A DNA stretch of 64,000 nt, taken from positions 1 to 64,000 of the forward strand of contig NZ_QXIL01000009.1 in NCBI RefSeq assembly GCF_004115745.1, given 5' to 3'. Below are positions 1 to 64,000 of the stretch, piece by piece. Each line of letters starts with the position of its first letter. Position 1 is the stretch's first letter. Source of the DNA: Levilactobacillus suantsaii. Its GTDB lineage: Bacteria; Bacillota; Bacilli; Lactobacillales; Lactobacillaceae. Both the position numbers and the translations under genes were made by a program. Below the pieces are notes generated by a model. The model made no database searches and was not told the DNA's origin. It saw only the letters and a program-made list of their open reading frames with translations.

Positions 1-118
1 TTAAATTCCATTTTTGTTTAACAACTGTATATTTTGACGCAGCGTTAGCAGACTGTGTCCCAAGTCCTAATAATAGTGCACAAGCAGCCGCCAAAACACC
101 CCAAATTATTTTTTTCAT
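1..118 (-). CDS. Exported small protein, N-terminal part only
   Basis: A reading frame starts at ATG 118-116 and runs off the left edge after 39 codons. It opens with two lysines, a hydrophobic core rich in Ala and Leu, and an Ala-Asn-Ala-Ala end that looks like a signal peptidase I site, followed by a short polar start of the mature chain. A ribosome site (AGGGGG) lies about 9 bases upstream. The product is therefore secreted or wall-associated. The function cannot be told from the visible part. Confidence 0.6.
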   Translation of the reverse strand, partial: MKKIIWGVLAAACALLLGLGTQSANAASKYTVVKQKWNL

Positions 119-240
119 TTATATTAACCCCCTACAAATTTAATTATAACGCAGGTGTCAGAACAAAGCGGGTAAACACATCATTAAAATATAGAAATTA
201 TTTAGTCGTGTAACGCGAATAACTGGTCATCTAATTCGTT

Positions 241-290
241 AAAATGCCCCCTCTAAGTTTGGATTTACGCCAACTTAGGGGAGGCACTTT
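241..290 (-). terminator. Hairpin, likely intrinsic terminator
   Basis: A G+C-rich inverted repeat (TGCCCCCTCTAAGTT / AACTTAGGGGAGGCA, one mismatch) is followed on the minus strand by TTTT. It lies downstream of the tex remnant and upstream of the exported-protein gene, so it probably ends tex transcription. The rest of 119-461 holds no gene that I can support; a second small dyad (CCCATGAT / ATCATGGG) sits at 422-441. Confidence 0.5.
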
Positions 291-461
291 AACGAGAGGT
301 TAGCAATTTTTTAGGTTCTATAACAGATTGTACTCATTAATAACCTTGATCTAGGGTGAGCTTAATTAGTCTTTGGCATGGTTTAAGAGGCTAATTCTGT
401 TACAGTCTCAGGCTCCCCCATCCCATGATTGACATCATGGGAATTTTAACTAAAAGTGTGT

Positions 462-2659
462 TTAATCTTGTGGGCGTTGGCGCATAGTGAGTTGAATCCG
501 GTTCCGTTGTTCGTCCACGCTTAAGACCCAGACGGTCACCACATCCCCAATCGCCACTTCGGCGTTAGGATCACTAACATAGTGGTCGGCTAACTGTGAA
601 ATGTGGACCAGCCCATCTTGTTTGACGCCAATGTCCACGAAGGCGCCGAAATCAACGACGTTACGGACGGTGCCTTGTAGCTCCATACCGGGTTTTAAAT
701 CCGCTATGGTCAGCACGTCCTGGCGTAATAACGGAGCGGGCATACTATCACGCAAATCGCGTCCGGGTTTACTCAGCCCCGCTAAAATATCCGTTAAGGT
801 GGCCGTCCCAATGTCTAATTGTTGCGCCCACTTAGCCGTGTTCAATTGACGGACCTGTTGTTGTAAGTCGGCCGTTCCCAACGCTTTAGTCGTGGTCCCC
901 ATTTCCTTAAGGAGTTGTCGCGCGACCACATAGCTTTCCGGATGAATATCCGTGTTATCCAAGGGCTCACTACCGTCGATGATACGTAAGAAGCCGACCG
1001 CTTGTTGGTACGCCTTAGGTCCCAGCCGCGGGACGGCCTTTAACGTCTGCCGGTTGGCGAAAGCCCCGTGGTCGTTGCGAAACGTCACGATGTTTTGCAC
1101 CGTGGTCGTGGTTAACCCAGAAATGTGGGTTAGAAGTTCGGGACTAGCGGTATTAACGTTGACCCCCACTTGATTGACCGCCGTTTCAACTACCCGGTCT
1201 AGTTGCGCATCCAGCGCCTTTTCGGGCACGTCATGTTGGTACTGACCGACACCAATGGCTTTGGGGTCAACCTTGATGAGTTCCGCCAGCGGATCCTGTA
1301 ACCGGCGGCCAATACTAATGGCCGAGCGTTCTTCGACGTGGAGGTCCGCAAATTCTGCCGGGCGTTAGCGCTGGCCGAGTAGACCGATGCCCCCGCTTCG
1401 TTGACGATGACGTAGTAGACGGGATGATCTAACGTTTTTAAAATCTCACTGACAAATTCCTCGGATTCGCGGCTCGCGGTCCCGTTACCAATGGCGATCA
1501 TTTCCACGTGGTACTGTTCTAGCAACCGTTTAAATTCGGGTCCAGCCGCCGCTCGTTGCTTGCCACTAGCCGGCTTGTGAGGATAAATAACCTGTTTGGC
1601 TAAAAAACGCCCGTTGGCATCCATGATGGCGAGCTTACACCCGGTCCGGTATGCCGGGTCAAAGCCCATGACAACTTTCCCCTTCAAAGGCGCCTGCATC
1701 AACAGGTGGTATAAATTATTGCCGAAGACCTGAATGGCGTGATTGTTGGCTTGCTCAGTTAAATGCCGACGGAGTTCCCGTTCAATGGCCGGGCCTAAGA
1801 AACGCTTGTAAGCGTCGGCGAACGCGGCCGTGATTTTCGCCACGGCCGGTCCCTGGTGCTGCCCGACTAAGCGAAAATGACCATATTGTAGAATCGATGG
1901 GTCATCGACCGCAATCCCGACCGATAACACTTTTTCCCGTTCCCCTCGGTTAATGGCGAGAATCCGGTATGGCGGGAGCTGTTTCAAGGCCTGACTAAAG
2001 TCATAGTAAGTCGCGTAGACCTGCTGCTCATCGAGGGCTTGGGCCCCGCGTTTGAGCTTACTGGTTAGGTCACCGTGTTGCCAGGTGTACCGGCGAATCC
2101 ATTCCCGAAAGGCCGCCTGCTCACTGAAGGTTTCGGCCAAGATTTCGTGGACTCCGGCCCAAACTGCCGGGAGATTGGGTAAATCCTTGTCCGCCGCGAT
2201 AAACGTTGCCGCTTTCGTGTCGAGGTCCCCAGCAGGAAACGTCAATAACCACTGGGCTAGTGGCGTTAATCCGGCTTAACGGGCGACCGTGGCCTTGGTC
2301 CGCCGCTTTTGTTTGTACGGCAGGTAAAGGTCCTCGACCTGTTGCAGGACGGTTGCCTGAGCCAATTGCTGCTTGAGGGGTGCCGTTAATTTTCCCTGTT
2401 CTTGGATGAGCTTCAGGACATCCTGGCGCCGCTGGTTCAATTTTTGCAGCCGGTGGGCCTCGTCTTCGATTTCACGAATCGCCACTTCGTCGAGGGTCCC
2501 GGTCCGCTCCTTGCGGTAACGGGCAATAAAGGGAACTGTGTTGCCCTCATCTAATAGCGTCAGTACCGCTTGAATCTGTTGGACGCGGTAGTGACTAAGT
2601 TGTTGATGAACGGACCTGGCTAGTTTTACGAGGCCAGTTGATGCTGAGTTGAGTACCAT
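462..2659 (-). pseudogene. tex: Tex-type transcription accessory protein, broken by a stop and a frameshift
   Basis: Three collinear pieces together spell a Tex/YhgF protein of about 730 residues: an N-terminal helical region, the YqgF-like RNase H fold (VVMGFDPAYRTGCKLA), helix-hairpin-helix repeats, and a C-terminal S1 RNA-binding domain (GMELQGTVRNVVDFGAFVDIG). Start ATG 2659 has GGAGG 6 bases upstream. Lesion 1 is an in-frame TAA at 2276-2278, where the family has Glu in the KRRTKAT-AREAGL segment; the frame continues unchanged after it. Lesion 2 is a one-base loss near 1357-1362 (a GGGG run shortened to GGG on the coding strand), after ..SASANAR. Restoring one base continues the family sequence ..EFADLHVEERSAISIGRR. 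Tex acts with RNA polymerase and nucleic acids; this copy should be non-functional unless the lesions are sequence errors. Confidence 0.9.
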
Positions 2660-2829
2660 GTCATTCCTCCGTTAAGTCAAAATTAAATTCAATTTTATCT
2701 GTCATTTTAGTCGTCAACGCTAAAGATAAACGCAGGTAGGCCATATTCATTAATTATAGCATGGGTCGGTCGGATTAAGACGATACCCATAGTGCATCCC
2801 CAAACCAGAGTCGTACAAACCAGGGTTAT

Positions 2830-3726
2830 TTAATTATCGATGATTTGCTGTACCACGTTTGTCAGCTTAACCATGGCTGGCGTTAATTTTAACGGCGCCA
2901 TGATACCGTAAGGAATGCTGACGGGGAGATTTAACGGCCGCGTGACTGTCCCGGGTAAAATTGCCGGCCAACAATCGAGGGTCAATAAAGGCTGATTCGG
3001 TAAAATATCCCGATTAAACGTCTCAATCGTATAGTGGGCATCGGCCGCCATAGCCGTAAATTTGATCTGGGCTTGGGCCAAATAGTCGTAAACCTGATCA
3101 ATCGCATTTGATTCATATTGGGGAATTAAGGCCAACTTAGTTCCGACCAAATCATCCGGCTGAATCACGGCCTGACGAGCCAAAGCATCGGTCTGGCACA
3201 TAGTCAAGGTCAGCTTAGCCGTTGCCAGTTGGTAAAAATGAATATGCGAGGGTGTTTGCTGAAAGCCTGAAGGACCAACTAACAGATCAACCTGTTCACC
3301 TAAGTGCTGATACAGCATCGGAAATCCCATGTTCAGGGTCTCCAACGGAATGAATTGAAACCGATAATCTGGTAGCTGACGACTAACTTCGGCCCACAAG
3401 GCAGATTGACGACTAGCCGGATTCAACGTGGACGTTCCAATCCGAATCACTTTAGCTTGACTTCCCGTATAATGCTGAACCTGTTTCAGGAGACTTTCAC
3501 TGTGATTAATCAAGGCGGGCGCCTGTTGATGGAGTAATTTTCCCGCTGCCGTTAGTTGCACACCCTGGGCGGTCCTTAAAAACAGAGTCACCCCAATCTG
3601 CTTTTCTAGCTCTTCAATCCGTCGTTTGACGGCCGGGGGCGTTAAATAACCGTGAGCAGCAGCTTGCGTAAAACTCCCATTAGTCACGACCAATTCAAAA
3701 ATCGCCAAACTCATCATATCTAACAT
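2830..3726 (-). CDS. LysR family transcriptional regulator
   Basis: This is a 298-residue protein with an N-terminal winged helix-turn-helix (about residues 10-60, FTQAAAHGYLTPPAVKRRIEELE) and a C-terminal periplasmic-binding-like effector domain, the normal LysR length and layout. An upstream ATG at 3747 is in frame, but GGAGG lies 7 bases before ATG 3726, so I choose 3726. It is transcribed away from the MFS gene at 3843. LysR proteins usually control the divergent neighbour, so it likely regulates that transporter in response to an unknown ligand. Confidence 0.85.
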   Translation of the reverse strand: MLDMMSLAIFELVVTNGSFTQAAAHGYLTPPAVKRRIEELEKQIGVTLFLRTAQGVQLTAAGKLLHQQAPALINHSESLLKQVQHYTGSQAKVIRIGTSTLNPASRQSALWAEVSRQLPDYRFQFIPLETLNMGFPMLYQHLGEQVDLLVGPSGFQQTPSHIHFYQLATAKLTLTMCQTDALARQAVIQPDDLVGTKLALIPQYESNAIDQVYDYLAQAQIKFTAMAADAHYTIETFNRDILPNQPLLTLDCWPAILPGTVTRPLNLPVSIPYGIMAPLKLTPAMVKLTNVVQQIIDN

Positions 3727-3842
3727 TGCCATTCCTCCATTAACCATCCCTTAATTCGCCTTAACAAAAGCTTTCTTCCCAACCGATTTCACTGGTTTTA
3801 AACTAAGACTACTTATTAGTTAAGAAAGATGGCGTTTAAACG

Positions 3843-5195
3843 ATGCGTTTGAAACACTTTGATTTTATCATGTTAATTTTCCTGCTGGCCTATTTCATTA
3901 TTCTGGTAGACACATCCCTCGTCTTTACCTGCTCCAACGAAATCGGCCGTTCTTTTGCGATGACGACGAATCAAGCGACCTGGATCAGCAATGCTTACGG
4001 CCTCACCTTTGGCAGCCTCCTCCTTCTGGGTGGACGCTTAGGTGACTTATGGGGCCGAAAGCCAATTTTTATCACGGGGCTCCTGATTTTCGGAATCAGT
4101 TCACTGACCGTGGGCTTAGCAACCAGTATGTTCATGCTCATTTTAGCCCGCGCTGTCCAGGGAGTTGGGGCCGCCATCATTGCGCCCGCCACCTTAGCTA
4201 TTATTATGGATAATTATCAAGGTTCTCAACGGGACCACGCAATTGCCGTTTATGGGGCAATGTCTGGCATTGGGGTTAGTCTCGGCCTCATTATCGGCGC
4301 GGGCATCACAACTTTATGGTCATGGCGTGCTGGCTTTTTTATTAATTTACCCATCACCCTAGGCTTAATTTGGTTAACCCAGCGTTATCTGCCAGCGTCA
4401 AGTCGGCAACGACGCACCCTCGATTGGTCGGGAGTTGCCCTTTCGTTTTTAGGTATTGTGGGCCTGATTAACGGAATTAACGGCTATGGCAATCGGCTAC
4501 TTTCCCTACTGATTGGTCTGCTACTGCTGGGAGGCTTTGCCCATCACGAAATAAGTAGCCCCCAAACATTAATTCCAGTGGCTATTTTAAATAATGCCTC
4601 CCGTACTCAAGCCTATTTGATTCGATTCGTTTATTCGGCGGCAATTACTAGCTTCTGGTTTTTCACTCCCCGGATTCTCCAAACGTTATACCACCTGAAT
4701 CCAATTTTAGTTGGAGCCTCATTTTTGCCCATGACGTTGGTTAATTTCTGGTCTGCTCACCAGGTGGATCATTTAACCTGTCGGTATGGTAATCGCCAAC
4801 CACTTTTATGGGGACTGATGATTGGCTTGATTGGTTTCCTGGGCTTACTAGGCATTCATCCCGGTGGAAACTATTGGGTAACCGTTGCCCTCCCGATGGT
4901 TCTGATTGGCTACGGCCAAGGCTGGATTTTAAGTCCCGTGACCACCTTAGCCGTAACCGGATTATCGCCCTCAGCAGCCGGTATCGGTTCCGGTCTAATT
5001 AACATCATGTTGCAACTTGGTGGCGTTACGGGACTAGCAACGCTTGCAACGTTATTTTCACACAACGGGTTACTTTCAGCTTACCATTTTGAATCACTGG
5101 GGATGGCACTACTCGTCTTAATTGGTCTGGGTATTACGCTGAACCTGGTTCGAGTAGCTGCACACCAACGACTAGTCTATAAAAAGTCGAATTAA
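3843..5195 (+). CDS. MFS drug-type transporter (EmrB/QacA-like)
   Basis: A 450-residue, highly hydrophobic protein with 12 or more predicted membrane spans. The first span carries the Asp of drug:proton antiporters (LVDTSLVF). The loop between spans 2 and 3 has the MFS motif A (GGRLGDLWGRKP), and span 5 carries the motif C-like region (GIGVSLGLIIGAGI). This fits an EmrB/QacA-type drug:H+ antiporter at the cytoplasmic membrane. The ribosome site is weak (AGAAAGA). It diverges from the LysR gene across 116 bases that should hold both promoters. The substrate is unknown. Confidence 0.85.
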   Translation: MRLKHFDFIMLIFLLAYFIILVDTSLVFTCSNEIGRSFAMTTNQATWISNAYGLTFGSLLLLGGRLGDLWGRKPIFITGLLIFGISSLTVGLATSMFMLILARAVQGVGAAIIAPATLAIIMDNYQGSQRDHAIAVYGAMSGIGVSLGLIIGAGITTLWSWRAGFFINLPITLGLIWLTQRYLPASSRQRRTLDWSGVALSFLGIVGLINGINGYGNRLLSLLIGLLLLGGFAHHEISSPQTLIPVAILNNASRTQAYLIRFVYSAAITSFWFFTPRILQTLYHLNPILVGASFLPMTLVNFWSAHQVDHLTCRYGNRQPLLWGLMIGLIGFLGLLGIHPGGNYWVTVALPMVLIGYGQGWILSPVTTLAVTGLSPSAAGIGSGLINIMLQLGGVTGLATLATLFSHNGLLSAYHFESLGMALLVLIGLGITLNLVRVAAHQRLVYKKSN

Positions 5196-5398
5196 AGTAT
5201 GGGCAAAGTCACACTCGTTAAGTATAGCATGGGCTAGAATCATTTTAACGCTGATAAGGACACCATTGATGAGTCTAAAATGGCTAAATTAGTTCCTGTT
5301 TAATTTAAACAAGACATTTTACCCCCAGTTAAACAGTCGTCTTCTCCCGGCAAATATGCTAAGCTAAAGTCAAGAACGTCTGTTTGGAGGCCCTGTTT

Positions 5399-6463
5399 AT
5401 GGAAAAGCAACACTATTTAAAACTCATCGACGAAGAACTCGCCCAAGCGCCCTGGTTCGTCCAGGAATACTATCAGGCTAAATCGACGATTCCCCTGTCC
5501 CCGGCGACGTTGTATCAGTACCTGACCGAATTTCGGCGCTTCTTTAACTGGTTGATTAGCGAGGGCCTCACCACGGCGACGCAGCCGACCGAGATTTCCC
5601 TCGACCTATTGGCCCATTTGAAAAAGGAAACGGTGGAACTCTACAAGTCCGCCCTATTGAACCAAACAAAACTGACCGGTGCGCGGGGCAGTCGGTCTCA
5701 CCCCACTATCAACCGCTCGTTGAACGCGTTATCTTCGCTCTTCAAGTATCTGACCGAAGACACTGAAGATGAGCACGGTGAAGCCTACTTTGACCGTAAC
5801 GTGATGCATAAGATTGCGCTGGTACGGACAAATGAAACTTATGCCACCCGGGCGGCGAACCTCAAGACCAAGTTGATGCTGGGCAATACGGATCACGACT
5901 ACCTCGACTTCATCGATCATAAGTACGAACAAGGCCTGACACCGGCCCAACGGCGGTATTTTAAACGCGATAAGCGCCGGGACCTCGCCATCAACGCCCT
6001 CTTACTCGGCAGTGGCCTGCGGGTATCCGAAGCGGCCAACGCGGATTTGCGCCAATTGAACTTAAAGACCGCTACGATTGGGGTCGTGCGCAAAGGGGGC
6101 CAACGCGATACCGTGCCGATTGCCCCCTGGACCATGCCCTATATTCAGGCTTACGTTGAGCAACGTCCCACACTTTATCACGCAACGGCCAGTGACCGGG
6201 CCTTGTTTTTGACCATTTATCGCGGCCAGGCCTCCCGGATGCAGGCTAATTCCATCGAAAAAATGGTCGCCAAGTATTCGAGTGCCTTCAAAGTCCGCAT
6301 CACGCCCCATAAGTTGCGGCATACTTTGGCTTCAAAATTGTATCTGGCAACGAAGAATGAGCAATTAGTCGCCACCCAGCTGGGGCAAAACTCGACAACT
6401 GCAACGGGTTTATACACGCACATGATTGATGACGAACAACGTAAGGGATTGAAGAAACTTTAG
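5399..6463 (+). CDS. xerS: Tyrosine recombinase XerS
   Basis: A 354-residue single-protein Xer recombinase of the lactococcal/streptococcal XerS type. It resolves chromosome dimers at a dif site with FtsK. It has an N-terminal SAM-like core-binding domain (about 20-130) and a C-terminal catalytic domain. Visible catalytic residues are Arg (GSGLRVSEA), Lys (VRKGGQ), HxxR (HKLRHT) and the Tyr nucleophile (LYTHM). The position that is often His before the Tyr (LGH) is Gln here (LGQNS). An upstream TTG (5384) is open, but GGAGG at 5386-5390 is well placed for ATG 5399. A 15-base palindrome (TGTTTAATTTAAACA, 5297-5311) lies upstream; I could not assign a dif core. A decayed copy of the gene end lies at 8962-9066. 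Confidence 0.9.
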   Translation: MEKQHYLKLIDEELAQAPWFVQEYYQAKSTIPLSPATLYQYLTEFRRFFNWLISEGLTTATQPTEISLDLLAHLKKETVELYKSALLNQTKLTGARGSRSHPTINRSLNALSSLFKYLTEDTEDEHGEAYFDRNVMHKIALVRTNETYATRAANLKTKLMLGNTDHDYLDFIDHKYEQGLTPAQRRYFKRDKRRDLAINALLLGSGLRVSEAANADLRQLNLKTATIGVVRKGGQRDTVPIAPWTMPYIQAYVEQRPTLYHATASDRALFLTIYRGQASRMQANSIEKMVAKYSSAFKVRITPHKLRHTLASKLYLATKNEQLVATQLGQNSTTATGLYTHMIDDEQRKGLKKL

Positions 6464-6491
6464 GCGATACAGCGTTGTCTTCAGAAAAAAC

Positions 6492-6540
6492 AAACACCGC
6501 CCCTGCTGAAATTTACGCAAATTCAGCAGGGGCGGTGTTT
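6492..6540. terminator. Bidirectional terminator between xerS and the monooxygenase gene
   Basis: A 19-bp perfect stem (AAACACCGCCCCTGCTGAA and its complement) with an 11-base loop ends in TTT on both strands. It lies between the convergent genes xerS and the nitronate monooxygenase gene. Confidence 0.85.
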
Positions 6541-6602
6541 TCAGAAATAAGTTCACCTGATTTGTCCAAAATAAATTTAACTGAGCCTCAGTAACAACTC
6601 GC

Positions 6603-7562
6603 TTATGCCTCCATTAAGGATTGGATGAGGGTTTTAACCGGTAATACCTTTTTAAGCGTATCGACACCAGTATTCACACTCACGATACCCGTTTGAAAAT
6701 CCCCTTGAAGCATCCCCGGACGTACGCCCCCATTAACGCTGATTTGATGATCCAAATCGTTGTCTTTGGGCGTAGCCAGTTGGACTTGAGCATATTTTTT
6801 CGCTGGCCGTGTGTCCAGCGAACGTTGCGTGGGAGATACCCGAAAAAGGTTGTGGTGCGTTGCCGTCGCAACCATTTTTTTAGCCACGGGACTCATCGGC
6901 GACTCGGTCGTCATTAAGAAACGACTCCCAATGTAAACGCCCCGTGCACCCAAAGCAAGGGCCGCTTTAACACCGCGGCGATCATTGATGCCACCAGCAG
7001 CTAATACGGGGATGTTGACGGCATCGACCATGGTTGGAACAACGGTGAACGTTCCAAAATCTTGTTTCGGTAATACCCCGCCTTCGTCTGAGCCGGTGGC
7101 GACCGCGATATCTGCCCCGTAACGTTCCCCTAACTGCATTTGCGCAACTGTTGGTGTTAAGGGCCGAAAGATGATGATTCCCTGATGCGCTTTGATGAGT
7201 TGAAATAATTCTTGGTGGGCTGTACCGACTACAACGAAATATTTCACGCCCTCGGCAAAAGCGACCTTGAGGATTTCACGCGTATAAGTAGTATCGGCCA
7301 AGCTTTTACCGTCGTTTGGCGTTAAAATATTTAAGCCAAATGATTTTGAAGTGAGATTTTGGACCTGCTTGATTTCTGCCCGCATGCGTTCAGCCACTTC
7401 ATGCGGGTCTCTGGCATTCGTTTGCTGACCAGCGTTAGGGCCCAGGACACCTAAACCACCGGCATCGCTAACCGCAGCAACAAATTTAGCATTGGTCAAC
7501 CAAGACATTGGAGCTTGAATCAACGGGTACGTTGTTTGTAAGATTTTCGTAATGGGGTTCAT
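6603..7562 (-). CDS. Nitronate monooxygenase-type flavin oxidoreductase
   Basis: This 319-residue TIM-barrel flavoprotein belongs to the NMO/FabK/YrpB family. It shows the N-terminal LIQAPMSW start, GGLGVLGPNAG, the glycine-rich phosphate-binding stretch AAGGINDRRGVKAALALGARGVYIGSRF, and EGG in place of the family EAGGH. Members oxidise alkyl nitronates or act as FMN-dependent enoyl reductases. FabK genes normally sit in fatty-acid operons, which is not so here, so nitronate or quinone chemistry is more likely. AAGGAGG is 8 bases before the start. Its promoter carries an ATTTA-TATATCGC-TAAAT site (7579-7596) shared with the arginase-like and ArsR genes. Confidence 0.8.
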   Translation of the reverse strand: MNPITKILQTTYPLIQAPMSWLTNAKFVAAVSDAGGLGVLGPNAGQQTNARDPHEVAERMRAEIKQVQNLTSKSFGLNILTPNDGKSLADTTYTREILKVAFAEGVKYFVVVGTAHQELFQLIKAHQGIIIFRPLTPTVAQMQLGERYGADIAVATGSDEGGVLPKQDFGTFTVVPTMVDAVNIPVLAAGGINDRRGVKAALALGARGVYIGSRFLMTTESPMSPVAKKMVATATHHNLFRVSPTQRSLDTRPAKKYAQVQLATPKDNDLDHQISVNGGVRPGMLQGDFQTGIVSVNTGVDTLKKVLPVKTLIQSLMEA

Positions 7563-7578
7563 TTAGGTTCCTCCTTAG

Positions 7579-7596
7579 ATTTATATATCGCTAAAT
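7579..7596. promoter_or_regulatory. Operator-like site, monooxygenase gene
   Basis: ATTTATATATCGCTAAAT is an inverted repeat (ATTTA/TAAAT) around TATCG, just upstream of the ribosome site. It matches the arsR site ATTTACATATCGTAAAT and the arginase site ACTTAAGTATCGTTAAT. Binding of the ArsR protein is inferred. Confidence 0.5.
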
Positions 7597-7612
7597 ATGA
7601 ATATATTAGATG

Positions 7613-7641
7613 AAAAAATAAATGCCATCTGGCATTTATTT
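7613..7641 (-). terminator. Terminator after the arginase-like gene
   Basis: An 11-bp stem (AAATAAATGCC/GGCATTTATTT) with a 4-base loop runs into six T on the minus strand. It separates the arginase-like gene from the monooxygenase gene. Confidence 0.75.
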
Positions 7642-7649
7642 AGTCGTGT

Positions 7650-8504
7650 TTACTTAAAAATGGCTAGTTTTTGGAGTTCATTATGCAAATTAATGGCGTC
7701 CCACGGCATGTGTTCAGCAATCGATAGCCCAACTAGCTCGGCGTGGGCACTCACATCTTGGAGCACCCGGCTAACCGTTGCCAACTTCATCGACCCAATA
7801 GCTGCGCCAAATTTTTGTCGGTCTAACCCGGGCTCTGCCGGTAAAACAGACCGAAAATCGTCCGGGTCTAAGACGTCTAGGTCTAAGTGAAGGGCCACGT
7901 GCTTGATGCCGGCTGCCGTAAACCAGGCTAAGAGGCGATCACTAGTCGTTGCCAAGTCTGCGGGCGTGAGTACTGCCATCTGTAAATCAGAAACTAGATG
8001 GTCCATTGGGCGTAACGCTTGCGTTTGTAACCCGGCAAACAAGACTTGTTTAGGGGTAAATGGGTGTCGGACCTGCTGGTTAAATTTGGCCGCCCCTTTT
8101 TGCATCAAATTAGCTACGACCATTTCGTGAATATGGTGCGAAGTGTCCGGATCAGAGGCATCGGGATGCGCATCTAACCAGATGATACCCAAATCATCGG
8201 GATATTTGCCGTGCAGGTAATCAAAGGGCGCTTCCGAAATTGAACAATCGCCCCCGAGGGTGATGACTCGCTGGGGTTGTTTGATCCGTAACGTGTCAGC
8301 GGTCGTTTGCATTTGTCGTAACAGGCTTGTTTCACCGTCGATACGGTCATTATCGGTAACTGCCGTTTGATCGACCGGGATGTGCAAGGTTTCCGTTTGA
8401 GAACTTTCGGGTACCAAGGCCTCCAGAATTTTAGCTCCCATTTGATAATTAGCGTTCATCCCGCCCGGCCATTGTGGCAACACCAGACGCAAATTCTCCG
8501 TCAT
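7650..8504 (-). CDS. Arginase/ureohydrolase family protein
   Basis: A 284-residue member of the ureohydrolase fold. The manganese motifs are recognisable: GGDCS (GGDHS in arginases), WLDAHPDA (DAHxD), and LDLDVLDPDDF (SxDxDxxDP, Ser replaced by His). The Cys in motif 1 replaces a metal-ligand His, so arginase activity is not assured; the substrate may be another guanidino or amide compound. No arginine deiminase, ornithine or agmatine genes are nearby. The start is set by GGAGG 8 bases upstream. It has its own promoter with the shared TATCG operator-like site at 8537-8553, and terminators lie on both sides, so it is a one-gene unit within an ArsR-linked cassette. Confidence 0.8.
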   Translation of the reverse strand: MTENLRLVLPQWPGGMNANYQMGAKILEALVPESSQTETLHIPVDQTAVTDNDRIDGETSLLRQMQTTADTLRIKQPQRVITLGGDCSISEAPFDYLHGKYPDDLGIIWLDAHPDASDPDTSHHIHEMVVANLMQKGAAKFNQQVRHPFTPKQVLFAGLQTQALRPMDHLVSDLQMAVLTPADLATTSDRLLAWFTAAGIKHVALHLDLDVLDPDDFRSVLPAEPGLDRQKFGAAIGSMKLATVSRVLQDVSAHAELVGLSIAEHMPWDAINLHNELQKLAIFK

Positions 8505-8536
8505 ACTAAAGCCTCCATTTATATTTATAAATCGAA

Positions 8537-8553
8537 AATTAACGATACTTAAG
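8537..8553. promoter_or_regulatory. Operator-like site, arginase-like gene
   Basis: On the minus strand this reads ACTTAAGTATCGTTAAT, with inverted TTAA arms. It shares the TATCG core and flanks with the sites before the ArsR and monooxygenase genes. Confidence 0.45.
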
Positions 8554-8560
8554 TGGAAAT

Positions 8561-8583
8561 AAAAAGGAATTTCTTACAATTCC
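8561..8583 (-). terminator. Short terminator overlapping the arsR stop
   Basis: A GGAATT/AATTCC stem, with the stop codon at the start of the loop, is followed by TTTTT on the minus strand. The stem is weak (6 bp), but its position at the very end of the ArsR gene fits. Confidence 0.45.
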
Positions 8584-8894
8584 TCTGCCACGTACTGTGC
8601 TAACTCATGAATATGCTTGTCGTTCCGTCGGTAGTAGGTCCACTTCCCGTGCCGTTCCGAAATCAACAACCCACAGTTTTGCAAATCACTTAAGTATTTA
8701 GAAACAGTTGATTGGGCCAAACCGGCACGTTTAACGATGTCGGTCACACAAATTCCTCCCTTTTCCCGCATCATGAACCGTACAGTTTCACACGATACCG
8801 AAGTAATCTCCTTTTCTGGATTCTTGAGCCATTGTAGAATATCGAGCCGAGTCTGGTTAGATAGGACCGAAAACAACTTTGTATTAATTTCCAT
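8574..8894 (-). CDS. ArsR family repressor, probably leaderless
   Basis: A 106-residue winged-helix protein of ArsR/SmtB type: LSNQTRLDILQWL, then the recognition region GICVTDIVKRAGLAQSTVSKYLSDLQ, then the wing (SERHGKWTYYRR). Where metal-sensing ArsR has ELCVCDL, this has GICVTDI, so one of the paired cysteines is missing; three Cys (about 35, 49, 74) are present overall. A TATAAT box (8901-8906) ends only 6 bases before the ATG and there is no ribosome site, so the mRNA is probably leaderless. The operator-like repeat overlaps its -35 region, which suggests autorepression. It likely controls the two downstream enzyme genes. Confidence 0.8.
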   Translation of the reverse strand: MEINTKLFSVLSNQTRLDILQWLKNPEKEITSVSCETVRFMMREKGGICVTDIVKRAGLAQSTVSKYLSDLQNCGLLISERHGKWTYYRRNDKHIHELAQYVAEEL

Positions 8895-8900
8895 AGTTCT

Positions 8901-8930
8901 ATTATATTCATAATTTACGATATGTAAATA
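8901..8930 (-). promoter_or_regulatory. arsR promoter with operator-like repeat
   Basis: On the minus strand there is TTTACA (8928-8923), a 16-base spacer and TATAAT (8906-8901). A perfect inverted repeat ATTTAC-N5-GTAAAT (8913-8929) covers the -35 region and part of the spacer, a good position for a repressor. Confidence 0.6.
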
Positions 8931-8961
8931 GAATTATGGGAAAAATATAAAATTTATTGTC

Positions 8962-9066
8962 ATGCGAAGCCGCTTATTTTTGACCATTGATAAGTCTGCA
9001 GTTGAGCAATCATTGTACACGCACATGATTGATGACGAACAACGTAAGGGATTGAAGAAACTCTAA
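8962..9066 (+). pseudogene. Decayed fragment of a second xerS copy
   Basis: A 34-codon frame (ATG 8962, TAA 9064) reads RLFLTID.. then LYTHMIDDEQRKGLKKL, matching XerS around residue 270 and its last 17 residues, with the part between deleted. Bases 9016-9062 are identical to xerS 6413-6459 (47 of 47). The catalytic Tyr segment is kept but the rest of the recombinase is gone, so it is a remnant. A terminator follows at 9083-9122. It marks the right edge of the monooxygenase/arginase/ArsR cassette. Confidence 0.8.
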
Positions 9067-9082
9067 ACTATCAAACTAAATT

Positions 9083-9122
9083 AAAAATACCCCCACTAAG
9101 TTAATTTAGTGGGGGTATTTTT
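9083..9122 (+). terminator. Terminator after the xerS remnant
   Basis: A strong stem (AAAAATACCCCCACTAA paired with TTTAGTGGGGGTATTTTT) ends in TTTTT on the plus strand. It works in either direction and may also serve the maa remnant. Confidence 0.75.
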
Positions 9123-9143
9123 AATGAGCAGTTCTAACTTAAT

Positions 9144-9559
9144 TTAAATGATTGAATTTTCACCGATCGTAATTCCCGGCAGCACCGTCACACCGCTGCC
9201 AATCCAGACATTATCGCCAATATGAATCGTTTTATTAAATTGAAGCCCGTGACACCGGGTGAGAAGCCGTTGCAAAGGTACAGTTGGGACCAATCATCGT
9301 ATGATCACCAATAAAGATTTCCCCGTCATCCACAAATTTATTATCAAAATTAATAAAAACGTCCTTGCCAACGTGAACGTTGACCAAGCCAAAATTAGCG
9401 CAAATCGGTGGAAGAACGGACAGCCCGTCGGAATAAGTCCCAAGGGCGGCCCGAAGAAATGGGTCGCGCTGACGCAGACCGGACGTGGTCTCCGCAATTT
9501 AGTTAAATTCATTGATTCGCTGAACCCGCGTCCATATTGTCATAAAATTCGCCAGACAT
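9144..9559 (-). pseudogene. Sugar O-acetyltransferase (maa-like) remnant
   Basis: Minus-strand frames spell pieces of a maltose/galactoside acetyltransferase: MSGEFYDN at the start; then, after at least one shift, LRQRDPFLRAALGTY; then the left-handed beta-helix core VHVGKDVFINFDNKFVDDG, GDHTMIGPNCTFATASHPV. After another break comes the HIGDNVWIGSGVTVLPGITIGEN stretch, which stops early at TAA. It corresponds segment by segment to the intact gene at 59378-60037 but lacks its C-terminal end. It is clearly non-functional. Confidence 0.8.
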
Positions 9560-9769
9560 GACCTTTTTTTCATTGCATTGATTTTTCTTCGACACTCGTT
9601 TAATTATTAACTCCTCTTTACACTGCGCATGCACGTCAAGTAGCATGTGTTTATTTTTCATTACAAATATTATTATACCCACACGCTTTGATAATTAATA
9701 TTTAGGCTTTTTAACTCGGTGCTTCGCTTCACCGCCGGTCATACCCAACAATCGCGAACGTACTATTAA

Positions 9770-9814
9770 AATCAAAAAGCGGGAACCAATCCGTAAATGA
9801 ATTGGTTCCCGCTT
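9770..9814 (-). terminator. Terminator after the aldo/keto reductase gene
   Basis: A 14-bp perfect stem (AAGCGGGAACCAAT and complement) is followed on the minus strand by TTTTTGATTTT. The rest of 9560-9769 shows no supportable gene. Confidence 0.8.
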
Positions 9815-9852
9815 AAAATTCTTCATCAACGCTCGTTGACTGTGCACCGCGA

Positions 9853-10671
9853 TCAATAAGCTTCTTGCTCCATGGAAACGGGCCAACCGATGTCCGAATG
9901 TCCCTGATCCAAATTTTGGATAGTCTGAACTTCCTGATCATTTAATTTAAAATCAAAAACATTCAAATTATCAGCGATATGTTGCTGATTAATCGATTTG
10001 GGAATCACCATGATGCCCTGTTGAGTCAGAAAACGCAAAATAACCTGGGCAGTCGCTTTGTGATGTTCCGTTGCGATCCGGACGATTGCCGGATCCGTTA
10101 GCACCGAACTCAGCCCTTCGCCCAGGGGGGCCCAAGATTCATGCAGAATATGATGCTGCGCCAAAAAGCGGTGCATCTTGTTTTGTTGCCAATAAATATG
10201 GGTCTCAATCTGATCGACCATCGGCTTAACTTCAGCATAGGCCATTAGCTCTTGTAATTTTGAACTATTAAAGTTGCTAACGCCAATAGCCCGCAATTTA
10301 CCGGCCTGGTAAGCTTCCACCAACGCGCGATACGTACCGGAATTGTCGATTGTTGGCCAGTGAATGAGCATGAGGTCCAAATAGTCTAACTGCGCCGTCC
10401 GCAGCGATTCATCAATTCCACGCAGCGTGCTCCGATAGCCGGAAGTTTGCGTTTTAGAGGTGATAAACAAGTCTTCGCGGGCCACTGTACTCGCCTTCAC
10501 CGCCGCACCGACTTCGGCTTCATTGCCATAATTCTGGGCGGTATCAATACTCCGGTATCCCAAACGGATGGCCGCCGCCACGTTTTGCTCCGTGACGGCA
10601 GGCGCCATCTGATACGTTCCAAACCCAAGCGCCGGGACTTTTACCCCGTTATTCAATTCAAAATAATCCAT
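9853..10671 (-). CDS. Aldo/keto reductase
   Basis: A 272-residue NADPH-dependent (beta/alpha)8 reductase of the 2,5-diketo-gluconate reductase-like group. The catalytic tetrad is complete: Asp43 (SIDTAQNYGNE), Tyr48, Lys73 (ITSK) and His104 (LIHWP). The C-terminal IPKS motif binds the cofactor phosphate. It probably reduces small carbonyls in the cytoplasm. The LysR gene upstream is on the same strand. A second, related reductase lies at 16455-17261. Confidence 0.88.
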   Translation of the reverse strand: MDYFELNNGVKVPALGFGTYQMAPAVTEQNVAAAIRLGYRSIDTAQNYGNEAEVGAAVKASTVAREDLFITSKTQTSGYRSTLRGIDESLRTAQLDYLDLMLIHWPTIDNSGTYRALVEAYQAGKLRAIGVSNFNSSKLQELMAYAEVKPMVDQIETHIYWQQNKMHRFLAQHHILHESWAPLGEGLSSVLTDPAIVRIATEHHKATAQVILRFLTQQGIMVIPKSINQQHIADNLNVFDFKLNDQEVQTIQNLDQGHSDIGWPVSMEQEAY

Positions 10672-10752
10672 CGTTTAACTTCCTTTCTAACTGATGAATT
10701 CATTTTACTCAAACTGACTAAAAAACAGAATAATCGCTTGATTAGCGTCACG

Positions 10753-11664
10753 TTAACCTGACGTTAATGCCGGCCGTTGCCGCCGATATTCCGCCCCAAT
10801 CAGTTCAATAAACTGTTGTACCGCAGCAGTGGCGCGTTGTGAATAAACGATCCCGTAAGGCATTTGATATGTTGCATCCATCGCGACTGCTTTGATTGGG
10901 GCGTAAGCATCCTGCCAAATTCCCAGAGTTTCCATAATGTAATTATTCTGGCTGCAAATATTAAACGTATTAATATCATAAAAATCATCACTATCGATCA
11001 CGGTAATATGGTGCGCTTCCAGCCGGTCACGCAGCGTGTCCAGCCGTGGTGACAGGCCGCGTTTGACCAAGATGACCTTTTCAGACTGCAGGTCATCAAA
11101 AGTCAACCGCTGCTTAGTCGCCAAACCGTTACTGATTGGCACGCCCCAGTATAATTTTGTTTCTGACAGTTCATAGGTCTGGTATGGGCCATGTTCGATT
11201 TGTTCAGAATTCATCGGCCCAACAAAAAAATCGATTTTAGTTCCCAGATTTATAAACATCCGCTGCATACTAAGCGGATCATCTTCAAATGAAACCAGAT
11301 CAATTTGGTAATCAGTGTAATCAGCCATCCCCGACCAAACTTTGATCAACGGTTGCGCCGAACGCAGCAGCGAAGTTCCAATTTTAATGGTTTTAGGTCC
11401 CCGCTGGGCAATGTCGCGGGTCCGGGCCACAATCCGATCGGCTTCAGTCATATATTTATTCACTGATTCATAAAAGAAATTACCGGCTTTGGTTAAGCTC
11501 ACACCCTGTGTGCTTCGGTTCAACAACTTAACACCAACCATCTCTTCAAGGCTATTCATTTGTTTCATGATCGAAACAGCCGAAATAAATAGTTGCGTTG
11601 CGGCCTTGGAGAAACTACCGGCACGCACCACTTGGATAAAGGTCGCTAACTTGGCATCGTACAT
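10753..11664 (-). CDS. LysR family transcriptional regulator
   Basis: A 303-residue LysR protein with an N-terminal helix-turn-helix (GSFSKAATQLFISAVSIMKQMNSLEE) and an effector-binding domain. An upstream ATG (11679) exists, but AGGAGGGG-type bases end 6 bases before ATG 11664, so that start is preferred. It reads away from the DMT transporter gene at 11839 and toward the aldo/keto reductase gene; either could be its target. The shared upstream region holds a strong dyad at 11743-11770. Confidence 0.85.
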   Translation of the reverse strand: MYDAKLATFIQVVRAGSFSKAATQLFISAVSIMKQMNSLEEMVGVKLLNRSTQGVSLTKAGNFFYESVNKYMTEADRIVARTRDIAQRGPKTIKIGTSLLRSAQPLIKVWSGMADYTDYQIDLVSFEDDPLSMQRMFINLGTKIDFFVGPMNSEQIEHGPYQTYELSETKLYWGVPISNGLATKQRLTFDDLQSEKVILVKRGLSPRLDTLRDRLEAHHITVIDSDDFYDINTFNICSQNNYIMETLGIWQDAYAPIKAVAMDATYQMPYGIVYSQRATAAVQQFIELIGAEYRRQRPALTSG

Positions 11665-11742
11665 AAATAACCCCTCCATCTCTGAATTACGCGTTGTTAC
11701 CGCAATACTAATTTCCTTTTAATTAAACGTCAAGTTTAGCAC

Positions 11743-11770
11743 AACCGCGTTAATAATGATTATCGCGGTT
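11743..11770. promoter_or_regulatory. Dyad between LysR and DMT genes
   Basis: AACCGCG and CGCGGTT flank an A+T-rich 14-base centre that is itself partly symmetric, and TTTTT follows on the plus strand. It could be a LysR operator or a small terminator/attenuator ahead of the transporter gene. Confidence 0.4.
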
Positions 11771-11838
11771 TTTACATTAACCATTAGTTAATACGAGACT
11801 AACTCGTTAAGCAATTCCTGATACCAGTTTTTTCCGCT

Positions 11839-12810
11839 ATGCTAATATTTATCATTTTATGGTTGACTTACATGTTACTTTTTATCATTTTAGGAATCAC
11901 AACGGGTGGGTTTATTCCCCTTCAAACATCGATCAATTCGCAATTGGGCAATCGGGTTAAAACACCGTTCTTATCATCTTTAATCTCATTTATCATTGGG
12001 GCACTCTTTTTGTTCATTCTGAGCCTCGTTACGGAGGCAGACCTGCCGCTCATCAACGACACCCTGAGCGCGCTGCCCTGGTGGGGCTATTTGGGCGGAA
12101 TCATTGGCATGCTCTGTTTAACGCTGAACATCTTTCTGTTCCCCATTCTGGGCAGTGTCCAAACGGTCGTCATCCCGATGGTCGGTCAAATCCTGATGAG
12201 CATGGTCATCGATAACTTCGGCTGGTTGGATACCCAACCGAGTCCGCTAACACTAGCCAAACTAGCCGGTATCGTGTTGATCATCGCTGGGATCATGATC
12301 ACGCTGGCGCTCCCGGGAATCTTGGCGAAGCAAACGCCGCGTCCACGCTCCACTACCAAATCTTCGAAATTTATCTGGCAAATCACCGCCCTCTTAGACG
12401 GCTTCGCGTTTGCCACCGAATCAACGATCAACGGCCACGTGGGGACCGTGTTAAAGTCACCGATCCATTCAGCATTCTTAACTTTTCTGATTGCTACGCT
12501 CATCTTGCTTGTGATCAACCTGGTTCAAGGTAATTTCAAAAAGCTGGGCTACCTGGTTGCTGCCCCGGCGCCCGCCTGGAATTTCTTGGGCGGTGTTATC
12601 GGCGGAATCAATATTTTGATCACCGCCCTGCTGGTCCCGCAAATTGGAATCAGTTTGGCCACTATCCTCGGTCTGATGGGACAAATCGTAATTAGTTTGG
12701 TGATCGACCACTGGGGGCTGTTAGGTGCTGAAGTCAACAAAGTCAACAAAATACAAGTCTCGGGCATCCTGACCATCATCTTTGGTATCGTAACAATTGA
12801 ATTGATCTAA
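11839..12810 (+). CDS. DMT family transporter, two DUF606/YdcZ repeats
   Basis: A 323-residue membrane protein with about ten spans. Two halves repeat the YdcZ (DUF606) pattern: an N-terminal GGFIPLQTSINSQLG and a related mid-protein AFATESTINGHVG, each followed by WGYLGGIIG / WNFLGGVIGG and VGQI/MGQI segments. Such proteins belong to the drug/metabolite transporter superfamily; substrates are unknown. No good ribosome site precedes ATG 11839 or the in-frame ATG at 11872, so the start is uncertain. It is divergent from the LysR gene. Confidence 0.75.
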   Translation: MLIFIILWLTYMLLFIILGITTGGFIPLQTSINSQLGNRVKTPFLSSLISFIIGALFLFILSLVTEADLPLINDTLSALPWWGYLGGIIGMLCLTLNIFLFPILGSVQTVVIPMVGQILMSMVIDNFGWLDTQPSPLTLAKLAGIVLIIAGIMITLALPGILAKQTPRPRSTTKSSKFIWQITALLDGFAFATESTINGHVGTVLKSPIHSAFLTFLIATLILLVINLVQGNFKKLGYLVAAPAPAWNFLGGVIGGINILITALLVPQIGISLATILGLMGQIVISLVIDHWGLLGAEVNKVNKIQVSGILTIIFGIVTIELI

Positions 12811-12831
12811 GCAGTTAGTGCCGCTCCAACA

Positions 12832-12872
12832 ACAAAGGACCCGCAATTCGAACGCGAATTGTGGGTCCTTTG
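12832..12872 (+). terminator. Terminator after the DMT gene
   Basis: A near-perfect 19-bp stem (ACAAAGGACCC..AATTCG) around AACG is followed by TTTCATTTG. Between here and 13177 there is one imperfect hairpin (about 12922-12958) and the purine promoter region, but no gene. Confidence 0.7.
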
Positions 12873-13082
12873 TTTCATTTGTATTGATTCCCCTATCAAA
12901 TAATTTAGGTTAAATCTAGCAGAAGCCCCCTGCCCAAACAAGGGCAATGTCAGGGGTCTACAACATTGATACCCAACATTTTCGCATTATTTACAAATAA
13001 AATTAAATGGATTATAAATCTGCAAGCAGGTAGCTTAATACAAAATTGACTACTTTGCTTATAATTATATTTATAATTGCAA

Positions 13083-13158
13083 AAAAGTTCGCTTTTTTAT
13101 AATTTTATGTAGTAATTACCATTTATTTACAATATAATGTTCACTAAAGACGAACTTT
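13083..13158 (+). promoter_or_regulatory. Candidate PurR control region
   Basis: Two CGAAC-centred boxes in opposite orientation, AAAGTTCG (13084-13091) and CGAACTTT (13151-13158), are exact inverse copies within A/T-rich flanks. This resembles the PurBox (AWWWCCGAACWWT) used by Gram-positive PurR. TATAAT (13132-13137) lies between them. AGGAGG follows, 8 bases before the permease start. The assignment rests on motif and gene context only. Confidence 0.45.
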
Positions 13159-13177
13159 AAATTAGGAGGAAGCGAAT

Positions 13178-14254
13178 ATGCACTGGTTAACTGACTTACT
13201 GTCCGCCATTGGGGTCGTGCTTAATGGGATTCCTCAAGGCATCATGGCCATGTCCCTTGGATTTGCGATTTTTCCCACGATGTTTTCGTTTATTTTTGCC
13301 TCGGCCGTCAACGGGGCCTTTGGGGCGGTAGCGCCCCTCTCGTTTCAAGCCGAGTCGCTCGCTCTGACCGGAAAACTGGGCCGAAGTTTGCGGGAACGGA
13401 CGTCGATCATCTTCGGCGGATCCGTCATCATGTTGGTGATTGGCCTGACCGGAACCCTGACGAAGATCGTTGACGTCCTGGGTAACGGCATCATGGCAGG
13501 GATGATGGCGGGGGTTGGCATCATGCTGGCTAAGATTGCCCTCTCGTTAGCCAAAGACCAACAGCTCACCGGCTGGATCTCCATTGCCCTAGCCGTCATC
13601 ATCTATCTCATCACTAAGGATCTGGTGTGGACCATCACCATTTCGGTTGTGGGGTCGAGCCTCGCCGCCGTCGGTATTCAACACTACCACGCCGACCTAC
13701 CGGAACACGTCACGGCACGCCGCTTCATTTTTACCAAGCCAACCGTGAACGTTCGGGTCGTTCGCGGCGCCTTGAGTCTGGCCTGCCTAAACATTGGGGC
13801 CAACATCTCTTACGGGTTGATCACCGGACAAATGACCGGCATCAAGCCCAACCCCGTTAACTTGAACCTATTGACCGGGACACAAGCCATTGCCGACATG
13901 GGAACCAGCCTGTTAGGTGGCGCGCCCGTCGAAGCCATCATCTCGGCGACCGCCAGTGCCCCCGAACCCGTCGTGGCGGGTATCATGATGATGCTCATCA
14001 TGGCCGTCATTTTAGCCTTTGGGTGGTTGGCCAAGTTAGGGAAATTCGTTCCGAGCGCGTCGATTGCCGGGTTTCTATTGATTTTAGGTGTCGTGGTCAT
14101 CTTCCCGGAAAACGCGGCGATTGCGCTACACGGCACGGGAACCACAGCCGCAGCCATTACCCTGGTGATTACCGCCATTGTTGATCCATTTACCGGCCTC
14201 CTGACCGGCGCCATTTTAAAATTCGTCTTGCCACTACTTGGATTGGGGGTCTAA
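13178..14254 (+). CDS. NCS2-like purine/xanthine-type permease
   Basis: A 358-residue membrane protein with about ten to twelve spans that resembles the NCS2 (xanthine/uracil/guanine) permease class. Ala/Gly-rich spans and a Gly/Thr-rich ITGQMTGIKPNP region lie in the middle. It is shorter than typical 430-residue NCS2 carriers. It starts 8 bases after AGGAGG and is followed after 3 bases by a phosphoribosyltransferase gene and then purH, so it probably imports a purine base for salvage. The exact substrate cannot be read from the sequence. Confidence 0.6.
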   Translation: MHWLTDLLSAIGVVLNGIPQGIMAMSLGFAIFPTMFSFIFASAVNGAFGAVAPLSFQAESLALTGKLGRSLRERTSIIFGGSVIMLVIGLTGTLTKIVDVLGNGIMAGMMAGVGIMLAKIALSLAKDQQLTGWISIALAVIIYLITKDLVWTITISVVGSSLAAVGIQHYHADLPEHVTARRFIFTKPTVNVRVVRGALSLACLNIGANISYGLITGQMTGIKPNPVNLNLLTGTQAIADMGTSLLGGAPVEAIISATASAPEPVVAGIMMMLIMAVILAFGWLAKLGKFVPSASIAGFLLILGVVVIFPENAAIALHGTGTTAAAITLVITAIVDPFTGLLTGAILKFVLPLLGLGV

Positions 14255-14257
14255 TAC

Positions 14258-14806
14258 ATGCCACAGACTTATGCGTTAACCGTCGGGAAGTTGACCCGAC
14301 AATTGCCGATTATTCCCATTAGTGATGAACTGGCCATCGCGTCGTTCGTCTTATTGGGGGATGCCGAATTGACCGATTATGCGGCGCAAGCGTTAGCTAC
14401 CAAATTACCCGCCGACTTCGACTACTTAGTGACCATGGAAAGCAAGGGCATCCCCCTGGCCCAGGAATTGAGCCGGGTGACCAATCATTCACAATTTGTG
14501 GTCCTGCGGAAGTCACAAAAAGACTACATGCGCTCTCCATTGTCCGTCCCCGTCAGCGCAATTACGACCAGTGCTCCCCAACGGCTGGTCCTGGATGGCG
14601 ACGATGCCCAGCGCTTAGCCGGTCACCGGGTCGTGATCGTTGATGATGTCATTAGTAGCGGGGGCTCCTTGGAAGCTGCGCAAGCATTGATGGCTAAAGT
14701 CAACGCCCAAGTTGTCGGTCAGGTCGCGGTCTTGGCCGAGGGCGCCGCCGCTTTTCGCACCGATATTCAGTTTTTGGCTCCCCTGCCGCTGTTTCCCCGT
14801 GCTTAA
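14258..14806 (+). CDS. Purine phosphoribosyltransferase-like protein
   Basis: A 182-residue type I phosphoribosyltransferase fold. The 13-residue PRPP loop VVIVDDVISSGGS is at residues 125-137, and an upstream VTMESKGIPLAQ stretch resembles the adenine phosphoribosyltransferase substrate region. It would convert a base and PRPP into the nucleotide. Only 3 bases separate it from the permease gene, which suggests paired import and capture of the same purine base. It could be apt-like or xpt-like; I do not commit to a symbol. Confidence 0.75.
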   Translation: MPQTYALTVGKLTRQLPIIPISDELAIASFVLLGDAELTDYAAQALATKLPADFDYLVTMESKGIPLAQELSRVTNHSQFVVLRKSQKDYMRSPLSVPVSAITTSAPQRLVLDGDDAQRLAGHRVVIVDDVISSGGSLEAAQALMAKVNAQVVGQVAVLAEGAAAFRTDIQFLAPLPLFPRA

Positions 14807-14836
14807 TCACTACTTATATAATAGGAGGAATTTCTC

Positions 14837-16369
14837 ATGCGTCGTGCGTTACTTAGCGTTTCTGATAAAACTGGATTAGTCGATTTTGCCCGAACCTTGC
14901 TGGCTCAAGACTTTGAATTAGTTTCCACCGGTGGCACCCAGGCCGTCTTAGCTGCCGCCAACGTCCCGGTCACACCCATTGAAGCCGTGACGCACTTTCC
15001 CGAAATGCTGGATGGCCGCGTTAAAACGCTGAATCCGTTAGTCTTCGGCGGAATTTTAGCGAAACGTGACAACGTTGAGCACCAACAAACCTTAAAAGAC
15101 CACAACATTACCCCTATCGACCTGGTTTGTGTCAATCTATATCCCTTCGCCCAGACCATTCAGGACCCGGACGTCACTCTCGCCGAAGCTGTGGAACAAA
15201 TCGATATCGGCGGACAGTCACTAATTCGGGCTGCGGCCAAGAACTACCCGGACGTCTTGGTGGTCTGTGACCCCGACGATTATCAGCCGGTCGGTCAAGC
15301 GTTACAAACCCATAACGATGACATCGCGTTTCGGAAACGGCTAGCTGCCAAGGCCTTCCAACACACGGCCCAATACGATGCGCTGATTGCGACCTACTTA
15401 ACTGATGATGATAGCGCGACGGACCAACTAACTTTGACCTACCAGAAAGAACAGTCCTTGCGCTACGGGGAGAACCCGCAACAAGCCGCCACGCTTTTTC
15501 GCGACCCCTCCCCAGTACCCTTCTCCATTCCGGCAGCCAAGCAGCTCCACGGGAAACCGCTCTCCTTTAACAACTTAAAGGACGCCGATGCGGCGCTGGG
15601 GTTGATTCGCGAATTCGACCGGCCAACCGTGATCGCCTTGAAGCACATGAATCCCTGTGGTGTGGGCTCGGCGGATGACCTTGAAACGGCTTGGGATAAA
15701 TGCTACGCCGGAGACACGATGTCCATCTTTGGCGGCATCATCGTGTTGAACCGGCCCGTTGATTTGGCGACGGCGCAAAAGATGCACCAGCTTTTCTTAA
15801 AAATCATTATTGCCCCCGGTTTTGACGATGATGCCTACGCTGTTCTGGCCAAAAAGAAAAATCTACGTCTGTTAACGGTCGACTTCACCCACGCCAAGGA
15901 CCCGGAAGCCCCAGAATACGTGAGCGTGCGTGGCGGTCTGTTACAGCAGGAACGCGATCACGTGATTGATGACCTGGCTAACTTCACCGTCCCTAGTCAG
16001 GCCCAACCCACAGCCGAACAACTCGCCGCGATTCAGTTTGGCTTGAAGGCCATTAAATTCGTTAAGAGTAACGCCATTCTGGTCAACACCACCAGTCAAA
16101 CGCTCGGCGTCGGTCCCGGGCAGATGAATCGGATTGACGCGTTAAAGATTGCCGTCACTAAGGCCGAGGGTAAAGCAGGTTATGACCATAGCGTCTTGGT
16201 CTCCGACGCCTTTTTCCCCATGGATGACTGCGTCGAATACGCTGCGGAACACGGAATTCACGTGATTGCCGAACCTGGTGGGAGTATTCGTGATAAAGAC
16301 TCCATCGCCATGGCCGACAAACACGGCGTCGCCTTAGTCTTTACCGGTCACTGGCACTTCCGCCACTAA
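14837..16369 (+). CDS. purH: Bifunctional AICAR transformylase / IMP cyclohydrolase
   Basis: A full-length (510-residue) PurH. The N-terminal IMP cyclohydrolase domain (SVSDKTGLVDFARTL, STGGT, GRVKTLNPLVFGGIL) is followed by the AICAR formyltransferase domain (LRYGENPQQAA, IALKHMNPCGVG, KSNAILV, SDAFFPMDDCVEYAAEHGI). It carries out the last two steps of IMP synthesis and uses 10-formyl-THF. AGGAGG lies before the start. It is linked to the permease and phosphoribosyltransferase genes and not to the usual purC-purD operon, which is absent from this window. Formate-THF ligase, which supplies the cofactor, is encoded at 52474-54138. Confidence 0.95.
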   Translation: MRRALLSVSDKTGLVDFARTLLAQDFELVSTGGTQAVLAAANVPVTPIEAVTHFPEMLDGRVKTLNPLVFGGILAKRDNVEHQQTLKDHNITPIDLVCVNLYPFAQTIQDPDVTLAEAVEQIDIGGQSLIRAAAKNYPDVLVVCDPDDYQPVGQALQTHNDDIAFRKRLAAKAFQHTAQYDALIATYLTDDDSATDQLTLTYQKEQSLRYGENPQQAATLFRDPSPVPFSIPAAKQLHGKPLSFNNLKDADAALGLIREFDRPTVIALKHMNPCGVGSADDLETAWDKCYAGDTMSIFGGIIVLNRPVDLATAQKMHQLFLKIIIAPGFDDDAYAVLAKKKNLRLLTVDFTHAKDPEAPEYVSVRGGLLQQERDHVIDDLANFTVPSQAQPTAEQLAAIQFGLKAIKFVKSNAILVNTTSQTLGVGPGQMNRIDALKIAVTKAEGKAGYDHSVLVSDAFFPMDDCVEYAAEHGIHVIAEPGGSIRDKDSIAMADKHGVALVFTGHWHFRH

Positions 16370-16391
16370 CTGGTATACCTTTTGACAAGAT

Positions 16392-16430
16392 AAAACGCCC
16401 CCGACAAATTAAGGTCGGGGGCGTTATTTT
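16392..16430. terminator. Terminator between purH and an aldo/keto reductase gene
   Basis: A 12-bp perfect G+C-rich stem (AACGCCCCCGAC) with an 8-base loop is followed by TATTTTG on the plus strand and by TTTATC on the minus strand. It serves the two convergent genes. Confidence 0.85.
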
Positions 16431-16454
16431 GGGCTTCATTTTAAATCAAATTTA

Positions 16455-17261
16455 TTAATCGTAATTCAGGTGCTTATCCTGGTCTAAGGCGTTGATGGCT
16501 TTGATTTCATCAGCGGTTAGTTCAAAATCAAAGATGTCGAAGTTTTCCCGGACCCGAGCGGCCTTCGAAGACTTCGGGAAGACCACGAAGCCGGTGTCGA
16601 CTTGCCAACGTAAGACGACTTGCGCCGGTGTTTTCTCGTGGGCTTTAGCAATCTTCGTGATGGTCTCGTCTTCCAGAATCATGTGCCCATGACCGATTGG
16701 GGAGTAGCCTTCGTTAACGATGTCGTTATCCTGGTCAAATTGGCCCAAGTCGGCTTGAACCTTGTAAGGGTGTCGTTCGATTTGGTTGACCATCGGCTTA
16801 ACCTTAGCGACGTCAAAGAGTTGTTGGAGCTGGTCCTTGGAAAAGTTCGAAACGCCAATCGCCCGGACCTTCTTTTGATCGTAAAGGGTTTCTAAGGCGT
16901 GCCAAGTCTCTAACGTTAAGTCAAAGTCCTTTTCATTGGGCCAGTGAATCAGGTAGAGGTCCAAGTAATCGAGTTGTAAGTCCTTTAATGTCTGGTCAAA
17001 AGCGGCCAGCGTCTTGTCGTAGCCTTGATCGGCATTCCAGACCTTGGACGTGATAAATAAATCTTTGCGGTCGACGTCAGCTTTTTTGAGGGCTGCCCCG
17101 ACTTCGGCTTCGTTGCCGTAGATGTGGGCACAATCAAAGTGCCGGTACCCGGCATCTAATGCCGTTTGCAGAGATTCCGGAACATCTTGGTTGTCAATCT
17201 GATACGTCCCAAACCCTAAAACGGGGATGGTGACGCCATTGCTTAACTGTGCAGTTTGCAT
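16455..17261 (-). CDS. Aldo/keto reductase
   Basis: A 268-residue NADPH-dependent reductase with the full tetrad: Asp43 (HFDCAHIYGNE), Tyr48, Lys73 (ITSK) and His106 (LIHWP), plus FPKSSK for cofactor phosphate binding. It resembles 2,5-diketo-gluconate/methylglyoxal reductases. GAGGT is 7 bases before the start. It is a single gene with its own terminator. It shares the AEVGAA and KPMVxQIE segments with the reductase at 9853, so the two are paralogues. Confidence 0.9.
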   Translation of the reverse strand: MQTAQLSNGVTIPVLGFGTYQIDNQDVPESLQTALDAGYRHFDCAHIYGNEAEVGAALKKADVDRKDLFITSKVWNADQGYDKTLAAFDQTLKDLQLDYLDLYLIHWPNEKDFDLTLETWHALETLYDQKKVRAIGVSNFSKDQLQQLFDVAKVKPMVNQIERHPYKVQADLGQFDQDNDIVNEGYSPIGHGHMILEDETITKIAKAHEKTPAQVVLRWQVDTGFVVFPKSSKAARVRENFDIFDFELTADEIKAINALDQDKHLNYD

Positions 17262-17733
17262 GTGATGACCTCACTTTTTTAGTAGTTACGTTTTCTCATC
17301 TTAACAGACTAGTAAAACGTCCATTTGACTGACACTGCTGGTACTTTGAAGCTGATGAAGCGGTGCCAATCTCTATGACCATCATACCTTGTCATCGTCC
17401 TGGCGGCAACTGATTGACCCTTTAAAGGAAGTTGCCCGCTAATGATGTGAGGTGGAAATCGTCCACTAGAACTGGTTTGAGACCGACAATTAAAACTTAT
17501 GATGAATTAAAAAGTTAAAACTTTAGTGGTTAAACGTCAGCAGGTGTCATCCTAGAGGATTATGCTGAAAGTCAGAGTAAGCCATACTGGGAACGTAAAA
17601 ATAAACCATTGGAACTTTACAATTTGCTATTCTCAAATCAGGTTTACTTTTGTGATTCTTTCCACTCTACGCTGTTCCCGGGCGAATTTTCTAATAATTA
17701 AGACATTAATTGTTATTTTCAGGATTTCGATAA

Positions 17734-17770
17734 CGAACATTTGTTCGAAGAACGTGAGATGTGGCATAAT
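17734..17770 (+). promoter_or_regulatory. LexA (SOS) box over the sbcDC promoter
   Basis: CGAACATTTGTTCG at 17734-17747 is a perfect Gram-positive LexA/DinR box (CGAAC-N4-GTTCG). It overlaps a -35 (TTGTTC, 17741-17746), with an 18-base spacer to CATAAT (17765-17770). Upstream, 17262-17733 contains no gene that I can support. Confidence 0.85.
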
Positions 17771-17803
17771 AGACCTTAACCAGACTAACAAGGAGGACTT
17801 CCC

Positions 17804-18988
17804 ATGAAATTATTACATACGGCCGATTGGCATATCGGGCGGACGCTCAACGGTTACTCACTATTGGCTGAACAAGAACAAGCCTTTCAACAAATCTTAC
17901 AAATTGCCCTGGATGAGCACGTGGATGGTATCGTGGTCGCCGGCGACCTGTACGATCGCGCCGTTCCCAATACCGACGCCGTGACCGCGTTGGACCACAT
18001 GTTTCGCGCGATTAATATTGAGCATCAACTTCCGATTTACGCCATTTCGGGAAATCATGACGGGGCTAAACGCCTGAACTACGGCCGTGAATGGTTAGCC
18101 AATACCGGGTTTCATTTGAACACATTATTAGAAGAAGCCTTTACGCCCATCGAAACGGCGAGCACGCAAATCTTCTTACTGCCGTTCTTTGATCCCATGG
18201 ATGCTCGAGTCTATTACAGTCACCAAGGCATGTCCGAAGACCAAACTAAGGCCATCCACACGATTAACGATGCTATGCAATTGGTTATCGCCGATTTGGT
18301 CAAATTATTTGACCCGCAGAAACGCCATCTGCTAGTTACCCACTTTGCTGTAACCGCCAGTGCCGATGATGAGTTGGACCTGACCAGCGAAACCACGTCC
18401 AAGGTCGGTGGCTTGGCCAGTCTTCCTGCTAGTCTGTTCGAAGCCTTTGATTACGTCATGCTGGGCCACATCCACACCCGGTTAGCTTCTCCGATGAAAG
18501 ATAAAATCCGTTACGCCGGGAGTCCAGTCAAATTCAACGTGAAGGAAGCCAATCCCAAATTTCACGGAAAAGGTGTGGAAATCGTTGACATCACCGCCGA
18601 CCACATCACCCACACCTTCAAGCCCATCACGCCCCACACGGACTTAATTGCGTTAAAGGCCCCTTGGAAAACGTTAACGGATCCCGAGTATTACCATCAA
18701 CAGCCCTGCAACCAAGCTTGGTTTGCTATCACGATTGAAGACTTTGACCGTAGCCAACACCTAAACGTCAGAGCCGAGTTGCAAAAAATATATGGGACCG
18801 TTGTGGAACTCGACTACGCCGACACCCAAGCTAAGCCGATTGACCACCCAGAAACGGCCACGCCCGGCACCCTCAGTCCCGACGATTTAGTCGGTCAGTT
18901 CTTTCACGCGGTCACCGGTCACGACCTATCCCAGCCACAGCAGCGATTAGTCGACAATATCTTCATCGACTTGAGTCAGGAGGAATAA
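17804..18988 (+). CDS. sbcD: SbcCD nuclease subunit D (Mre11-type)
   Basis: A 394-residue calcineurin-like phosphoesterase. All metal motifs are present: ADWHIGR (Asp8, His10), AGDLYDR, SGNHDG, THFAV and GHIHTR. With SbcC it trims hairpins and protein-blocked DNA ends. AGGAGG lies 9 bases before the ATG, and the gene is 3 bases from sbcC. The LexA box in its promoter suggests induction by DNA damage. Confidence 0.95.
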   Translation: MKLLHTADWHIGRTLNGYSLLAEQEQAFQQILQIALDEHVDGIVVAGDLYDRAVPNTDAVTALDHMFRAINIEHQLPIYAISGNHDGAKRLNYGREWLANTGFHLNTLLEEAFTPIETASTQIFLLPFFDPMDARVYYSHQGMSEDQTKAIHTINDAMQLVIADLVKLFDPQKRHLLVTHFAVTASADDELDLTSETTSKVGGLASLPASLFEAFDYVMLGHIHTRLASPMKDKIRYAGSPVKFNVKEANPKFHGKGVEIVDITADHITHTFKPITPHTDLIALKAPWKTLTDPEYYHQQPCNQAWFAITIEDFDRSQHLNVRAELQKIYGTVVELDYADTQAKPIDHPETATPGTLSPDDLVGQFFHAVTGHDLSQPQQRLVDNIFIDLSQEE

Positions 18989-18991
18989 TCT

Positions 18992-21900
18992 ATGAAACCC
19001 GTTTACTTAAAAATGACTTACTTTGGCCCCTACCAAGAAGCGGCCATTGACTTTCGCCAGCTCGAAGAGGCCCCCATCTTTCTAATTGGTGGCGATACCG
19101 GGGCCGGCAAATCGACCATCTTTGATGCCATGACCTACGCGCTATTTGGCAGCACCACTAATGACGGTGCGGACGGCCGCGGGGCTAAGGAACTGCGCAG
19201 TCAATTTGCCCCTGCTGATCAGGCCACGACCATCACCTTTTATTTCGAGCAAGGAAACCAACTCTATAAAATCACTCGGTCTCCGGAGCAATCGTTAGCC
19301 AAGAAAAGGGGGAACGGTACGACCAAAAAGAACGCGACCGCCACGTTGGCGACCATGACCACCGTTGGCGGGACGGAAACGGCCAGCATCGCGGCTAAAC
19401 CCGCCGACGTGGGCCCGGAAATCATGTCAATTTTAAATTTGAATGCCGATCAATTTAAAAAGATTATCCTGTTGCCGCAAAACGACTTCTCGGAATTTTT
19501 GAAGGCCAAGACAACGGACAAAGAGCGCATCTTAAAGAAAATCTTTGGGACCCAGTTGTACACGGACTTTACCGCCAAACTGAAGGAACGGTATGACGCG
19601 GCCAGCCAGACCGGTCAACAGTTCACCAACCAATTAACGGCTCAACTCACAGCGGCAACGTGGACGCCCACCGAACAAGACCAGCTACAGCAAGCCGCGG
19701 CGCCGGAACAACCTGCCCTGCTGAAAGCTTTCGTTACGCAACGGCAACAAACGTTAACCAAGGTAACGGCTAACGCGCAAACCAATCAACAAGCGCTCGA
19801 CCACGCCACCGCGGCTTACCAACAAGGTCGCGATATCGACCAGAAATTCAAACGTCTCGCAACGACTAAGGCGGACTATCAGCAAAAAATCACGGCACAA
19901 AAGCCACAAATTGCTGCCCAAGAAGCGCAATTGTCCAAGTTACGCTGGGCCGCTACGCTCAGCGATACGGTTAGGGATTATCAGCAGGCCCAAGCCGACC
20001 AACAACACCTTAAACAGGCCCAAACGGCCGCCCAAACAGCTGCCGTCCAGGCCAACGACCGGGTCGAACAAGCCCAACAAACGCAAAAAAAGTTGACGGA
20101 TCAAGCCGCCGATTTTGACCAGCAACAGCACCGGGTCGACCAATTGATCACCCTCATCCCCCAGGCCCAAAAAGTCGAAGATCTGACGACGCAGGTAGCT
20201 CAGCTCCAACCAACGGTAACCCAAGCCCAAAAACAATATACTGACCAGAAGGCCCAAATTGATACTTTAGCCGCGACCATTACCCAACAACGAGCTGCTT
20301 TAGCGCCAGTAGATGAGTTACGGACAACTAAAGATCACCTCACGCAGCAACGCTCCCAAGCCGTGGATACCCTGACCCCCCTGTTTAACCAGCAACAAAC
20401 GACTCGCGCCACGGTCAAACGGCTTCAGGCGGATTATGACCAAGCTCAAACGGCTCAGCAAGACCGTCAAAATCAATTGACGGCCGCACAAACTGACTTT
20501 CAAACCCAAAAGGGTCGGCGACAAGACCTGATGATTGCCCAACTTCAACAGGAATTGGTCAACGGTGAACCTTGCGTGGTCTGTGGCTCTTTGGACCATT
20601 CGCATATGCAGCCCCACGTAGCGGCCAGTGAGACCGAGTTGAAAGCGGCCATGACAGCGGTCGATGCATCGCAAAACACCCTGGCGGCGGCGCAAAAGAG
20701 TGTTGCCAACGGTCAAGAGCAGATTCAAAAATTACAGACAGAACTGGCTACTGCGCAACAGGACCAAACAACGGCGACCACCCAACTAACCACACAGTAC
20801 CAACAATTACGTCAGAACACGAGCTTAATCAGCTTACCCCAAACAGCTGAGCTGAAGACGATTAAAGCGGCGTTTGACCAGCAATTGCAAACGGCCACGA
20901 CCGAGTTGAAACAAGCCGAAAAAGCTGCCCAAACCGTCCAAGCCTTGGAAACGCAACTGACCACCAAGCGTGACGACTTAAATGCAGCGCAAGTCACCTT
21001 AGCGCAACAGCAGGCAACCTTGAAAGGGAAACAAAGTGACCTGCAAGCCGCCCAGAAAGTCTTACCAAGTGATGCGGGATCCAGCGCACAATTGGCCCAA
21101 GAAAAAACGCAATTGACGCAAGCAATCGCGACCTACACGGCAACTAGCCAAAAGGCGACGACTGAAACCCATCAAGCTCAGCTGGACCAATCGACGACTA
21201 CGACCAAACTTGAAGACTTGAATCAACAATTGACGGCCAAGCAACACCAGGTCACGGCGTTAAATGATAGCCTCACCGCGGCGCTTAACGCCATGACGGC
21301 CCCCACCCAGGACCTCGCTACGTTGCAGCAGTGGTTAGCAGACATCGCTGATGGGACCATGGATCACCTGCAGACCACCATTACCAGTTATCACCGTGAC
21401 GCCCAGAACCTCACGGCGACGATTGAGGCCCTGGAGTCTGAGTTGTCCGACCAAACGATCCCAGATCTAGCGGCGTTAAAAGCTACCCTGGCCACCCAAC
21501 AAGCGCAACGTGACGAGCTGATCCGAGAGCAAGCCAACGCCACGACCGCGGCCAAAACGGCACAAGCTAGCTACCAGCAAATCCAGCAGATTTTACGTGA
21601 CCAAGGTGACTTCGCCAAACGATTTGCCGAGTTGACGGGATTATACAATATCGTCACGGGAAAAGATGGCAACGATCAGAAGTTGAAACTTGAAACCTAC
21701 GTGGTTCAGAACTACCTCCAACGGGTCTTGACCTACGCCAACGAGCACTTCATCAACCTACTGTCTAATAACCGTTACACGTTTGAACTCGCTGCCAAAG
21801 TCGCCGACCACCGGACCGACCACGGACTCGATATTTACGTCTTCGATAACGAAACGGGCCATTCCCGTTCAGCCGACACGCTGTCCGGTGGGGAGACCTT

Positions 21901-22174
21901 CATTGCGGCGCTGTCCATCGCGCTATCGCTCAGTGAAGTCGTGCAGTCCTCAGCCAACGGGGTTCAAATCGATGCCCTCTTCGTCGACGAAGGCTTTGGG
22001 TCTTTGGATGATGAGACTTTGGAAAAGGCCATGCAGGCACTTGAGACCATCGGTGAAAACCGGATGGTGGGCGTCATCAGCCATATCGAATCCATGAAAC
22101 GCACGATTGGCCAACAGGTCTTGATACAAAAATTAGGCGATGGCCGTAGCCAAGTCAAACTCATTAGTAAGTAG
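18992..22174 (+). CDS. sbcC: SbcCD nuclease subunit C (Rad50-type SMC ATPase)
   Basis: A 1060-residue SMC-like ATPase with Walker A GDTGAGKST (34-42), two long Gln/Ala-rich coiled coils, the zinc hook CVVC at about residue 527, the signature LSGGET (about 964) and Walker B ALFVDEG (about 995). It forms the ATP-driven clamp for SbcD. It is translationally close to sbcD, with its ribosome site (AGGAGG) inside the end of sbcD. The coiled coils are strongly enriched in Gln, Thr and Ala. Confidence 0.95.
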   Translation: MKPVYLKMTYFGPYQEAAIDFRQLEEAPIFLIGGDTGAGKSTIFDAMTYALFGSTTNDGADGRGAKELRSQFAPADQATTITFYFEQGNQLYKITRSPEQSLAKKRGNGTTKKNATATLATMTTVGGTETASIAAKPADVGPEIMSILNLNADQFKKIILLPQNDFSEFLKAKTTDKERILKKIFGTQLYTDFTAKLKERYDAASQTGQQFTNQLTAQLTAATWTPTEQDQLQQAAAPEQPALLKAFVTQRQQTLTKVTANAQTNQQALDHATAAYQQGRDIDQKFKRLATTKADYQQKITAQKPQIAAQEAQLSKLRWAATLSDTVRDYQQAQADQQHLKQAQTAAQTAAVQANDRVEQAQQTQKKLTDQAADFDQQQHRVDQLITLIPQAQKVEDLTTQVAQLQPTVTQAQKQYTDQKAQIDTLAATITQQRAALAPVDELRTTKDHLTQQRSQAVDTLTPLFNQQQTTRATVKRLQADYDQAQTAQQDRQNQLTAAQTDFQTQKGRRQDLMIAQLQQELVNGEPCVVCGSLDHSHMQPHVAASETELKAAMTAVDASQNTLAAAQKSVANGQEQIQKLQTELATAQQDQTTATTQLTTQYQQLRQNTSLISLPQTAELKTIKAAFDQQLQTATTELKQAEKAAQTVQALETQLTTKRDDLNAAQVTLAQQQATLKGKQSDLQAAQKVLPSDAGSSAQLAQEKTQLTQAIATYTATSQKATTETHQAQLDQSTTTTKLEDLNQQLTAKQHQVTALNDSLTAALNAMTAPTQDLATLQQWLADIADGTMDHLQTTITSYHRDAQNLTATIEALESELSDQTIPDLAALKATLATQQAQRDELIREQANATTAAKTAQASYQQIQQILRDQGDFAKRFAELTGLYNIVTGKDGNDQKLKLETYVVQNYLQRVLTYANEHFINLLSNNRYTFELAAKVADHRTDHGLDIYVFDNETGHSRSADTLSGGETFIAALSIALSLSEVVQSSANGVQIDALFVDEGFGSLDDETLEKAMQALETIGENRMVGVISHIESMKRTIGQQVLIQKLGDGRSQVKLISK

Positions 22175-22205
22175 ATTACTTTCCCACAATAATAAAATTT
22201 GCACG

Positions 22206-22252
22206 AAAAAGCTCGCTTAACCATCATTGGCACGGTTAAGCGAGCTTTGTTT
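22206..22252. terminator. Terminator between sbcC and hom
   Basis: A 15-bp perfect stem (AAAGCTCGCTTAACC) is followed by TTTGTTTC on the plus strand and TTTTTCG on the minus strand. It serves both convergent operons. Confidence 0.85.
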
Positions 22253-22273
22253 CTAAAAGGGAGCAGTTTAAAT

Positions 22274-23527
22274 TTAGCTTTTAACGGCGACTGGCCAGGC
22301 CACAGTCCCCGCGATGGGCACCAGTTGAATGGAATCACTGACCTGAAGTGCTTGACATTGTTCCGCTGTTAAGCGACTGGTCCGATACCCCCCGTCAGGT
22401 AGCGGTTGAATGGTGAACTGGCCGTCCGTTGCCCAGCGAAATAAAATATCGCCAGGGAGGTCGCTGAATAAGAGGTACTCCTGCGGTAAGGCGGCTAAAT
22501 TGATGACCGGCAAAGGGTCGGTAGTTACACCAGTGATAGCGGTCCCCCGGGTCCCCTCGCGGAAGCGTTGGGCGGCCACTAAGACGTCATTCAACACGCT
22601 GTTGGCCGTGGCGGTACTGCCGGCACCCGGACCAGCGTAGAGGCTTTCGCCAATAGCTTGGCTTTGAATCGCCACCCCGTTTTGGACCCCATCGATGCGA
22701 CTTAAGGCATGGGTCGAATCCAAAGCGACCGGCGCCACCCGACAGTAAAGGTGGTGCGCCTGACGTTGGGCCTGGGCAAGCAATTTGATGGTCCACCCCG
22801 ACTTGGCTGCGGCTTGGCACTGGTCCGCCGTTAACGTTGTGATACCTCTTGGCGCAATTTGGGCTTGAGTCACCTGTTGGCCAAACGCTAAGCGGGTCAA
22901 AATCATCAGCTTATACGTGGTGTCTAACCCGCCGACGTCATTCGTTGGGTCACTTTCCGCGTATCCGGCCGCCTGCGCCGCCGCTAATGCTCGGGGATAG
23001 GTCTGCCCCGTTTGGGTCATGGCACTAAGGATGTAGTTGGCCGTGCCATTCAAGATTCCCGTGACGGCTTGAATCGTGTCGGTCGCGTAGCTATCCGTCA
23101 AGGTCCTTAAGATGGGGATGCCCCCGGCAACGCTGGCTTCGTAAAACAAATCACAGCGATTACGGTGTGCCAAATCGATGAGGTCTTGGCCGGCCGTCGC
23201 AATTAAGTCCTTGTTGGCGGTGATCACCGATTTACCGTGTTCGAGCGCGGTCGTAATGGCCTGCTTGGCCGTGGTTACCGTGCCCATGACTTCGATGACC
23301 AGCTGAATCTGTGGGTCACTCACAACATCAGTTAATACCGTGGTCAACCGGGTACCTGCCGGTAATTTGGCTTGGCGCGGGGCGTGTAAGTGATGCACCG
23401 CCACCGTGGTCAATTCGAGGTGCAACCCATGAGTCTGTTCAATTTTGGCGGCCGCTTGGGTCAGCCGTTCGACGACCCCACTGCCGACGGTGCCAAACCC
23501 CAGCATGCCGATTTTAATGGTGGTCAT
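22274..23527 (-). CDS. hom: Homoserine dehydrogenase
   Basis: A 417-residue enzyme that reduces aspartate semialdehyde to homoserine. It has the N-terminal NAD(P) fold (IGMLGFGTVGSG), a central catalytic domain with ITANKDLIA, SVAGGIPIL, GILNGTANYIL and ESDPTNDVGGLD, and a C-terminal extension of about 80 residues where longer homologues carry a regulatory domain. A GTG at 23551 is in frame, but AAAGGAGGG sits 8 bases before ATG 23527, so that start is chosen. It is the last gene of the T-box operon metA-metY-hom and supplies the substrate for the other two. Confidence 0.92.
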   Translation of the reverse strand: MTTIKIGMLGFGTVGSGVVERLTQAAAKIEQTHGLHLELTTVAVHHLHAPRQAKLPAGTRLTTVLTDVVSDPQIQLVIEVMGTVTTAKQAITTALEHGKSVITANKDLIATAGQDLIDLAHRNRCDLFYEASVAGGIPILRTLTDSYATDTIQAVTGILNGTANYILSAMTQTGQTYPRALAAAQAAGYAESDPTNDVGGLDTTYKLMILTRLAFGQQVTQAQIAPRGITTLTADQCQAAAKSGWTIKLLAQAQRQAHHLYCRVAPVALDSTHALSRIDGVQNGVAIQSQAIGESLYAGPGAGSTATANSVLNDVLVAAQRFREGTRGTAITGVTTDPLPVINLAALPQEYLLFSDLPGDILFRWATDGQFTIQPLPDGGYRTSRLTAEQCQALQVSDSIQLVPIAGTVAWPVAVKS

Positions 23528-23552
23528 CGCGTTTTCCCTCCTTTGGGTCACG

Positions 23553-24839
23553 TTAAATTTGGTCCAGGGCTTGTTTCAAGTCAGCAATCAAATCATCGAC
23601 GTTTTCGACCCCGACAGAAATTCGAATCAAATCGGGAGTCACGCCCGCCGCTAACAGCTCCTGTTCACTGAGTTGGGCGTGAGTGGTTGAGGCCGGATGG
23701 ATAATCAAGGACTTGGCATCCGCTACGTTGGCCAGAAGCGAGAACAAGTGAAGATGTTCAATCAAGTCCTTACCGGCTTTTTCGCCCCCTTTGAGGCCCA
23801 AGGTAAAGATGGACCCGACGCCTTTCGGGAAGTATTTCGTCGCTAAAGCGTGGTATTTACTGTCGGGTAATTCGGGGTAGTTGATCCAAGCAACCTTAGG
23901 GTGGTCATTTAAGAAGGCCACGATTTTCCGAGTGTTAGCGACGTGGCGTTCGACCCGTAAAGACAACGATTCGAGTCCTTGTAGCAGCAGGAAGGAGTTG
24001 AATGGGCTGATGGTGGCACCGGTGTCACGTAACGTTTCGGCCCGAACCTTGGTGGTGAAGGCGCCCCCACCTAAGTCGGCGAAGACTAAGCCGTTGTACT
24101 GGGGGTCCGGATTCGTGAATTCGGGGTACTTGCCACTGGCCTTCCAGTCGAACTTGCTGCCTTCGACGATGATCCCGCCCATGGTCGTGCCGTGACCACC
24201 GATGAACTTCGTGGCCGAATGGACGACCACATCAGCCCCGTGGTCAAGCGGTTTAACCAAGTACGGTGTGCCAAAGGTGTTATCAACGATCAAGATAATG
24301 TGGTGTTTGTGGGCGATGGCGCCGATAGCCTCGAAGTCGACCAAGTTGATGTCGGGGTTACCGATGCTTTCCACGTATAGGGCCTTAGTGTGTTCATTGA
24401 TTTGGTCTTCAAAGTTCTGCGGATTGTCAGAGTCCACAAAATGGGTGGTGATGCCCAATTTCTTCAACGTAACGTTGAAGAGGTCATACGTCCCGCCATA
24501 GAGGGTCTTAGCCGAAACGATTTCGTCACCCTGTTGGGCCACGTTCAGGATAGCGGCGGTGATGGCAGCCGCCCCGGTAGCTAAGGTCACACCCCCGGTC
24601 CCATGTTCGAGGGCTGCGACCCGCTTGTCAACGACGTCCGTGGTCGGGTTGGTCAACCGGGTGTAGATGTTGCCGGCATCGGTCAAGGCAAATCGACCGG
24701 CGGCTTGCTTGGCGTCCTTAAAGACGTACGAAGTCGTTTGGTAAATCGGGACTGCGCGGGCGCCGGTCTCATCGACCGTTTGGCCAGCGTGGACTTGTAA
24801 CGTTTCAAAGTGGTAGTTTTCTGGGTTAGATTTTGTCAT
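23553..24839 (-). CDS. metY: O-acetylhomoserine sulfhydrylase
   Basis: A 428-residue PLP enzyme of the Cys/Met metabolism family. The Schiff-base Lys is about residue 211 in [13 protein letters not shown], with the usual upstream [20 protein letters not shown] and [10 protein letters not shown]. It makes homocysteine from O-acetylhomoserine and sulfide. The length and long C-terminal part fit MetY and not the shorter MetB/MetC. It lies 3 bases after metA and just before hom, so the operon performs homoserine to homocysteine. Confidence 0.92.
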
Positions 24840-24842
24840 AAT

Positions 24843-25712
24843 TTAAAGACTCGCTTTCGTTAAGTTTAGTGTGGTTAACCAATTTTGATACAATTGCCGA
24901 CTGGCGTGGGCCCAGCTGTAATCGACCTGGTCTAAATCAGAATCGGCAAAGTAATGCTGCGGTAAGGTGACCGGTAGCCGCTTTTGTTTGTCGCGGAAGT
25001 ATTCTTTAGCCAGTGTGTTGGCCGCGTATTCTGGGTGACCGGTCACGTAAACGGCATGTTGCGTCGCAGATGTCAGGACCAGAGGCCCGACTTCATCGTT
25101 TTGGGCCACGACGTTCAATCCATCCGGTAACGTTGCCGGCAAATCCAGGCCGGTATGCCGCGATTGGGGCATCTTCAATAAACCACTGGCACTTAGCCCC
25201 TTGATCAAGCGGGAGCGGTTGTCAGTTGTCGTGGCGGTGTACACCCCCGTAATCTTGTGGGGCAATAACCGTTTGGCCACATCGAACTGCGCGTAAAGCC
25301 CAGCCTGAGCCGCCCAACATTCAAACAACGTTTGAGTCACGTGTCGTTGGGCCCAGTCGATGATGGCCAAAAACTCATGCCAGTAGTCTACCTGTTCAAA
25401 CGGGAGTTGCTCGACCGGTGCTCCGGTAACGATCAAGCCGTCGAAGTGCTGATCAACGACCTGGTCGATGGACACATAAGCCTCGGCTACGGCTCGTTGC
25501 GAGTAAGTCTTAAAGTGGTGGCGCTTCGGGTACATGAAGGTCACCGCGACGTCATCGTCGACGGCTGAGAAGCGTTTCAGAAATTGCCGTTCCGTCTCCG
25601 CCTTCGTGGGCATCAGGTTTAAAATCAAAATTTGTAAGGGGTCACTGCGCAGAGAATCGTCGACCCACTGGTGTTGGGCCTTTAACAGGCCGTTCGTTGC
25701 CACAACTGTCAT
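24843..25712 (-). CDS. metA: Homoserine O-acetyltransferase (MetA type)
   Basis: A 289-residue class I amidotransferase-like acyltransferase. The nucleophile is Cys132 (FECWAAQAG), and the His is in VTGHPEY. The specificity stretch is TGAPVEQLPFEQVDYW. The Glu at that point is, from work on the family, associated with acetyl-CoA use, whereas succinyl-CoA enzymes have Gly. An upstream frame open to 25775 lies inside the T-box terminator, so the start is ATG 25712 with AAGGAAG 7 bases before it. It is the first gene of the operon. Confidence 0.92.
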   Translation of the reverse strand: MTVVATNGLLKAQHQWVDDSLRSDPLQILILNLMPTKAETERQFLKRFSAVDDDVAVTFMYPKRHHFKTYSQRAVAEAYVSIDQVVDQHFDGLIVTGAPVEQLPFEQVDYWHEFLAIIDWAQRHVTQTLFECWAAQAGLYAQFDVAKRLLPHKITGVYTATTTDNRSRLIKGLSASGLLKMPQSRHTGLDLPATLPDGLNVVAQNDEVGPLVLTSATQHAVYVTGHPEYAANTLAKEYFRDKQKRLPVTLPQHYFADSDLDQVDYSWAHASRQLYQNWLTTLNLTKASL

Positions 25713-25737
25713 CTGATAACTTCCTTTCCGTCGAAAA

Positions 25738-26049
25738 TAAAAAAGCCTTCGTTCGCCAGTTCCTAATTTAATCATTAGAAACTAACGGATGAAGGCTTTC
25801 GCGTTACCACCGTATTTCGTTACTACCTCGCGATAGCAACCTCGACAAGTACCCCCAGCTGGGGAGACTCCGCGAGATATCGGTCGCACCCGCACCCGTA
25901 GCCGTTAGACCCGGGTCATGACTCCAAGCTCATCTTCGTGGTATCACCGATTGCTTCTCTCACCAGGTCCAAGCTCTCTTTAAAATCGGGGATGTCACTA
26001 CTCTTCTCTTCAACGTCTTTAATCACTTTTTAATTTAGAACTAATCTAA
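25738..26049 (-). promoter_or_regulatory. T-box riboswitch, methionine type, with promoter
   Basis: Promoter TTGACG (26072-26067), 17-base spacer, TAGATT (26049-26044). The leader then shows stem I motifs (AGAGAG, GGTGAGAGAAG), a likely specifier ATG at 25933-25931 within AAGATGAGCTTGGAG, the T-box ACGGTGGTAACGCG (25813-25800), and a terminator stem AAAGCCTTC/GAAGGCTTT ending in T6 (to 25738). Uncharged tRNA-Met would stabilise the antiterminator and switch on metA-metY-hom. Confidence 0.92.
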
Positions 26050-26154
26050 CACCGGAATTTGCCACCGTCAACCCATTTATCAAAAAAATTATAGTGACGG
26101 GACTTCGTCAACGAAGCGCAATCATTGTGGGGCTTGCGTTGTTCCACGATTCTG

Positions 26155-27024
26155 TTACGGCCATAAAAATTTCAGAAGTAATTGGTCGACTTGCTGGTTG
26201 TCGTGTAACCGACTATGTTGGGCATTGGCCCCCATGATTTTGCGGACCTGATATGATTTGGCCCGCTTTTGAACTAATAACCGCAACGAGCGTGACGAGG
26301 CGTTGCTGACTCGTCCGTCTGAACGGGTCTTGTCGTTTAATTCCCCATAAATATTGAGTACGGCGACTTGCCGCGGAAAATAGGCGCGCCGAGCCGCTAA
26401 CCGCCGGTAATCATTAGGTGGTGTCTGAAGTCGTCTGGATTGGTCTCGCGTTTGTTGCTGGCTAGTATCGTTACCTCCGAGAACACCATTAAAGTTACCG
26501 GCAATGGCGACCCATTTTTGGGGCCGGGGCATTTGGCGGTCAGTGTTTCGTTTTAATAAGTAGGTCAGTAGGGTGATATTCCCCATGGAATGCCCCACCA
26601 GGTTGAATTTTTGAATATGGTAAGTCCGGGCCAGACCGGTAATGACCTTTTGCGCCCAATTAGCCGTGACTTGATAATCCGTATTGCGGTTATCCTTGAA
26701 CTCGACCGCGACTAACGGGTGGTAATCGCCTCGTTTGAAATGTCCCTGCCAGATGACCCGACCGGTCTTAGTCACGGTGGCGTGCACGACTGTTCGGGTC
26801 ACGCCAGCGGCTGTTGCCGCATGGATCATCTGCATCTCAGCGCTAGCGTGGCTCCCGTAGCCATGAAAAAATAAGGTTGGGATATACCGGGCGCCGGTTT
26901 TAGCGGTGATGCTAGTCGATGTGGCAGGTTTCGCCGGTTGCGAAAATTGACCACATCCCCCTAACAGTATCACTAACCCCAATAGCCCCAGTAAGCAATC
27001 AGTGATATGTCGATGTCGTCTCAT
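26155..27024 (-). CDS. DUF915-type alpha/beta hydrolase, lipoprotein
   Basis: A 289-residue exported hydrolase. A signal peptide ends in a lipobox (ILLGGC, Cys24), so it is anchored to the outer face of the membrane. The fold shows FFHGYGSHA (oxyanion region), GHSMG with Ser146, and a late His (AQHSRLHDN), the usual order of the triad. The family is common in lactobacilli; natural substrates are unknown. AGGGGG precedes the ATG. It is a single gene. The stretch 27025-27325 upstream holds promoters but no further gene that I can see. Confidence 0.85.
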   Translation of the reverse strand: MRRHRHITDCLLGLLGLVILLGGCGQFSQPAKPATSTSITAKTGARYIPTLFFHGYGSHASAEMQMIHAATAAGVTRTVVHATVTKTGRVIWQGHFKRGDYHPLVAVEFKDNRNTDYQVTANWAQKVITGLARTYHIQKFNLVGHSMGNITLLTYLLKRNTDRQMPRPQKWVAIAGNFNGVLGGNDTSQQQTRDQSRRLQTPPNDYRRLAARRAYFPRQVAVLNIYGELNDKTRSDGRVSNASSRSLRLLVQKRAKSYQVRKIMGANAQHSRLHDNQQVDQLLLKFLWP

Positions 27025-27325
27025 ATTGGATGTCCCCCTATCTCCGCGCCTAGTATACGACTAGCCGAAAAAATCATGGGTAACAATGACTTTGATTGCT
27101 CAGTTACTTAGCGAGCTGAGACCTTATGGCTCTTACCTAGCCCAATAATTATCAAGTAGCCAATTAATCGATAGATACAAATAATTCACCTTGCGTTTTT
27201 ATTAAAGGCCCAAAGAAACCGTAAAGACCAGGGCTTTCCCCTAGGCGGATCCCCAGTGATGCGGTATGCTAATCCCAGATTAAGTTACCCGCTGATCTCA
27301 ACGTATACACATTGGAGGTGGTTCA

Positions 27326-27847
27326 ATGCGCTGGGAACCGTTACTCATTATTTTACTCATAGCCGGTTTGAGTGGCTTGTTCGTGTTGACCACAACCGTT
27401 AACCGGTCGCATCGTTGGTTGGCCTTAGTGAGTCTAAGCTACTTGACGGGGTTAGCCGCTATCGTCTTTACGCCGTTATCCTTTACGGGGACGGCCGTTT
27501 ACATCATGCCACCGGGTCTAGGACGCGTGAACCTCACCGCTCTAGACATCATGAATCTAGGATTTGCTGAAAACATCTTGTTGACCCTTCCGCTAGGCGT
27601 GTTAGTTAAACGGCTCTGGGCCCAGTTGCCATTGCTTGGCGTGGCCTTGTTTGGCTTTGTTGCCAGTGGCAGCATCGAAGTTGGTCAATATCTCTTGTCG
27701 CACCACTGGCTCATCAACCGTAGTAGCGACATCAACGACGTGGTCGCCAATACCCTGGGGGTAATCCTAGGCGGCTTGATTGGCGCTAGTTACCTCGCTA
27801 TCAAGCGGCATACCCGCCGAAAATTACGCCTGGCACAGGCCAGTTAA
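27326..27847 (+). CDS. VanZ family membrane protein
   Basis: A 173-residue protein with four or five spans and the VanZ pattern: NLGFAENILLTLPLGVLV, then SGSIEVGQYLL, and the polar RSSDINDVVANTLGVILG. The original VanZ gives low-level teicoplanin resistance, but most family members have no known role. GGAGG lies 6 bases before the ATG. A strong terminator follows, so it is a one-gene unit. Confidence 0.85.
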   Translation: MRWEPLLIILLIAGLSGLFVLTTTVNRSHRWLALVSLSYLTGLAAIVFTPLSFTGTAVYIMPPGLGRVNLTALDIMNLGFAENILLTLPLGVLVKRLWAQLPLLGVALFGFVASGSIEVGQYLLSHHWLINRSSDINDVVANTLGVILGGLIGASYLAIKRHTRRKLRLAQAS

Positions 27848-27864
27848 GTTTTTGATTGACGCCT

Positions 27865-27917
27865 AAAAAGCCCCCGGTCCAGTTCCTTGGCTACGGAAAC
27901 TGGACCGGGGGCTTTTT
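27865..27917 (+). terminator. Terminator after the VanZ gene
   Basis: A very strong stem of about 22 bp (AAAAAGCCCCCGGTCCAGTT..) ends in TTTTT on the plus strand. Confidence 0.88.
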
Positions 27918-27938
27918 GTGGCACACCAAAGTTCCTAA

Positions 27939-27981
27939 AAGTAATCGCTTACTTGTTTCTGAAAATTGTCTGCTTTACAAT
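27939..27981 (+). promoter_or_regulatory. Promoter of the old yellow enzyme gene with a palindrome
   Basis: TTGTTT (27953-27958), a 17-base spacer and TACAAT (27976-27981) form a good sigma-A promoter. AAGTAATCGCTTACT (27939-27953) abuts the -35. It is one base short of the cre consensus and is also an AGTAA/TTACT dyad, so CcpA or a local regulator could act there. Confidence 0.6.
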
Positions 27982-28018
27982 AGTAAGTGAAATAGTAAAC
28001 AAAAAGGAGTTGCTCACG

Positions 28019-29284
28019 ATGCCTAATTTAACTGATTCATTGACTTTCCGCCACGGCGCGACGGTGACCAATCGCTTTGTCCAAGCCCCTATGTTGACCA
28101 ACAGTGGTGAAGATGGCTACGTTACTGACGACACGTTGAATTACTATCAAGCTCGTTCCAAAACTGGCGGGATGATCATTTCCGAGTACATGTACGTCAC
28201 TGAAAACGGGGGGCCGGCCATGACTTGGAAACGCGGTCGCGAACAATTAGCCGCCTACGATGATAAGTTCATGCCGCAATTAAAGAAATTGGCCCAAACC
28301 ATGAAGCATTCCGGCAATAAAGCTATTATGCAGATTGCCCATACCGGTCGGGAAGCTAACTTCCGGGCGATGCAGGGCAAACAAGTTTACGCGCCGAGTG
28401 GCCTTGAAGACGGCGTTAAGTTCCCCTTCCTCGCTTACAAGGTCCATTCCTTATCTGACGACCAGATTCAAGCAATCATCGCTGATTTTGGTAAGGCCGC
28501 TCAACGCGCCATTGACGCGGGCTTTGATGGCGTCGAAATTCACGGCGCCAACCACTATCTCCTGCAGCAATTTGTATCCGCTTACTCTAACCGGCGAACA
28601 GACCACTGGGGCGGTTCCGTTGAAAAACGCATGAACTTTCCGTTGGCGGTGGTCAAGTCGGTGATGGATGTCGTGAAGAAGTCGGCGCCGAAGGACTTTA
28701 TCGTTGGGTATCGAATTTCTCCAGAAGAGATTCACGGCGAGAATGTCGGCTACACTTGGCACGAAGCAACACAACTCATCAATCAAATCACCACGCAGTT
28801 CGACCTCGATTATATTCACCTTTCCATGTTGAACTACGCGGCTAAGCCGGGGGATGCCCTCCTCATGGATACCGAAAAAGCGGCGAGCAAGTTTAAAGAT
28901 TCCGACAAACCATTTGCGACGCTCTTCAAGCCCTATTTAAATGGCGCTAAGGAAATCGTAGCTGGTAGTGTGACGTCTAAAGAAAAAGCCGAAGCCGCCC
29001 TCGCCTTAAGTGACCTGGTCGCGGTCGGTCGGGAGAACCTGATTGACCCGTTGTTTGCCGATAAGATTTTAACTGGCCATGCAGATCAAGTTGTGGACAC
29101 TTTATCTGTTGATCAAGTCAAAAAGAGCCACTTAACGCCAGGGTTAATCGCCAACTTTTCGGCCTCTCAACCGGCGATGCCATTGGCCGGTGCCGATCAG
29201 ATTCAATCACTACACCACGGTTTTGGTGGTTGGAGTGAAATGAAGTATCCTCAAAATAACGAAACTAACTCGACAGAAGACTAG
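28019..29284 (+). CDS. NADH:flavin oxidoreductase (old yellow enzyme family)
   Basis: A 421-residue FMN barrel protein. The family core EIHGANHYLLQQFVSAYSN-RRTDHWGG is present, as are NRFVQAPML at the start and GSVTSKEKAEAAL..VAVGRENL at the phosphate-binding end. Such enzymes reduce activated C=C bonds with NAD(P)H. The frame stays open upstream to 27887, but AAGGAG at 28003-28008 and the promoter fix ATG 28019 as the start. The longer frame would begin inside the VanZ terminator. Monocistronic. Confidence 0.9.
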   Translation: MPNLTDSLTFRHGATVTNRFVQAPMLTNSGEDGYVTDDTLNYYQARSKTGGMIISEYMYVTENGGPAMTWKRGREQLAAYDDKFMPQLKKLAQTMKHSGNKAIMQIAHTGREANFRAMQGKQVYAPSGLEDGVKFPFLAYKVHSLSDDQIQAIIADFGKAAQRAIDAGFDGVEIHGANHYLLQQFVSAYSNRRTDHWGGSVEKRMNFPLAVVKSVMDVVKKSAPKDFIVGYRISPEEIHGENVGYTWHEATQLINQITTQFDLDYIHLSMLNYAAKPGDALLMDTEKAASKFKDSDKPFATLFKPYLNGAKEIVAGSVTSKEKAEAALALSDLVAVGRENLIDPLFADKILTGHADQVVDTLSVDQVKKSHLTPGLIANFSASQPAMPLAGADQIQSLHHGFGGWSEMKYPQNNETNSTED

Positions 29285-29288
29285 TATC

Positions 29289-29320
29289 AAAAAGGACTTA
29301 CCCACCGGTAAGTCCTTTTT
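29289..29320. terminator. Terminator after the old yellow enzyme gene
   Basis: A 14-bp stem (AAAAAGGACTTACC) with a CACC loop ends in TTTTT. It can act on both strands. Confidence 0.85.
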
Positions 29321-29374
29321 GATGGCTGTGAAATTATGGGTAGCTAACCTTGGTTGGCCACCAGCCGGAATCAG

Positions 29375-30611
29375 TTAATCGTCCGTAAAGTAAACTGACG
29401 CTTTAATATCCAATTTGTCTGCCATTTTTTGAGTTTGTTTCTTGATGGTCTTTTGATCATCTTTCCCCTTTGAGGTCAGCTTAATCAAGACGGCAGCCTT
29501 ATCGTTGTCATCACCTGCCAACTGCTTGACGGTCACCTTGTCAATCTTCTTGGGGTACTTCTTCTCCAGGCGTTCTTTGAGCTTTGGCAAGTCCTCATTC
29601 TTCTCGGCCGTACTCTCATCATCCTGCGAGTTGCTGGACTGAGTCTGGTCAATGTACTTCTTGAACGCGGTGACTGAAAGGTAGTTACCTTGGGATAATT
29701 GCTGAATCTTTAATTTTATAGTCCCCAAGTTTGTAGTCTGAAAGCTTCTTGTCCAGTGACTTAACTTCCGCTTTGTCGATGTGGTCACCGATAATAGCAA
29801 GCTTGATTTTCTTATCCGTAAAACTCTTATTGACCACATAGGTATCTGGCAACTCTTTGTTCAAGAAAGTCGTCAATTGGGCATCGTTGTAGAATCGTTT
29901 AACCAATTTGGACGCCGAAATAAGGCTGGGGACGATAATAACAAACGCAATCATCACAATGATGATTTGATCTTTAATGGGAATCGGATTGTCCCGAATC
30001 CGCCGAAAGTTAAAGATCAAAGTGCCAATCATCGTCGCTAACGCAATGAAGAACGAGTTGATCAAGAACAAATACCCGGCGCCAATTACAATCGACCAGT
30101 CCAACTGGCTAATGCCGTAACCGGTGGTACACAACGGTGGAATCAAGGCCGTAGCAATGGCGACCCCGGGCATGATATTGGCCGATTCCTTTTTGGCCGA
30201 ACCAATGATCCCGGCGACCCCACCGAAGAAGGCTACCAGAACGTCCCAAATCGCGGGTTGCGTCCGGGACATCAGTTGATCACCCGCATCCTTAATGGGT
30301 GACAAGTAAAAGTAAAGCGTCGCGGCCACTAACCCGATGAGCGCCTCCACCAGGAAAATGGCAAACCCCTTTTTAATCAGCTTTTGATCCCGAATGCCAA
30401 AACCATACCCCATCCCAATAATGGGATCCATGATGGGCGAGACCAACATGGCCCCGACGATAACGGTGACGGAATCCATGTTTAAGCCAACACTCGCAAT
30501 GATGATGGCGCAAAACAAAACGGCAAAGTTAATCCAACCGAAGTTCAGACTATCCCGAATGTTCTTATCAATAATTTTTGATTTGAGTAGTGATCCTTTT
30601 TCGACTTGCAT
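29375..30611 (-). pseudogene. DUF389/TIGR00341-type membrane protein, frameshifted
   Basis: The first frame (30611 to 29685) encodes the membrane domain of a DUF389 protein (IVGAMLVSPIMDPIIGMGYG, GVAIATALIPPLCTTGYG) and the start of the cytoplasmic tail (..SDYKLGDYKIK). The tail then continues in another frame (IQQLSQGNYLSVTAFKKYID.. to 29375). Removing one A of the AAA at 29711-29709 joins them. AAGAGGT before ATG 30611 sets the start. The membrane domain alone might still be made. The function is unknown, so loss of the acidic-basic C-terminal tail is hard to judge. Confidence 0.8.
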
Positions 30612-30746
30612 AAGCAACCTCTTAACCAATCAATGTATGGTTTTATTATAGCAACTAATGGAAAATACTGGGTGCTTTTAGCTTAGTTGCAATCCCCTGT
30701 CCGTGGCGTAAACTCAACTTATCACGTGCTTTGAGAGGATGTTTGG

Positions 30747-31796
30747 ATGCTAACCACTTTGAAACGTGCCTGGCAAAATCCGCTATCGGCTTACTACCTG
30801 GCACTGGTCTTACTGCTCATCTTAGTGTGGGCTGCCCGCGACTTTTTATCGCTGGCGTTATTTACTATTATTTTTATCTACCTGGCTAATGCTGCCATCA
30901 TGGGGTTCCAGAAACATTTACATCTGGGCCATTTATGGGCCACGTTGCTGGTTTACCTGTTGTTTTTGATTGTCTTAGTCGCCGCCTTTGCCCAATTGAT
31001 TCCGCCACTAGTCCGCGAAATCAAGACGTTACCCGCGGCGGTCGACCAATTGATTCAAACCTACCCGCAACTGGAAACGTCGGCCAAGAAATTGGTCACG
31101 GATCTGACCCAAAATGCATCGGTTATCAGCAGTGGGAAAAAGTTGTTTACCTCGGGAATCGGTCAATTATCACGGCTGAGTTCCGGTGTTGAGACCATCG
31201 TCTTGGCCTTCTTCTTCAGTTTTATTTTCAACTTGACCAAGACGCAACTTCAACGGTTCGTCCACGCCTTTACCACCAGTCGCTTCGCTAAGTTATTCGT
31301 CCCGATGGGCGGCCTGGTGATGAGCTTCGTGCGTATCTTCGGCACGGTGATTGAAACCCAACTGATGATCTGCTCCATTAACACCGTTTTAATGGTCATT
31401 GGGCTATGGCTCTTAAGTATGCCAAACCTGTTGATCTTATGAATTATGGTCTTCTTCTTAGGCCTGATTCCGGTGGCCGGGGTCTTGATTTCCCTGATTC
31501 CTTTGGTCATCATCGCCTTTGCCACTGGTGGCTTGATTCGCTTATTGGAAGTCCTCTTGCTGGTCGTTTTGATTCACCTGTTTGAATCTTACTTCCTGCA
31601 CCCCCGATTAATGGCCAACGCCACCAACCTGCCCATCTTTGTCACCTTTATTACCTTGATTGTCAGTGAACAGCTCTTCGGGGCTTGGGGCTTGATTGTC
31701 GGGGTGCCACTGGTGGCCTTCCTGCTACAAGTCTTCGACGTTCGCTTGGCAAGCGTCCGCCAGCATCCTAAATCCAAGATGGCACCGCGACCTTGA
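30747..31796 (+). pseudogene. AI-2E family transporter with an in-frame stop
   Basis: Both halves are in one frame and spell a 349-residue AI-2E (PerM/YdiK-type) membrane protein: N-terminal spans, an amphipathic middle (PLVREIKTLPAAVDQLIQ), and the C-terminal FFLGLIPVAGVLISLIP and WGLIVGVPLVAF spans. A TGA at 31440-31442 interrupts it in LLIL-stop-IMVFFLG, most simply one base change from GGA or TGG. GAGAGG precedes the ATG. Without readthrough the product loses its conserved C-terminal half. Roles in this family range from signal export to ion exchange. Confidence 0.82.
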
Positions 31797-31979
31797 ACTT
31801 TTTTGTCGAAGTGTGTAAACTGATTCTTAGAAACTAAAATATTGCTAAGGCGCGTGCCTCACTGGACGCACCAGCTTAAACTGCTAGAATCCGTGTTCTT
31901 CTTTGATACCTCCAATTCTAAGCTGCTTTGAACGTCTTTTGTGACGTCTAAACGCGACTTAGCCTTGGAGGTTGTTTTT

Positions 31980-33354
31980 TTGGAAAATTCAGTTGTTTCT
32001 ACACGGACTAAATTAAGTATCGTGGGGACCGCCGGCTTAGCTTTTTGCGGGGTCCTAGTCGAAACGTCGATGAACGTGACCTTTCCGACGTTGAGTCGTC
32101 AATTTGGGACGACCATCAACGCGGTTCAATGGGTCACGACCGCCTATCTCTTAGCCGTTGCCTGCACCATGGTGATTGCGGCGGACTTACAACGACGCTT
32201 TAAATGGCAGCGCTTAACTACTCTAGGCGGAATTCTCTTTATCGTGGGGGATGTGCTGTGTGCGACTGCCCCCGCCCTTTGGCCTTTATTGGGTGGCCGG
32301 CTGATTCAAGGGGTGGCGACCGGATTAGTGATGCCGCTAGTCTTTACAATTATCATGCGGCAAGTGCCCCACGGCATTCAAGGCCGTTACGTCGGTACGG
32401 CCGGCATGGTCGTCGCGTTAGCACCTTCGCTGGGTCCAACATACGGCGGCTGGGCTACCCAGCAATTCGGTTGGCCGATCATCTTCTGGTTAGTCTTACC
32501 GATTGGTATCGTGATGTGGCTGATTGCGTTAAAAACCATTCAACAACCAAAAGCGACACCCCAAAACCTCTTCCCGTTACGGCAATTGATTATGATTATG
32601 TTCACGTTCGTGGGTTTGACCCTGGGGCTGAATAACGCGGGGACTGACGGCCTGTTGAGTGTTGCGGCCTTAGTTCCGTTGGTGATTGCCATCGTAGCCG
32701 TGTTTATCTTTATTCGGTTGTCTTTGCATCAACCTACAGCGTTAATCAATTTAAAAATCTTTACGAATCGTAATTTTGTCCTGTTACTCGGTATCTACTT
32801 TTTGATTCAGTTCGTTCAAATTGGGTTGACGTTCATTCTGCCAACGTACGCCCAACTGGTCACGCACCAAAGCGTCATGGCCTCAGGAATGACTACTGGT
32901 CGGGAGTCTAGCTTCGGCGATTCTGCAACCCTTTACGGGGCGGCTACTCGATATGGGGGCCAAGCGGAAACCCTTCTTGGTGGGAAGCTTGATTTTAGTT
33001 TTAGCCCTGCTTTCACTCACCCTACTGACCAGTCGCTTATCAGTGGCTTGGATGCTGAGTCTCTACTTGCTGTACATGATTGGGTTCTCACTGATCTTCA
33101 ACAACGCCCTTACCTTGGCCCTCCAGCAGCTCCAGCCTAACCATATTGGTGACGGGAACGCGACGTTCAACACCTTACAGCAATACGCGGGGTCGCTAGG
33201 GACCGCCATTTCTTCGGCAATTCTAGCCGCGTTTAGTCACGGTGGGACCGTGATGACGCAGACCATCAACGGGACACGAGCCATCTTTATCATGATGCTG
33301 GTCTTCACGGTCTTGATTGGCCTGTTTAGTTGGCAACTACGAACCGACAATTAA
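31980..33354 (+). pseudogene. MFS multidrug-type transporter, frameshifted
   Basis: An EmrB/QacA-like MFS protein: VETSMNVTFPTLSRQFGTTINAVQWVTTAYLL in spans 1-2 and RLIQGVATGLVMPLVF in span 4. The frame shifts after VMASGM at about 32892; reading one base fewer gives LLVGSLASAILQPFTGRLLDMGAKRK and the rest of the protein to 33354. GGAGG at 31967-31971 points to a TTG start at 31980. The original product would be about 457 residues; the truncated one lacks the last three or four spans. Confidence 0.85.
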
Positions 33355-33370
33355 ATTGAACACACCATAG

Positions 33371-33420
33371 AAAAATCCGTGACGACTAACCCCTACTTGG
33401 TTCAGTCGTCACGGATTTTT
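33371..33420. terminator. Terminator between the MFS and GtrA genes
   Basis: A 17-bp perfect stem (AAAAATCCGTGACGACT) with a 16-base loop is flanked by T runs on both strands, between convergent genes. Confidence 0.88.
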
Positions 33421-33430
33421 ATGCTGGTTC

Positions 33431-33862
33431 CTAATTTTTAGCCGCCGCCTTGGTTTTACGAAAGACAAACCACTTGCTAAAGAAGTAGTTGGCTAACACG
33501 ACCACCACTTGGTCGACCAACTTGGTCAGCATAGCATCTTGCAGCAATACCGACACGCCTAGCCACATGATCCCCTCATCCATGACTAGCGTCGCCGCTC
33601 GAACGGAAAAGAATGACACCACTTCTCGCCCGAGGGACCCCAATGACGTGTAGTGTGAGTGAAAAACCCACACCCGGTTGGTCAGATAAGCAAATAAGAC
33701 GGAAACGGCCCAAGCAATCGCCGTTCCAAGTTGGTAGTTCCAACCCCACAACGTCGCCGTGATGAAGAAAACCACCAAGTTGACTAAAGTCGTCAGGCCG
33801 CCAAAGATTAAGTAGGCAATGACGTCCTTGTACTGTGCGTATAATTGTGCGATGCGTCTCAT
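33431..33862 (-). CDS. GtrA family membrane protein
   Basis: A 143-residue, four-span protein of the GtrA/DPMS-associated family: FGGLTTLVNLVVFFI, AWAVSVLFAYLTNRVWVF and ANYFFSKWFVFRK. Members help flip lipid-linked sugars used for wall polysaccharide or teichoic acid decoration. AGGGGG 6 bases before ATG 33862 sets the start; the longer frame to 33937 is not supported. No glycosyltransferase partner is adjacent. Confidence 0.85.
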   Translation of the reverse strand: MRRIAQLYAQYKDVIAYLIFGGLTTLVNLVVFFITATLWGWNYQLGTAIAWAVSVLFAYLTNRVWVFHSHYTSLGSLGREVVSFFSVRAATLVMDEGIMWLGVSVLLQDAMLTKLVDQVVVVLANYFFSKWFVFRKTKAAAKN

Positions 33863-33954
33863 GTGTATCCCCCTGAAATAAAATCCGGTCACTAGTATTC
33901 CACTTCCTGTTATAACCAACATTATAGGGAATGACAAGCAAAGTCCGCAGAACG

Positions 33955-34122
33955 CTAGAAAAATTTAACTCCTTGGGCCGGAAACCTTAGTGACTGGGTT
34001 TGGCTGAGTATTGGTTTTGTGGATGTTGCGGTAGTGGTGGTTTGGTTTTGATTATAAGTTAAAGTAATTAATTTAATTCTCCTGCTTTCTCTAACTCTTA
34101 AATTCCGGTTACGTTTAAGCAT
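33955..34122 (-). CDS. Small basic ORF with good promoter and ribosome site
   Basis: A 55-codon frame has AGGGGGGG 7 bases before its ATG and TATAAT (34161-34156) placed to start transcription about 27 bases upstream. The peptide is basic at the start (LKRNRNLRVRESRRIK) and then rich in Thr, Gln and Asn (TTTTATST). It has no membrane segment or signal peptide and I do not recognise it. The promoter runs against the potassium channel gene at 34194. The expression signals are better than expected by chance, but coding is unproven. Confidence 0.4.
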   Translation of the reverse strand: MLKRNRNLRVRESRRIKLITLTYNQNQTTTTATSTKPILSQTQSLRFPAQGVKFF

Positions 34123-34193
34123 CCGAGCACCCCCCCTCGCCGTGAAAAAGCCTATATTATAGTTTAATTTGTCTGTAAAGGAGTCTTGCTCTG

Positions 34194-34961
34194 ATGCGGT
34201 GTTCATCCCGCCGGCTGACCAGTTACCACTTGATGATGACGTTATTAATTCTTTGGTCCGTGCTCAATGCGTTACTGCTAACCTGTCACGTTGGCCATTG
34301 GCAGCTTGAATCACGACTTAATCACTTGCTCCTACTCATTTTTGCCGCCGATTATTTGCTACGCTTGATCCGAACCCCCGACCGTAAAACTTTTCTAATT
34401 CACTCTGCGTTCGACTTGCTGGGAATCATCCCAATGCACCCCATCTTTGCCGTTTTCCGGCTAGGACGATTAGTCCGCCTGGCGCTTTATCACCACTTAT
34501 TTTGGCGGCTCGGCTTGGCTGGTAAATGGACCCACGCCTTTCATCGGTTTCTCTACGGTACTGGCTTCATCTATTTATTTTCCATTAGTATTGTGATCAT
34601 CGTCTTGAGTGCCCTGCTATTCTCCGTTTCAGAACACCAGAGCTTAGCCGATTCGCTATGGTGGGCGGTCACGACGGCCACCACGGTCGGCTACGGCGAC
34701 GATACGCCGCACACAGCCGTGGGTAAAATCGTCGCCACAGGGTTAATGTTTGGGGGCATCGGGTTCATTGGGCTATTGACCAGTACCATCACCGACTTCT
34801 TCACGCGGCAGCCGGCCGCACAAAACTCAGCGCCGGCTTTATCCCCGGATGAGACTCGGCAATTATTGCAAAAGCTAGACCACTTAACGCAACAGGTCGA
34901 CCAATTGCAAACTGAGGTCAAACGGTTAGCGCACCAATCCGCTACTCACCACTCTAAGTAA
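34194..34961 (+). CDS. Voltage-gated type potassium channel
   Basis: A 255-residue six-span channel. The selectivity filter TTVGYGD is at about 163-169, and an S4-like stretch with regularly spaced Arg (FRLGRLVRLALYHH) precedes it. The C-terminus is a short coiled coil (LLQKLDHLTQQVDQLQTEVKRLA) that likely drives tetramer assembly; there is no RCK domain. AAGGAG lies 10 bases before the ATG. It would conduct K+ at the cell membrane. Confidence 0.9.
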   Translation: MRCSSRRLTSYHLMMTLLILWSVLNALLLTCHVGHWQLESRLNHLLLLIFAADYLLRLIRTPDRKTFLIHSAFDLLGIIPMHPIFAVFRLGRLVRLALYHHLFWRLGLAGKWTHAFHRFLYGTGFIYLFSISIVIIVLSALLFSVSEHQSLADSLWWAVTTATTVGYGDDTPHTAVGKIVATGLMFGGIGFIGLLTSTITDFFTRQPAAQNSAPALSPDETRQLLQKLDHLTQQVDQLQTEVKRLAHQSATHHSK

Positions 34962-34992
34962 ACTAGCTGGGCCCCACTTTTACCCACTAAAA

Positions 34993-35024
34993 ACGCGGCT
35001 TCCTCACTTTCGAGGAAACCGCGT
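34993..35024. terminator. Terminator between the channel gene and folT
   Basis: A stem ACGCGG-TTCCTC/GAGGAA-CCGCGT with one internal mismatch lies between convergent genes. T tracts are weak (GAATTTTATG on the plus strand, TTTTTAG on the minus strand). Confidence 0.65.
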
Positions 35025-35034
35025 CAGTTGAATT

Positions 35035-35592
35035 TTATGATTGACTAGTCGTTCGGTGCAAGCGCCCTTCGATGGTTTGAATCACGGGCGCCTTCAGCAA
35101 CCCATAAATCAACACGATTTGAATCGGCGTCGTGATGGCTTGCTTCAACAAGCGGACCGGTAAAATCCCCCAGATGGGGGTGTGGTACATGATGACCAAC
35201 CACAGCGAGTTCAACATGATGTTCACAATTACCATAATCAACAGCTGCGCAACGATAATGCGCCACCATTTGACCGGTTTGCGATACAAAAAGAGCGCGT
35301 AAATCAACGATCCGATAATGGCGGAAAGCGTAAACCCGACAAAGTACGGACCACCCGTCATTAGGGTCCCCACGATATCGACTAACGCCGCTGTGAGCAT
35401 CCCCCACCACGGGCCAAACCACTTGGCGAGTAATGCCACAATCAGAAAGGTAAAGCTAAACTTTAAAAACTGATTCCCCACCGAAAATCGACTGATCACG
35501 AGCTGTAACGCCATTAATAACCCCATCGTGACCATACTCAACGTGTCCAGCTTGGGGAGCTGGGTTCTTGCCATCGTCTTCAATTCAGACAT
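35035..35592 (-). CDS. folT: Folate ECF transporter S component
   Basis: A 185-residue, six-span substrate-binding subunit. Recognisable family parts are SVGNQFLKFSFTFLIVALLAKWFGPWWG, GGPYFVGFTLSAIIGSLIYALFLY and LNSLWLVIMY. It works with a shared EcfA/EcfT module encoded elsewhere to import folate. The THF riboswitch just upstream supports the folate assignment. AGGAG directly touches ATG 35592. A TTG 12 bases further in, or ATG 35574, could be the real start. Confidence 0.85.
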   Translation of the reverse strand: MSELKTMARTQLPKLDTLSMVTMGLLMALQLVISRFSVGNQFLKFSFTFLIVALLAKWFGPWWGMLTAALVDIVGTLMTGGPYFVGFTLSAIIGSLIYALFLYRKPVKWWRIIVAQLLIMVIVNIMLNSLWLVIMYHTPIWGILPVRLLKQAITTPIQIVLIYGLLKAPVIQTIEGRLHRTTSQS

Positions 35593-35600
35593 CTCCTAAG

Positions 35601-35711
35601 GGAGTTGCCACATTCCTGCGGCCAATGCGGCCATAGGATCGCGGACCACTTGTCCTTCGTCCGGTGTTCACATTGCGTTCCACCGGCACTTAACGCCCTA
35701 TCGCCTACTCC
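35601..35711 (-). promoter_or_regulatory. THF (folT-type) riboswitch
   Basis: The minus strand shows the closing helix GGAGTAG..CAACTCC, the conserved GCGTTAAGTGCCGG segment followed by GAACGCAATGTG, and ACCGGACGAAGGA, in the order of the THF riboswitch class. The 3' helix lies next to the folT ribosome site (AGGAG), so control of translation by tetrahydrofolate is likely. Confidence 0.85.
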
Positions 35712-35802
35712 GTAAATTTAATTACGCTTTCCAGCATACCACACTTTCCGGTAGTTACTAGTAAAAATGCGTGACCGACGCAAATTTCGCAAATTAGCCA
35801 CC

Positions 35803-35832
35803 AAAAAAGCCTGACCAATTGGTCAGGCTTTT
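35803..35832 (-). terminator. Terminator after the DegV gene
   Basis: A palindromic stem AAAGCCTGACC-AATT-GGTCAGGCTTT is followed by six T on the minus strand. Confidence 0.88.
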
Positions 35833-35843
35833 CGCAGTTCAAA

Positions 35844-36710
35844 TTAAGCGCGTTCGTAATCTTTGATCCAGGCCAAAGCCAGTGATTTTTCGCCCAAGTG
35901 CGCGCCGATCACGGGCCCAAAGTAGGACCGTTCGACCGGAATGTCGGGGTATTGCTGGGTAATTTTCGTTGCCCAGGCGGCCCCACCTTCGGCATCGTTG
36001 GCGTCAATAATCAGCGCCTTTAATGGGTAATCAACCTTAGCTTGCGCCTCGACGAACAACTCCTCCACCCGGGCTAACGCTTTCTTGCGCGAGCGAACCT
36101 TTTCAAAGGCCACAATTTCGTGGGTCGTATCATCAAAGGTCAACAATGGCTTGATGCGCAACACGCTACCAATAAAGGCCGACGCGTTGGATAACCGGCC
36201 ACCGCGCACTAAGTTCTGTAAATCGTCCACCACGAAGTATTCGCCCATCGTCGACCGTAAGTCGTCTAAACGGGCAATAATCTCTTCGGGCGTGGCGCCC
36301 TTAGCCGCCATGCGGGCCGCTTCAATCGCTAAGTACCCCATCAACTTGACCGTAATCTGGGAGTCATAAGGAATCACCCGGATATTGTCAATCGTGGGGG
36401 CCAGCGTTTTCAACTGGTTCACAAACCCAGAAATCGTGCTGGCCAGGTGAATACTAATCACCGTATCGTACCCCTCTTCAGCCAACTGGTTGTAGAGGGT
36501 AATCATTTCGCCCAGGGGCGGTTGCGACGTGCTGGGGAACGACTTGGAATTACGTAACCAGTCATAAAATCCCTCAGTGGTAATATCAACGCCTTCATCG
36601 TAGGAACGGCCGTCAATGATCACCGGAATCGGAACGACGTGAATCTGATATCGTTTCGCCTCTTCTGCGGACAAATAGCTGGTACTATCGGTGACCACAG
36701 CAATCTTCAT
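35844..36710 (-). CDS. DegV family fatty acid-binding protein
   Basis: A 288-residue two-domain DegV (FakB-like) protein: VVTDSTSYLS, GVDITTEGFYDWL, FPSTSQPPLGE, HLASTISGFVNQ and VDDLQNLVRGGRLSNASAF. The Ser/Thr in these motifs hold the carboxylate of a fatty acid, which FakA phosphorylates for phospholipid synthesis. Only FakB-type sequence is present here; no fakA is adjacent. It is a single gene with a strong terminator. Confidence 0.92.
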   Translation of the reverse strand: MKIAVVTDSTSYLSAEEAKRYQIHVVPIPVIIDGRSYDEGVDITTEGFYDWLRNSKSFPSTSQPPLGEMITLYNQLAEEGYDTVISIHLASTISGFVNQLKTLAPTIDNIRVIPYDSQITVKLMGYLAIEAARMAAKGATPEEIIARLDDLRSTMGEYFVVDDLQNLVRGGRLSNASAFIGSVLRIKPLLTFDDTTHEIVAFEKVRSRKKALARVEELFVEAQAKVDYPLKALIIDANDAEGGAAWATKITQQYPDIPVERSYFGPVIGAHLGEKSLALAWIKDYERA

Positions 36711-36771
36711 GTTCTTACACCTACTTTTACTTTCGTTTATCCCCTAGAATACCATAAAACCGTTGGCAGAA

Positions 36772-38020
36772 CTAGGAATTGTCCGGCGCGAGTCGCGGCA
36801 ACGCCCAAAAAATGACCAGGCCTACCAGGAAAAGTAGCGACAACGAAGCCGCCCCGATTCGCGACTGGCCAGTCAGTTGGGTGACCACCCCTACCAGGAT
36901 TGGTCCTAAGACCGCCGAGAATTTACCTAAAATGTTATAAAAGCCGAAAAATTCGCTCGACTGTTGCTTCGGGACTAACCGACCGAAATACGACCGGGAT
37001 AACGCTTGGATTCCGCCCTGACTGGTCCCCACTAAAATGGCGAGGAGCCAGAAATCGTCAACCGATTTCAAGTGTAGGGCGTCCAAACAAATCAATAAGT
37101 AGACCACAATGGCAATTAAGATTCCCGTGCGCGTACTGGTCTTTTGGGCTAACCAACCATAAAAGATCGAGCACGGAAACGCGACCAACTGGACCGCTAA
37201 CAAGACCATAATCAACGTGGAACTGGTGATACCAATGTCCATCCCAATGGACGTTGCCATGGTAAAGATGGTATCGACCCCGTCGATGTAGCAGAAGTAC
37301 GCCACTAAAAACCAGGCCAACCCCCGGTGCTGCCGCAAGTGGGCAATGGTCTGCCAGACCCGGTGCCAGCTTTGTTTCAATGGCGCGTGGGTTGCTGAGA
37401 GCGCGTGGCGTTGATGCACGTTACGGGCCAACGGAATAAGAAAGATGGCCCACCCAAATCGCGGCTAAGGCAAACCCGTAGCGGGCGACCGCCAGACTAC
37501 CCAAGTGACCGAAGCCGTGAGTCAGTGCAAGGACCATGAAGAGGATGAAGGCTAAAACGCCCCCAAGATAGCCAAAACCATACCCCACACTGGATAATTG
37601 GTCCATTTGGTCGTTGTCACTCACGTCGGTCAAAAAACTGTCGTAAAACAGATTCCCACCGGAATAGCCCAGCACGGATAAGACGTAGAGCACCAGGAGC
37701 CACTGCCACTGACTAGGCGGTAATAAGGCCAGACCCAACGTCATGACCATCCCCAGCGTGGTAAAACTCAGCAATAGGCGTTTCTTAAACCCGGGATAGT
37801 CGGCCAAGGCCCCTAAGAACGGTGCGAGGATGGCCACCAATAACGTTCCAAAACTGTTTGAGTAGCCCCAAAATGCCGTGGCATTGGCCGCACTGACCCC
37901 GCTGGTCTGGGCCACGCTTTTGAAGTAGATGGGTAAAATTGCGGTGGTCACGATAATGCCGTACCCAGAGTTAGCCCAGTCGTAGAAGACCCAGCTCCAC
38001 TGCTCCTTAGTCAGCTTCAT
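36772..38020 (-). pseudogene. UMF1-type MFS transporter, frameshifted
   Basis: The N-terminal frame (38020 to 37421) has SWVFYDWANSGYGIIVTTAILP and DSFLTDVSDNDQMDQLSSVGYGFGYLGG, typical of the UMF1 (Atg22-like) family. The C-terminal frame (to 36772) has FCYIDGVDTIFTMATSIG and ALSRSYFGRLVP. One extra G in the GGG at 37455-37453 (ATTTGGGTGGGCC) separates them; removing it gives AAIWWAIFLIPLARNVHQR. AAGGAGG precedes the start, which overlaps the end of the phosphodiesterase gene. The first half alone should not transport. Confidence 0.85.
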
Positions 38021-39314
38021 GGTGGTCCTCCTTAAAGGCTTCAGTCAAGACTTTTCCGGGTAAGGGCTCTGGAAAGTGAACCCCCAGTAAGCGCGCAAAC
38101 GTAGGCGCCTCATCAATCAGTGCCGCGTCGTCGATGACCTGGTTAGACTTGATGGCGGGTACCGCTAAAACCAAGGTGGTATGGTAATTCGGCTTCAACG
38201 GGTCGTACCCGTGGACCCCGTGGTAGCGGTCCGGTTGCCCCAGACTGTCTGGGTCGACGGCTTCAACCACCGCCGGCCGTTGCGTCTCGTCGGTAAAGTA
38301 ATACCCTGCTTCGGCTTCGACCAGCCACTGACAGTGCGGGTCGGCGCCGCGCTTTGCGGCCTGCTTGCCCGTCAAAACGGCTTCGACCCCCGGGGTGTCT
38401 TCCAGGAGTTGCTTTAAAGCCTGCGTGTCGGCAAAATTGCGCGTGTACACGTAGGTACAGCCATCACAGGATTTGGCCCATACGTGCCAGTCACTGCGCA
38501 CGGCACCGTCCTGCGTGGGCGTCAACCAGCCGCGTTGCGCAAAGGCCTGGTTCAAATGAATCATGTGGTCGACGTTGATTTGGTAGTGGTCGCCTAAAAT
38601 CGCAAAGTTGGTACTACTAAAGGTCCCCGCCGCGATTGTGGCGTCGATGAGCTTGCCGACCCGGGTGTCCAGCCGTTTTAACGCGGCCATGGCTTCGGTC
38701 GAGCGGACCCCGTAACGGTGCCGCATACTGTCCATGTCGACTAAATGAATCAGCGTCAGTTGTGGACGCTTGTTGTACAAGGTATCGACCGCACAAGCGG
38801 TGATAAAGTCGTCCAGTTCAGGCTGTTGAATCCCCCGGCGTAAATGACCGTATTTCTGGTTCATGCGGAACAGGAAAGCCGGACTGCTGGCCTTTAACGA
38901 GACCAGGACCTGGTTCGTCCAAATCCGATTGGGAAAGATTTCTGCTAAATTATAAGTAATGCGGCTCCCCGCCGTGATCGGCCACAAGAACGCGGCCGTC
39001 TTCTTATGTTGCCGTCGCACCAAATCATACAGTGTCGGCACTTTGACGTCGCGTTGGTACCAGTACCAATCTGGCGACTTGCGTTGGGGCTGCATTTTGG
39101 TGTTGTTCACGATGCCGTGCTTGCGCGGGTATTGTCCCGTAATGATCGTCGTATGGGACGGGTAGGTCAACGTTGGGTAAATACCCTGCACGCGTCTGAC
39201 CCGGGTTCCCGTCACCACTAAGCGGCGTAAATTAGGCAACTCGTCGAGATGGTCGTCGAGGTCTCGACTGCCCAGTGCGTCTAAAGAAATGACCACTAAT
39301 CGCTGTTGAATATG
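38007..39314 (-). CDS. Alkaline phosphatase-superfamily phosphodiesterase
   Basis: A protein of about 435 residues of the type I phosphodiesterase/nucleotide pyrophosphatase (ENPP-like) family. Metal and nucleophile motifs are VISLDALG (Asp), YPTLTYPSHTTIITG (Thr nucleophile), HLVDMDSMRHRYG (Asp, His), ILGDHYQ (Asp-His) and VHGYDP (His). GTG 39296 is the first usual start, but it is 18 bases from the ribosome site. An in-frame ATT at 39314 lies at a proper distance from GGAG and would give IQQRLVVISLDALG, so a rare ATT start is possible. Middle gene of a marR-pde-MFS operon; no signal peptide, so cytoplasmic. Confidence 0.8.
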   Translation of the reverse strand, partial: HIQQRLVVISLDALGSRDLDDHLDELPNLRRLVVTGTRVRRVQGIYPTLTYPSHTTIITGQYPRKHGIVNNTKMQPQRKSPDWYWYQRDVKVPTLYDLVRRQHKKTAAFLWPITAGSRITYNLAEIFPNRIWTNQVLVSLKASSPAFLFRMNQKYGHLRRGIQQPELDDFITACAVDTLYNKRPQLTLIHLVDMDSMRHRYGVRSTEAMAALKRLDTRVGKLIDATIAAGTFSSTNFAILGDHYQINVDHMIHLNQAFAQRGWLTPTQDGAVRSDWHVWAKSCDGCTYVYTRNFADTQALKQLLEDTPGVEAVLTGKQAAKRGADPHCQWLVEAEAGYYFTDETQRPAVVEAVDPDSLGQPDRYHGVHGYDPLKPNYHTTLVLAVPAIKSNQVIDDAALIDEAPTFARLLGVHFPEPLPGKVLTEAFKEDHHEAD

Positions 39315-39324
39315 CCTTCACTCC

Positions 39325-39756
39325 TCACTTCAGAGACATGGTCCGTTGCCGTTCCATGCTTTTTGCCAATCGATTCAATAAGATCTGTAAGAGGTTGCGC
39401 TCATCAGCTGACCAGTGTTCAAAGACTTGGTCCGCCAACGCGTCGAACGCGCTGTTGATTTCGGCTGCCGTGGCCGTTCCAATCGCGGTGATGCTATACA
39501 CCAGCTGTCGTTTATCCCGACCCACAGCTTCCTTAGTTACCATGTCCTTAGCAACTAGACCTTTTAACTGACGACTTAACGTCGACGTATCCAACCGCGT
39601 CTGCTGCGCCAACACTTCTTGGGTGTTGGCCCCGCTACCAATTTGGTCAAGCAACTGCCACTCCGAAACCGTTAAGTGGTGTTGCTTGACCATTTGGCGT
39701 AATAAGGGTTGTTGGGACTTAGTCACCGTCATCAATGCTGCGAGACTTGATTTCAT
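39325..39756 (-). CDS. MarR family transcriptional regulator
   Basis: A 143-residue winged-helix MarR protein: LTVSEWQLLDQIGSGANTQEVLAQQTRLDTSTLSRQLKGLVAKDMV, then the wing GRDKRQLVYSIT. ATG 39756 is preferred over 39789 because GAGGG lies close upstream. The stop is 11 bases before the possible start of the phosphodiesterase gene, so it heads that operon and probably controls it and itself. Its ligand is unknown. Confidence 0.88.
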   Translation of the reverse strand: MKSSLAALMTVTKSQQPLLRQMVKQHHLTVSEWQLLDQIGSGANTQEVLAQQTRLDTSTLSRQLKGLVAKDMVTKEAVGRDKRQLVYSITAIGTATAAEINSAFDALADQVFEHWSADERNLLQILLNRLAKSMERQRTMSLK

Positions 39757-39933
39757 GTCACCCTCACTTCCTTTGTTTGCATTATACAATGACTTTGTTG
39801 GCTATCACAAGTATTAACTCACGCGGTCTTTGGGCAAGGAAACTTCTTTGCGCTTTCAGGTGAGAATCGTTATACTTTGTTATGTATGCTTTTTTACGTC
39901 TGACTTAAATTCTAACCAGAAAGGTGTGACTCG

Positions 39934-41664
39934 ATGTCCTTTGATGGGTCTTTCACTCACGCAATGGTCCACGAATTAGAACAAACCGTGGCGACCGGCC
40001 GCGTCAGCAAAATCAATCAGCCTTACGCTAACGAAGTGGTCCTGACCATCCGGGCCAATGGGCATAACTACCCGATTCTACTGTCCGCTAACCCGACGTA
40101 CGCCCGCATCCAGGTCACCGAGATTCCGTACGTGAATCCCGCAGTCCCGACCAACTACACCATGATCCTTCGGAAATATCTCCAGGGGGCCATCTTAAAG
40201 GGCGTCACCCAGGCCGCTAATGACCGGGTCGTACACCTCCACTTTACGTCCCGCAATGAATTGGGTGACCAACAAGAACTCCTGCTCATCATCGAAATCA
40301 TGGCACGACACAGTAACGTTATTTTAGTTGAACAAAGTAGTGGAAAAATCCTTGATGCTATCAAACACGTGGGGTCCGATCAGAACCGTTACCGGCTTCT
40401 GCTTCCAGGGGCGCAATACATCACGCCGCCCAAACAGGACCTCGATAACCCGTTCAACGGTCCACGAGCCGATTTGACGCAAACCGTCAAGGACTACCCG
40501 AATCAGGAAGTCCTTGCCCAAACGTTGCAACACCAATATCAAGGATTGGGCAAAGATACCGCAGCGGCCTTAGCCGCGACGCTTCACGAAACTGGGGACT
40601 TGGCGCAACACTTCCAGGCCTTCTTCGCCCAGTTCGACGCGCCACAACCGACGCTAGCCGAGTTACCCAACGGGAAGACCAACTTCACGGCCTTCCCGTA
40701 CCCGGACACGACGACTAACCAAAGCTTGCCGACCCTGAGCCAGCTATTAGATACCTATTACCAAGATAAGGCCGAACGTGACCGGGTCCAGCAACAAGGT
40801 AGCGTCTTGATTCGCGTGGTTCGCAACGAACTGAAGAAAAACCGAAATAAACTCAAGAAGCTACAACGGACCCTCGACGCGACCGAAAATGCCGACGAGT
40901 ACCGTATCAAGGGTGAAATTTTAACGACTTACCTGTATAAGCTCTCACGGGGGGCCACCACGGTCACCTTACCTAACTTCTACGACAACGAAAAGCACTT
41001 AAAGATTGCATTGTCCAATCAACTCTCGCCAAACCAAAACGCCCAAAAGTACTTCAAGCGTTACCAAAAAGAGAAAAACGCGGTCAGTTACGTGACCACG
41101 CAAATCAAACAGACCCAAGCCAACGTGGACTATTTCACCAACATCATGGCCCAAATCGAGTTGGCTGCGCCTAAGGACCTGACCGATATTCGCTTGGAGC
41201 TCCAACAAGGCGGCTACCTACGCGACCACGACCACCAGCGTAAGGCAAAAGCCAAGGCCAAAAAACGCCGCAAACAACGCATCAGCCAACCAGACCGCTT
41301 CACGGCGAGCGATGGCACCCGTATCTCCGTGGGGAAAAACAACCTGCAAAACGACAAGTTGTCCCTACACACCGCCAAGCGGACCGATATTTGGTTGCAC
41401 GTGAAAGACATCCCCGGGTCTCACGTAATCATTCACGCCGCGAATCCGAGCGAGCAGACGACTTTAGAAGCTGCCAATTTAGCCGCCTATTATTCGAAAG
41501 CCCGCGACTCCAGTACCGTCCCCGTGGATTACGTGCCGGTCAAACGCCTACACAAGCCTAACGGGGCCAAACCCGGATTCGTGATCTTCACCGGGCAAAA
41601 AACGGTCTTCGTCACGCCGGAAAGTGATCTGGTCGACCAACTGGCCGCAAATAACCCAAAATAA
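39934..41664 (+). CDS. rqcH: RqcH (NFACT family) ribosome quality control factor
   Basis: A 576-residue protein often labelled fibronectin-binding. The NFACT-N domain covers about 1-260 (MSFDGSFTHAMVHELEQ, GRVSKINQPYANEVVLTIRANG), followed by helical coiled-coil parts (about 290-440) and the C-terminal NFACT-R domain (HTAKRTDIWLHVKDIPGSHVII). RqcH binds stalled 50S subunits and recruits tRNA-Ala to tag nascent chains with alanine. AAAGGTG lies 6 bases before the ATG. Single gene with a strong terminator. Confidence 0.93.
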   Translation: MSFDGSFTHAMVHELEQTVATGRVSKINQPYANEVVLTIRANGHNYPILLSANPTYARIQVTEIPYVNPAVPTNYTMILRKYLQGAILKGVTQAANDRVVHLHFTSRNELGDQQELLLIIEIMARHSNVILVEQSSGKILDAIKHVGSDQNRYRLLLPGAQYITPPKQDLDNPFNGPRADLTQTVKDYPNQEVLAQTLQHQYQGLGKDTAAALAATLHETGDLAQHFQAFFAQFDAPQPTLAELPNGKTNFTAFPYPDTTTNQSLPTLSQLLDTYYQDKAERDRVQQQGSVLIRVVRNELKKNRNKLKKLQRTLDATENADEYRIKGEILTTYLYKLSRGATTVTLPNFYDNEKHLKIALSNQLSPNQNAQKYFKRYQKEKNAVSYVTTQIKQTQANVDYFTNIMAQIELAAPKDLTDIRLELQQGGYLRDHDHQRKAKAKAKKRRKQRISQPDRFTASDGTRISVGKNNLQNDKLSLHTAKRTDIWLHVKDIPGSHVIIHAANPSEQTTLEAANLAAYYSKARDSSTVPVDYVPVKRLHKPNGAKPGFVIFTGQKTVFVTPESDLVDQLAANNPK

Positions 41665-41680
41665 GTTTCTGACAGTTTAA

Positions 41681-41720
41681 AAATGGGACCCCCAACGCCG
41701 CTTGGTTGGGGGTCCCATTT
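41681..41720. terminator. Terminator between rqcH and carB
   Basis: A 16-bp perfect stem (AAATGGGACCCCCAAC) with an 8-base loop and flanking T/A tracts serves both converging genes. Confidence 0.88.
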
Positions 41721-41740
41721 GTGTGTCTTCACCTTGACTG

Positions 41741-44311
41741 TTAAATCGTCCGGTTGATAATCCGGTCCAATTCGGCCGTGTCGCTCAAATTGTTAAGCTT
41801 CAAAGCTTCGCTGGACCCAAAGGCAATCGTGGCTCCGACTTCTTGGTCCGTGGTCCCCGGTCGGTTCAACACGTGCAAGTGTCGGAACGGGAAGACCGCG
41901 TTCATCAGGGCCACCCGGGTACTGTTGACGTCGATCTCGATGGTCGCCAGTTCATTTGCGTCCAACGTTTCGATGTGTTGTCGCGTCAGCATCCGCACCC
42001 AGTTGACTCCGGTGACCTTACTCAAGAAAGCCATCTCGGTCAACCGGGTCGGCCGAGTTCCCACGCAGACCATCTGCTTGGAATCTGGACTAGGTGCGAA
42101 TAGGACTTGGACCATCCCCCGCACCTGCCGTTCACTCACGGCCTGCTTGGCCCATTCAACCAGGTTCAACCGCTGGGCCTTGGTCAGGTCCGCTGGCATC
42201 CGAAAGGCCGTGATTTGGGCCATCTTCTGGGTCATCCCCGGGGCGATTAAGTCCATGACGCCCACGGCGATTTTTTGTTGCTCGTGGACGAACAGACTGA
42301 CGCCAATCGTGGCCATCTCGGGCAAGTGGTCCTTGGTCTCCTGGTCTGGTGGCAAGACGTGGAGGTTCAGATCCAACTTCTTGAGCTCCCGGGTCAGGTA
42401 GTGCCGGTTGCCCGGTACGATAACGATATCCGGGTGTTCAACGTGGATGACGTTTAAAATATCCCCTAACTGAATCGGGTCGACGTACTGCTTATCCGAA
42501 AATTCGGGGGCCACGCCGACCGCGTTCGGGTTCGTGTTCATCAGAATCGTGTGGTACCCCGCGCGTTTAAGCTGTTTCAACATTTCGGTGGTAAAATACT
42601 CCGCCGCAGAGTTTGGCCCCAGCTGATTGCCACCCCGACCTAAGACCAAGGCCGTCCGTTCACCCAGTGCCTGACTTTCGTTTTCGTATTCGAAAGTGCT
42701 GTAATAACCACTGGTCTGCTCGGGAAATTCGCCGGCCGTGGGTTCGATCATCTTATAGGTCGGCGCCACCTTGGCCCCCCGTGACAAATGCCGAATGGCG
42801 GTGGTATCGGTCTGCCACATCCGGGCAATCATCCCGTCTCCAAAGCCGTAGTAACGCGCCGTTTTCAACATGTCGACGTCCATGGGGTGGTCGGTGATCT
42901 GTCGTTCGATGGTCAACAGGTGCCGTAACTTCACGAAATAAAACGGGTCGATCTTGGTCAGTTCACTCAGTTCAGCGGGCGAATACCCCCGCCGTAAGGC
43001 TTCAATCAGCACCAAGATGCGGTTGGCCAACGGGTGAATCAGTTGGCTGACCATCTCGCTATCGGTCAGATTGCTGACGGAGGGCAAAACGTCGCGCGGG
43101 GAGAATTGCGAGCTACGGACCGACTTCAACATGGCCTCTTCGACCGAACGGCCAATGCCCACGGTGGACCCGACCGCTTTCATGGCCGTGTTCAAGTGCT
43201 GGTCGGCATCGGGCACCTCTTGAAACGGCCACAGTGGAATCCGGACACTAATGTGGTCGTTGGTGGGTTCCATGATGGCCGTCTGCTTAACGTACTGGGC
43301 CGGTAACTTCACATCGACCAACCGTTGACCCAACAGTAATTGCCCGGCGACCATCGTCACCGGATAACCCACGGTCCGGGCCGCTAAGGTGACGCCCCGG
43401 GTAAAGTACGGGGCGACCTTGGTGACATAGAAGTGTTGGTTAGCCGGATTCAACGCAAAATGGACGTGCAAGACCCCCACCACGTTCAATTCCGTGGCGA
43501 TGCGAAAGGTGGCGTCACGTAAGTCCTGATACTCCCGATCGGTCAACGTCTGCGGGGGGGTGATGACGATGGAATCACCCGAGTGGATGCCAATTGGATC
43601 GACATCTTCGAGCCCGCTAATAATCAGTTCCGTGTCGGCTCGGTCGCGGATAGCCACCATTTCGATTTCCTTATACCCCACGACACTGCGCTCCAGCGTG
43701 CATTGGTCGAAGCGTGACTGCTGGAAGCCCTGGTTGAGCGCCGTCAACATCTCATCGACGTTCTCACAAATAGTCCGGTTAGTGTCGACCCGGGGGGCCA
43801 CCGGTTTGACGATCAATGGAAAACCAATGGTCTCGACTAAGCCGAGGGCCTCGTCGTCGGTCTGGACGACCTGCGCTTCAATCACCGGTTCGTGAATCTC
43901 CTTTAAGGTATCATTCAAGGCTGCCGGATTATTGATCTGTTGTAAGGTGGTGGTCGGCATCCCCAAGACCCCCACTTCGTAACGTCCTAAATCACCATTT
44001 TCCTGGAGTTCCTGGGCGATTCGGAGTCCCCGTAAGCCCCCTAGAATCGGTAAAATGGCGTCTGGCCGGTCTTTTTCAATAATGTGCCGGACGTTAGCGG
44101 TGGTGACCGCCTGGACGTACATATTAGTTGGCTGGATTTCTTCTAAGGCCACCGAAAACGGGTTGTTATCGATGACCAGGGTCCGGACGCCGCGCTTCTT
44201 GAATTCAGTCAAAATCTGCACGGTAGCGCTGTCCAGCTCGGTCTCGTGGCCGATTTCGGTCGGGCCACTGCCAATGATTAACACTTTTTGTATTTGATCC
44301 CAGTTTTGCAA
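41741..44311 (-). CDS. carB: Degenerate carbamoyl-phosphate synthase large chain (pseudoenzyme)
   Basis: An 856-residue CarB-like protein, about 200 shorter than active enzymes. It has the first pre-ATP-grasp domain (VLIIGSGPTEIG), first ATP-grasp (about 125-330), the helical oligomerisation domain and a second pre-ATP-grasp (LVLGRGGNQLGP), but only a remnant of the second ATP-grasp and no MGS allosteric domain. In ATP-grasp 1 the GGTGGG loop is replaced by APRVDTNRT. EVNPR is KVAPY: the metal ligands Glu and Asn are Lys298 and Ala300, and Arg is Tyr302. The metal-site Gln is His284. Yet GIHSGDSIVITPPQTL and KEIEMVAIRD remain and the gene is fully open. It starts at TTG, 2 bases after carA, with GGGAGGG. 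Synthesis of carbamoyl phosphate looks impossible. Confidence 0.88.
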   Translation of the reverse strand: MQNWDQIQKVLIIGSGPTEIGHETELDSATVQILTEFKKRGVRTLVIDNNPFSVALEEIQPTNMYVQAVTTANVRHIIEKDRPDAILPILGGLRGLRIAQELQENGDLGRYEVGVLGMPTTTLQQINNPAALNDTLKEIHEPVIEAQVVQTDDEALGLVETIGFPLIVKPVAPRVDTNRTICENVDEMLTALNQGFQQSRFDQCTLERSVVGYKEIEMVAIRDRADTELIISGLEDVDPIGIHSGDSIVITPPQTLTDREYQDLRDATFRIATELNVVGVLHVHFALNPANQHFYVTKVAPYFTRGVTLAARTVGYPVTMVAGQLLLGQRLVDVKLPAQYVKQTAIMEPTNDHISVRIPLWPFQEVPDADQHLNTAMKAVGSTVGIGRSVEEAMLKSVRSSQFSPRDVLPSVSNLTDSEMVSQLIHPLANRILVLIEALRRGYSPAELSELTKIDPFYFVKLRHLLTIERQITDHPMDVDMLKTARYYGFGDGMIARMWQTDTTAIRHLSRGAKVAPTYKMIEPTAGEFPEQTSGYYSTFEYENESQALGERTALVLGRGGNQLGPNSAAEYFTTEMLKQLKRAGYHTILMNTNPNAVGVAPEFSDKQYVDPIQLGDILNVIHVEHPDIVIVPGNRHYLTRELKKLDLNLHVLPPDQETKDHLPEMATIGVSLFVHEQQKIAVGVMDLIAPGMTQKMAQITAFRMPADLTKAQRLNLVEWAKQAVSERQVRGMVQVLFAPSPDSKQMVCVGTRPTRLTEMAFLSKVTGVNWVRMLTRQHIETLDANELATIEIDVNSTRVALMNAVFPFRHLHVLNRPGTTDQEVGATIAFGSSEALKLNNLSDTAELDRIINRTI

Positions 44312-44313
44312 AC

Positions 44314-45387
44314 CTATCCCTCCCGTGCAGTCATCGCTTCCATAAATTCATCGAAGAGGTCCCGACTCTCGTGCGGTCCGGGCGCCCCGTCCGCAAAGAA
44401 TTGCACGGAAAAGGCCGGGAAGTCCCGGTGGCGCAACCCCTGGACTGTGCCGTCAATCAAGTCCACGTAGGTGGTGATTAAGCGGTCTCGGTCGATGGAT
44501 TTGGCCACCACAGCATAGCCCTGACCCTGCGTCGCGTACAATACGTCGTTGGTGATGATGCGGCGAATCGGGTGGCTACTACCGTGATACTCGACCGGTA
44601 ACGCGACCAATTCAGCCCCGTTAGCCAAGGCGAACAGTTCGTGGCCCAGGCCGATCGCAAACAGCGGGATCTCAGCTTGGACCTGCCGAATCATATCTAA
44701 CACGTCGGTCCCTAAATCTAACGGTGACCCGGGCCCAGTGGACAGTAACACGCCGTCGGGATCCAAGTTTAAGACGTCCTGCGCCGTTGCCGTCCAGGGC
44801 AAGACCGTGACGTTGCACCGTCGTTCGGACAATTGCCGCAAGATACCGTGTTTCAAACCAAAGTCAATGACCACCACGTTCTTGCCGGCATCCGGGTTGG
44901 GATACGGTTTCGGGGTGGCGACCTGATCGACTTGACGGTTGGTCAACACCGTGGCGTTCAACTGGTCGAACGCGTGGGCGTCCGCCACGTCGACGATACT
45001 TCCCTTCATTGGTCCGGCTTGCCGCAGTTTACGGATCAAGTGCCGGGTATCGATGCCACTGATGCCCGGAATATTATGTTGCCGCAAAAATTCGTCCAGC
45101 GACAACCGGGACAAGCGGTTGGTCGAGATGTTGGTCAAGTCACGAACCACCATTCCCTTGGCTGTAGGTAAAATTGATTCATAACTATCGTGATTGATGC
45201 CCACGTTACCAATCGCCGGTTGCGCAAAAATAATGATTTGATTATGGTAAATTTGGTCCGTAATCGTTTCTTGATAGCCTAAAAGGTTTAGATTAAAAAT
45301 CACTTCGCCACTGGTAGTGGCCCCGGCGCCGAATCCTTCACCCGCATAAGCCGAGCCGTCTTCTAAAATTAAATAACGTTTTGCCAT
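44314..45387 (-). CDS. carA: Degenerate carbamoyl-phosphate synthase small chain (pseudoenzyme)
   Basis: A 357-residue CarA-like protein of normal length. The N-terminal CPSase small domain is intact (LEDGSAYAGEGFGA, GISGIDTRHLIRKLR). The class I glutaminase domain keeps its fold (LLSTGPGSPLD, GLRHRDFPAFSVQ) but has lost its triad: the nucleophile segment FGICLGHQ is FAIGLGHE (Cys to Gly246), and SVQYHPEASPGPH is SVQFFADGAPGPH (His to Phe331, Glu to Asp333). It cannot release ammonia from glutamine by the known mechanism. It lies 34 bases after pyrR and 2 before carB; all are on one strand and open, which argues for a retained non-catalytic role. Confidence 0.9.
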   Translation of the reverse strand: MAKRYLILEDGSAYAGEGFGAGATTSGEVIFNLNLLGYQETITDQIYHNQIIIFAQPAIGNVGINHDSYESILPTAKGMVVRDLTNISTNRLSRLSLDEFLRQHNIPGISGIDTRHLIRKLRQAGPMKGSIVDVADAHAFDQLNATVLTNRQVDQVATPKPYPNPDAGKNVVVIDFGLKHGILRQLSERRCNVTVLPWTATAQDVLNLDPDGVLLSTGPGSPLDLGTDVLDMIRQVQAEIPLFAIGLGHELFALANGAELVALPVEYHGSSHPIRRIITNDVLYATQGQGYAVVAKSIDRDRLITTYVDLIDGTVQGLRHRDFPAFSVQFFADGAPGPHESRDLFDEFMEAMTAREG

Positions 45388-45421
45388 GCAAAATCGGCCC
45401 CTTTATCTGGCACTGAGTTGC

Positions 45422-45976
<555 letters not shown>

Positions 45977-45998
45977 TCAAGTCTGAAACTAGCGAAAC

Positions 45999-46037
45999 GG
46001 GCGAGCTTCTTCGGCAAAATGGTGAAGAACCCCGCCC
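45999..46037 (-). promoter_or_regulatory. Leader hairpin before pyrR
   Basis: On the minus strand GGGCGGGGTTCTTC pairs with GAAGAAGCTCGCCC around an 11-base loop, followed by GTTTCGC. It lies between rluD and pyrR and may be an attenuator or a weak terminator. I do not see a clear PyrR-binding loop consensus. Confidence 0.4.
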
Positions 46038-46085
46038 GCCTAACTACCGGCAAACCCGTTAGATATTAAGTTTAGCATAAAAAAA

Positions 46086-47009
46086 CTAGATGGCTTTGTC
46101 AACCGGCAATCCGGCCTGGCGCCGTAAGCGTTGGACCGTTTCTTGAAAAATGGGTGGGGCTGGACAAGTAAAGTCCAGTTGTTCACCCGTGGTCGGTTGC
46201 TTGAAGCCCAATTCACGGGCGTGTAAGAACTGCCCATTCCCCTTTAAAGTCCGCTTGGGGCCGTACAGTGGGTCGCCCGCCACCGGATGACCAATGTAGG
46301 CTAAATGGACCCGAATCTGGTGGGTCCGCCCAGTCTCCAAGCGACACGCGATCAACGAGTAATCGCCGTAACGTTCGAGGACCTTGAAATGGGTCACAGC
46401 CGGACGCCCATCGGCCACGACGGCCTGCTTCTTACGGTCCTTGGGCGAACGACCCAGTGGGGCACGGATGACGCCCTCGTCTTCCTTAAAGTTTCCGTGA
46501 ACGATGGCCAGATATTCGCGCAGGTTGGTCTTGGCCTGGAGTTGTTCGGAGAGACTGTGGTGGGCGTGGTCGTTTTTGGCCACCATCAACAGCCCCGACG
46601 TGTCCTTATCGATGCGATGGACGATGCCGGGCCGCAACTCACCGTTGATCTGTGATAACGGGCTGTGCGCCAATAACGCGTTGACCAGCGTGTGGTTCGG
46701 GTGTCCCGGGGCGGGGTGGACCACCATCCCCTGCGGCTTGTTAACCACGATGACGTCCGCGTCTTCGTAGACGATGTCTAAGGGGATATCCTCCGGGGTC
46801 AAATCGATGGGCTGCGGGTCCGGTAACGCGATGTGGACCGTGGCCCCGAGGTCCGGTTGGTCCTTGGGGCGGACCTGCTGCCCGTCGACCGTAATTTGAC
46901 CGGCTTCGATGGCACTTTTAGCCTGGGAGCGCGAAATCGTCGGCTCCGTGATAGCCACCAGTTTGTCCAAGCGTAATTTTTGCACCACCGTAAATTCTTT
47001 AATTTCCAT
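46086..47009 (-). CDS. rluD: Ribosomal large-subunit pseudouridine synthase, RluD family
   Basis: A 307-residue enzyme: an N-terminal S4 RNA-binding domain (RLDKLVAITEPTISRSQAKSAIEAGQITVDGQ), then the catalytic domain with the Asp in GIVHRIDKDTSGLLMVAK and the closing GRTHQIRVHLAYIGHPVAGD. It makes pseudouridine in 23S rRNA. It overlaps the end of lspA by 11 bases and precedes pyrR. This order is conserved in Firmicutes. Confidence 0.93.
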   Translation of the reverse strand: MEIKEFTVVQKLRLDKLVAITEPTISRSQAKSAIEAGQITVDGQQVRPKDQPDLGATVHIALPDPQPIDLTPEDIPLDIVYEDADVIVVNKPQGMVVHPAPGHPNHTLVNALLAHSPLSQINGELRPGIVHRIDKDTSGLLMVAKNDHAHHSLSEQLQAKTNLREYLAIVHGNFKEDEGVIRAPLGRSPKDRKKQAVVADGRPAVTHFKVLERYGDYSLIACRLETGRTHQIRVHLAYIGHPVAGDPLYGPKRTLKGNGQFLHARELGFKQPTTGEQLDFTCPAPPIFQETVQRLRRQAGLPVDKAI

Positions 47010-47478
47010 GTGACTGATGTTCCTCCCGTCGATCGGCTAAAAAGACGCCGATCATAATCAAGATGACCCCCACCGTGAGGCAGGAATCGGCAAAGTTAAA
47101 AATCGGAAAATTGATAAAATCGAGTTGAAACATATCGACCACGTACCCCTGCACCAGACGGTCAATGAAATTACCGACCGTACCGGCAATCATGAACGCG
47201 AGCCCGAGTTCTTCGACCCATTGTTTGGGCCGGTGCCGATAGTGCCAAAAGAAGTAGCCCATGACGCCCAAGGCAAAAATCGCGATGACGGCAAAGAACC
47301 ACAACTGCCCCTGCAGGATGCTCCAGGCAGCACCATCGTTGCGTAGATGCGTCAAAGAAAGCCATCCCGGCACCAGGACGTGTTGGCCGCCTAAGGCAAT
47401 ATTGACCACGACCGCATGCTTGATCAACTGGTCAGTTGCAATCAGGACCAGGATCAAAAGCGAATCAAAAATCAGCAT
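46999..47478 (-). CDS. lspA: Lipoprotein signal peptidase
   Basis: A 159-residue, four-span aspartic protease that cuts prolipoproteins at the lipid-modified Cys. Catalytic Asp motifs are GNFIDRLVQGYVVD and FNFADSCLTVG; RNDGAAWSILQ is also typical. ATG 47478 follows GGTGGGG at 8 bases; the longer open frame to 47598 is not supported. First gene of the lspA-rluD-pyrR group. Confidence 0.93.
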   Translation of the reverse strand: MLIFDSLLILVLIATDQLIKHAVVVNIALGGQHVLVPGWLSLTHLRNDGAAWSILQGQLWFFAVIAIFALGVMGYFFWHYRHRPKQWVEELGLAFMIAGTVGNFIDRLVQGYVVDMFQLDFINFPIFNFADSCLTVGVILIMIGVFLADRREEHQSHGN

Positions 47479-47708
47479 GGTGTTGGCCCCACCTTTCATA
47501 GTTTTGTCATTGGCTAAAAGTATACCAGAAAACTCACCGGTCCGCGGCCGAAACCCCGTAAACTTTTCGGTTCCGACCGCTTTTTGCTCTGATGCCATTC
47601 AACTCAGTCCCTAATTTGTTTAGCCGCAAGCCTATCTAGCAACCGCTATCCTCCCGGGACGATAATGGCCTGGTGGCCGCCTTGCGTAAAGACCAGTTAG
47701 CGCCTAGC

Positions 47709-47737
47709 TTTATAATGTAAGCGCTTTCTGATATACT
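47709..47737 (+). promoter_or_regulatory. Promoter with a cre (CcpA) site
   Basis: ATGTAAGCGCTTTCT (47715-47729) fits the cre consensus WTGNAANCGNWNNCW at every position. It fills the 17-base spacer between TTTATA (47709-47714) and TATACT (47732-47737), so CcpA should repress the azoreductase gene on preferred sugars. Confidence 0.7.
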
Positions 47738-47768
47738 AAACTTATCGTTAAGAAAAGAGGAGTTATTA

Positions 47769-48410
47769 ATGACTAAAGTATTAGTAATTTATGCTCACCC
47801 TGAAACGAAAACCTACTCGACCACCGCCAAATTTTACCAACAATTTTTAACAGCGTACCGAACCGCACACCCCGATGACCAGATCATCGAGCACAACGTC
47901 TCCGAATACATGCCGTTTCCGCTGGATAAAATTGCGGTGGCCATTTATAACAAAGCCTTGGTCAATCAGCCACTGAACCCTGACGAAGAACGGTTCCAAG
48001 CGTCCCGGCAGGTCTGGATCGACGAATTCGTCAGTGCGGACAAATACGTGTTCGTCAACCCCATGTATAACCTGTTTGTGCCGACCGAAATGAAAAGCTA
48101 CCTCGACATGGTCATGCAGGTCCCAGATACCTTTCACTACACCGCTGAAGGCGTCATGGCCGGGGCCTTACACGGTAAGAAGGCCCTTCACCTGCAGACC
48201 TCTGGCGGCGACTACCACGGCACCGCGGGGGGCCCGGACATCAGTCGGCTTGACCTGGGACACCAATACTTAAAGACCGTCCTCCACGTGATGGGCGTTG
48301 ACGATGTCACCGGCCTTTACGCCGAAGGGATGGATCACGATCCTGCCAACGCCCCGGACATCATGGCGCAGGCCTTTGCCCGTGCCGAAGCAGCGGGCAA
48401 AACCTTCTAA
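47769..48410 (+). CDS. azoR: FMN-dependent NADH-azoreductase / quinone reductase
   Basis: A 213-residue flavodoxin-like enzyme of the AzoR family: VLVIYAHPETKTYSTTAKFYQQFL at the FMN phosphate site, FVNPMYNLFVPTEMKSYLD and LHLQTSGGDYHG. It transfers two electrons from NADH to quinones or azo dyes and probably protects against quinone stress. GAGGAG lies 6 bases before the ATG. Its promoter has a cre site. Monocistronic. Confidence 0.85.
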   Translation: MTKVLVIYAHPETKTYSTTAKFYQQFLTAYRTAHPDDQIIEHNVSEYMPFPLDKIAVAIYNKALVNQPLNPDEERFQASRQVWIDEFVSADKYVFVNPMYNLFVPTEMKSYLDMVMQVPDTFHYTAEGVMAGALHGKKALHLQTSGGDYHGTAGGPDISRLDLGHQYLKTVLHVMGVDDVTGLYAEGMDHDPANAPDIMAQAFARAEAAGKTF

Positions 48411-48430
48411 TTGAGTAACAGCGACAATTC

Positions 48431-48467
48431 AAAACGGGTCTGAGGCGTAACGCCTCAGACCCGTTTT
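48431..48467. terminator. Terminator after azoR
   Basis: A 17-bp perfect stem (AAAACGGGTCTGAGGCG) with a 3-base loop ends in TTTTA. It lies between convergent genes and is usable on both strands. Confidence 0.88.
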
Positions 48468-48505
48468 ATCTGTGTTGGCTCCCCTTAACGTTAGGGCGCC
48501 ATTAA

Positions 48506-49171
48506 TCATTCAATGAGGTAATCTAAAATCCGGTTTAAAGCCACTTGATTTGCCGTGGGAACCGGTGTTTCCAGCACCTGCGTAGCCGTTTGTCCTAGGA
48601 TTGACCCCGCCAGATAAGCGGCATCGTTGACCACCATTTCGCGCACGTTCGTTGCGGTTGGTTCCAAGTGACATTGCAAGCCTACGACCCGGTGATGGTA
48701 AACGAAGCCTTGGTTTTGGACCCGATCGCTAGAAAACAGTAATTCAGCCCCCGTTGGAAGCTGAAACATCTCTTCGTGCCAGTGCAAAACCATCAGCTGA
48801 GCTGGTAACCCTGGAATCGTCGTCGTTTGCCGGTAAATCGGCGCCCACCCAACTTCTTTAGCGGGTGCTTTGGTCACCGGTGTGCCCAATACGCGCGTGA
48901 CTTGTTGGGCGCCGAAGCAGGCCCCAAAGATCGGCACGTTGCGCACCAACAACGTTTTAATCAACGCCCGTTCTGCGTGAATCCAGGGCAAATCATCATT
49001 GGGACTCATCGGGCCTCCCAGGAGGACTAAAAAGTCGGTCTCATCCGCCGTGGGCAACTGGCCAAACTGGTCGGGGTGGTACACGAACACATCGTAGTGG
49101 TGTGCTTGCGCCCAAGGTAAAATAGTCCCCGGCCCTTCTTCTGCCGTATGCTGTAAGATATTTAACCGCAT
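48506..49171 (-). CDS. Class I glutamine amidotransferase-like protein
   Basis: A 221-residue stand-alone GATase domain with a complete triad: Cys85 (FGACFGAQ), His168 and Glu170 (GLQCHLEPT). It resembles GMP synthase-like glutaminases and gamma-glutamyl hydrolases (HTAEEGPGTILPWA at the start). Its acceptor partner is unknown. GGAAAGGA 5 bases before ATG 49171 sets the start; the longer frame to 49276 lacks a ribosome site. Between 49172 and 49503 only a terminator is seen. Confidence 0.82.
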   Translation of the reverse strand: MRLNILQHTAEEGPGTILPWAQAHHYDVFVYHPDQFGQLPTADETDFLVLLGGPMSPNDDLPWIHAERALIKTLLVRNVPIFGACFGAQQVTRVLGTPVTKAPAKEVGWAPIYRQTTTIPGLPAQLMVLHWHEEMFQLPTGAELLFSSDRVQNQGFVYHHRVVGLQCHLEPTATNVREMVVNDAAYLAGSILGQTATQVLETPVPTANQVALNRILDYLIE

Positions 49172-49446
49172 CAAAATCCTTTCCATCGACGGCAATGTTG
49201 GAGTGGGGATCGCCTGCAAGTGCCCAAGATGGTCCCATTGTAGCACAGTTACCTGAATCGCTCTACCGTCAGCCAACGGCGTTCCCCGCTCGGTGAGCTC
49301 ACTTCCAGCGCTTTTACCTGGAAATTCTGATCAACATTTTGGACCAAATTTAGGTGCTTTTCGGACCCTCTTAGTAACTAACCGCACTACTCGACCATTA
49401 GCGCACAAAGGCCAGTGCAGTGACTGCTTCAAAACTATGTAAAATA

Positions 49447-49490
49447 GCCTGGCAACAATCACACCACCCAGGTGTGGTTGGCAGGCTGAG
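49447..49490 (-). terminator. Terminator after the WxL cluster
   Basis: A bulged hairpin (AGCCTGCCAACCACACC / GGTGTG..TTGCCAGGCT) is followed by ATTTTAC on the minus strand. Confidence 0.65.
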
Positions 49491-49503
49491 TCAGGACTTA
49501 GTT

Positions 49504-50334
49504 TTATTTCACCGGTCCCGTCGTCAACGTATAAGTCAAGTCGGCCGTGTACGACCCCGCATAGCGCACAGCGGGCCAGTCTAATTGGGTGTTTGCCAAA
49601 TCAAGTTGGGTCCGCCCCATGCCCCCATCTTTTTTGCCCCGCAAAATGACCGCCGCATCCCCGCCAGCTTTAAGCTCTGGGGAATACGCAACGGCCGGAT
49701 AGGTGCTTTGACTAGTCGGTGAACTGGGGTTCAAGTGTAACTTAGCCCCGTCGACCGCGATGTTGGGGTGTTCCAGATTCTTGAAGGCTCCTAACCGAAC
49801 GCTCAAATGCCAAGGCTCACCCGTCCCGAGGAAATTCTCGATTGCTAACTGGGTTCCCGCCGGGCGCACGGCAAGCGACGTGGGGGTCGTTTGGCGGCCT
49901 AACGCAGTCTTAAACTGCAACGACGGAACGATAGTTTGCCCGCTATTCGTCTTAGCAAAGCCTAACGATCCTGAGTTGACCGTCGCGGTGACCGTACTTT
50001 GGGACTGGTTGGTCTGAACTGGCGACGGTGTTTTAGCACTATTTTCGTTAACGGCATCCGTTAATATTGAATCAAGTTCATCCTTTCCCTTAGCACTTTT
50101 GGCCCGACCAATGTAGTGTTGGAGTCTATCCCAGCTTAAATTGGTCAATTTTCTAATCTCCGCTATAACTTTAAGCAGGTCATCAAATAACCCACGAGTT
50201 GTTCGCCGATCATTCTGACCACCCAAACTGGCCGCGTGACCTGGCGACCCTGAGATCAGCCACAAGCCGCCCCAGGTCCCTAAACATAAAATCACAGTCC
50301 CAGCGACCCGTTTCAATTGATTAGATTGTGTCAT
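49504..50334 (-). CDS. WxL surface protein with a GA-like helical module
   Basis: A 276-residue exported protein with a signal peptide 1-35 ending GHAA. Residues about 48-98 form a helical module (LFDDLLKVIAEIRKLTNLSW, then YIGRAKSAKGKDELDSILTDA) whose pattern resembles albumin-binding GA-type three-helix modules. The rest is a WxL domain for non-covalent wall binding: GEPWHLSVRL holds the first WxL, while the C-terminal motif is YTL instead of WTL (YAGSYTADLTYTLTTGP). GGAGGT lies 6 bases before ATG 50334. Last gene of a three-gene WxL cluster. Confidence 0.8.
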   Translation of the reverse strand: MTQSNQLKRVAGTVILCLGTWGGLWLISGSPGHAASLGGQNDRRTTRGLFDDLLKVIAEIRKLTNLSWDRLQHYIGRAKSAKGKDELDSILTDAVNENSAKTPSPVQTNQSQSTVTATVNSGSLGFAKTNSGQTIVPSLQFKTALGRQTTPTSLAVRPAGTQLAIENFLGTGEPWHLSVRLGAFKNLEHPNIAVDGAKLHLNPSSPTSQSTYPAVAYSPELKAGGDAAVILRGKKDGGMGRTQLDLANTQLDWPAVRYAGSYTADLTYTLTTGPVK

Positions 50335-50363
50335 CCTATCACCTCCTTTCAAAATAAATCGCG

Positions 50364-51418
50364 TTACGCTTCCGAATCCGGTAACTCTGTCGAAGCGGTC
50401 CGGCGAAGCAACCGCCAAATCACCAGTGCCAGCACCAACACTAAGCCACTCAAGCCACCCACGACCGCCCATAGCCAATTAAACGTTCGGGCGGAGGCCT
50501 TCACCACCCCATGTCGTGTCACCTGTCGCACGTTTTGCCGGGTAACGGTCAACGGTAAGGTGAATGGATAGGTAAAACCACCCCGAGTTTTCAGGGTCCC
50601 CGTGAGCGTGTACTGACCCGCTGCTAGGGCCTGACTCCCTAAATCAAGCCCCAACGTGAACTGACTTTGGGGCGCAAAGAGCAGGTCGTTGCGTTGAAAA
50701 TGGCGGACCTTTTTCCCCGCCGACGTAGTTAACGTCGCGTGTAACCGGCCTTGCGACACCAAGGCCGGGGTCCGGTTCACCATAGCTAACGCCACCTGCG
50801 GGTAAGCTTGGGCCAGTTGGTACTGAGCTCGGTGCACCGTCAGGTCCGGTGAGCCCAAATTAATTGGCCGGTGAGTATAAAACTCCAGGGCGACCACGTA
50901 TTCAGCTCGCGCCACGACCCCCGTTCCCTTCGTCGCCTTTAGGGCTGTCGCGGTGGTATGTTCTCGAACGGTCAGTCCCGCCAACATGACGCCCTTAAAG
51001 GCGTGAGCGGGAACCGTTAATTCAACCGTGACCGTCCGGGTCGCTTGAGCTGGGACCCGCACCGTTTGAGCTTGGGGAGCAAACAAAGCCGTTGCCTGGG
51101 CCGGCAACATCTTCGCTCGGTTGTTACGACTATAATCCACGATTCCGTTACTATTCGTCGTAGCGATTCGCGCCACAACGTCGTACCGCTGAGCCGTCTT
51201 CCCCTGGTTCGCGATTTTCAACCGTAGCCGGCGATGCTGGTGCGGCCGCACGGCTAACTTGAAATACGACGCGTGGTCCTGGTTATCCGCCGGCAAGACT
51301 GGGGTCACCGTATAGGGGTGCCCTGGGGTTCCGGTAGCGGCGTGACTATGGGTGGGCGGACTCAACCCACCAACACAATCACGATTCCGGCTACGAGCCA
51401 CCATTTAATTGTCGCCAT
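50364..51418 (-). pseudogene. DUF916/DUF3324 (WxL-interacting) protein, frameshifted in its signal peptide
   Basis: The main frame (from 51404) gives a DUF916-type Ig-like domain (YTVTPVLPADNQDHASYFKL), a DUF3324 domain (YPQVALAMVNRTPALVSQG), a C-terminal membrane span (WLWAVVGGLSGLVLVLALVIW) and a basic tail. It has no usable signal peptide. That lies in another frame: AGAAGGAG, ATG 51418, MATIKWWLVAGIVIVLVG, then a TGA. Adding one G in the GGG at 51368-51366 would join it to LSPPTHSHAA and the mature chain. As read, the protein cannot be made from its own start. Such proteins anchor WxL proteins to peptidoglycan. Confidence 0.78.
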
Positions 51419-51438
51419 CGTTGTTTTCTCCTTCTCGA

Positions 51439-52086
51439 TTATTGATTCGGGCCACTGACCAAGCTATAGGTCACCGTCGCTTGATAATTGCCCGCATAAT
51501 CAACTCGTGGCAGGGTCAACGTGATCGGCGACAAATCTAAATCGACCGCCCCCATCCCCGCGTCACGTCCTGCGTCGATAAGCGTCATCGCGTCGGCACC
51601 CGCCCGGACCGGGGTCGTGGTGGTCGCAGTCGGCAACGCTTTTTCTGCTTTAGCCGTCAAATTCTTCTTGGGGAAGACCAACGTGGCCCCCGTTAAAGTC
51701 CGCTTGTCATCTGCGCCACTTGCGGCCTTCTTGAGCAGTTTGACCGCCTGAAACTCACTCAGACTGACTTTCAATTGCCACGGTTCCCCACTCCCGAGTA
51801 AATTACTGATCTTTACGACCGGCGCGTTATCGGTCTTAACGAGCCCCAGCCCGGTTTGTTCGCCATCAGCCACCTTCGCCGCTTCAAATTTCAGGGCTGG
51901 AAGCTTCTCCTGCGCAAAGGTCAACTTACCGGCAGCCACTTGCACATCTGCCGTCGTATTGGCGTTAGTGGCCACACTCGCTGTAGGGGCGGTCGTCGTT
52001 GCGGCCTGCCCAATCAAGGAAGGGCTCAGTGGGAGAAAGGTACCTAACAGTAAGGCACTCATCATCCATTTTACGGGTTTAGTCAT
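51439..52086 (-). CDS. WxL domain surface protein
   Basis: A 215-residue exported protein with a signal peptide (about 1-28, ..SLIGQAA) and a low-complexity Thr/Ala stretch, then a WxL domain. The first motif is GEPWQLKVSLSEF (Trp103-Leu105). The second motif is TYSLVSGP, with Tyr where Trp is usual. It probably sits non-covalently on the wall. First of the cluster WxL-DUF916/DUF3324-WxL. The start at MTKPVKW is chosen for the signal peptide; the ribosome site is poor. Confidence 0.82.
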   Translation of the reverse strand: MTKPVKWMMSALLLGTFLPLSPSLIGQAATTTAPTASVATNANTTADVQVAAGKLTFAQEKLPALKFEAAKVADGEQTGLGLVKTDNAPVVKISNLLGSGEPWQLKVSLSEFQAVKLLKKAASGADDKRTLTGATLVFPKKNLTAKAEKALPTATTTTPVRAGADAMTLIDAGRDAGMGAVDLDLSPITLTLPRVDYAGNYQATVTYSLVSGPNQ

Positions 52087-52382
52087 CTCTTCTTTTGGTC
52101 GCTGCGCCGTAGCGTTGCCCAACTACTAACGGCGACCAGCCTACTTTCTGGGATTTAAATGGTACGGGCAACTGTCCTGTCACTACACACCGGTGGTCAT
52201 TAACGTTCAGACTCGCCATGGACCAGTTTCGGTGACTAGCTTTCATTGTGCCAGACCAGCTTTTCATTGTGCAACCCTAACGGCTCATCTCGGCCAAATC
52301 TGCTATAAATTAGTTAATAATGGTCTAAATTTTGACGTTACTAGTTTAACAGGAAGCTGGACTAGTTCTTCACCACATCAAA

Positions 52383-52416
52383 AATGGTGTTGATAGATTT
52401 CTCTATCAACACCATT
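52383..52416 (-). terminator. Terminator after fhs
   Basis: A 15-bp perfect stem (AATGGTGTTGATAGA) with a 4-base loop ends in TTTTTG on the minus strand. The remainder of 52087-52473 shows no gene. Confidence 0.82.
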
Positions 52417-52473
52417 ACGCTTGTCAGCTGGCAATGGGTTACCAAGCCCAGCTGGCTAACATTTTTAACTGGT

Positions 52474-54138
52474 TTAGAACAGGCCCGTAATCGTTCCGTC
52501 AGCCGCAATGTCCATGTCGAGGGCCGCTGGGTGCTTCGGTAGACCCGGCATCGTCAAGACGTTACCCGTTAAGGCGACCACGAAACCAGCCCCGAGTCGT
52601 GGTGAGAACTCCCGCACGTGGATCGTAAAGTCCTTCGGGGCGCCTAATTGATGGGCGTCGTCGGTCAACGAGTACTGGGTCTTAGCCATGCAGACTGGCA
52701 ATTGATCCCACCCCCGTTGTGCAAACGTCTTAAGTTGCCGTTTGGCCTTAGCTGACAATTCGACGGTCGCCCCACCGTAAATTTTATGGGTGATGGCTTC
52801 CATCTGCGTGACCAAATCAGCCCCATCTTTGACTAGCGGTTTAAACTTGCTGGGCTGATTAGCCGCGTCCACGACGGCGCGCGCCAATTCCGTCGTCCCC
52901 GCACCCCCGTCGGCCCATTCGGTCGTCGTGGCTACAGCAACGTTTTGGGCTTTGACGATGTCGGTCAACGTTTGAATCTCGGCATCGGTATCACTGGTGA
53001 AGCGGTTGATGGCCACGACCACCGGCACGCCGTACTGTTGCATGCTGTGGATGTGGCGCAAGAGATTAGCACTGCCCTGTTTTAAGGCTGCCAAATCTTC
53101 GGTCTCTAAGTCGGCGCGCTTGACGCCACCGTTATACTTGAGGGCCCGGACCGTGGCCACCATGACCACGGCGTCCGGCGTTTTGCCGAGGACCGGTGTC
53201 TTGATATCCATGAACTTTTCACCACCCAGATCGGCGCCGAAACCGGCTTCCGTCACGGCGTAATCGCCCAGTTGCAAGGCTGTCCGGGTCGCCAAAACGG
53301 AATTACACCCGTGGGCGATGTTGGCGAACGGGCCACCGTGAATGATGGCCGGGTTGTGCTCCAACGTTTGGACTAAGTTGGGCTTGATGGCATCCTTAAG
53401 TAATAATGTGATGGCGCCACCGACCTTCAAGTCCCCCACCGTCACGGGTTCCTTATCGGTGTTGTAGCCGATCAGGATCCGGTTGACCCGGCGTTTCAAG
53501 TCGCTCAAGTCCTTGCTCAAGCACAATACCGCCATCAATTCACTGGCGACGGTGATGTCAAACCCGTCTTGACGGGGAACCCCCGACGTGCGTCCGCCCA
53601 GGCCAATCACGGTCTGCCGCAACGCCCGGTCGTTGATGTCTAACACCCGCTTCCACACGATTTGGCGGGGATCTAAGTGCAAGGCGTTGCCTTGTTGAAT
53701 GTGGTTATCGATCAAGGCCGCTAAGGTATCGTGGGCCTCGGTCAAGGCGTGCATGTCGCCCGTAAAATGCAAGTTGATGTCTTCCATCGGCACGACTTGG
53801 GCGTGACCTCCCCCGGTCGCACCGCCCTTCAAGCCCATCACGGGGCCTAAGGACGGTTCCCGTAAGGCTAAAACGGTCCGCTGACCAATCAGGTTCAACG
53901 CATCCCCCAAACCGATGGCGACGGTCGATTTGCCTTCGCCTGCGGGCGTTGGGTTGATCGACGTGACCAAGATCAACTTGCCTAATGGTTTAGGGTCGGC
54001 CAAAGGTAAATCAATCTTGGCCTTGGTGTGGCCGTAAGGTTCGATTTGTTCGGGCTTCAACCCGACTTTGGCCGCAATCTTTTCGATGGGTTCTAAGGGT
54101 GTAGCTTGTGAAATGGCAATATCAGTATTCTGAGTCAT
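52474..54138 (-). CDS. fhs: Formate-tetrahydrofolate ligase
   Basis: A 554-residue FTHFS of full length. It has the ATP loop [10 protein letters not shown] (about 63-72), [37 protein letters not shown], and [14 protein letters not shown]. It makes 10-formyl-THF from formate, ATP and THF, feeding purine synthesis (PurH, encoded at 14837) and initiator tRNA formylation. Its ATG overlaps the ebsA stop (TAATG), so it is co-transcribed and probably translationally coupled. Confidence 0.96.
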
Positions 54139-54557
54139 TAAGCAGATTCCTCCTCCGATGAACTGTTCGCAATTGCTGTTTGTAACAGACCAGCTAATTC
54201 GATGGCCGAGTTACGGGGCAATAAAAATTGATAAATTCGGCCCTGCGCCACGATACCTAACCGGTACCGGGTGGCGCGGACACTCTTGACGTGACGCAAC
54301 GGAATCACCAGATGATGGTGATTCAACACCGTGCTGACCGTCAGCATATCGTGCGCCATGGTAATATTGCGAAAGTGGACCTCAATCCAACATAACAGGA
54401 TAAACGCCACAAAAAAGGCAAACGTGATCCAGTTAAAGTGGGTCACTTCCAACCAAAAAATCCCGCCCAGTAGCAGGACGATAAACGTCCAACTCCAAAT
54501 GATAATGCTGCTAATGGGATTGGGTTGGTACAAAAAGCGTCGTTCCTGGGTTATCAT
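54138..54557 (-). CDS. ebsA: EbsA family membrane protein
   Basis: A 139-residue protein with two N-terminal membrane spans ([36 protein letters not shown]) and a C-terminal soluble part that looks like a small beta barrel ([32 protein letters not shown]). The topology and its neighbour, a RNase HI-like gene, match EbsA of enterococci and lactobacilli. The biochemical role is not known. The stop overlaps fhs. It diverges from the RNase HI-like gene. Confidence 0.65.
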
Positions 54558-54598
54558 AATCTTATCAACACCTCATTTAATCTAAAGGAGTGAGTCCT

Positions 54599-55006
54599 TT
54601 GTATTCATTATATACGGATGCCGCCACCCAACCGCAAAGCGGCCTGAGTGCGGGGGGCATCCTGTTGATCCACGACCACCAACAGACCCAAACGAGCCTA
54701 CCGCTACAAGCCACGACCAACCATCTCGCTGAATTTGAAGTGGCCACGCTGGCCTTCACGCGATTGGCTCACACACTAGGCGCTCAATGTGCCACGACCA
54801 CCGTGTTGTTCTACACGGACAGTCTGCTCGTGAGCCAAAGTGTTGCCAAACGCTACGCCAAGCACTACCAAAGTGAAGTAGACGCCCTGCTCAGCGCTCA
54901 GCGCCCCTTTCAACTGGTCTTGACCCAGTGGGTCCCCGAAAAACAGAACCAGGGGGCCCACACACTAGCCAATCAAGCCCTTCACGCTAGAGAAGACTTT
55001 AAGTAA
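54599..55006 (+). CDS. RNase HI-family protein
   Basis: A 135-residue RNase H-fold protein. Carboxylates are visible in LYTDAATQP, HLAEFEVATLAF and LFYTDSLLV. The final motif that usually reads AD.LA is AHTLANQ, so the fourth acidic residue is His here. A GTG at 54590 overlaps the ribosome site, so the TTG at 54599, 8 bases after GGAG, is the better start. Its end overlaps the end of the convergent oxidoreductase gene by 25 bases. It may process RNA:DNA hybrids. Confidence 0.78.
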   Translation: MYSLYTDAATQPQSGLSAGGILLIHDHQQTQTSLPLQATTNHLAEFEVATLAFTRLAHTLGAQCATTTVLFYTDSLLVSQSVAKRYAKHYQSEVDALLSAQRPFQLVLTQWVPEKQNQGAHTLANQALHAREDFK

Positions 55007-56104
55007 GTACTCAGTGGTAATTCGTAATCGCTCCAGTCGGGAGTGCCACCGTAGAGCGCCGAGCCGGCTAATAAACGTCCGATTTGTGGCCCCGTGGTCA
55101 ACCCCGAGGAACCCAACCCGGAAGCGACTAAGAGTCGTTCGTGTTCGGGAATCGGACCGAAGAAAGGCGCAAAGTCACTACTGTAGGCCCGGGTCCCGAC
55201 CCGGACGCCCACGACGTTTTCGTCGGTGAGAGTCCCCATCAGTCGCTGAGCACTGGCCAACAAGTCGGCGGTCACCATCGCGTCTAAGCTCAAATCAAAG
55301 TGCTTGTCATCCTCGTGCGTTGCGCCCACAATCAATTTTCCTTGGCCAAACGGCACAAAATCCCGTTCACCTTCAGGCATCAAGACGGGGAGTTGTTCCT
55401 GTAACGGGTAGTCCTTGACGGCCAGCTCGATTAATTGTCCTTTTTGGGCGCGAATGTCCGTTTGAATGTGCAACGGCACTAACAAGTCGGGTAACCAGGC
55501 ACCAGCTGCCACGATGATGCGGTCGTATCTCCGGGTCCCTGCCGAAGTGACGATGTTCTCGTCACCATCGAGCTCGACCCGTTCTTGACGGACCGTCAAA
55601 TTACGTTGTTGCGCCTTGGCTAACAACGTCGTGACCAAGGCGGCCCCGTCGACTCGGGCCCCTCCACTGAGAAAGACTCCCGCTTGTGGGGCCGTCAACA
55701 GGGGCAACTTCGCCTGCACTTCCTGTGCCGTTAATTGTTGGACCGTTCCCATCGCCGGTGCCGCTTCCCGCCGCTTTTGTGCTAAGGCGTACAGGGCTTC
55801 TAAGTCCGGAACAGCCGCCCGGGTCACGATGGTCCCCGTTTGCTGGTAAACGTCGGTTCCCAGCTGCGCGTCATGAATCAATTGGGGGTACAGATCCGCC
55901 CCCGCGCGCCAAGCGGTACCACCGCTGGTTACGGCGTTTCGATAACCACGGCGAGATGATGCCAGCAGCCGCTTTGCTAGCCTGTCCGACCCCATCGTCG
56001 TATAAGGTCACCTGGAGTTGTTTGGTACCCGGAAGCGTACTGAGATAGTACGCGGCGGTCGCACCGACGATGCCACCGCCAATGATTGCAATTCGTTTTT
56101 GCAT
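54982..56104 (-). pseudogene. FAD-dependent amine oxidase (DAO family), frameshifted
   Basis: The first frame holds the FAD dinucleotide-binding start MQKRIAIIGGGIVGATAAYYLS and ..GIISPWLSKRRNQRWYRLAR. The protein continues in another frame with AGADLYPQLIHDAQLG.. to SGLGSSGLTTGPQIGRLLAGS at the C-terminal FAD contact. The break is in the GCGCGCGGGGGCGG tract at about 55898-55912 (one base gained or two lost). GAGGAGGT before ATG 56104 sets the start. The intact enzyme would be about 370 residues, similar to glycine oxidase/DadA-type deaminases. Non-functional as read. Confidence 0.85.
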
Positions 56105-56321
56105 TCGTTTAACCTCCTCAAACCACCAAGATTGCACTCGGTTTCATTTTAGCATACCTTCTTGGTCGTCGCGGTCGTTGCCGTTTCATTTTCATCCCCA
56201 TGACCAGGCAACGCCCCACTGGATAAGCCGTGGGCCAATCGTAAGTTTACCTAAATATTTTGCTAGGCGTCGCAACATGTTACACTAAGGTTTGAAAATT
56301 TGAAGAAAGAAGTGTGAATCC

Positions 56322-56534
56322 ATGGCACAATCCGATTCAGCTAAATATACGATTACGGTGGCCGCCGACGAAGACGGCAACGTCAAACTAAGCTCCACCC
56401 TCGATGCGGGACGTACGGTCAGTGCATTATTGCTCTCCGCGCTCAGCGCCATCAAGGAGGACCAACCAAAGCTGAGCCGTGAACAATTTCTCGCCATTTG
56501 TAATGGCGTTTGGGAGTACGATCAGAAATACTGA
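56322..56534 (+). CDS. Small acidic protein of unknown function
   Basis: A 70-residue protein, no signal peptide or membrane span: a polar beta-like start (YTITVAADEDGNVKLSSTLD) and a helical end (ALLLSALSAIKEDQP). GAAAGAAG lies 9-12 bases upstream. The amphipathic layout and good codon use suggest a real gene, but I do not recognise the family. Confidence 0.6.
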   Translation: MAQSDSAKYTITVAADEDGNVKLSSTLDAGRTVSALLLSALSAIKEDQPKLSREQFLAICNGVWEYDQKY

Positions 56535-56625
56535 AGTAGCTAAGCCACCACCTAAAAAGGGAGACAATGCGCCAAACGAAGATTGCCTACTTCATTTATT
56601 CCGTTACTAATACGCTTACATCTGC

Positions 56626-56688
56626 TGTTTAATGATAGGCCATCCAGCAAGCGCCCGCCGCTTGTTTTGGATGGCCTATCATTAAACA
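56626..56688. repeat. 21-bp perfect inverted repeat
   Basis: TGTTTAATGATAGGCCATCCA and its exact complement flank a 21-base centre that contains a second small stem (CAAGCG/CGCTTG). It lies between two convergent genes. No T run follows on either strand, so it is not a standard terminator, although it may stop transcription. Confidence 0.8.
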
Positions 56689-56699
56689 CTCATTCTAAT

Positions 56700-57299
56700 T
56701 TAGTCGCGGACTAAGAACCGATCGTCATCGGCCATGAAAGTCTTGTCTCCCGCCGGGGCTTCGATGGACCCAAAATCCATTTCGGCTCTTAATTGCCAGC
56801 TGGTGGGTAACCCAAAGGCTCGTTGGACATCGGCGTCGATCAGTGGGTTGTAATGTTGCAGGTTCGCGCCCAATCCGTTTTCGGCCAGCGCGGTCCACAC
56901 GGCGTACTGTGCCCCACCTTGGGCTTGTTCGGCCCAGTCGGCAAAGTTAGCCGCGTAAGTCGCGAAATCAGCTGCGGATTGGTCAACGACCGCCGTGTCC
57001 GTAAAGAAGAGCACCGTGCCGTAAGCCTCCGCAAACCCAGCAATTTTCTGCTCAGTAACCTTGAAAGCTTCGGCCGGCACGATGGCCTGCAATTGATCGT
57101 GGACGATTTGCCAGAGTTGCTCGTGATGCTGGCCAAATAGGATAACGGCCCGGGTCGACTGGTTGTTGAACGGCGTGGGGGCGTACTTGATGGCGGCTTT
57201 GATCAGCGCACTGATTTCAGTGGACGTCTGGGTGACATTGCGGCCTAAGGCGTAAATACTCCGGCGTTGTTGGGCTAAGTCGATAAATTGGGTTTTCAT
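56700..57299 (-). CDS. Nitroreductase family protein
   Basis: A 199-residue FMN enzyme of the nitroreductase fold: the N-terminal QQRRSIYALG, APTPFNNQSTRAVILFG (FMN contact), GGAQYAVWTALAENGLGANLQHYNP and the late GSIEAP region. It is similar to HBN1/YfkO-like oxidoreductases of lactobacilli and reduces nitro or quinone groups with NAD(P)H. GAGGA is before the start. A TetR gene lies just upstream on the same strand and may control it. Confidence 0.88.
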   Translation of the reverse strand: MKTQFIDLAQQRRSIYALGRNVTQTSTEISALIKAAIKYAPTPFNNQSTRAVILFGQHHEQLWQIVHDQLQAIVPAEAFKVTEQKIAGFAEAYGTVLFFTDTAVVDQSAADFATYAANFADWAEQAQGGAQYAVWTALAENGLGANLQHYNPLIDADVQRAFGLPTSWQLRAEMDFGSIEAPAGDKTFMADDDRFLVRD

Positions 57300-57390
57300 T
57301 AGGTAAGGTCCTCATTTTATGGTTTTTAATTGTTCACAACTTAATTGGTGTAGACCTAGTTTATTACTTACTTTTTGAAAGTAAAGCAAA

Positions 57391-57918
57391 TCAACTCGCC
57401 CCGAGCAATTTCGTTAATTGGTGCGTCACCAAGTCGGCCGTGACCGGCCGTTGGGGCTGGCATAACAACACGCCTAGTAAAAAGGTCCAGACCGTCTTAC
57501 TCGCGGCTCGGGCCTCCCCTTGAGTATCCGTTTGGGTCAACCACAGCGTGATCACTGTGACCAAACTATCCGGCACTGGCCAGGCCCCGGTCACAACAAA
57601 CGCCACGGCCTGGGGATGGTCGCGTTGGTACGTCAACAGGTTCGTCACCATCCGGGTGAGCATCGTCGCGGCCACCGGGGAATCGAGGACCCCCTCGCGT
57701 AACGTCGCCGCTACCTCGTTCAAGATATCGACGCGCAACTGGTGCAACAAACTGGCTTTATTGGGAAAATGGCGATAAATGGCTGCCGGCGTCACATCTA
57801 AGAAGCGGGCTAACTGACGTAACGACAAATCAGCAACCCCCGCTTCCTCTAATTCTTGGCGGGCTCGTTGGCGAATCGCAGCGGCTAAATTTTGACGATG
57901 ATAGGGACGCGTTGTCAT
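57391..57918 (-). CDS. TetR family transcriptional regulator
   Basis: A 175-residue TetR protein: the DNA-binding domain is at residues 10-60 (ARQELEEAGVADLSLRQLARFLDVTPAAIYRHFPNK), with a C-terminal ligand domain. GGGAGGT 7 bases before ATG 57918 defines the start. It reads away from the CPBP protease gene, and an ATGTTA-N7-TAACAT dyad lies between them. Confidence 0.88.
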   Translation of the reverse strand: MTTRPYHRQNLAAAIRQRARQELEEAGVADLSLRQLARFLDVTPAAIYRHFPNKASLLHQLRVDILNEVAATLREGVLDSPVAATMLTRMVTNLLTYQRDHPQAVAFVVTGAWPVPDSLVTVITLWLTQTDTQGEARAASKTVWTFLLGVLLCQPQRPVTADLVTHQLTKLLGAS

Positions 57919-57991
57919 TTTTAGGACCTCCCGGGGACAAACCATGATTGACTGGGCTTTTCAAGTCCAATGTTATCACCGTTTACATTAA

Positions 57992-58010
57992 ATGTTAACA
58001 CTAGTAACAT
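57992..58010. promoter_or_regulatory. Candidate TetR operator
   Basis: ATGTTA and TAACAT form a perfect inverted repeat with a 7-base centre in the divergent region. A third ATGTTA stands at 57970. Assignment to the adjacent TetR protein is inferred. Confidence 0.45.
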
Positions 58011-58103
58011 AGAAGCTATGCCGTCTTTACACAACTTTTACACGTTAACCGTATCAGAAGACCTACAATGTAGGTGATTATCCATTAGAGAAGAGGAAGG
58101 CTT

Positions 58104-58769
58104 ATGGCCAAAATGATTTCCAAGCGTCGATTAATGCTGCAATTTTTAGCCTTTTGGATCACTTGGTTAGTGGTCCAGATCTTTTTAAACACACCGATTG
58201 AGCATCACTTGGCCGGCTGGTGGCAAGAACTGGCTCTCGATGCCATCAAACTATTAGTCTGGTTAGGCGGGGGGTGGGTGTTCTTACACCACGCGCAGCC
58301 AGGCACCCTAACCGTGTCTCGGAAAGCCCAATGGCGCCCCGCCTGGCACTTCACGCTGGGTTACTGGGTCTGGGGCGTTCTCGTCATCTACTTAGTCGCC
58401 CAGTTCTTGGTCATCCATCACGGGTTACACCTGAGTCGTGGCTTTTTACCCCAATACTGGGGCCGCTACTTCTTAGTCGTGGGGATCACGGAAGAGTTCG
58501 TCTTTCGGGGCTACTTCTTAAACGCCCTGTTGCAACGCACTACGCTGACGAAAGCTAACACCATCCAGGCCATTGCGTTCGCGGCGATGCACATCCCCCG
58601 CTACCTGACCACGATTCCGCCGATGAGCCCACTGGTCTGGCTGAGTAACCTAGTCTCGGTCGCCCTTTTAGGGGCGCTGTTCGGGTGGTTGTACGCTAAG
58701 AGCCACTCACTATGGCCAGGGATCATCGTGCACATGACTTGGGATATTTTAGTCACCCTCTTCACCTGA
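58104..58769 (+). CDS. CPBP family intramembrane metalloprotease
   Basis: A 221-residue membrane protein of the CAAX/Abi type. The signature EEFVFRG (Glu130, Glu131, Arg135), FAAMHIP (His163) and IIVHMTWD (late His) make a complete active site. Relatives process membrane substrates or give bacteriocin self-immunity. GAGGA is before the ATG. It is divergent from the TetR gene, which may control it. Confidence 0.88.
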   Translation: MAKMISKRRLMLQFLAFWITWLVVQIFLNTPIEHHLAGWWQELALDAIKLLVWLGGGWVFLHHAQPGTLTVSRKAQWRPAWHFTLGYWVWGVLVIYLVAQFLVIHHGLHLSRGFLPQYWGRYFLVVGITEEFVFRGYFLNALLQRTTLTKANTIQAIAFAAMHIPRYLTTIPPMSPLVWLSNLVSVALLGALFGWLYAKSHSLWPGIIVHMTWDILVTLFT

Positions 58770-58786
58770 GTGACATCTTCACTAAA

Positions 58787-58839
58787 CTGAAAAGCGGCTG
58801 GCAATTCGACGTGATATCGAACTGCCAGCCGCTTTTCAG
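58787..58839. terminator. Terminator between CPBP and Nudix genes
   Basis: A 17-bp perfect stem (CTGAAAAGCGGCTGGCA) has an inner TTCGA/TCGAA stem, and TTTT tracts lie within the arms. It lies between convergent genes. Confidence 0.85.
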
Positions 58840-59307
58840 TTACCCTTGACTCGTATCGACTTGTAAGGGCCCATCCCACTCGTCACAGACCACGGCCGGC
58901 ACGTCTCGATGAAAGACCTTTAACAGGGTCAATAGACTCGCCGCACTGTTGGCCACGGTCAACTCGTTTTCCGCTAACCAATACACCCGGCCCTCGGCAC
59001 TACTCTGCAGGGTTCCGGTAAATTGGGTGCCCCGATACAGCAAGCCCAGTTTCCGGCGCCCGTGGTCCTGGTCGAACCACTCGCAAGTCCCACAAAATTC
59101 CGCGGTCGTAAGGTGCAGGCCGGTTTCTTCACGGACTTCACGCAAGGCAGCGTGGAGTCCACTTTCGCCAGCTTCGACGTGGCCGCCGGGAAAACTATGA
59201 CCCGCTTTCCAGGGCACGTTGACTTTATCTTCGACCAGAACCTGCTGGGTTTCAGGATTCTGGACCATCACCATGGTCACTAATTCTACTGGTTGGGTAC
59301 GATCCAT
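58840..59307 (-). CDS. Nudix hydrolase
   Basis: A 155-residue Nudix protein. The Nudix box GGHVEAGESGLHAALREVREETGL (residues 41-64) is complete. It resembles MutT/YtkD-like 8-oxo-dGTP diphosphatases (..CEWFDQDHGRRKLGLLYRG). It would hydrolyse nucleoside diphosphate derivatives. ATG 59307 is 8 bases after GAGGAA; the GTG at 59316 touches the ribosome site and is unlikely. Confidence 0.9.
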   Translation of the reverse strand: MDRTQPVELVTMVMVQNPETQQVLVEDKVNVPWKAGHSFPGGHVEAGESGLHAALREVREETGLHLTTAEFCGTCEWFDQDHGRRKLGLLYRGTQFTGTLQSSAEGRVYWLAENELTVANSAASLLTLLKVFHRDVPAVVCDEWDGPLQVDTSQG

Positions 59308-59377
59308 GGACGTCACTTCCTCATTATTTCGTTTAGTTTTACTGCTACCAACCCTAAGTATCCAAGGTTATTCGGGG

Positions 59378-60037
59378 CTAGTCATTTTGAAGGTATTTAG
59401 CGCGAATATCCTGGGGAATACGTTTCTCTTTATTATAAAAAACATCATCGTTGGCGGTGATGGCCCGCAACACGCGGGCGGGGTCCCCCACCGCAATCAC
59501 GTTTTGCGGGATGTCCTTGGTCACGATACTGCCCGCACCAATAATGGCATTATCTCCAATCGTCACTCCTGGTAAGACGGTGACCCCACTACCGATCCAG
59601 ACGTTTTCACCAATATGGATGGGTTGATTGAACTGGAGCTTAGCCCGCCGTAAGCGCGGGGACGTGGGGTGGGCCGCCGTCGCCAACGTACAACCCGGTC
59701 CGATCATCGTGTCGCTACCAATAAAAATATCCCCGTCGTCGACAAAATTGTTATTAAAATTAATAAAAACATCGTGGCCGACGTGGACGTGCTTTAAGCC
59801 GAAATTCGCGTAGACGGGCGGCAAGATGGCTAAGCCTTCCCCATAAGTTCCCAGAACTTCTCGTAAAATCGCGTCGCGTTGTTTTAGCCCCGCATCGGTT
59901 TCTGGCAACTGGTTAAACACATTGATCTTTTGTACCAGCTCCCGTTGGTAAGCCAAGAGTTCTGGATCATCACTATTGTAAAGACGCCCCGAATTCGCCA
60001 TCCGATTAAACGCGGCCTTCTTTTCCCTAGAAATCAT
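59378..60037 (-). CDS. maa: Sugar O-acetyltransferase, maltose acetyltransferase type
   Basis: A 219-residue left-handed beta-helix acetyltransferase. It has the N-terminal Mac domain (EKKAAFNRMANSGRLYNSDDPELLAYQRELV) and hexapeptide repeats with the catalytic His region (CTLATAAHPTSPRLR), HIGENVWIGSGVTVLPGVTIGDNAIIGAGSIV and the cofactor end. It transfers acetyl from CoA to sugar hydroxyls, probably for detoxification. AGGGGG is 9 bases before ATG 60037. A wrecked paralogue lies at 9144-9559. Confidence 0.9.
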   Translation of the reverse strand: MISREKKAAFNRMANSGRLYNSDDPELLAYQRELVQKINVFNQLPETDAGLKQRDAILREVLGTYGEGLAILPPVYANFGLKHVHVGHDVFINFNNNFVDDGDIFIGSDTMIGPGCTLATAAHPTSPRLRRAKLQFNQPIHIGENVWIGSGVTVLPGVTIGDNAIIGAGSIVTKDIPQNVIAVGDPARVLRAITANDDVFYNKEKRIPQDIRAKYLQND

Positions 60038-60137
60038 CACCTGGTACCCCCTTATTGACGGCCTCACCTAGATACCGCCACCTAAGATTCACGTGACTTG
60101 CCCCTCACGCCACGCTTAACTTTATTATACCAAAACA

Positions 60138-60162
60138 AAAAGGAGGCTCACGGGCCTCCTTT
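60138..60162 (-). terminator. Terminator after the small membrane protein gene
   Basis: AAAGGAGGC/GCCTCCTTT stem (one loop base variation) with TTTTTG on the minus strand, 10 bases downstream of the small gene. Confidence 0.7.
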
Positions 60163-60171
60163 ATTTTGTCG

Positions 60172-60357
60172 CTAAGCTTGACGCTGTTTAGTTTTGTATT
60201 TTGTGAGTAAAGCTTCCCCGCCGTAGCACAGAATAGCCAGTGCTGCGAAGCCGATCGGAAAACCGACTGCCCATAATAGGGACTTCATCAGTACCAAGCT
60301 TAATAAGCCAACTGCTAACACCACCAGGATGATCAATGCAATCGCATCTTTTGTCAT
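60172..60357 (-). CDS. Small two-span membrane protein
   Basis: A 61-residue protein with two membrane spans (IALIILVVLAVGLLSLVL, LLWAVGFPIGFAALAILCY) and a basic tail (LTKYKTKQRQA). AGGGGGA 6-7 bases before ATG 60357 and a terminator at its end support expression. The family is not recognised. Confidence 0.65.
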   Translation of the reverse strand: MTKDAIALIILVVLAVGLLSLVLMKSLLWAVGFPIGFAALAILCYGGEALLTKYKTKQRQA

Positions 60358-60571
60358 GTCAATTCCCCCTAAATTCCCCGAAATAATTGTGGCCCCAACC
60401 ACGTTTCCAGGATAGCAATATCAAGGGGGAGTTGCAAACCTTTTCGTCGAACCTTACCTAAACTTAACCTCCGCGACGCTTTTGACCTGGTCAATTGACA
60501 AACTAAGTCGGCTGACTGGCCGGCCAAGGCGCCTGTGGAAAGACACCTTGGCTTGATTTTCAACCAGTCCC

Positions 60572-60979
60572 TTACATCTGGAATTGGTCGAAAATCGTTG
60601 CACCTAACAGAATCAAATTCGCGGGTGTGTTTAATCGTCGTAACACTTGCGGCGTCAGCGACACCGTTACCCGTCCGGAATGGTCGTCGATCTCTTGACC
60701 CCGAAAGAAGTCGCCCACACTAATCGAATGGGCTAGTTGAAACTTAAAGGTTACCTTGGATAAGGGTAACAAGAAGTCGTTCCAAAAGTCGCGGGGAGTG
60801 GCCGGCGTCTGCGCCACTAAAAGCTGGCGAATCTTTTGCCATGACAGGGTGATCTCACCACTCTGCTGTGTAAACCCGATTTTTAACAGCGCCCAGAGAA
60901 ACCGGCGTTGGGCCGAATTAAGGGCTGGTGCCTTAACCTCGATTAAGACCCAGCTATCGGCCTCCTGCTTGCTTACCAT
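60572..60979 (-). CDS. Unknown protein, possible Rep_3-like winged-helix fragment
   Basis: A 135-residue soluble protein with GAGGGGGAG 6 bases before its ATG. Features: NSAQRRFLWALLKIG, then ITLSWQKIRQLLVAQ, and near the end GQEIDDHSGRVTVSLTPQVLRRL. The order helix, ITLS-helix, then a GxVxVxLTPxV strand-helix loosely recalls the first winged-helix domain of plasmid RepB initiators, but it is too short and weak to name it that. It ends where such proteins usually continue, so it could be a remnant or a different small family. Confidence 0.55.
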   Translation of the reverse strand: MVSKQEADSWVLIEVKAPALNSAQRRFLWALLKIGFTQQSGEITLSWQKIRQLLVAQTPATPRDFWNDFLLPLSKVTFKFQLAHSISVGDFFRGQEIDDHSGRVTVSLTPQVLRRLNTPANLILLGATIFDQFQM

Positions 60980-61005
60980 GACGGACTCCCCCTCAGTTCT
61001 TATGC

Positions 61006-62361
61006 CTAATCTTTATGCTTACCAGTTAGCCATTGTGCTTCGTCACTGACTGGTGCGTGGAGTTGCTCTAACTGACCCTTGAATTCTGGGGCGTACTTTT
61101 CCTGGTCGGCGGTAAAGGCACCCAATTTTGCGTTCAAGCCCACCGTGTAGTCGGCCCGTTCGCCGTGTTCGCCTTCATCCAAGCCTAAGCGTTCCTCGAC
61201 CGCGTTAACCCGCATAGGGAAGACCGCTTTGAGGCCCCAAATCAAGAGGCTGCCCATCGCGGCAACGAAGATGATCGTAAAGCCGGTCGCTAAGGTTTGG
61301 ACGCCCAGCAAATGCCAGCCGCCACCGTACGCCAGCCCATTGGTCACCACGGCTGCATTGACGGACTTGGTCGCAAAGACCCCCGTCAAGAGACTGCCGA
61401 CGATGCCACTGACCCCGTGGCACCCGAAGGCATCCAAGGTGTCATCGACGCCCAACCGTGGCTTGAGTAACGTGATGAACGCGTAACTAGTCAACGTCGC
61501 ACAAGCGCCAATCGCAACGGAGCCTAGGACCGTGACGTAGCCAGCTGCCGGCGTGATGCCGACCAGTCCACACAGGGTTCCCGTGCAGACGCCGACCAGC
61601 GTCGGTTTCCCAGTTGTCCAGAGGTCTAAGCCCATCCAAACCACCATCGCCGTGGCAGTCGCCACCGTACTGGTGATGGCCGCTTGCATGGCCACGCTGT
61701 TAACGGCTAAAGCACTCCCGGCATTAAAACCGTACCAGCCGATCCACAGAATCGCCGTGCCCAGTAAGACCCACGGTAGGTTGTAATGGTCGTTTTTCTT
61801 GGCGGCAGTCAACCGCGGGCCTAACCACAGTGAAAGTACTAAGGCCGTGACCCCCGCATTGATGTGCACCACGGTGCCCCCGGCAAAGTCCAGCACACCG
61901 AGCCGCGCCAACCACCCGGCCGGGCTCCAAACCAAGTGGACCATCGGGTAGTAGATGAAGATGGACCAAGCAATCAGAAACACCAGTAAAAATTTAAAGC
62001 GGATGCGCCCCACGATTGCCCCAACGAACAAGGCCGGAGTGATGATGGCAAACATCATCTGGAACAACGAATAATCCCCGACCGGAATCTTAGTCGCGGT
62101 CAACCCAGCCAAGTTCACCCCAGCCATGAAGACGTGTTTTAAGTTCCCAATGACCCCCAAAATGTTCCCCAAAAGCGCCAGTGTATAACCTACGGCCACC
62201 CAAAGTACGATGGCGACCCCGGTCATGATAAAGACCGACAACATGGTATTGACGACGTTCTTCTCCGTGACCAATCCCCCGTAAAAAAACGCTAGCCCGG
62301 GAGTCATAAATAGGACCAAGATACTTGCGATCAACACAAACGCTGTATTTGCTAAATTCAT
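61006..62361 (-). CDS. amtB: Ammonium transporter
   Basis: A 451-residue Amt protein with 11 spans: FFYGGLVTEKNVVNTM at the start, the first pore His in GTVVHINAGVTAL and the second in DAFGCHGVSGIVGS. The C-terminal tail is extended (about 60 residues, charged). It moves ammonium across the membrane. A perfect GlnR box lies 25 bases before the start. No glnK is adjacent, unlike the usual amtB-glnK pair, at least within this window. Confidence 0.93.
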   Translation of the reverse strand: MNLANTAFVLIASILVLFMTPGLAFFYGGLVTEKNVVNTMLSVFIMTGVAIVLWVAVGYTLALLGNILGVIGNLKHVFMAGVNLAGLTATKIPVGDYSLFQMMFAIITPALFVGAIVGRIRFKFLLVFLIAWSIFIYYPMVHLVWSPAGWLARLGVLDFAGGTVVHINAGVTALVLSLWLGPRLTAAKKNDHYNLPWVLLGTAILWIGWYGFNAGSALAVNSVAMQAAITSTVATATAMVVWMGLDLWTTGKPTLVGVCTGTLCGLVGITPAAGYVTVLGSVAIGACATLTSYAFITLLKPRLGVDDTLDAFGCHGVSGIVGSLLTGVFATKSVNAAVVTNGLAYGGGWHLLGVQTLATGFTIIFVAAMGSLLIWGLKAVFPMRVNAVEERLGLDEGEHGERADYTVGLNAKLGAFTADQEKYAPEFKGQLEQLHAPVSDEAQWLTGKHKD

Positions 62362-62385
62362 CAGCCACGCCCTCTTTTTTCTTTA

Positions 62386-62402
62386 TGTTATAAGTTCTAA
62401 CA
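62386..62402. promoter_or_regulatory. GlnR/TnrA box upstream of amtB
   Basis: TGTTATAAGTTCTAACA matches TGTNA-N7-TNACA at every fixed position. It lies in the amtB promoter region, so nitrogen control by GlnR is likely. Confidence 0.75.
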
Positions 62403-62546
62403 CAAGTTTTAGCTTTTGTCAGGCTTTTTAGGGTAATTTCGGCTTAATTTAGCAATTCATTGGTTAAACCCGGTCATTTTCGGCGGTTAAAGTCATTGTC
62501 ATTACCATATATGTTAATTTTTATTACATTCAAGACTTCTTACAGG

Positions 62547-62774
62547 TCAATGCGATTCCCAACAGGCTTGTTGGTAACGTTCCTCATAAATCGCCACCAC
62601 GCTGCGAGCCGCACAAAACCGTTCGGCTTGGGCCAGTGTTAGGCTGGCGACCGGCAATTTCCGGTCCCGTAATTGTTTGATCACGGGACTTGGCAATCCC
62701 GTCAGTCGGCTCAACTCCACGTTCAGTAACGAACTGGCCAAAATAAAATGAATATCCCCATAGACTCCCGTCAT
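62547..62774 (-). CDS. Small unknown protein, helix-turn-helix-like
   Basis: A 75-residue protein. The stretch LSRLTGLPSPVIKQLRDRKLPVASLTLAQAERFC has the pattern of a Cro/XRE-type helix-turn-helix (Leu-Ser..Thr-Gly..Ile..Leu-Arg..Leu-Thr), so it may bind DNA or be an antitoxin-like regulator. GGGGGAA 8 bases before ATG 62774 sets the start. A 35-codon ORF lies upstream on the same strand. Confidence 0.55.
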   Translation of the reverse strand: MTGVYGDIHFILASSLLNVELSRLTGLPSPVIKQLRDRKLPVASLTLAQAERFCAARSVVAIYEERYQQACWESH

Positions 62775-62835
62775 TGTTGCTTCCCCCATAGTTCAAAGTT
62801 AGTGTGTCGGTGCTGCGTGCGTCGTGGCGGACTGG

Positions 62836-62943
62836 TCAGTCCCGCGCGGGTGCCAGTTGGACCATTTGGAGCAACTGATCGACCATTGGATACGGTGCCA
62901 AATCATTGAGCATTAGCTGGTTATAACTGTAAATCGTCATCAT
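62836..62943 (-). CDS. Very small ORF, 35 codons
   Basis: ATG-ATG start at 62943 with AAGGAG 10 bases upstream and TATAAT just before that. The peptide MMTIYSYNQLMLNDLAPYPM.. is mildly acidic, with repeated Leu-Leu-Gln-Met pattern near its end and no membrane span. It precedes the small helix-turn-helix-like gene by 61 bases. The ribosome site makes it worth recording; no family is recognised. Confidence 0.35.
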   Translation of the reverse strand: MMTIYSYNQLMLNDLAPYPMVDQLLQMVQLAPARD

Positions 62944-63083
62944 CCGTTTGGATCTCCTTGGATTATAAGATTTTTTATTATTACGGGTCGCCATTTTTCT
63001 TTGGCGCCCCTAATTCAGTTTACCAGATTCTGCCGGAAGGTAAAGTCACCGACTCAATTTCGCGTCACCAATATCCCAACACA

Positions 63084-63136
63084 AATAACCCAAGACTCAC
63101 GACCGGTCTGCACCAATCATGAATCTTGGGTTATTC
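63084..63136 (-). terminator. Terminator after the HIT gene
   Basis: A 19-bp stem (AATAACCCAAGA..), complete on the minus-strand RNA with two G-U pairs, is followed by TTGTGTT. It lies downstream of the HIT gene. Confidence 0.6.
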
Positions 63137-63148
63137 TACTCACTTCAC

Positions 63149-63571
63149 TTAACCAACGGCTAACCCTGGCCCCGAAACGAGACCGTTAGTTAACGTTGCC
63201 GCCGAACCGGATGGGGAATCAAATTGCGCATCCCCCCCACGCGGGTCCTTCACGTCACCCGTGTAGCGTGGAATCAGGTGGATATGAGCGTGCATCACAC
63301 TCTGGCCACCCGCAGGATTGACGTTGACCCCGACGTTGTAACCGGCCGGATGGTACTGCTGGTCCAAAAATGCTTTCGCTCGAAACAAGAGGGCGTCCAT
63401 CGCCTGCCGCGTCACTTGGGGCACATCGAAGTAGGTCGCGTAATGGTCTTTAGGGACGACCAACAGGTGGCCTAAGCGCACCGGATGCAGGTCCCAAAAG
63501 GCCTTCGCCAAGTCATTTTCCATAATAATATCGTTTTTTTGGCAAAACACACAGTCAGTTAGTTGAGCCAT
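63149..63571 (-). CDS. hit: HIT family hydrolase
   Basis: A 140-residue histidine-triad protein: CVFC near the start (Cys7, Cys10, zinc), HPVRLGHLLVVPKDH, and the triad HAHIHLIPR (His94, 96, 98). It hydrolyses purine nucleoside phosphoramidates or dinucleoside polyphosphates. It lies 3 bases downstream of the RNA methyltransferase gene on the same strand, so they share a transcript. Confidence 0.92.
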   Translation of the reverse strand: MAQLTDCVFCQKNDIIMENDLAKAFWDLHPVRLGHLLVVPKDHYATYFDVPQVTRQAMDALLFRAKAFLDQQYHPAGYNVGVNVNPAGGQSVMHAHIHLIPRYTGDVKDPRGGDAQFDSPSGSAATLTNGLVSGPGLAVG

Positions 63572-63574
63572 CGG

Positions 63575-64000
63575 CTACGCCTTCTTAGTACGGGGCCGCC
63601 GTTGAGCCCAGAACTGGAAGTAATCCGTCCGCAACGCCCCGTTGTAGAGCTTGCGTTTCTTAGTGGCCTTTTGGCCGTAGAAATGTTCGAACTCGAGGTC
63701 AGCCGTCAAGATGTACTTCGACCAGTCCGTGAGTGGCTTAAAGACTTGACCCATTTGCTTATAAAGTTCCCGGACGCCGGCTTGGTCACTCAACCGTTCC
63801 CCGTAAGGCGGGTTAGCGACGATGACTCCGTGGTGTAAGTCCGTCTGGAAATCCTGGACAGCCAGTTGTTTGAACTCGATATCTTGGGCCAAACCAGCTT
63901 CCACGGCGTTCTTCTTGGCGATAGCTACCATATTTTCATCGATGTCGCTCCCAAAGATTTGCAGTGGTGTGGTGTAATCAGCCTGGTCATCGGCTTCTGC
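63575..64000 (-). CDS. rRNA large-subunit methyltransferase (RlmL/YpsC type), C-terminal part
   Basis: The last 141 codons of a gene cut by the right edge. It contains a SAM-fold acidic loop (IFGSDIDENMVAIAKKNA), the catalytic NPPYGERL of N2-guanine/N6-adenine methyltransferases, and the C-terminal KRKLYNGALRTDYFQFWA typical of THUMP-containing RlmL/YpsC proteins. It would methylate a guanine in 23S rRNA. The N-terminal THUMP domain should lie beyond the window. Confidence 0.88.
   Translation of the reverse strand, partial: AEADDQADYTTPLQIFGSDIDENMVAIAKKNAVEAGLAQDIEFKQLAVQDFQTDLHHGVIVANPPYGERLSDQAGVRELYKQMGQVFKPLTDWSKYILTADLEFEHFYGQKATKKRKLYNGALRTDYFQFWAQRRPRTKKA

Follow-up and report, generated by a model that had tools for sequence, protein, structure and literature searches.

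Three adjacent genes of Levilactobacillus suantsaii, which encode an ArsR-family protein, an arginase-family hydrolase and an enzyme of the FabK/NMO fold, probably make up a small regulon under the control of the ArsR-family protein, an autorepressor that would be released through modification of its cysteine C49. We read the regulator as most like CyeR and PyeR, a repressor that responds to something other than metals, probably through a thiol, and whose regulon would detoxify electrophiles or oxidants. The genes lie in a stretch of 64,000 nucleotides, referred to here as the window.

Gene layout and operator in the window

The three-gene ArsR cassette proposed in the first-pass annotation was confirmed. 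The genes lie in a row on the minus strand, each with an operator-bearing promoter region: arsR (8574–8894; a predicted winged-helix repressor of 106 aa with an invariant Cys49), the arginase-family gene (7650–8504; a GGDCS-type hydrolase of 284 aa, Pfam PF00491) and the NMO/FabK-like gene (6603–7562; an FMN-dependent enzyme of 319 aa, Pfam NMO PF03060, E 2.3e-69). A separate promoter region for each gene was supported for this genome, and the claim that terminators separate the genes held in part. A bidirectional hairpin terminator lies between the arginase-family and NMO-like genes (7616–7641; fold of 7610–7648, z −6.2) and a strong one separates the NMO-like gene from xerS (6492–6540; fold of 6474–6545, z −8.5), but the minus-strand hairpin over the arsR stop codon (about 8563–8586) is only weakly terminator-like (z −2.26; 7 of 200 shuffles folded equally well) and was absent from the output of the terminator scan.

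A shared site with a TATCG core and ATTTA/TAAAT arms had been placed at 7579–7596 (+), 8537–8554 (−) and 8912–8929 (−). The shared operator was upheld, but not the arms: the unit conserved in relatives is an 18-bp inverted repeat, TATCG-N8-CGATA, and the arms were set aside as operator, being present (9/10 or better) at only 9 of 54 aligned sites, three of them the window's own (one arginase-family pick in this set, L209, is off register). In the window the operator lies at 7586–7603 for the NMO-like gene (TATCG-N8-GAATA), at 8530–8547 for the arginase-family gene (AATCG-N8-CGATA) and at 8905–8922 for arsR. The last occupies the −35/−10 spacer of the predicted arsR promoter (8901–8928, minus strand; TTTACA-16-TATAAT, 11/12) and extends two bases into the −10 element. 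These operators are imperfect (8/10, 9/10 and 8/10, respectively), which counts against the best explanation.

With at most one mismatch, a pattern derived from the three first-pass sites, and thus circular for those three, matched the window five times (the sites themselves, 8523–8540, which overlaps the arginase site, and 47094), whereas 100 window shuffles averaged 0.47 matches and never gave more than 4. Across the 2.43-Mb genome a similar word was unspecific (9 matches versus 5 for a reversed control). The repeat TATCG-N8-CGATA occurs exactly at one other place in this genome (C5:43712), with one mismatch at 34 places, including the arginase site, and with at most two at 645 (reversed control, 422). 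That the site fails to stand out genome-wide also counts against the best explanation, and by itself it cannot resolve the members of a whole-genome regulon. That such words are not rare would suit the idea that AT-rich promoters merely look alike by chance, with no common regulator, but the site is conserved in different genera and outside the family and depends on linkage to ArsR, which makes this exceedingly improbable.

A 53-bp repeat is present at 6410–6462, at the 3' end of xerS, and at 9013–9065. A mobile cassette between att-like repeats was considered and rejected: the second copy, which carries the last xerS codons in frame and a further match of 12 bases, is better read as the remnant of a second xerS. 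No integrase gene was found between the copies. After xerS, all 14 relatives among the matches listed continue differently, and an empty site could not be defined because none aligned beyond the repeat.

Conservation of the site and linkage to ArsR

Scanning of relatives revealed the site in orthologous promoters. At a score of at least 8/10 it was present upstream of 28 of 32 arsR genes (32 ArsR loci outside the window) but of only 16 of 373 other genes of these loci. For all labelled genes the proportion was 50/72, against the same 16/373 and 6.8% of dinucleotide shuffles, and at 9/10 or better it was 41/72 against 8/373; upstream stretches shorter than 120 bases were dropped from the count, and L059 and L062 had no called gene. 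At the called start the site was missing for four of the 32 arsR genes (L127, L138, L131 and L134); in L134 it sits inside an over-long ORF, and in L131 it precedes the old yellow enzyme (OYE) gene. Counts were low for NMO-like (4/10) and SnoaL (3/8) genes, some of which are operon-internal. The arms TATCG and CGATA are kept across sites and the N8 spacer is variable; the arsR promoter/operator consensus over 28 relatives is TTgACATATCG-N8-CGATATaAT. One candidate, TATCGAACCGGTTCGATA of C. nantensis (L041:6859), was set aside as operator because it resembles an SOS box.

The site follows the regulator. Among arginase-family loci in genome contigs it was found at 0 of 27 without ArsR and 5 of 7 with ArsR, a count in which some loci stop close to the gene, so that an ArsR just beyond could be overlooked. 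With distant ArsR homologues, some Bacillales and Proteobacteria plasmids also bear this operator: of 9 plasmid loci, 7 carry it (at least 8/10) ahead of arsR or of the first enzyme gene of the run.

The ArsR protein is present in 24 of 397 genomes of the family. An arginase-family gene was found in 15 of these 24 and in 22 of the 373 others (Fisher p 1.3e-11, a value that overstates the case because the loci share descent, and that treats two genome draws as identical because their handles agree). The tree has 23 rows, since identical sequences filed under unnamed loci dropped out together with their named twins (L041, L042, L043 and others are missing). All three genes occur together in 9 of the 24 ArsR-bearing genomes, in several gene orders. 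Distant ArsR homologues adjoin genes for OYE, Zn-ADH, SDR and SnoaL proteins. An OYE gene adjoins the homologue in 9 of 33 loci (two Pfam-checked), and 7 of 9 plasmid loci have OYE ('alkene reductase'), LLM flavin oxidoreductase, Zn-ADH or NTF2 genes nearby. The neighbours in relatives point to reductases of the carbonyl/alkene/quinone type.

The regulator, its signal and the two enzymes

The ArsR assignment is supported by Pfam (PF01022, 37.9 bits against 22) and by a winged helix in the predicted structure (medium confidence, pLDDT 68.7). The motif GICVTDI, noted earlier in place of the ELCVCDL of metal sensors, was read correctly, and the CxC box is absent. C49 lines up with the first SmtB-box cysteine and is invariant in 16 of 16 aligned sequences; at the position of the second Cys all 16 have T, A, Q, G or S instead, supporting the suggestion of a non-metal signal. 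We know of no established signal for many ArsR proteins that lack a metal site. A classical ArsR/SmtB regulator of metal detoxification would fit a score of 70 bits to the NCBIfam model HTH_metalloreg (cut-off 55) and a D92-x-H94 pair in the window protein, which looks like one half of a metal site in alpha5. The model is broad, however, the CxC box is disrupted, and the relatives lack the D-x-H pair. The neighbours that were labelled or Pfam-checked (a minority of all neighbours) included no recognisable metal transporter, leaving this explanation very unlikely.

We infer a mechanism in which how the repressor binds DNA, its thiol chemistry, the kind of inducer and what the two enzymes act on are all part of the inference. 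An ArsR dimer would bind the 18-bp TATCG-N8-CGATA site over each promoter, at arsR filling the −35/−10 spacer, and would block RNA polymerase. A reactive electrophile or an oxidant would modify C49, located just before alpha3 of the DNA-reading head, and the modified protein would let go. Three transcripts would then be made, encoding the repressor, a putative FMN ene-/quinone-type reductase of FabK fold and a putative Mn-type ureohydrolase. This mechanism gives no reason for a ureohydrolase in such a regulon, and it is uncommon for a switch of this kind to govern an arginase-like enzyme.

The identity of the first enzyme as a nitronate oxidase was not borne out. In both sequence and fold the protein is nearest to FabK, and it scores far below the cut-off of the FabK equivalog TIGR03151 (169.9 against 453.1 bits). 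The His of the GGH motif is catalytic in nitronate monooxygenase; all 11 aligned NMO-like sequences have Val or Ile at its position (Val in the window; proteins above 280 aa, one per identical pair, with the split gene L126 excluded). Five comparison chains, four named FabK and one named putative nitroalkane dioxygenase, have the His. Since the "nitronate" enzyme lacks this residue, the nitro-compound reading is weak; a nitro-compound pathway was disfavoured also in that no nitro-related neighbour was recognised among the identified neighbours, a minority of all.

In the arginase-family enzyme all six metal ligands are kept (C87, D111, H113, D115, D208 and D210), with a Cys in motif 1, as in the GGDC type; this Cys is present in 49 of 52 aligned sequences (proteins above 220 aa). 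The score for the rocF_arginase equivalog was 41 bits (cut-off 227.6), and the nearest solved structure is the arginase of Z. mobilis (6KSY; whole-length match, E 4e-57). The names arginase and nitronate monooxygenase may mislead in lactobacilli. Because the six ligands are intact, the guanidino part of the earlier proposal of nitro or guanidino compound handling is still plausible for this enzyme; nothing observed pointed to a nitro compound. Model searches found one arginase-family gene in the genome and neither arcA nor the urease alpha gene; with no arcA (ADI route) found, the enzyme could matter for arginine.

These features would also suit an ArsR that senses an aromatic, nitro or guanidino ligand serving as substrate of both enzymes, with C49 structural: the metal site is intact, and the sole arginase-family gene could provide an arginine or guanidino route in a genome where no arcA or urease alpha was found. 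Against this, the neighbours of homologous ArsR genes are mainly varied oxidoreductases, the NMO-type His is missing, and 10 of 24 family loci have no arginase-family gene near arsR. A small-ligand sensor is considered rather unlikely, and the autorepressor released through C49 is preferred. A wider proposal, which we regard as unlikely, is that the ArsR proteins with the operator TTGACATATCG-N8-CGATATAAT, found in Lactobacillales and on Bacillales and Proteobacteria plasmids, are a widespread subfamily that senses electrophiles in general through one cysteine. The Cys-ligand ureohydrolase of Lactobacillaceae might then repair or remove carbonyl-damaged arginine (e.g. methylglyoxal or glyoxal guanidine adducts), and the His-less FabK-fold ene-reductase might replace OYE.

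Comparison with known systems

The PyeR operator is palindromic. PyeR of P. aeruginosa is described as an ArsR-family autorepressor with a reductase gene in its operon and a link to oxidant stress, as proposed here, and deletion of pyeRM-xenB rendered the organism HOCl-sensitive (PMC7950407). Compared by description, the window regulon differs in having no MFS gene. CyeR of Corynebacterium glutamicum (target cye1), a member of the RexT cluster, is likewise described as a non-metal ArsR-family regulator that controls an OYE through a key Cys, equivalent to RexT Cys41 (PMC8960804), and distant homologues of the window ArsR adjoin OYE genes. By the same kind of comparison, the window targets are instead a FabK/NMO-fold enzyme and an arginase-family hydrolase, with SnoaL in relatives. 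The CyeR/PyeR type is marked by a key alpha3 cysteine, a flavin-reductase target and autoregulation; the window ArsR, with its invariant C49, oxidoreductase genes beside its homologues and a site in its own promoter, may belong to it.

RexT of Nostoc shares the ArsR fold and, if C49 acts as proposed, a redox cysteine in alpha3, but is described as having a vicinal Cys pair, which the window protein lacks, together with Arg61, Thr68 and Asn77 (PMC8960804). By position arithmetic, ungapped from C41 to C49, these three would correspond to S69, L76 and W85, so the window protein probably lacks the peroxide chemistry of RexT. NADH oxidoreductase genes are reported close to regulators of the RexT cluster, and the persulfide sensors SqrR, BigR and HlyU to have a Cys pair in alpha2 and alpha5 (PMC10509353). 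HlyU and SqrR-type chains match the window ArsR from column 49 on. The window ArsR does not fit the persulfide-sensor pattern: no Cys follows residue 74, and the final 15 columns of the 16-sequence alignment contain no Cys either.

Like the window enzyme, zmARG of Zymomonas mobilis (6KSY) has a Cys-ligand metal site (GGDC, DxHPD, DLDVLDP); the available part of its description mentions no ArsR control (PMC6988801), in contrast to the predicted operator at the window gene. FabK enoyl-ACP reductases share the FMN barrel fold with the NMO-like enzyme, which differs from them in its replaced GGH His and its low equivalog score. Other ArsR regulons are described in PMC3616900, and no published account of this one was found among the matches listed, judged by title and abstract opening. 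A regulatory context is gained for GGDC arginase-family enzymes and His-less NMO/FabK-fold proteins, and the conserved, scannable operator, single invariant cysteine and short target list make this group of non-metal ArsR proteins directly testable. The sensor class is already known from the systems above; the operator and the content of the regulon are a new variation on it.

The three-gene module and its operator

Three minus-strand genes within 6603-8894 encode a 106-aa ArsR protein, a 284-aa arginase-family protein and a 319-aa flavoprotein of NMO/FabK fold (NMO-like, for nitronate monooxygenase). The first-pass annotation had proposed a shared operator with ATTTA/TAAAT outer arms. A common repeat was indeed present, but its extent had been misjudged: comparison of upstream sequences of homologous genes revealed a longer inverted repeat, TATCG-N8-CGATA; of 54 sites, 9 have the ATTTA/TAAAT arms, including the three in the window. 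The window operators at 7586-7603, 8530-8547 and 8905-8922 match 8, 9 and 8 of the ten arm positions, respectively. The arsR operator occupies the spacer between the -35 and -10 hexamers (consensus TTgACATATCG-N8-CGATATaAT, 28 non-window sites); the consensus for other genes is ATATCGA.Aa.T.tCGATATgTa (23 sites).

In 32 non-window ArsR loci, sites matching at least 8/10 preceded 28 of 32 arsR genes, 7 of 9 old yellow enzyme (OYE) genes and 8 of 13 arginase-family genes. The low counts for NMO-like (4 of 10) and SnoaL genes (3 of 8) include operon-internal genes, as in loci L050 and L051, where the NMO-like gene lies directly 3' of the arginase-family gene. Such sites preceded 16 of 373 other genes in these loci and 6.8% of shuffled upstream sequences. 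Some of these other genes are probably targets: short-chain dehydrogenase genes adjoining arsR in three genomes (G046, G073, G173; one Pfam-checked) have 9/10 or 10/10 sites, as does a gene of similar size in a fourth (G006). On contigs of relatives' genomes, a site was found at 5 of 7 arginase-family loci with ArsR and at none of 27 without it. The operator site did not stand out in a genome-wide scan of the host. A perfect TATCG-N8-CGATA occurs at L122:12564, a same-genus fragment where no ArsR or arginase-family homologue is labelled.

Linkage in lactobacilli and on plasmids

ArsR (E up to 1e-10) is present in 24 of 397 Lactobacillaceae genomes. Among the genes displayed around arsR in these 24, window included, an arginase-family gene was found in 14, an NMO-like gene in 10, SnoaL in 8 and OYE in 1. 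The three-gene set, for which a scan of relatives had been suggested, recurs in 9/24, window included; a short arginase-family ORF (G154, 222 aa) and an NMO-like gene split into two ORFs (G295) were counted as present. Gene orders were arsR-arginase-NMO, arsR-NMO-arginase, arsR-SnoaL-NMO-arginase (G243), arsR-NMO-SnoaL (G102) and divergent arsR/arginase (G352, G295). At the genome level, 15 of 24 ArsR-bearing genomes possess an arginase-family gene versus 22 of 373 others in the family; in the same-genus genome G234 both genes are present, unlinked. OYE lies near arsR in 8 of nine Lactobacillales genomes outside the family. In none of these 33 loci do NMO-like and OYE genes occur together, a pattern consistent with replacement of one by the other but partly explained by descent.

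ArsR relatives were found in 188 of 72,556 plasmid records (37.6-49.5% identity among the 40 matches listed), and nine neighbourhoods were read. OYE/alkene reductase genes lie near arsR in P. aeruginosa, Komagataeibacter and Pantoea, and some 2 kb away in Rhodococcus; LLM oxidoreductases in Priestia, Peribacillus and P. aeruginosa; Zn-ADH in Polaromonas and P. aeruginosa; and an NTF2-family gene in Priestia. The Rhizobium and Staphylococcus plasmids, whose gene tables are incomplete, had no annotated enzyme directly 3' of arsR. The operator precedes arsR at 10/10 in Polaromonas and Rhizobium, 9/10 in Peribacillus and Staphylococcus and 8/10 in Komagataeibacter, the first LLM gene of Priestia at 9/10, and the P. 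aeruginosa alkene reductase at 8/10; none was found at the Rhodococcus and Pantoea loci. The 8/10 plasmid sites are weak, since matches of that quality turn up a few times elsewhere in each 8-kb stretch. Across four additional regions with arginase-family matches, the neighbours include NADH:flavin oxidoreductase, Zn-ADH, LLM and FMN reductase genes along with LysR/AraC/TetR regulators; the one from L. intestinalis had no telling neighbours.

Origin and enzymes of the module

Companilactobacillus genes that likewise adjoin ArsR share 73, 70 and 67% identity with the arginase-family gene of the window, against 53-55% for the Levilactobacillus genes compared. The latter follow a MerR gene, with no ArsR nearby (L043:7207-8855, also L045, L046 and L048; one cluster, Pfam-checked in L043). 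A tree of 23 rows groups the window gene with C. halodurans (support 100/100). Identity and grouping together make a Companilactobacillus-like donor the probable source of the module. At 46.2%, the G+C content of the module is towards the lower side for the window without being an outlier: 17 of 246 stretches have that value or less.

Downstream of the regulon, 8940-9066 is the vestigial 3' end of a second xerS, and 6413-6459, at the xerS 3' end, is repeated exactly at 9016-9062. A gene at 462-1229 that by eye resembles tex is upstream of xerS in this genome and downstream of it in two relatives (L119, L120); the region has therefore been rearranged. A broken acetyltransferase-like gene, identified by eye, occupies 9130-9600 (minus strand) in pieces in different frames.

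The NMO-like protein folds as a barrel of the FabK type (Foldseek E 3e-22 to FabK 7L00; model pLDDT 71.8), with Val where the GGH histidine is expected. FabK is a flavin ene-reductase, so our guess for the NMO-like protein is an ene- or quinone-reductase. The arginase-family protein keeps six of six metal-ligand positions, and almost all of it aligns with Z. mobilis zmARG (E 4e-57). Arginine hydrolysis with Mn is demonstrated for zmARG, which is described among genes overexpressed under ethanol (PMC6988801). Model searches of the host genome found neither arcA nor urease alpha, and one OTC-type gene over the cut-off. Arginase-family proteins at three same-genus loci (L036, L037, L038) have lost the Cys and Asp ligands of the metal site (GGGSV, GxHPD), and judging by these residues may be non-catalytic.

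The regulator and known ArsR sensors

Residue C49 of the window ArsR is invariant in 16 aligned homologues, as are G83, K84, T86, Y88, R89 and R90. C49 aligns with the first SmtB-box Cys; the second is missing, in agreement with the first-pass annotation. In the AlphaFold model (medium confidence, pLDDT 68.7) a winged helix is visible and C49 sits just before helix 50-57.

Persulfide-sensing ArsRs are characterised by a Cys pair in the account of PMC10509353, whereas the C-terminal helix of the window protein has no Cys. In the RexT/CyeR literature, as described in PMC8960804 and PMC10509353, alpha3-cysteine ArsRs adjoin NADH oxidoreductase genes. Thiol modification by oxidants or electrophiles is therefore the favoured, though inferred, signal. 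The regulon is real and of a known kind, a non-metal ArsR with reductase targets; new here are the set of targets and the well-defined operator.
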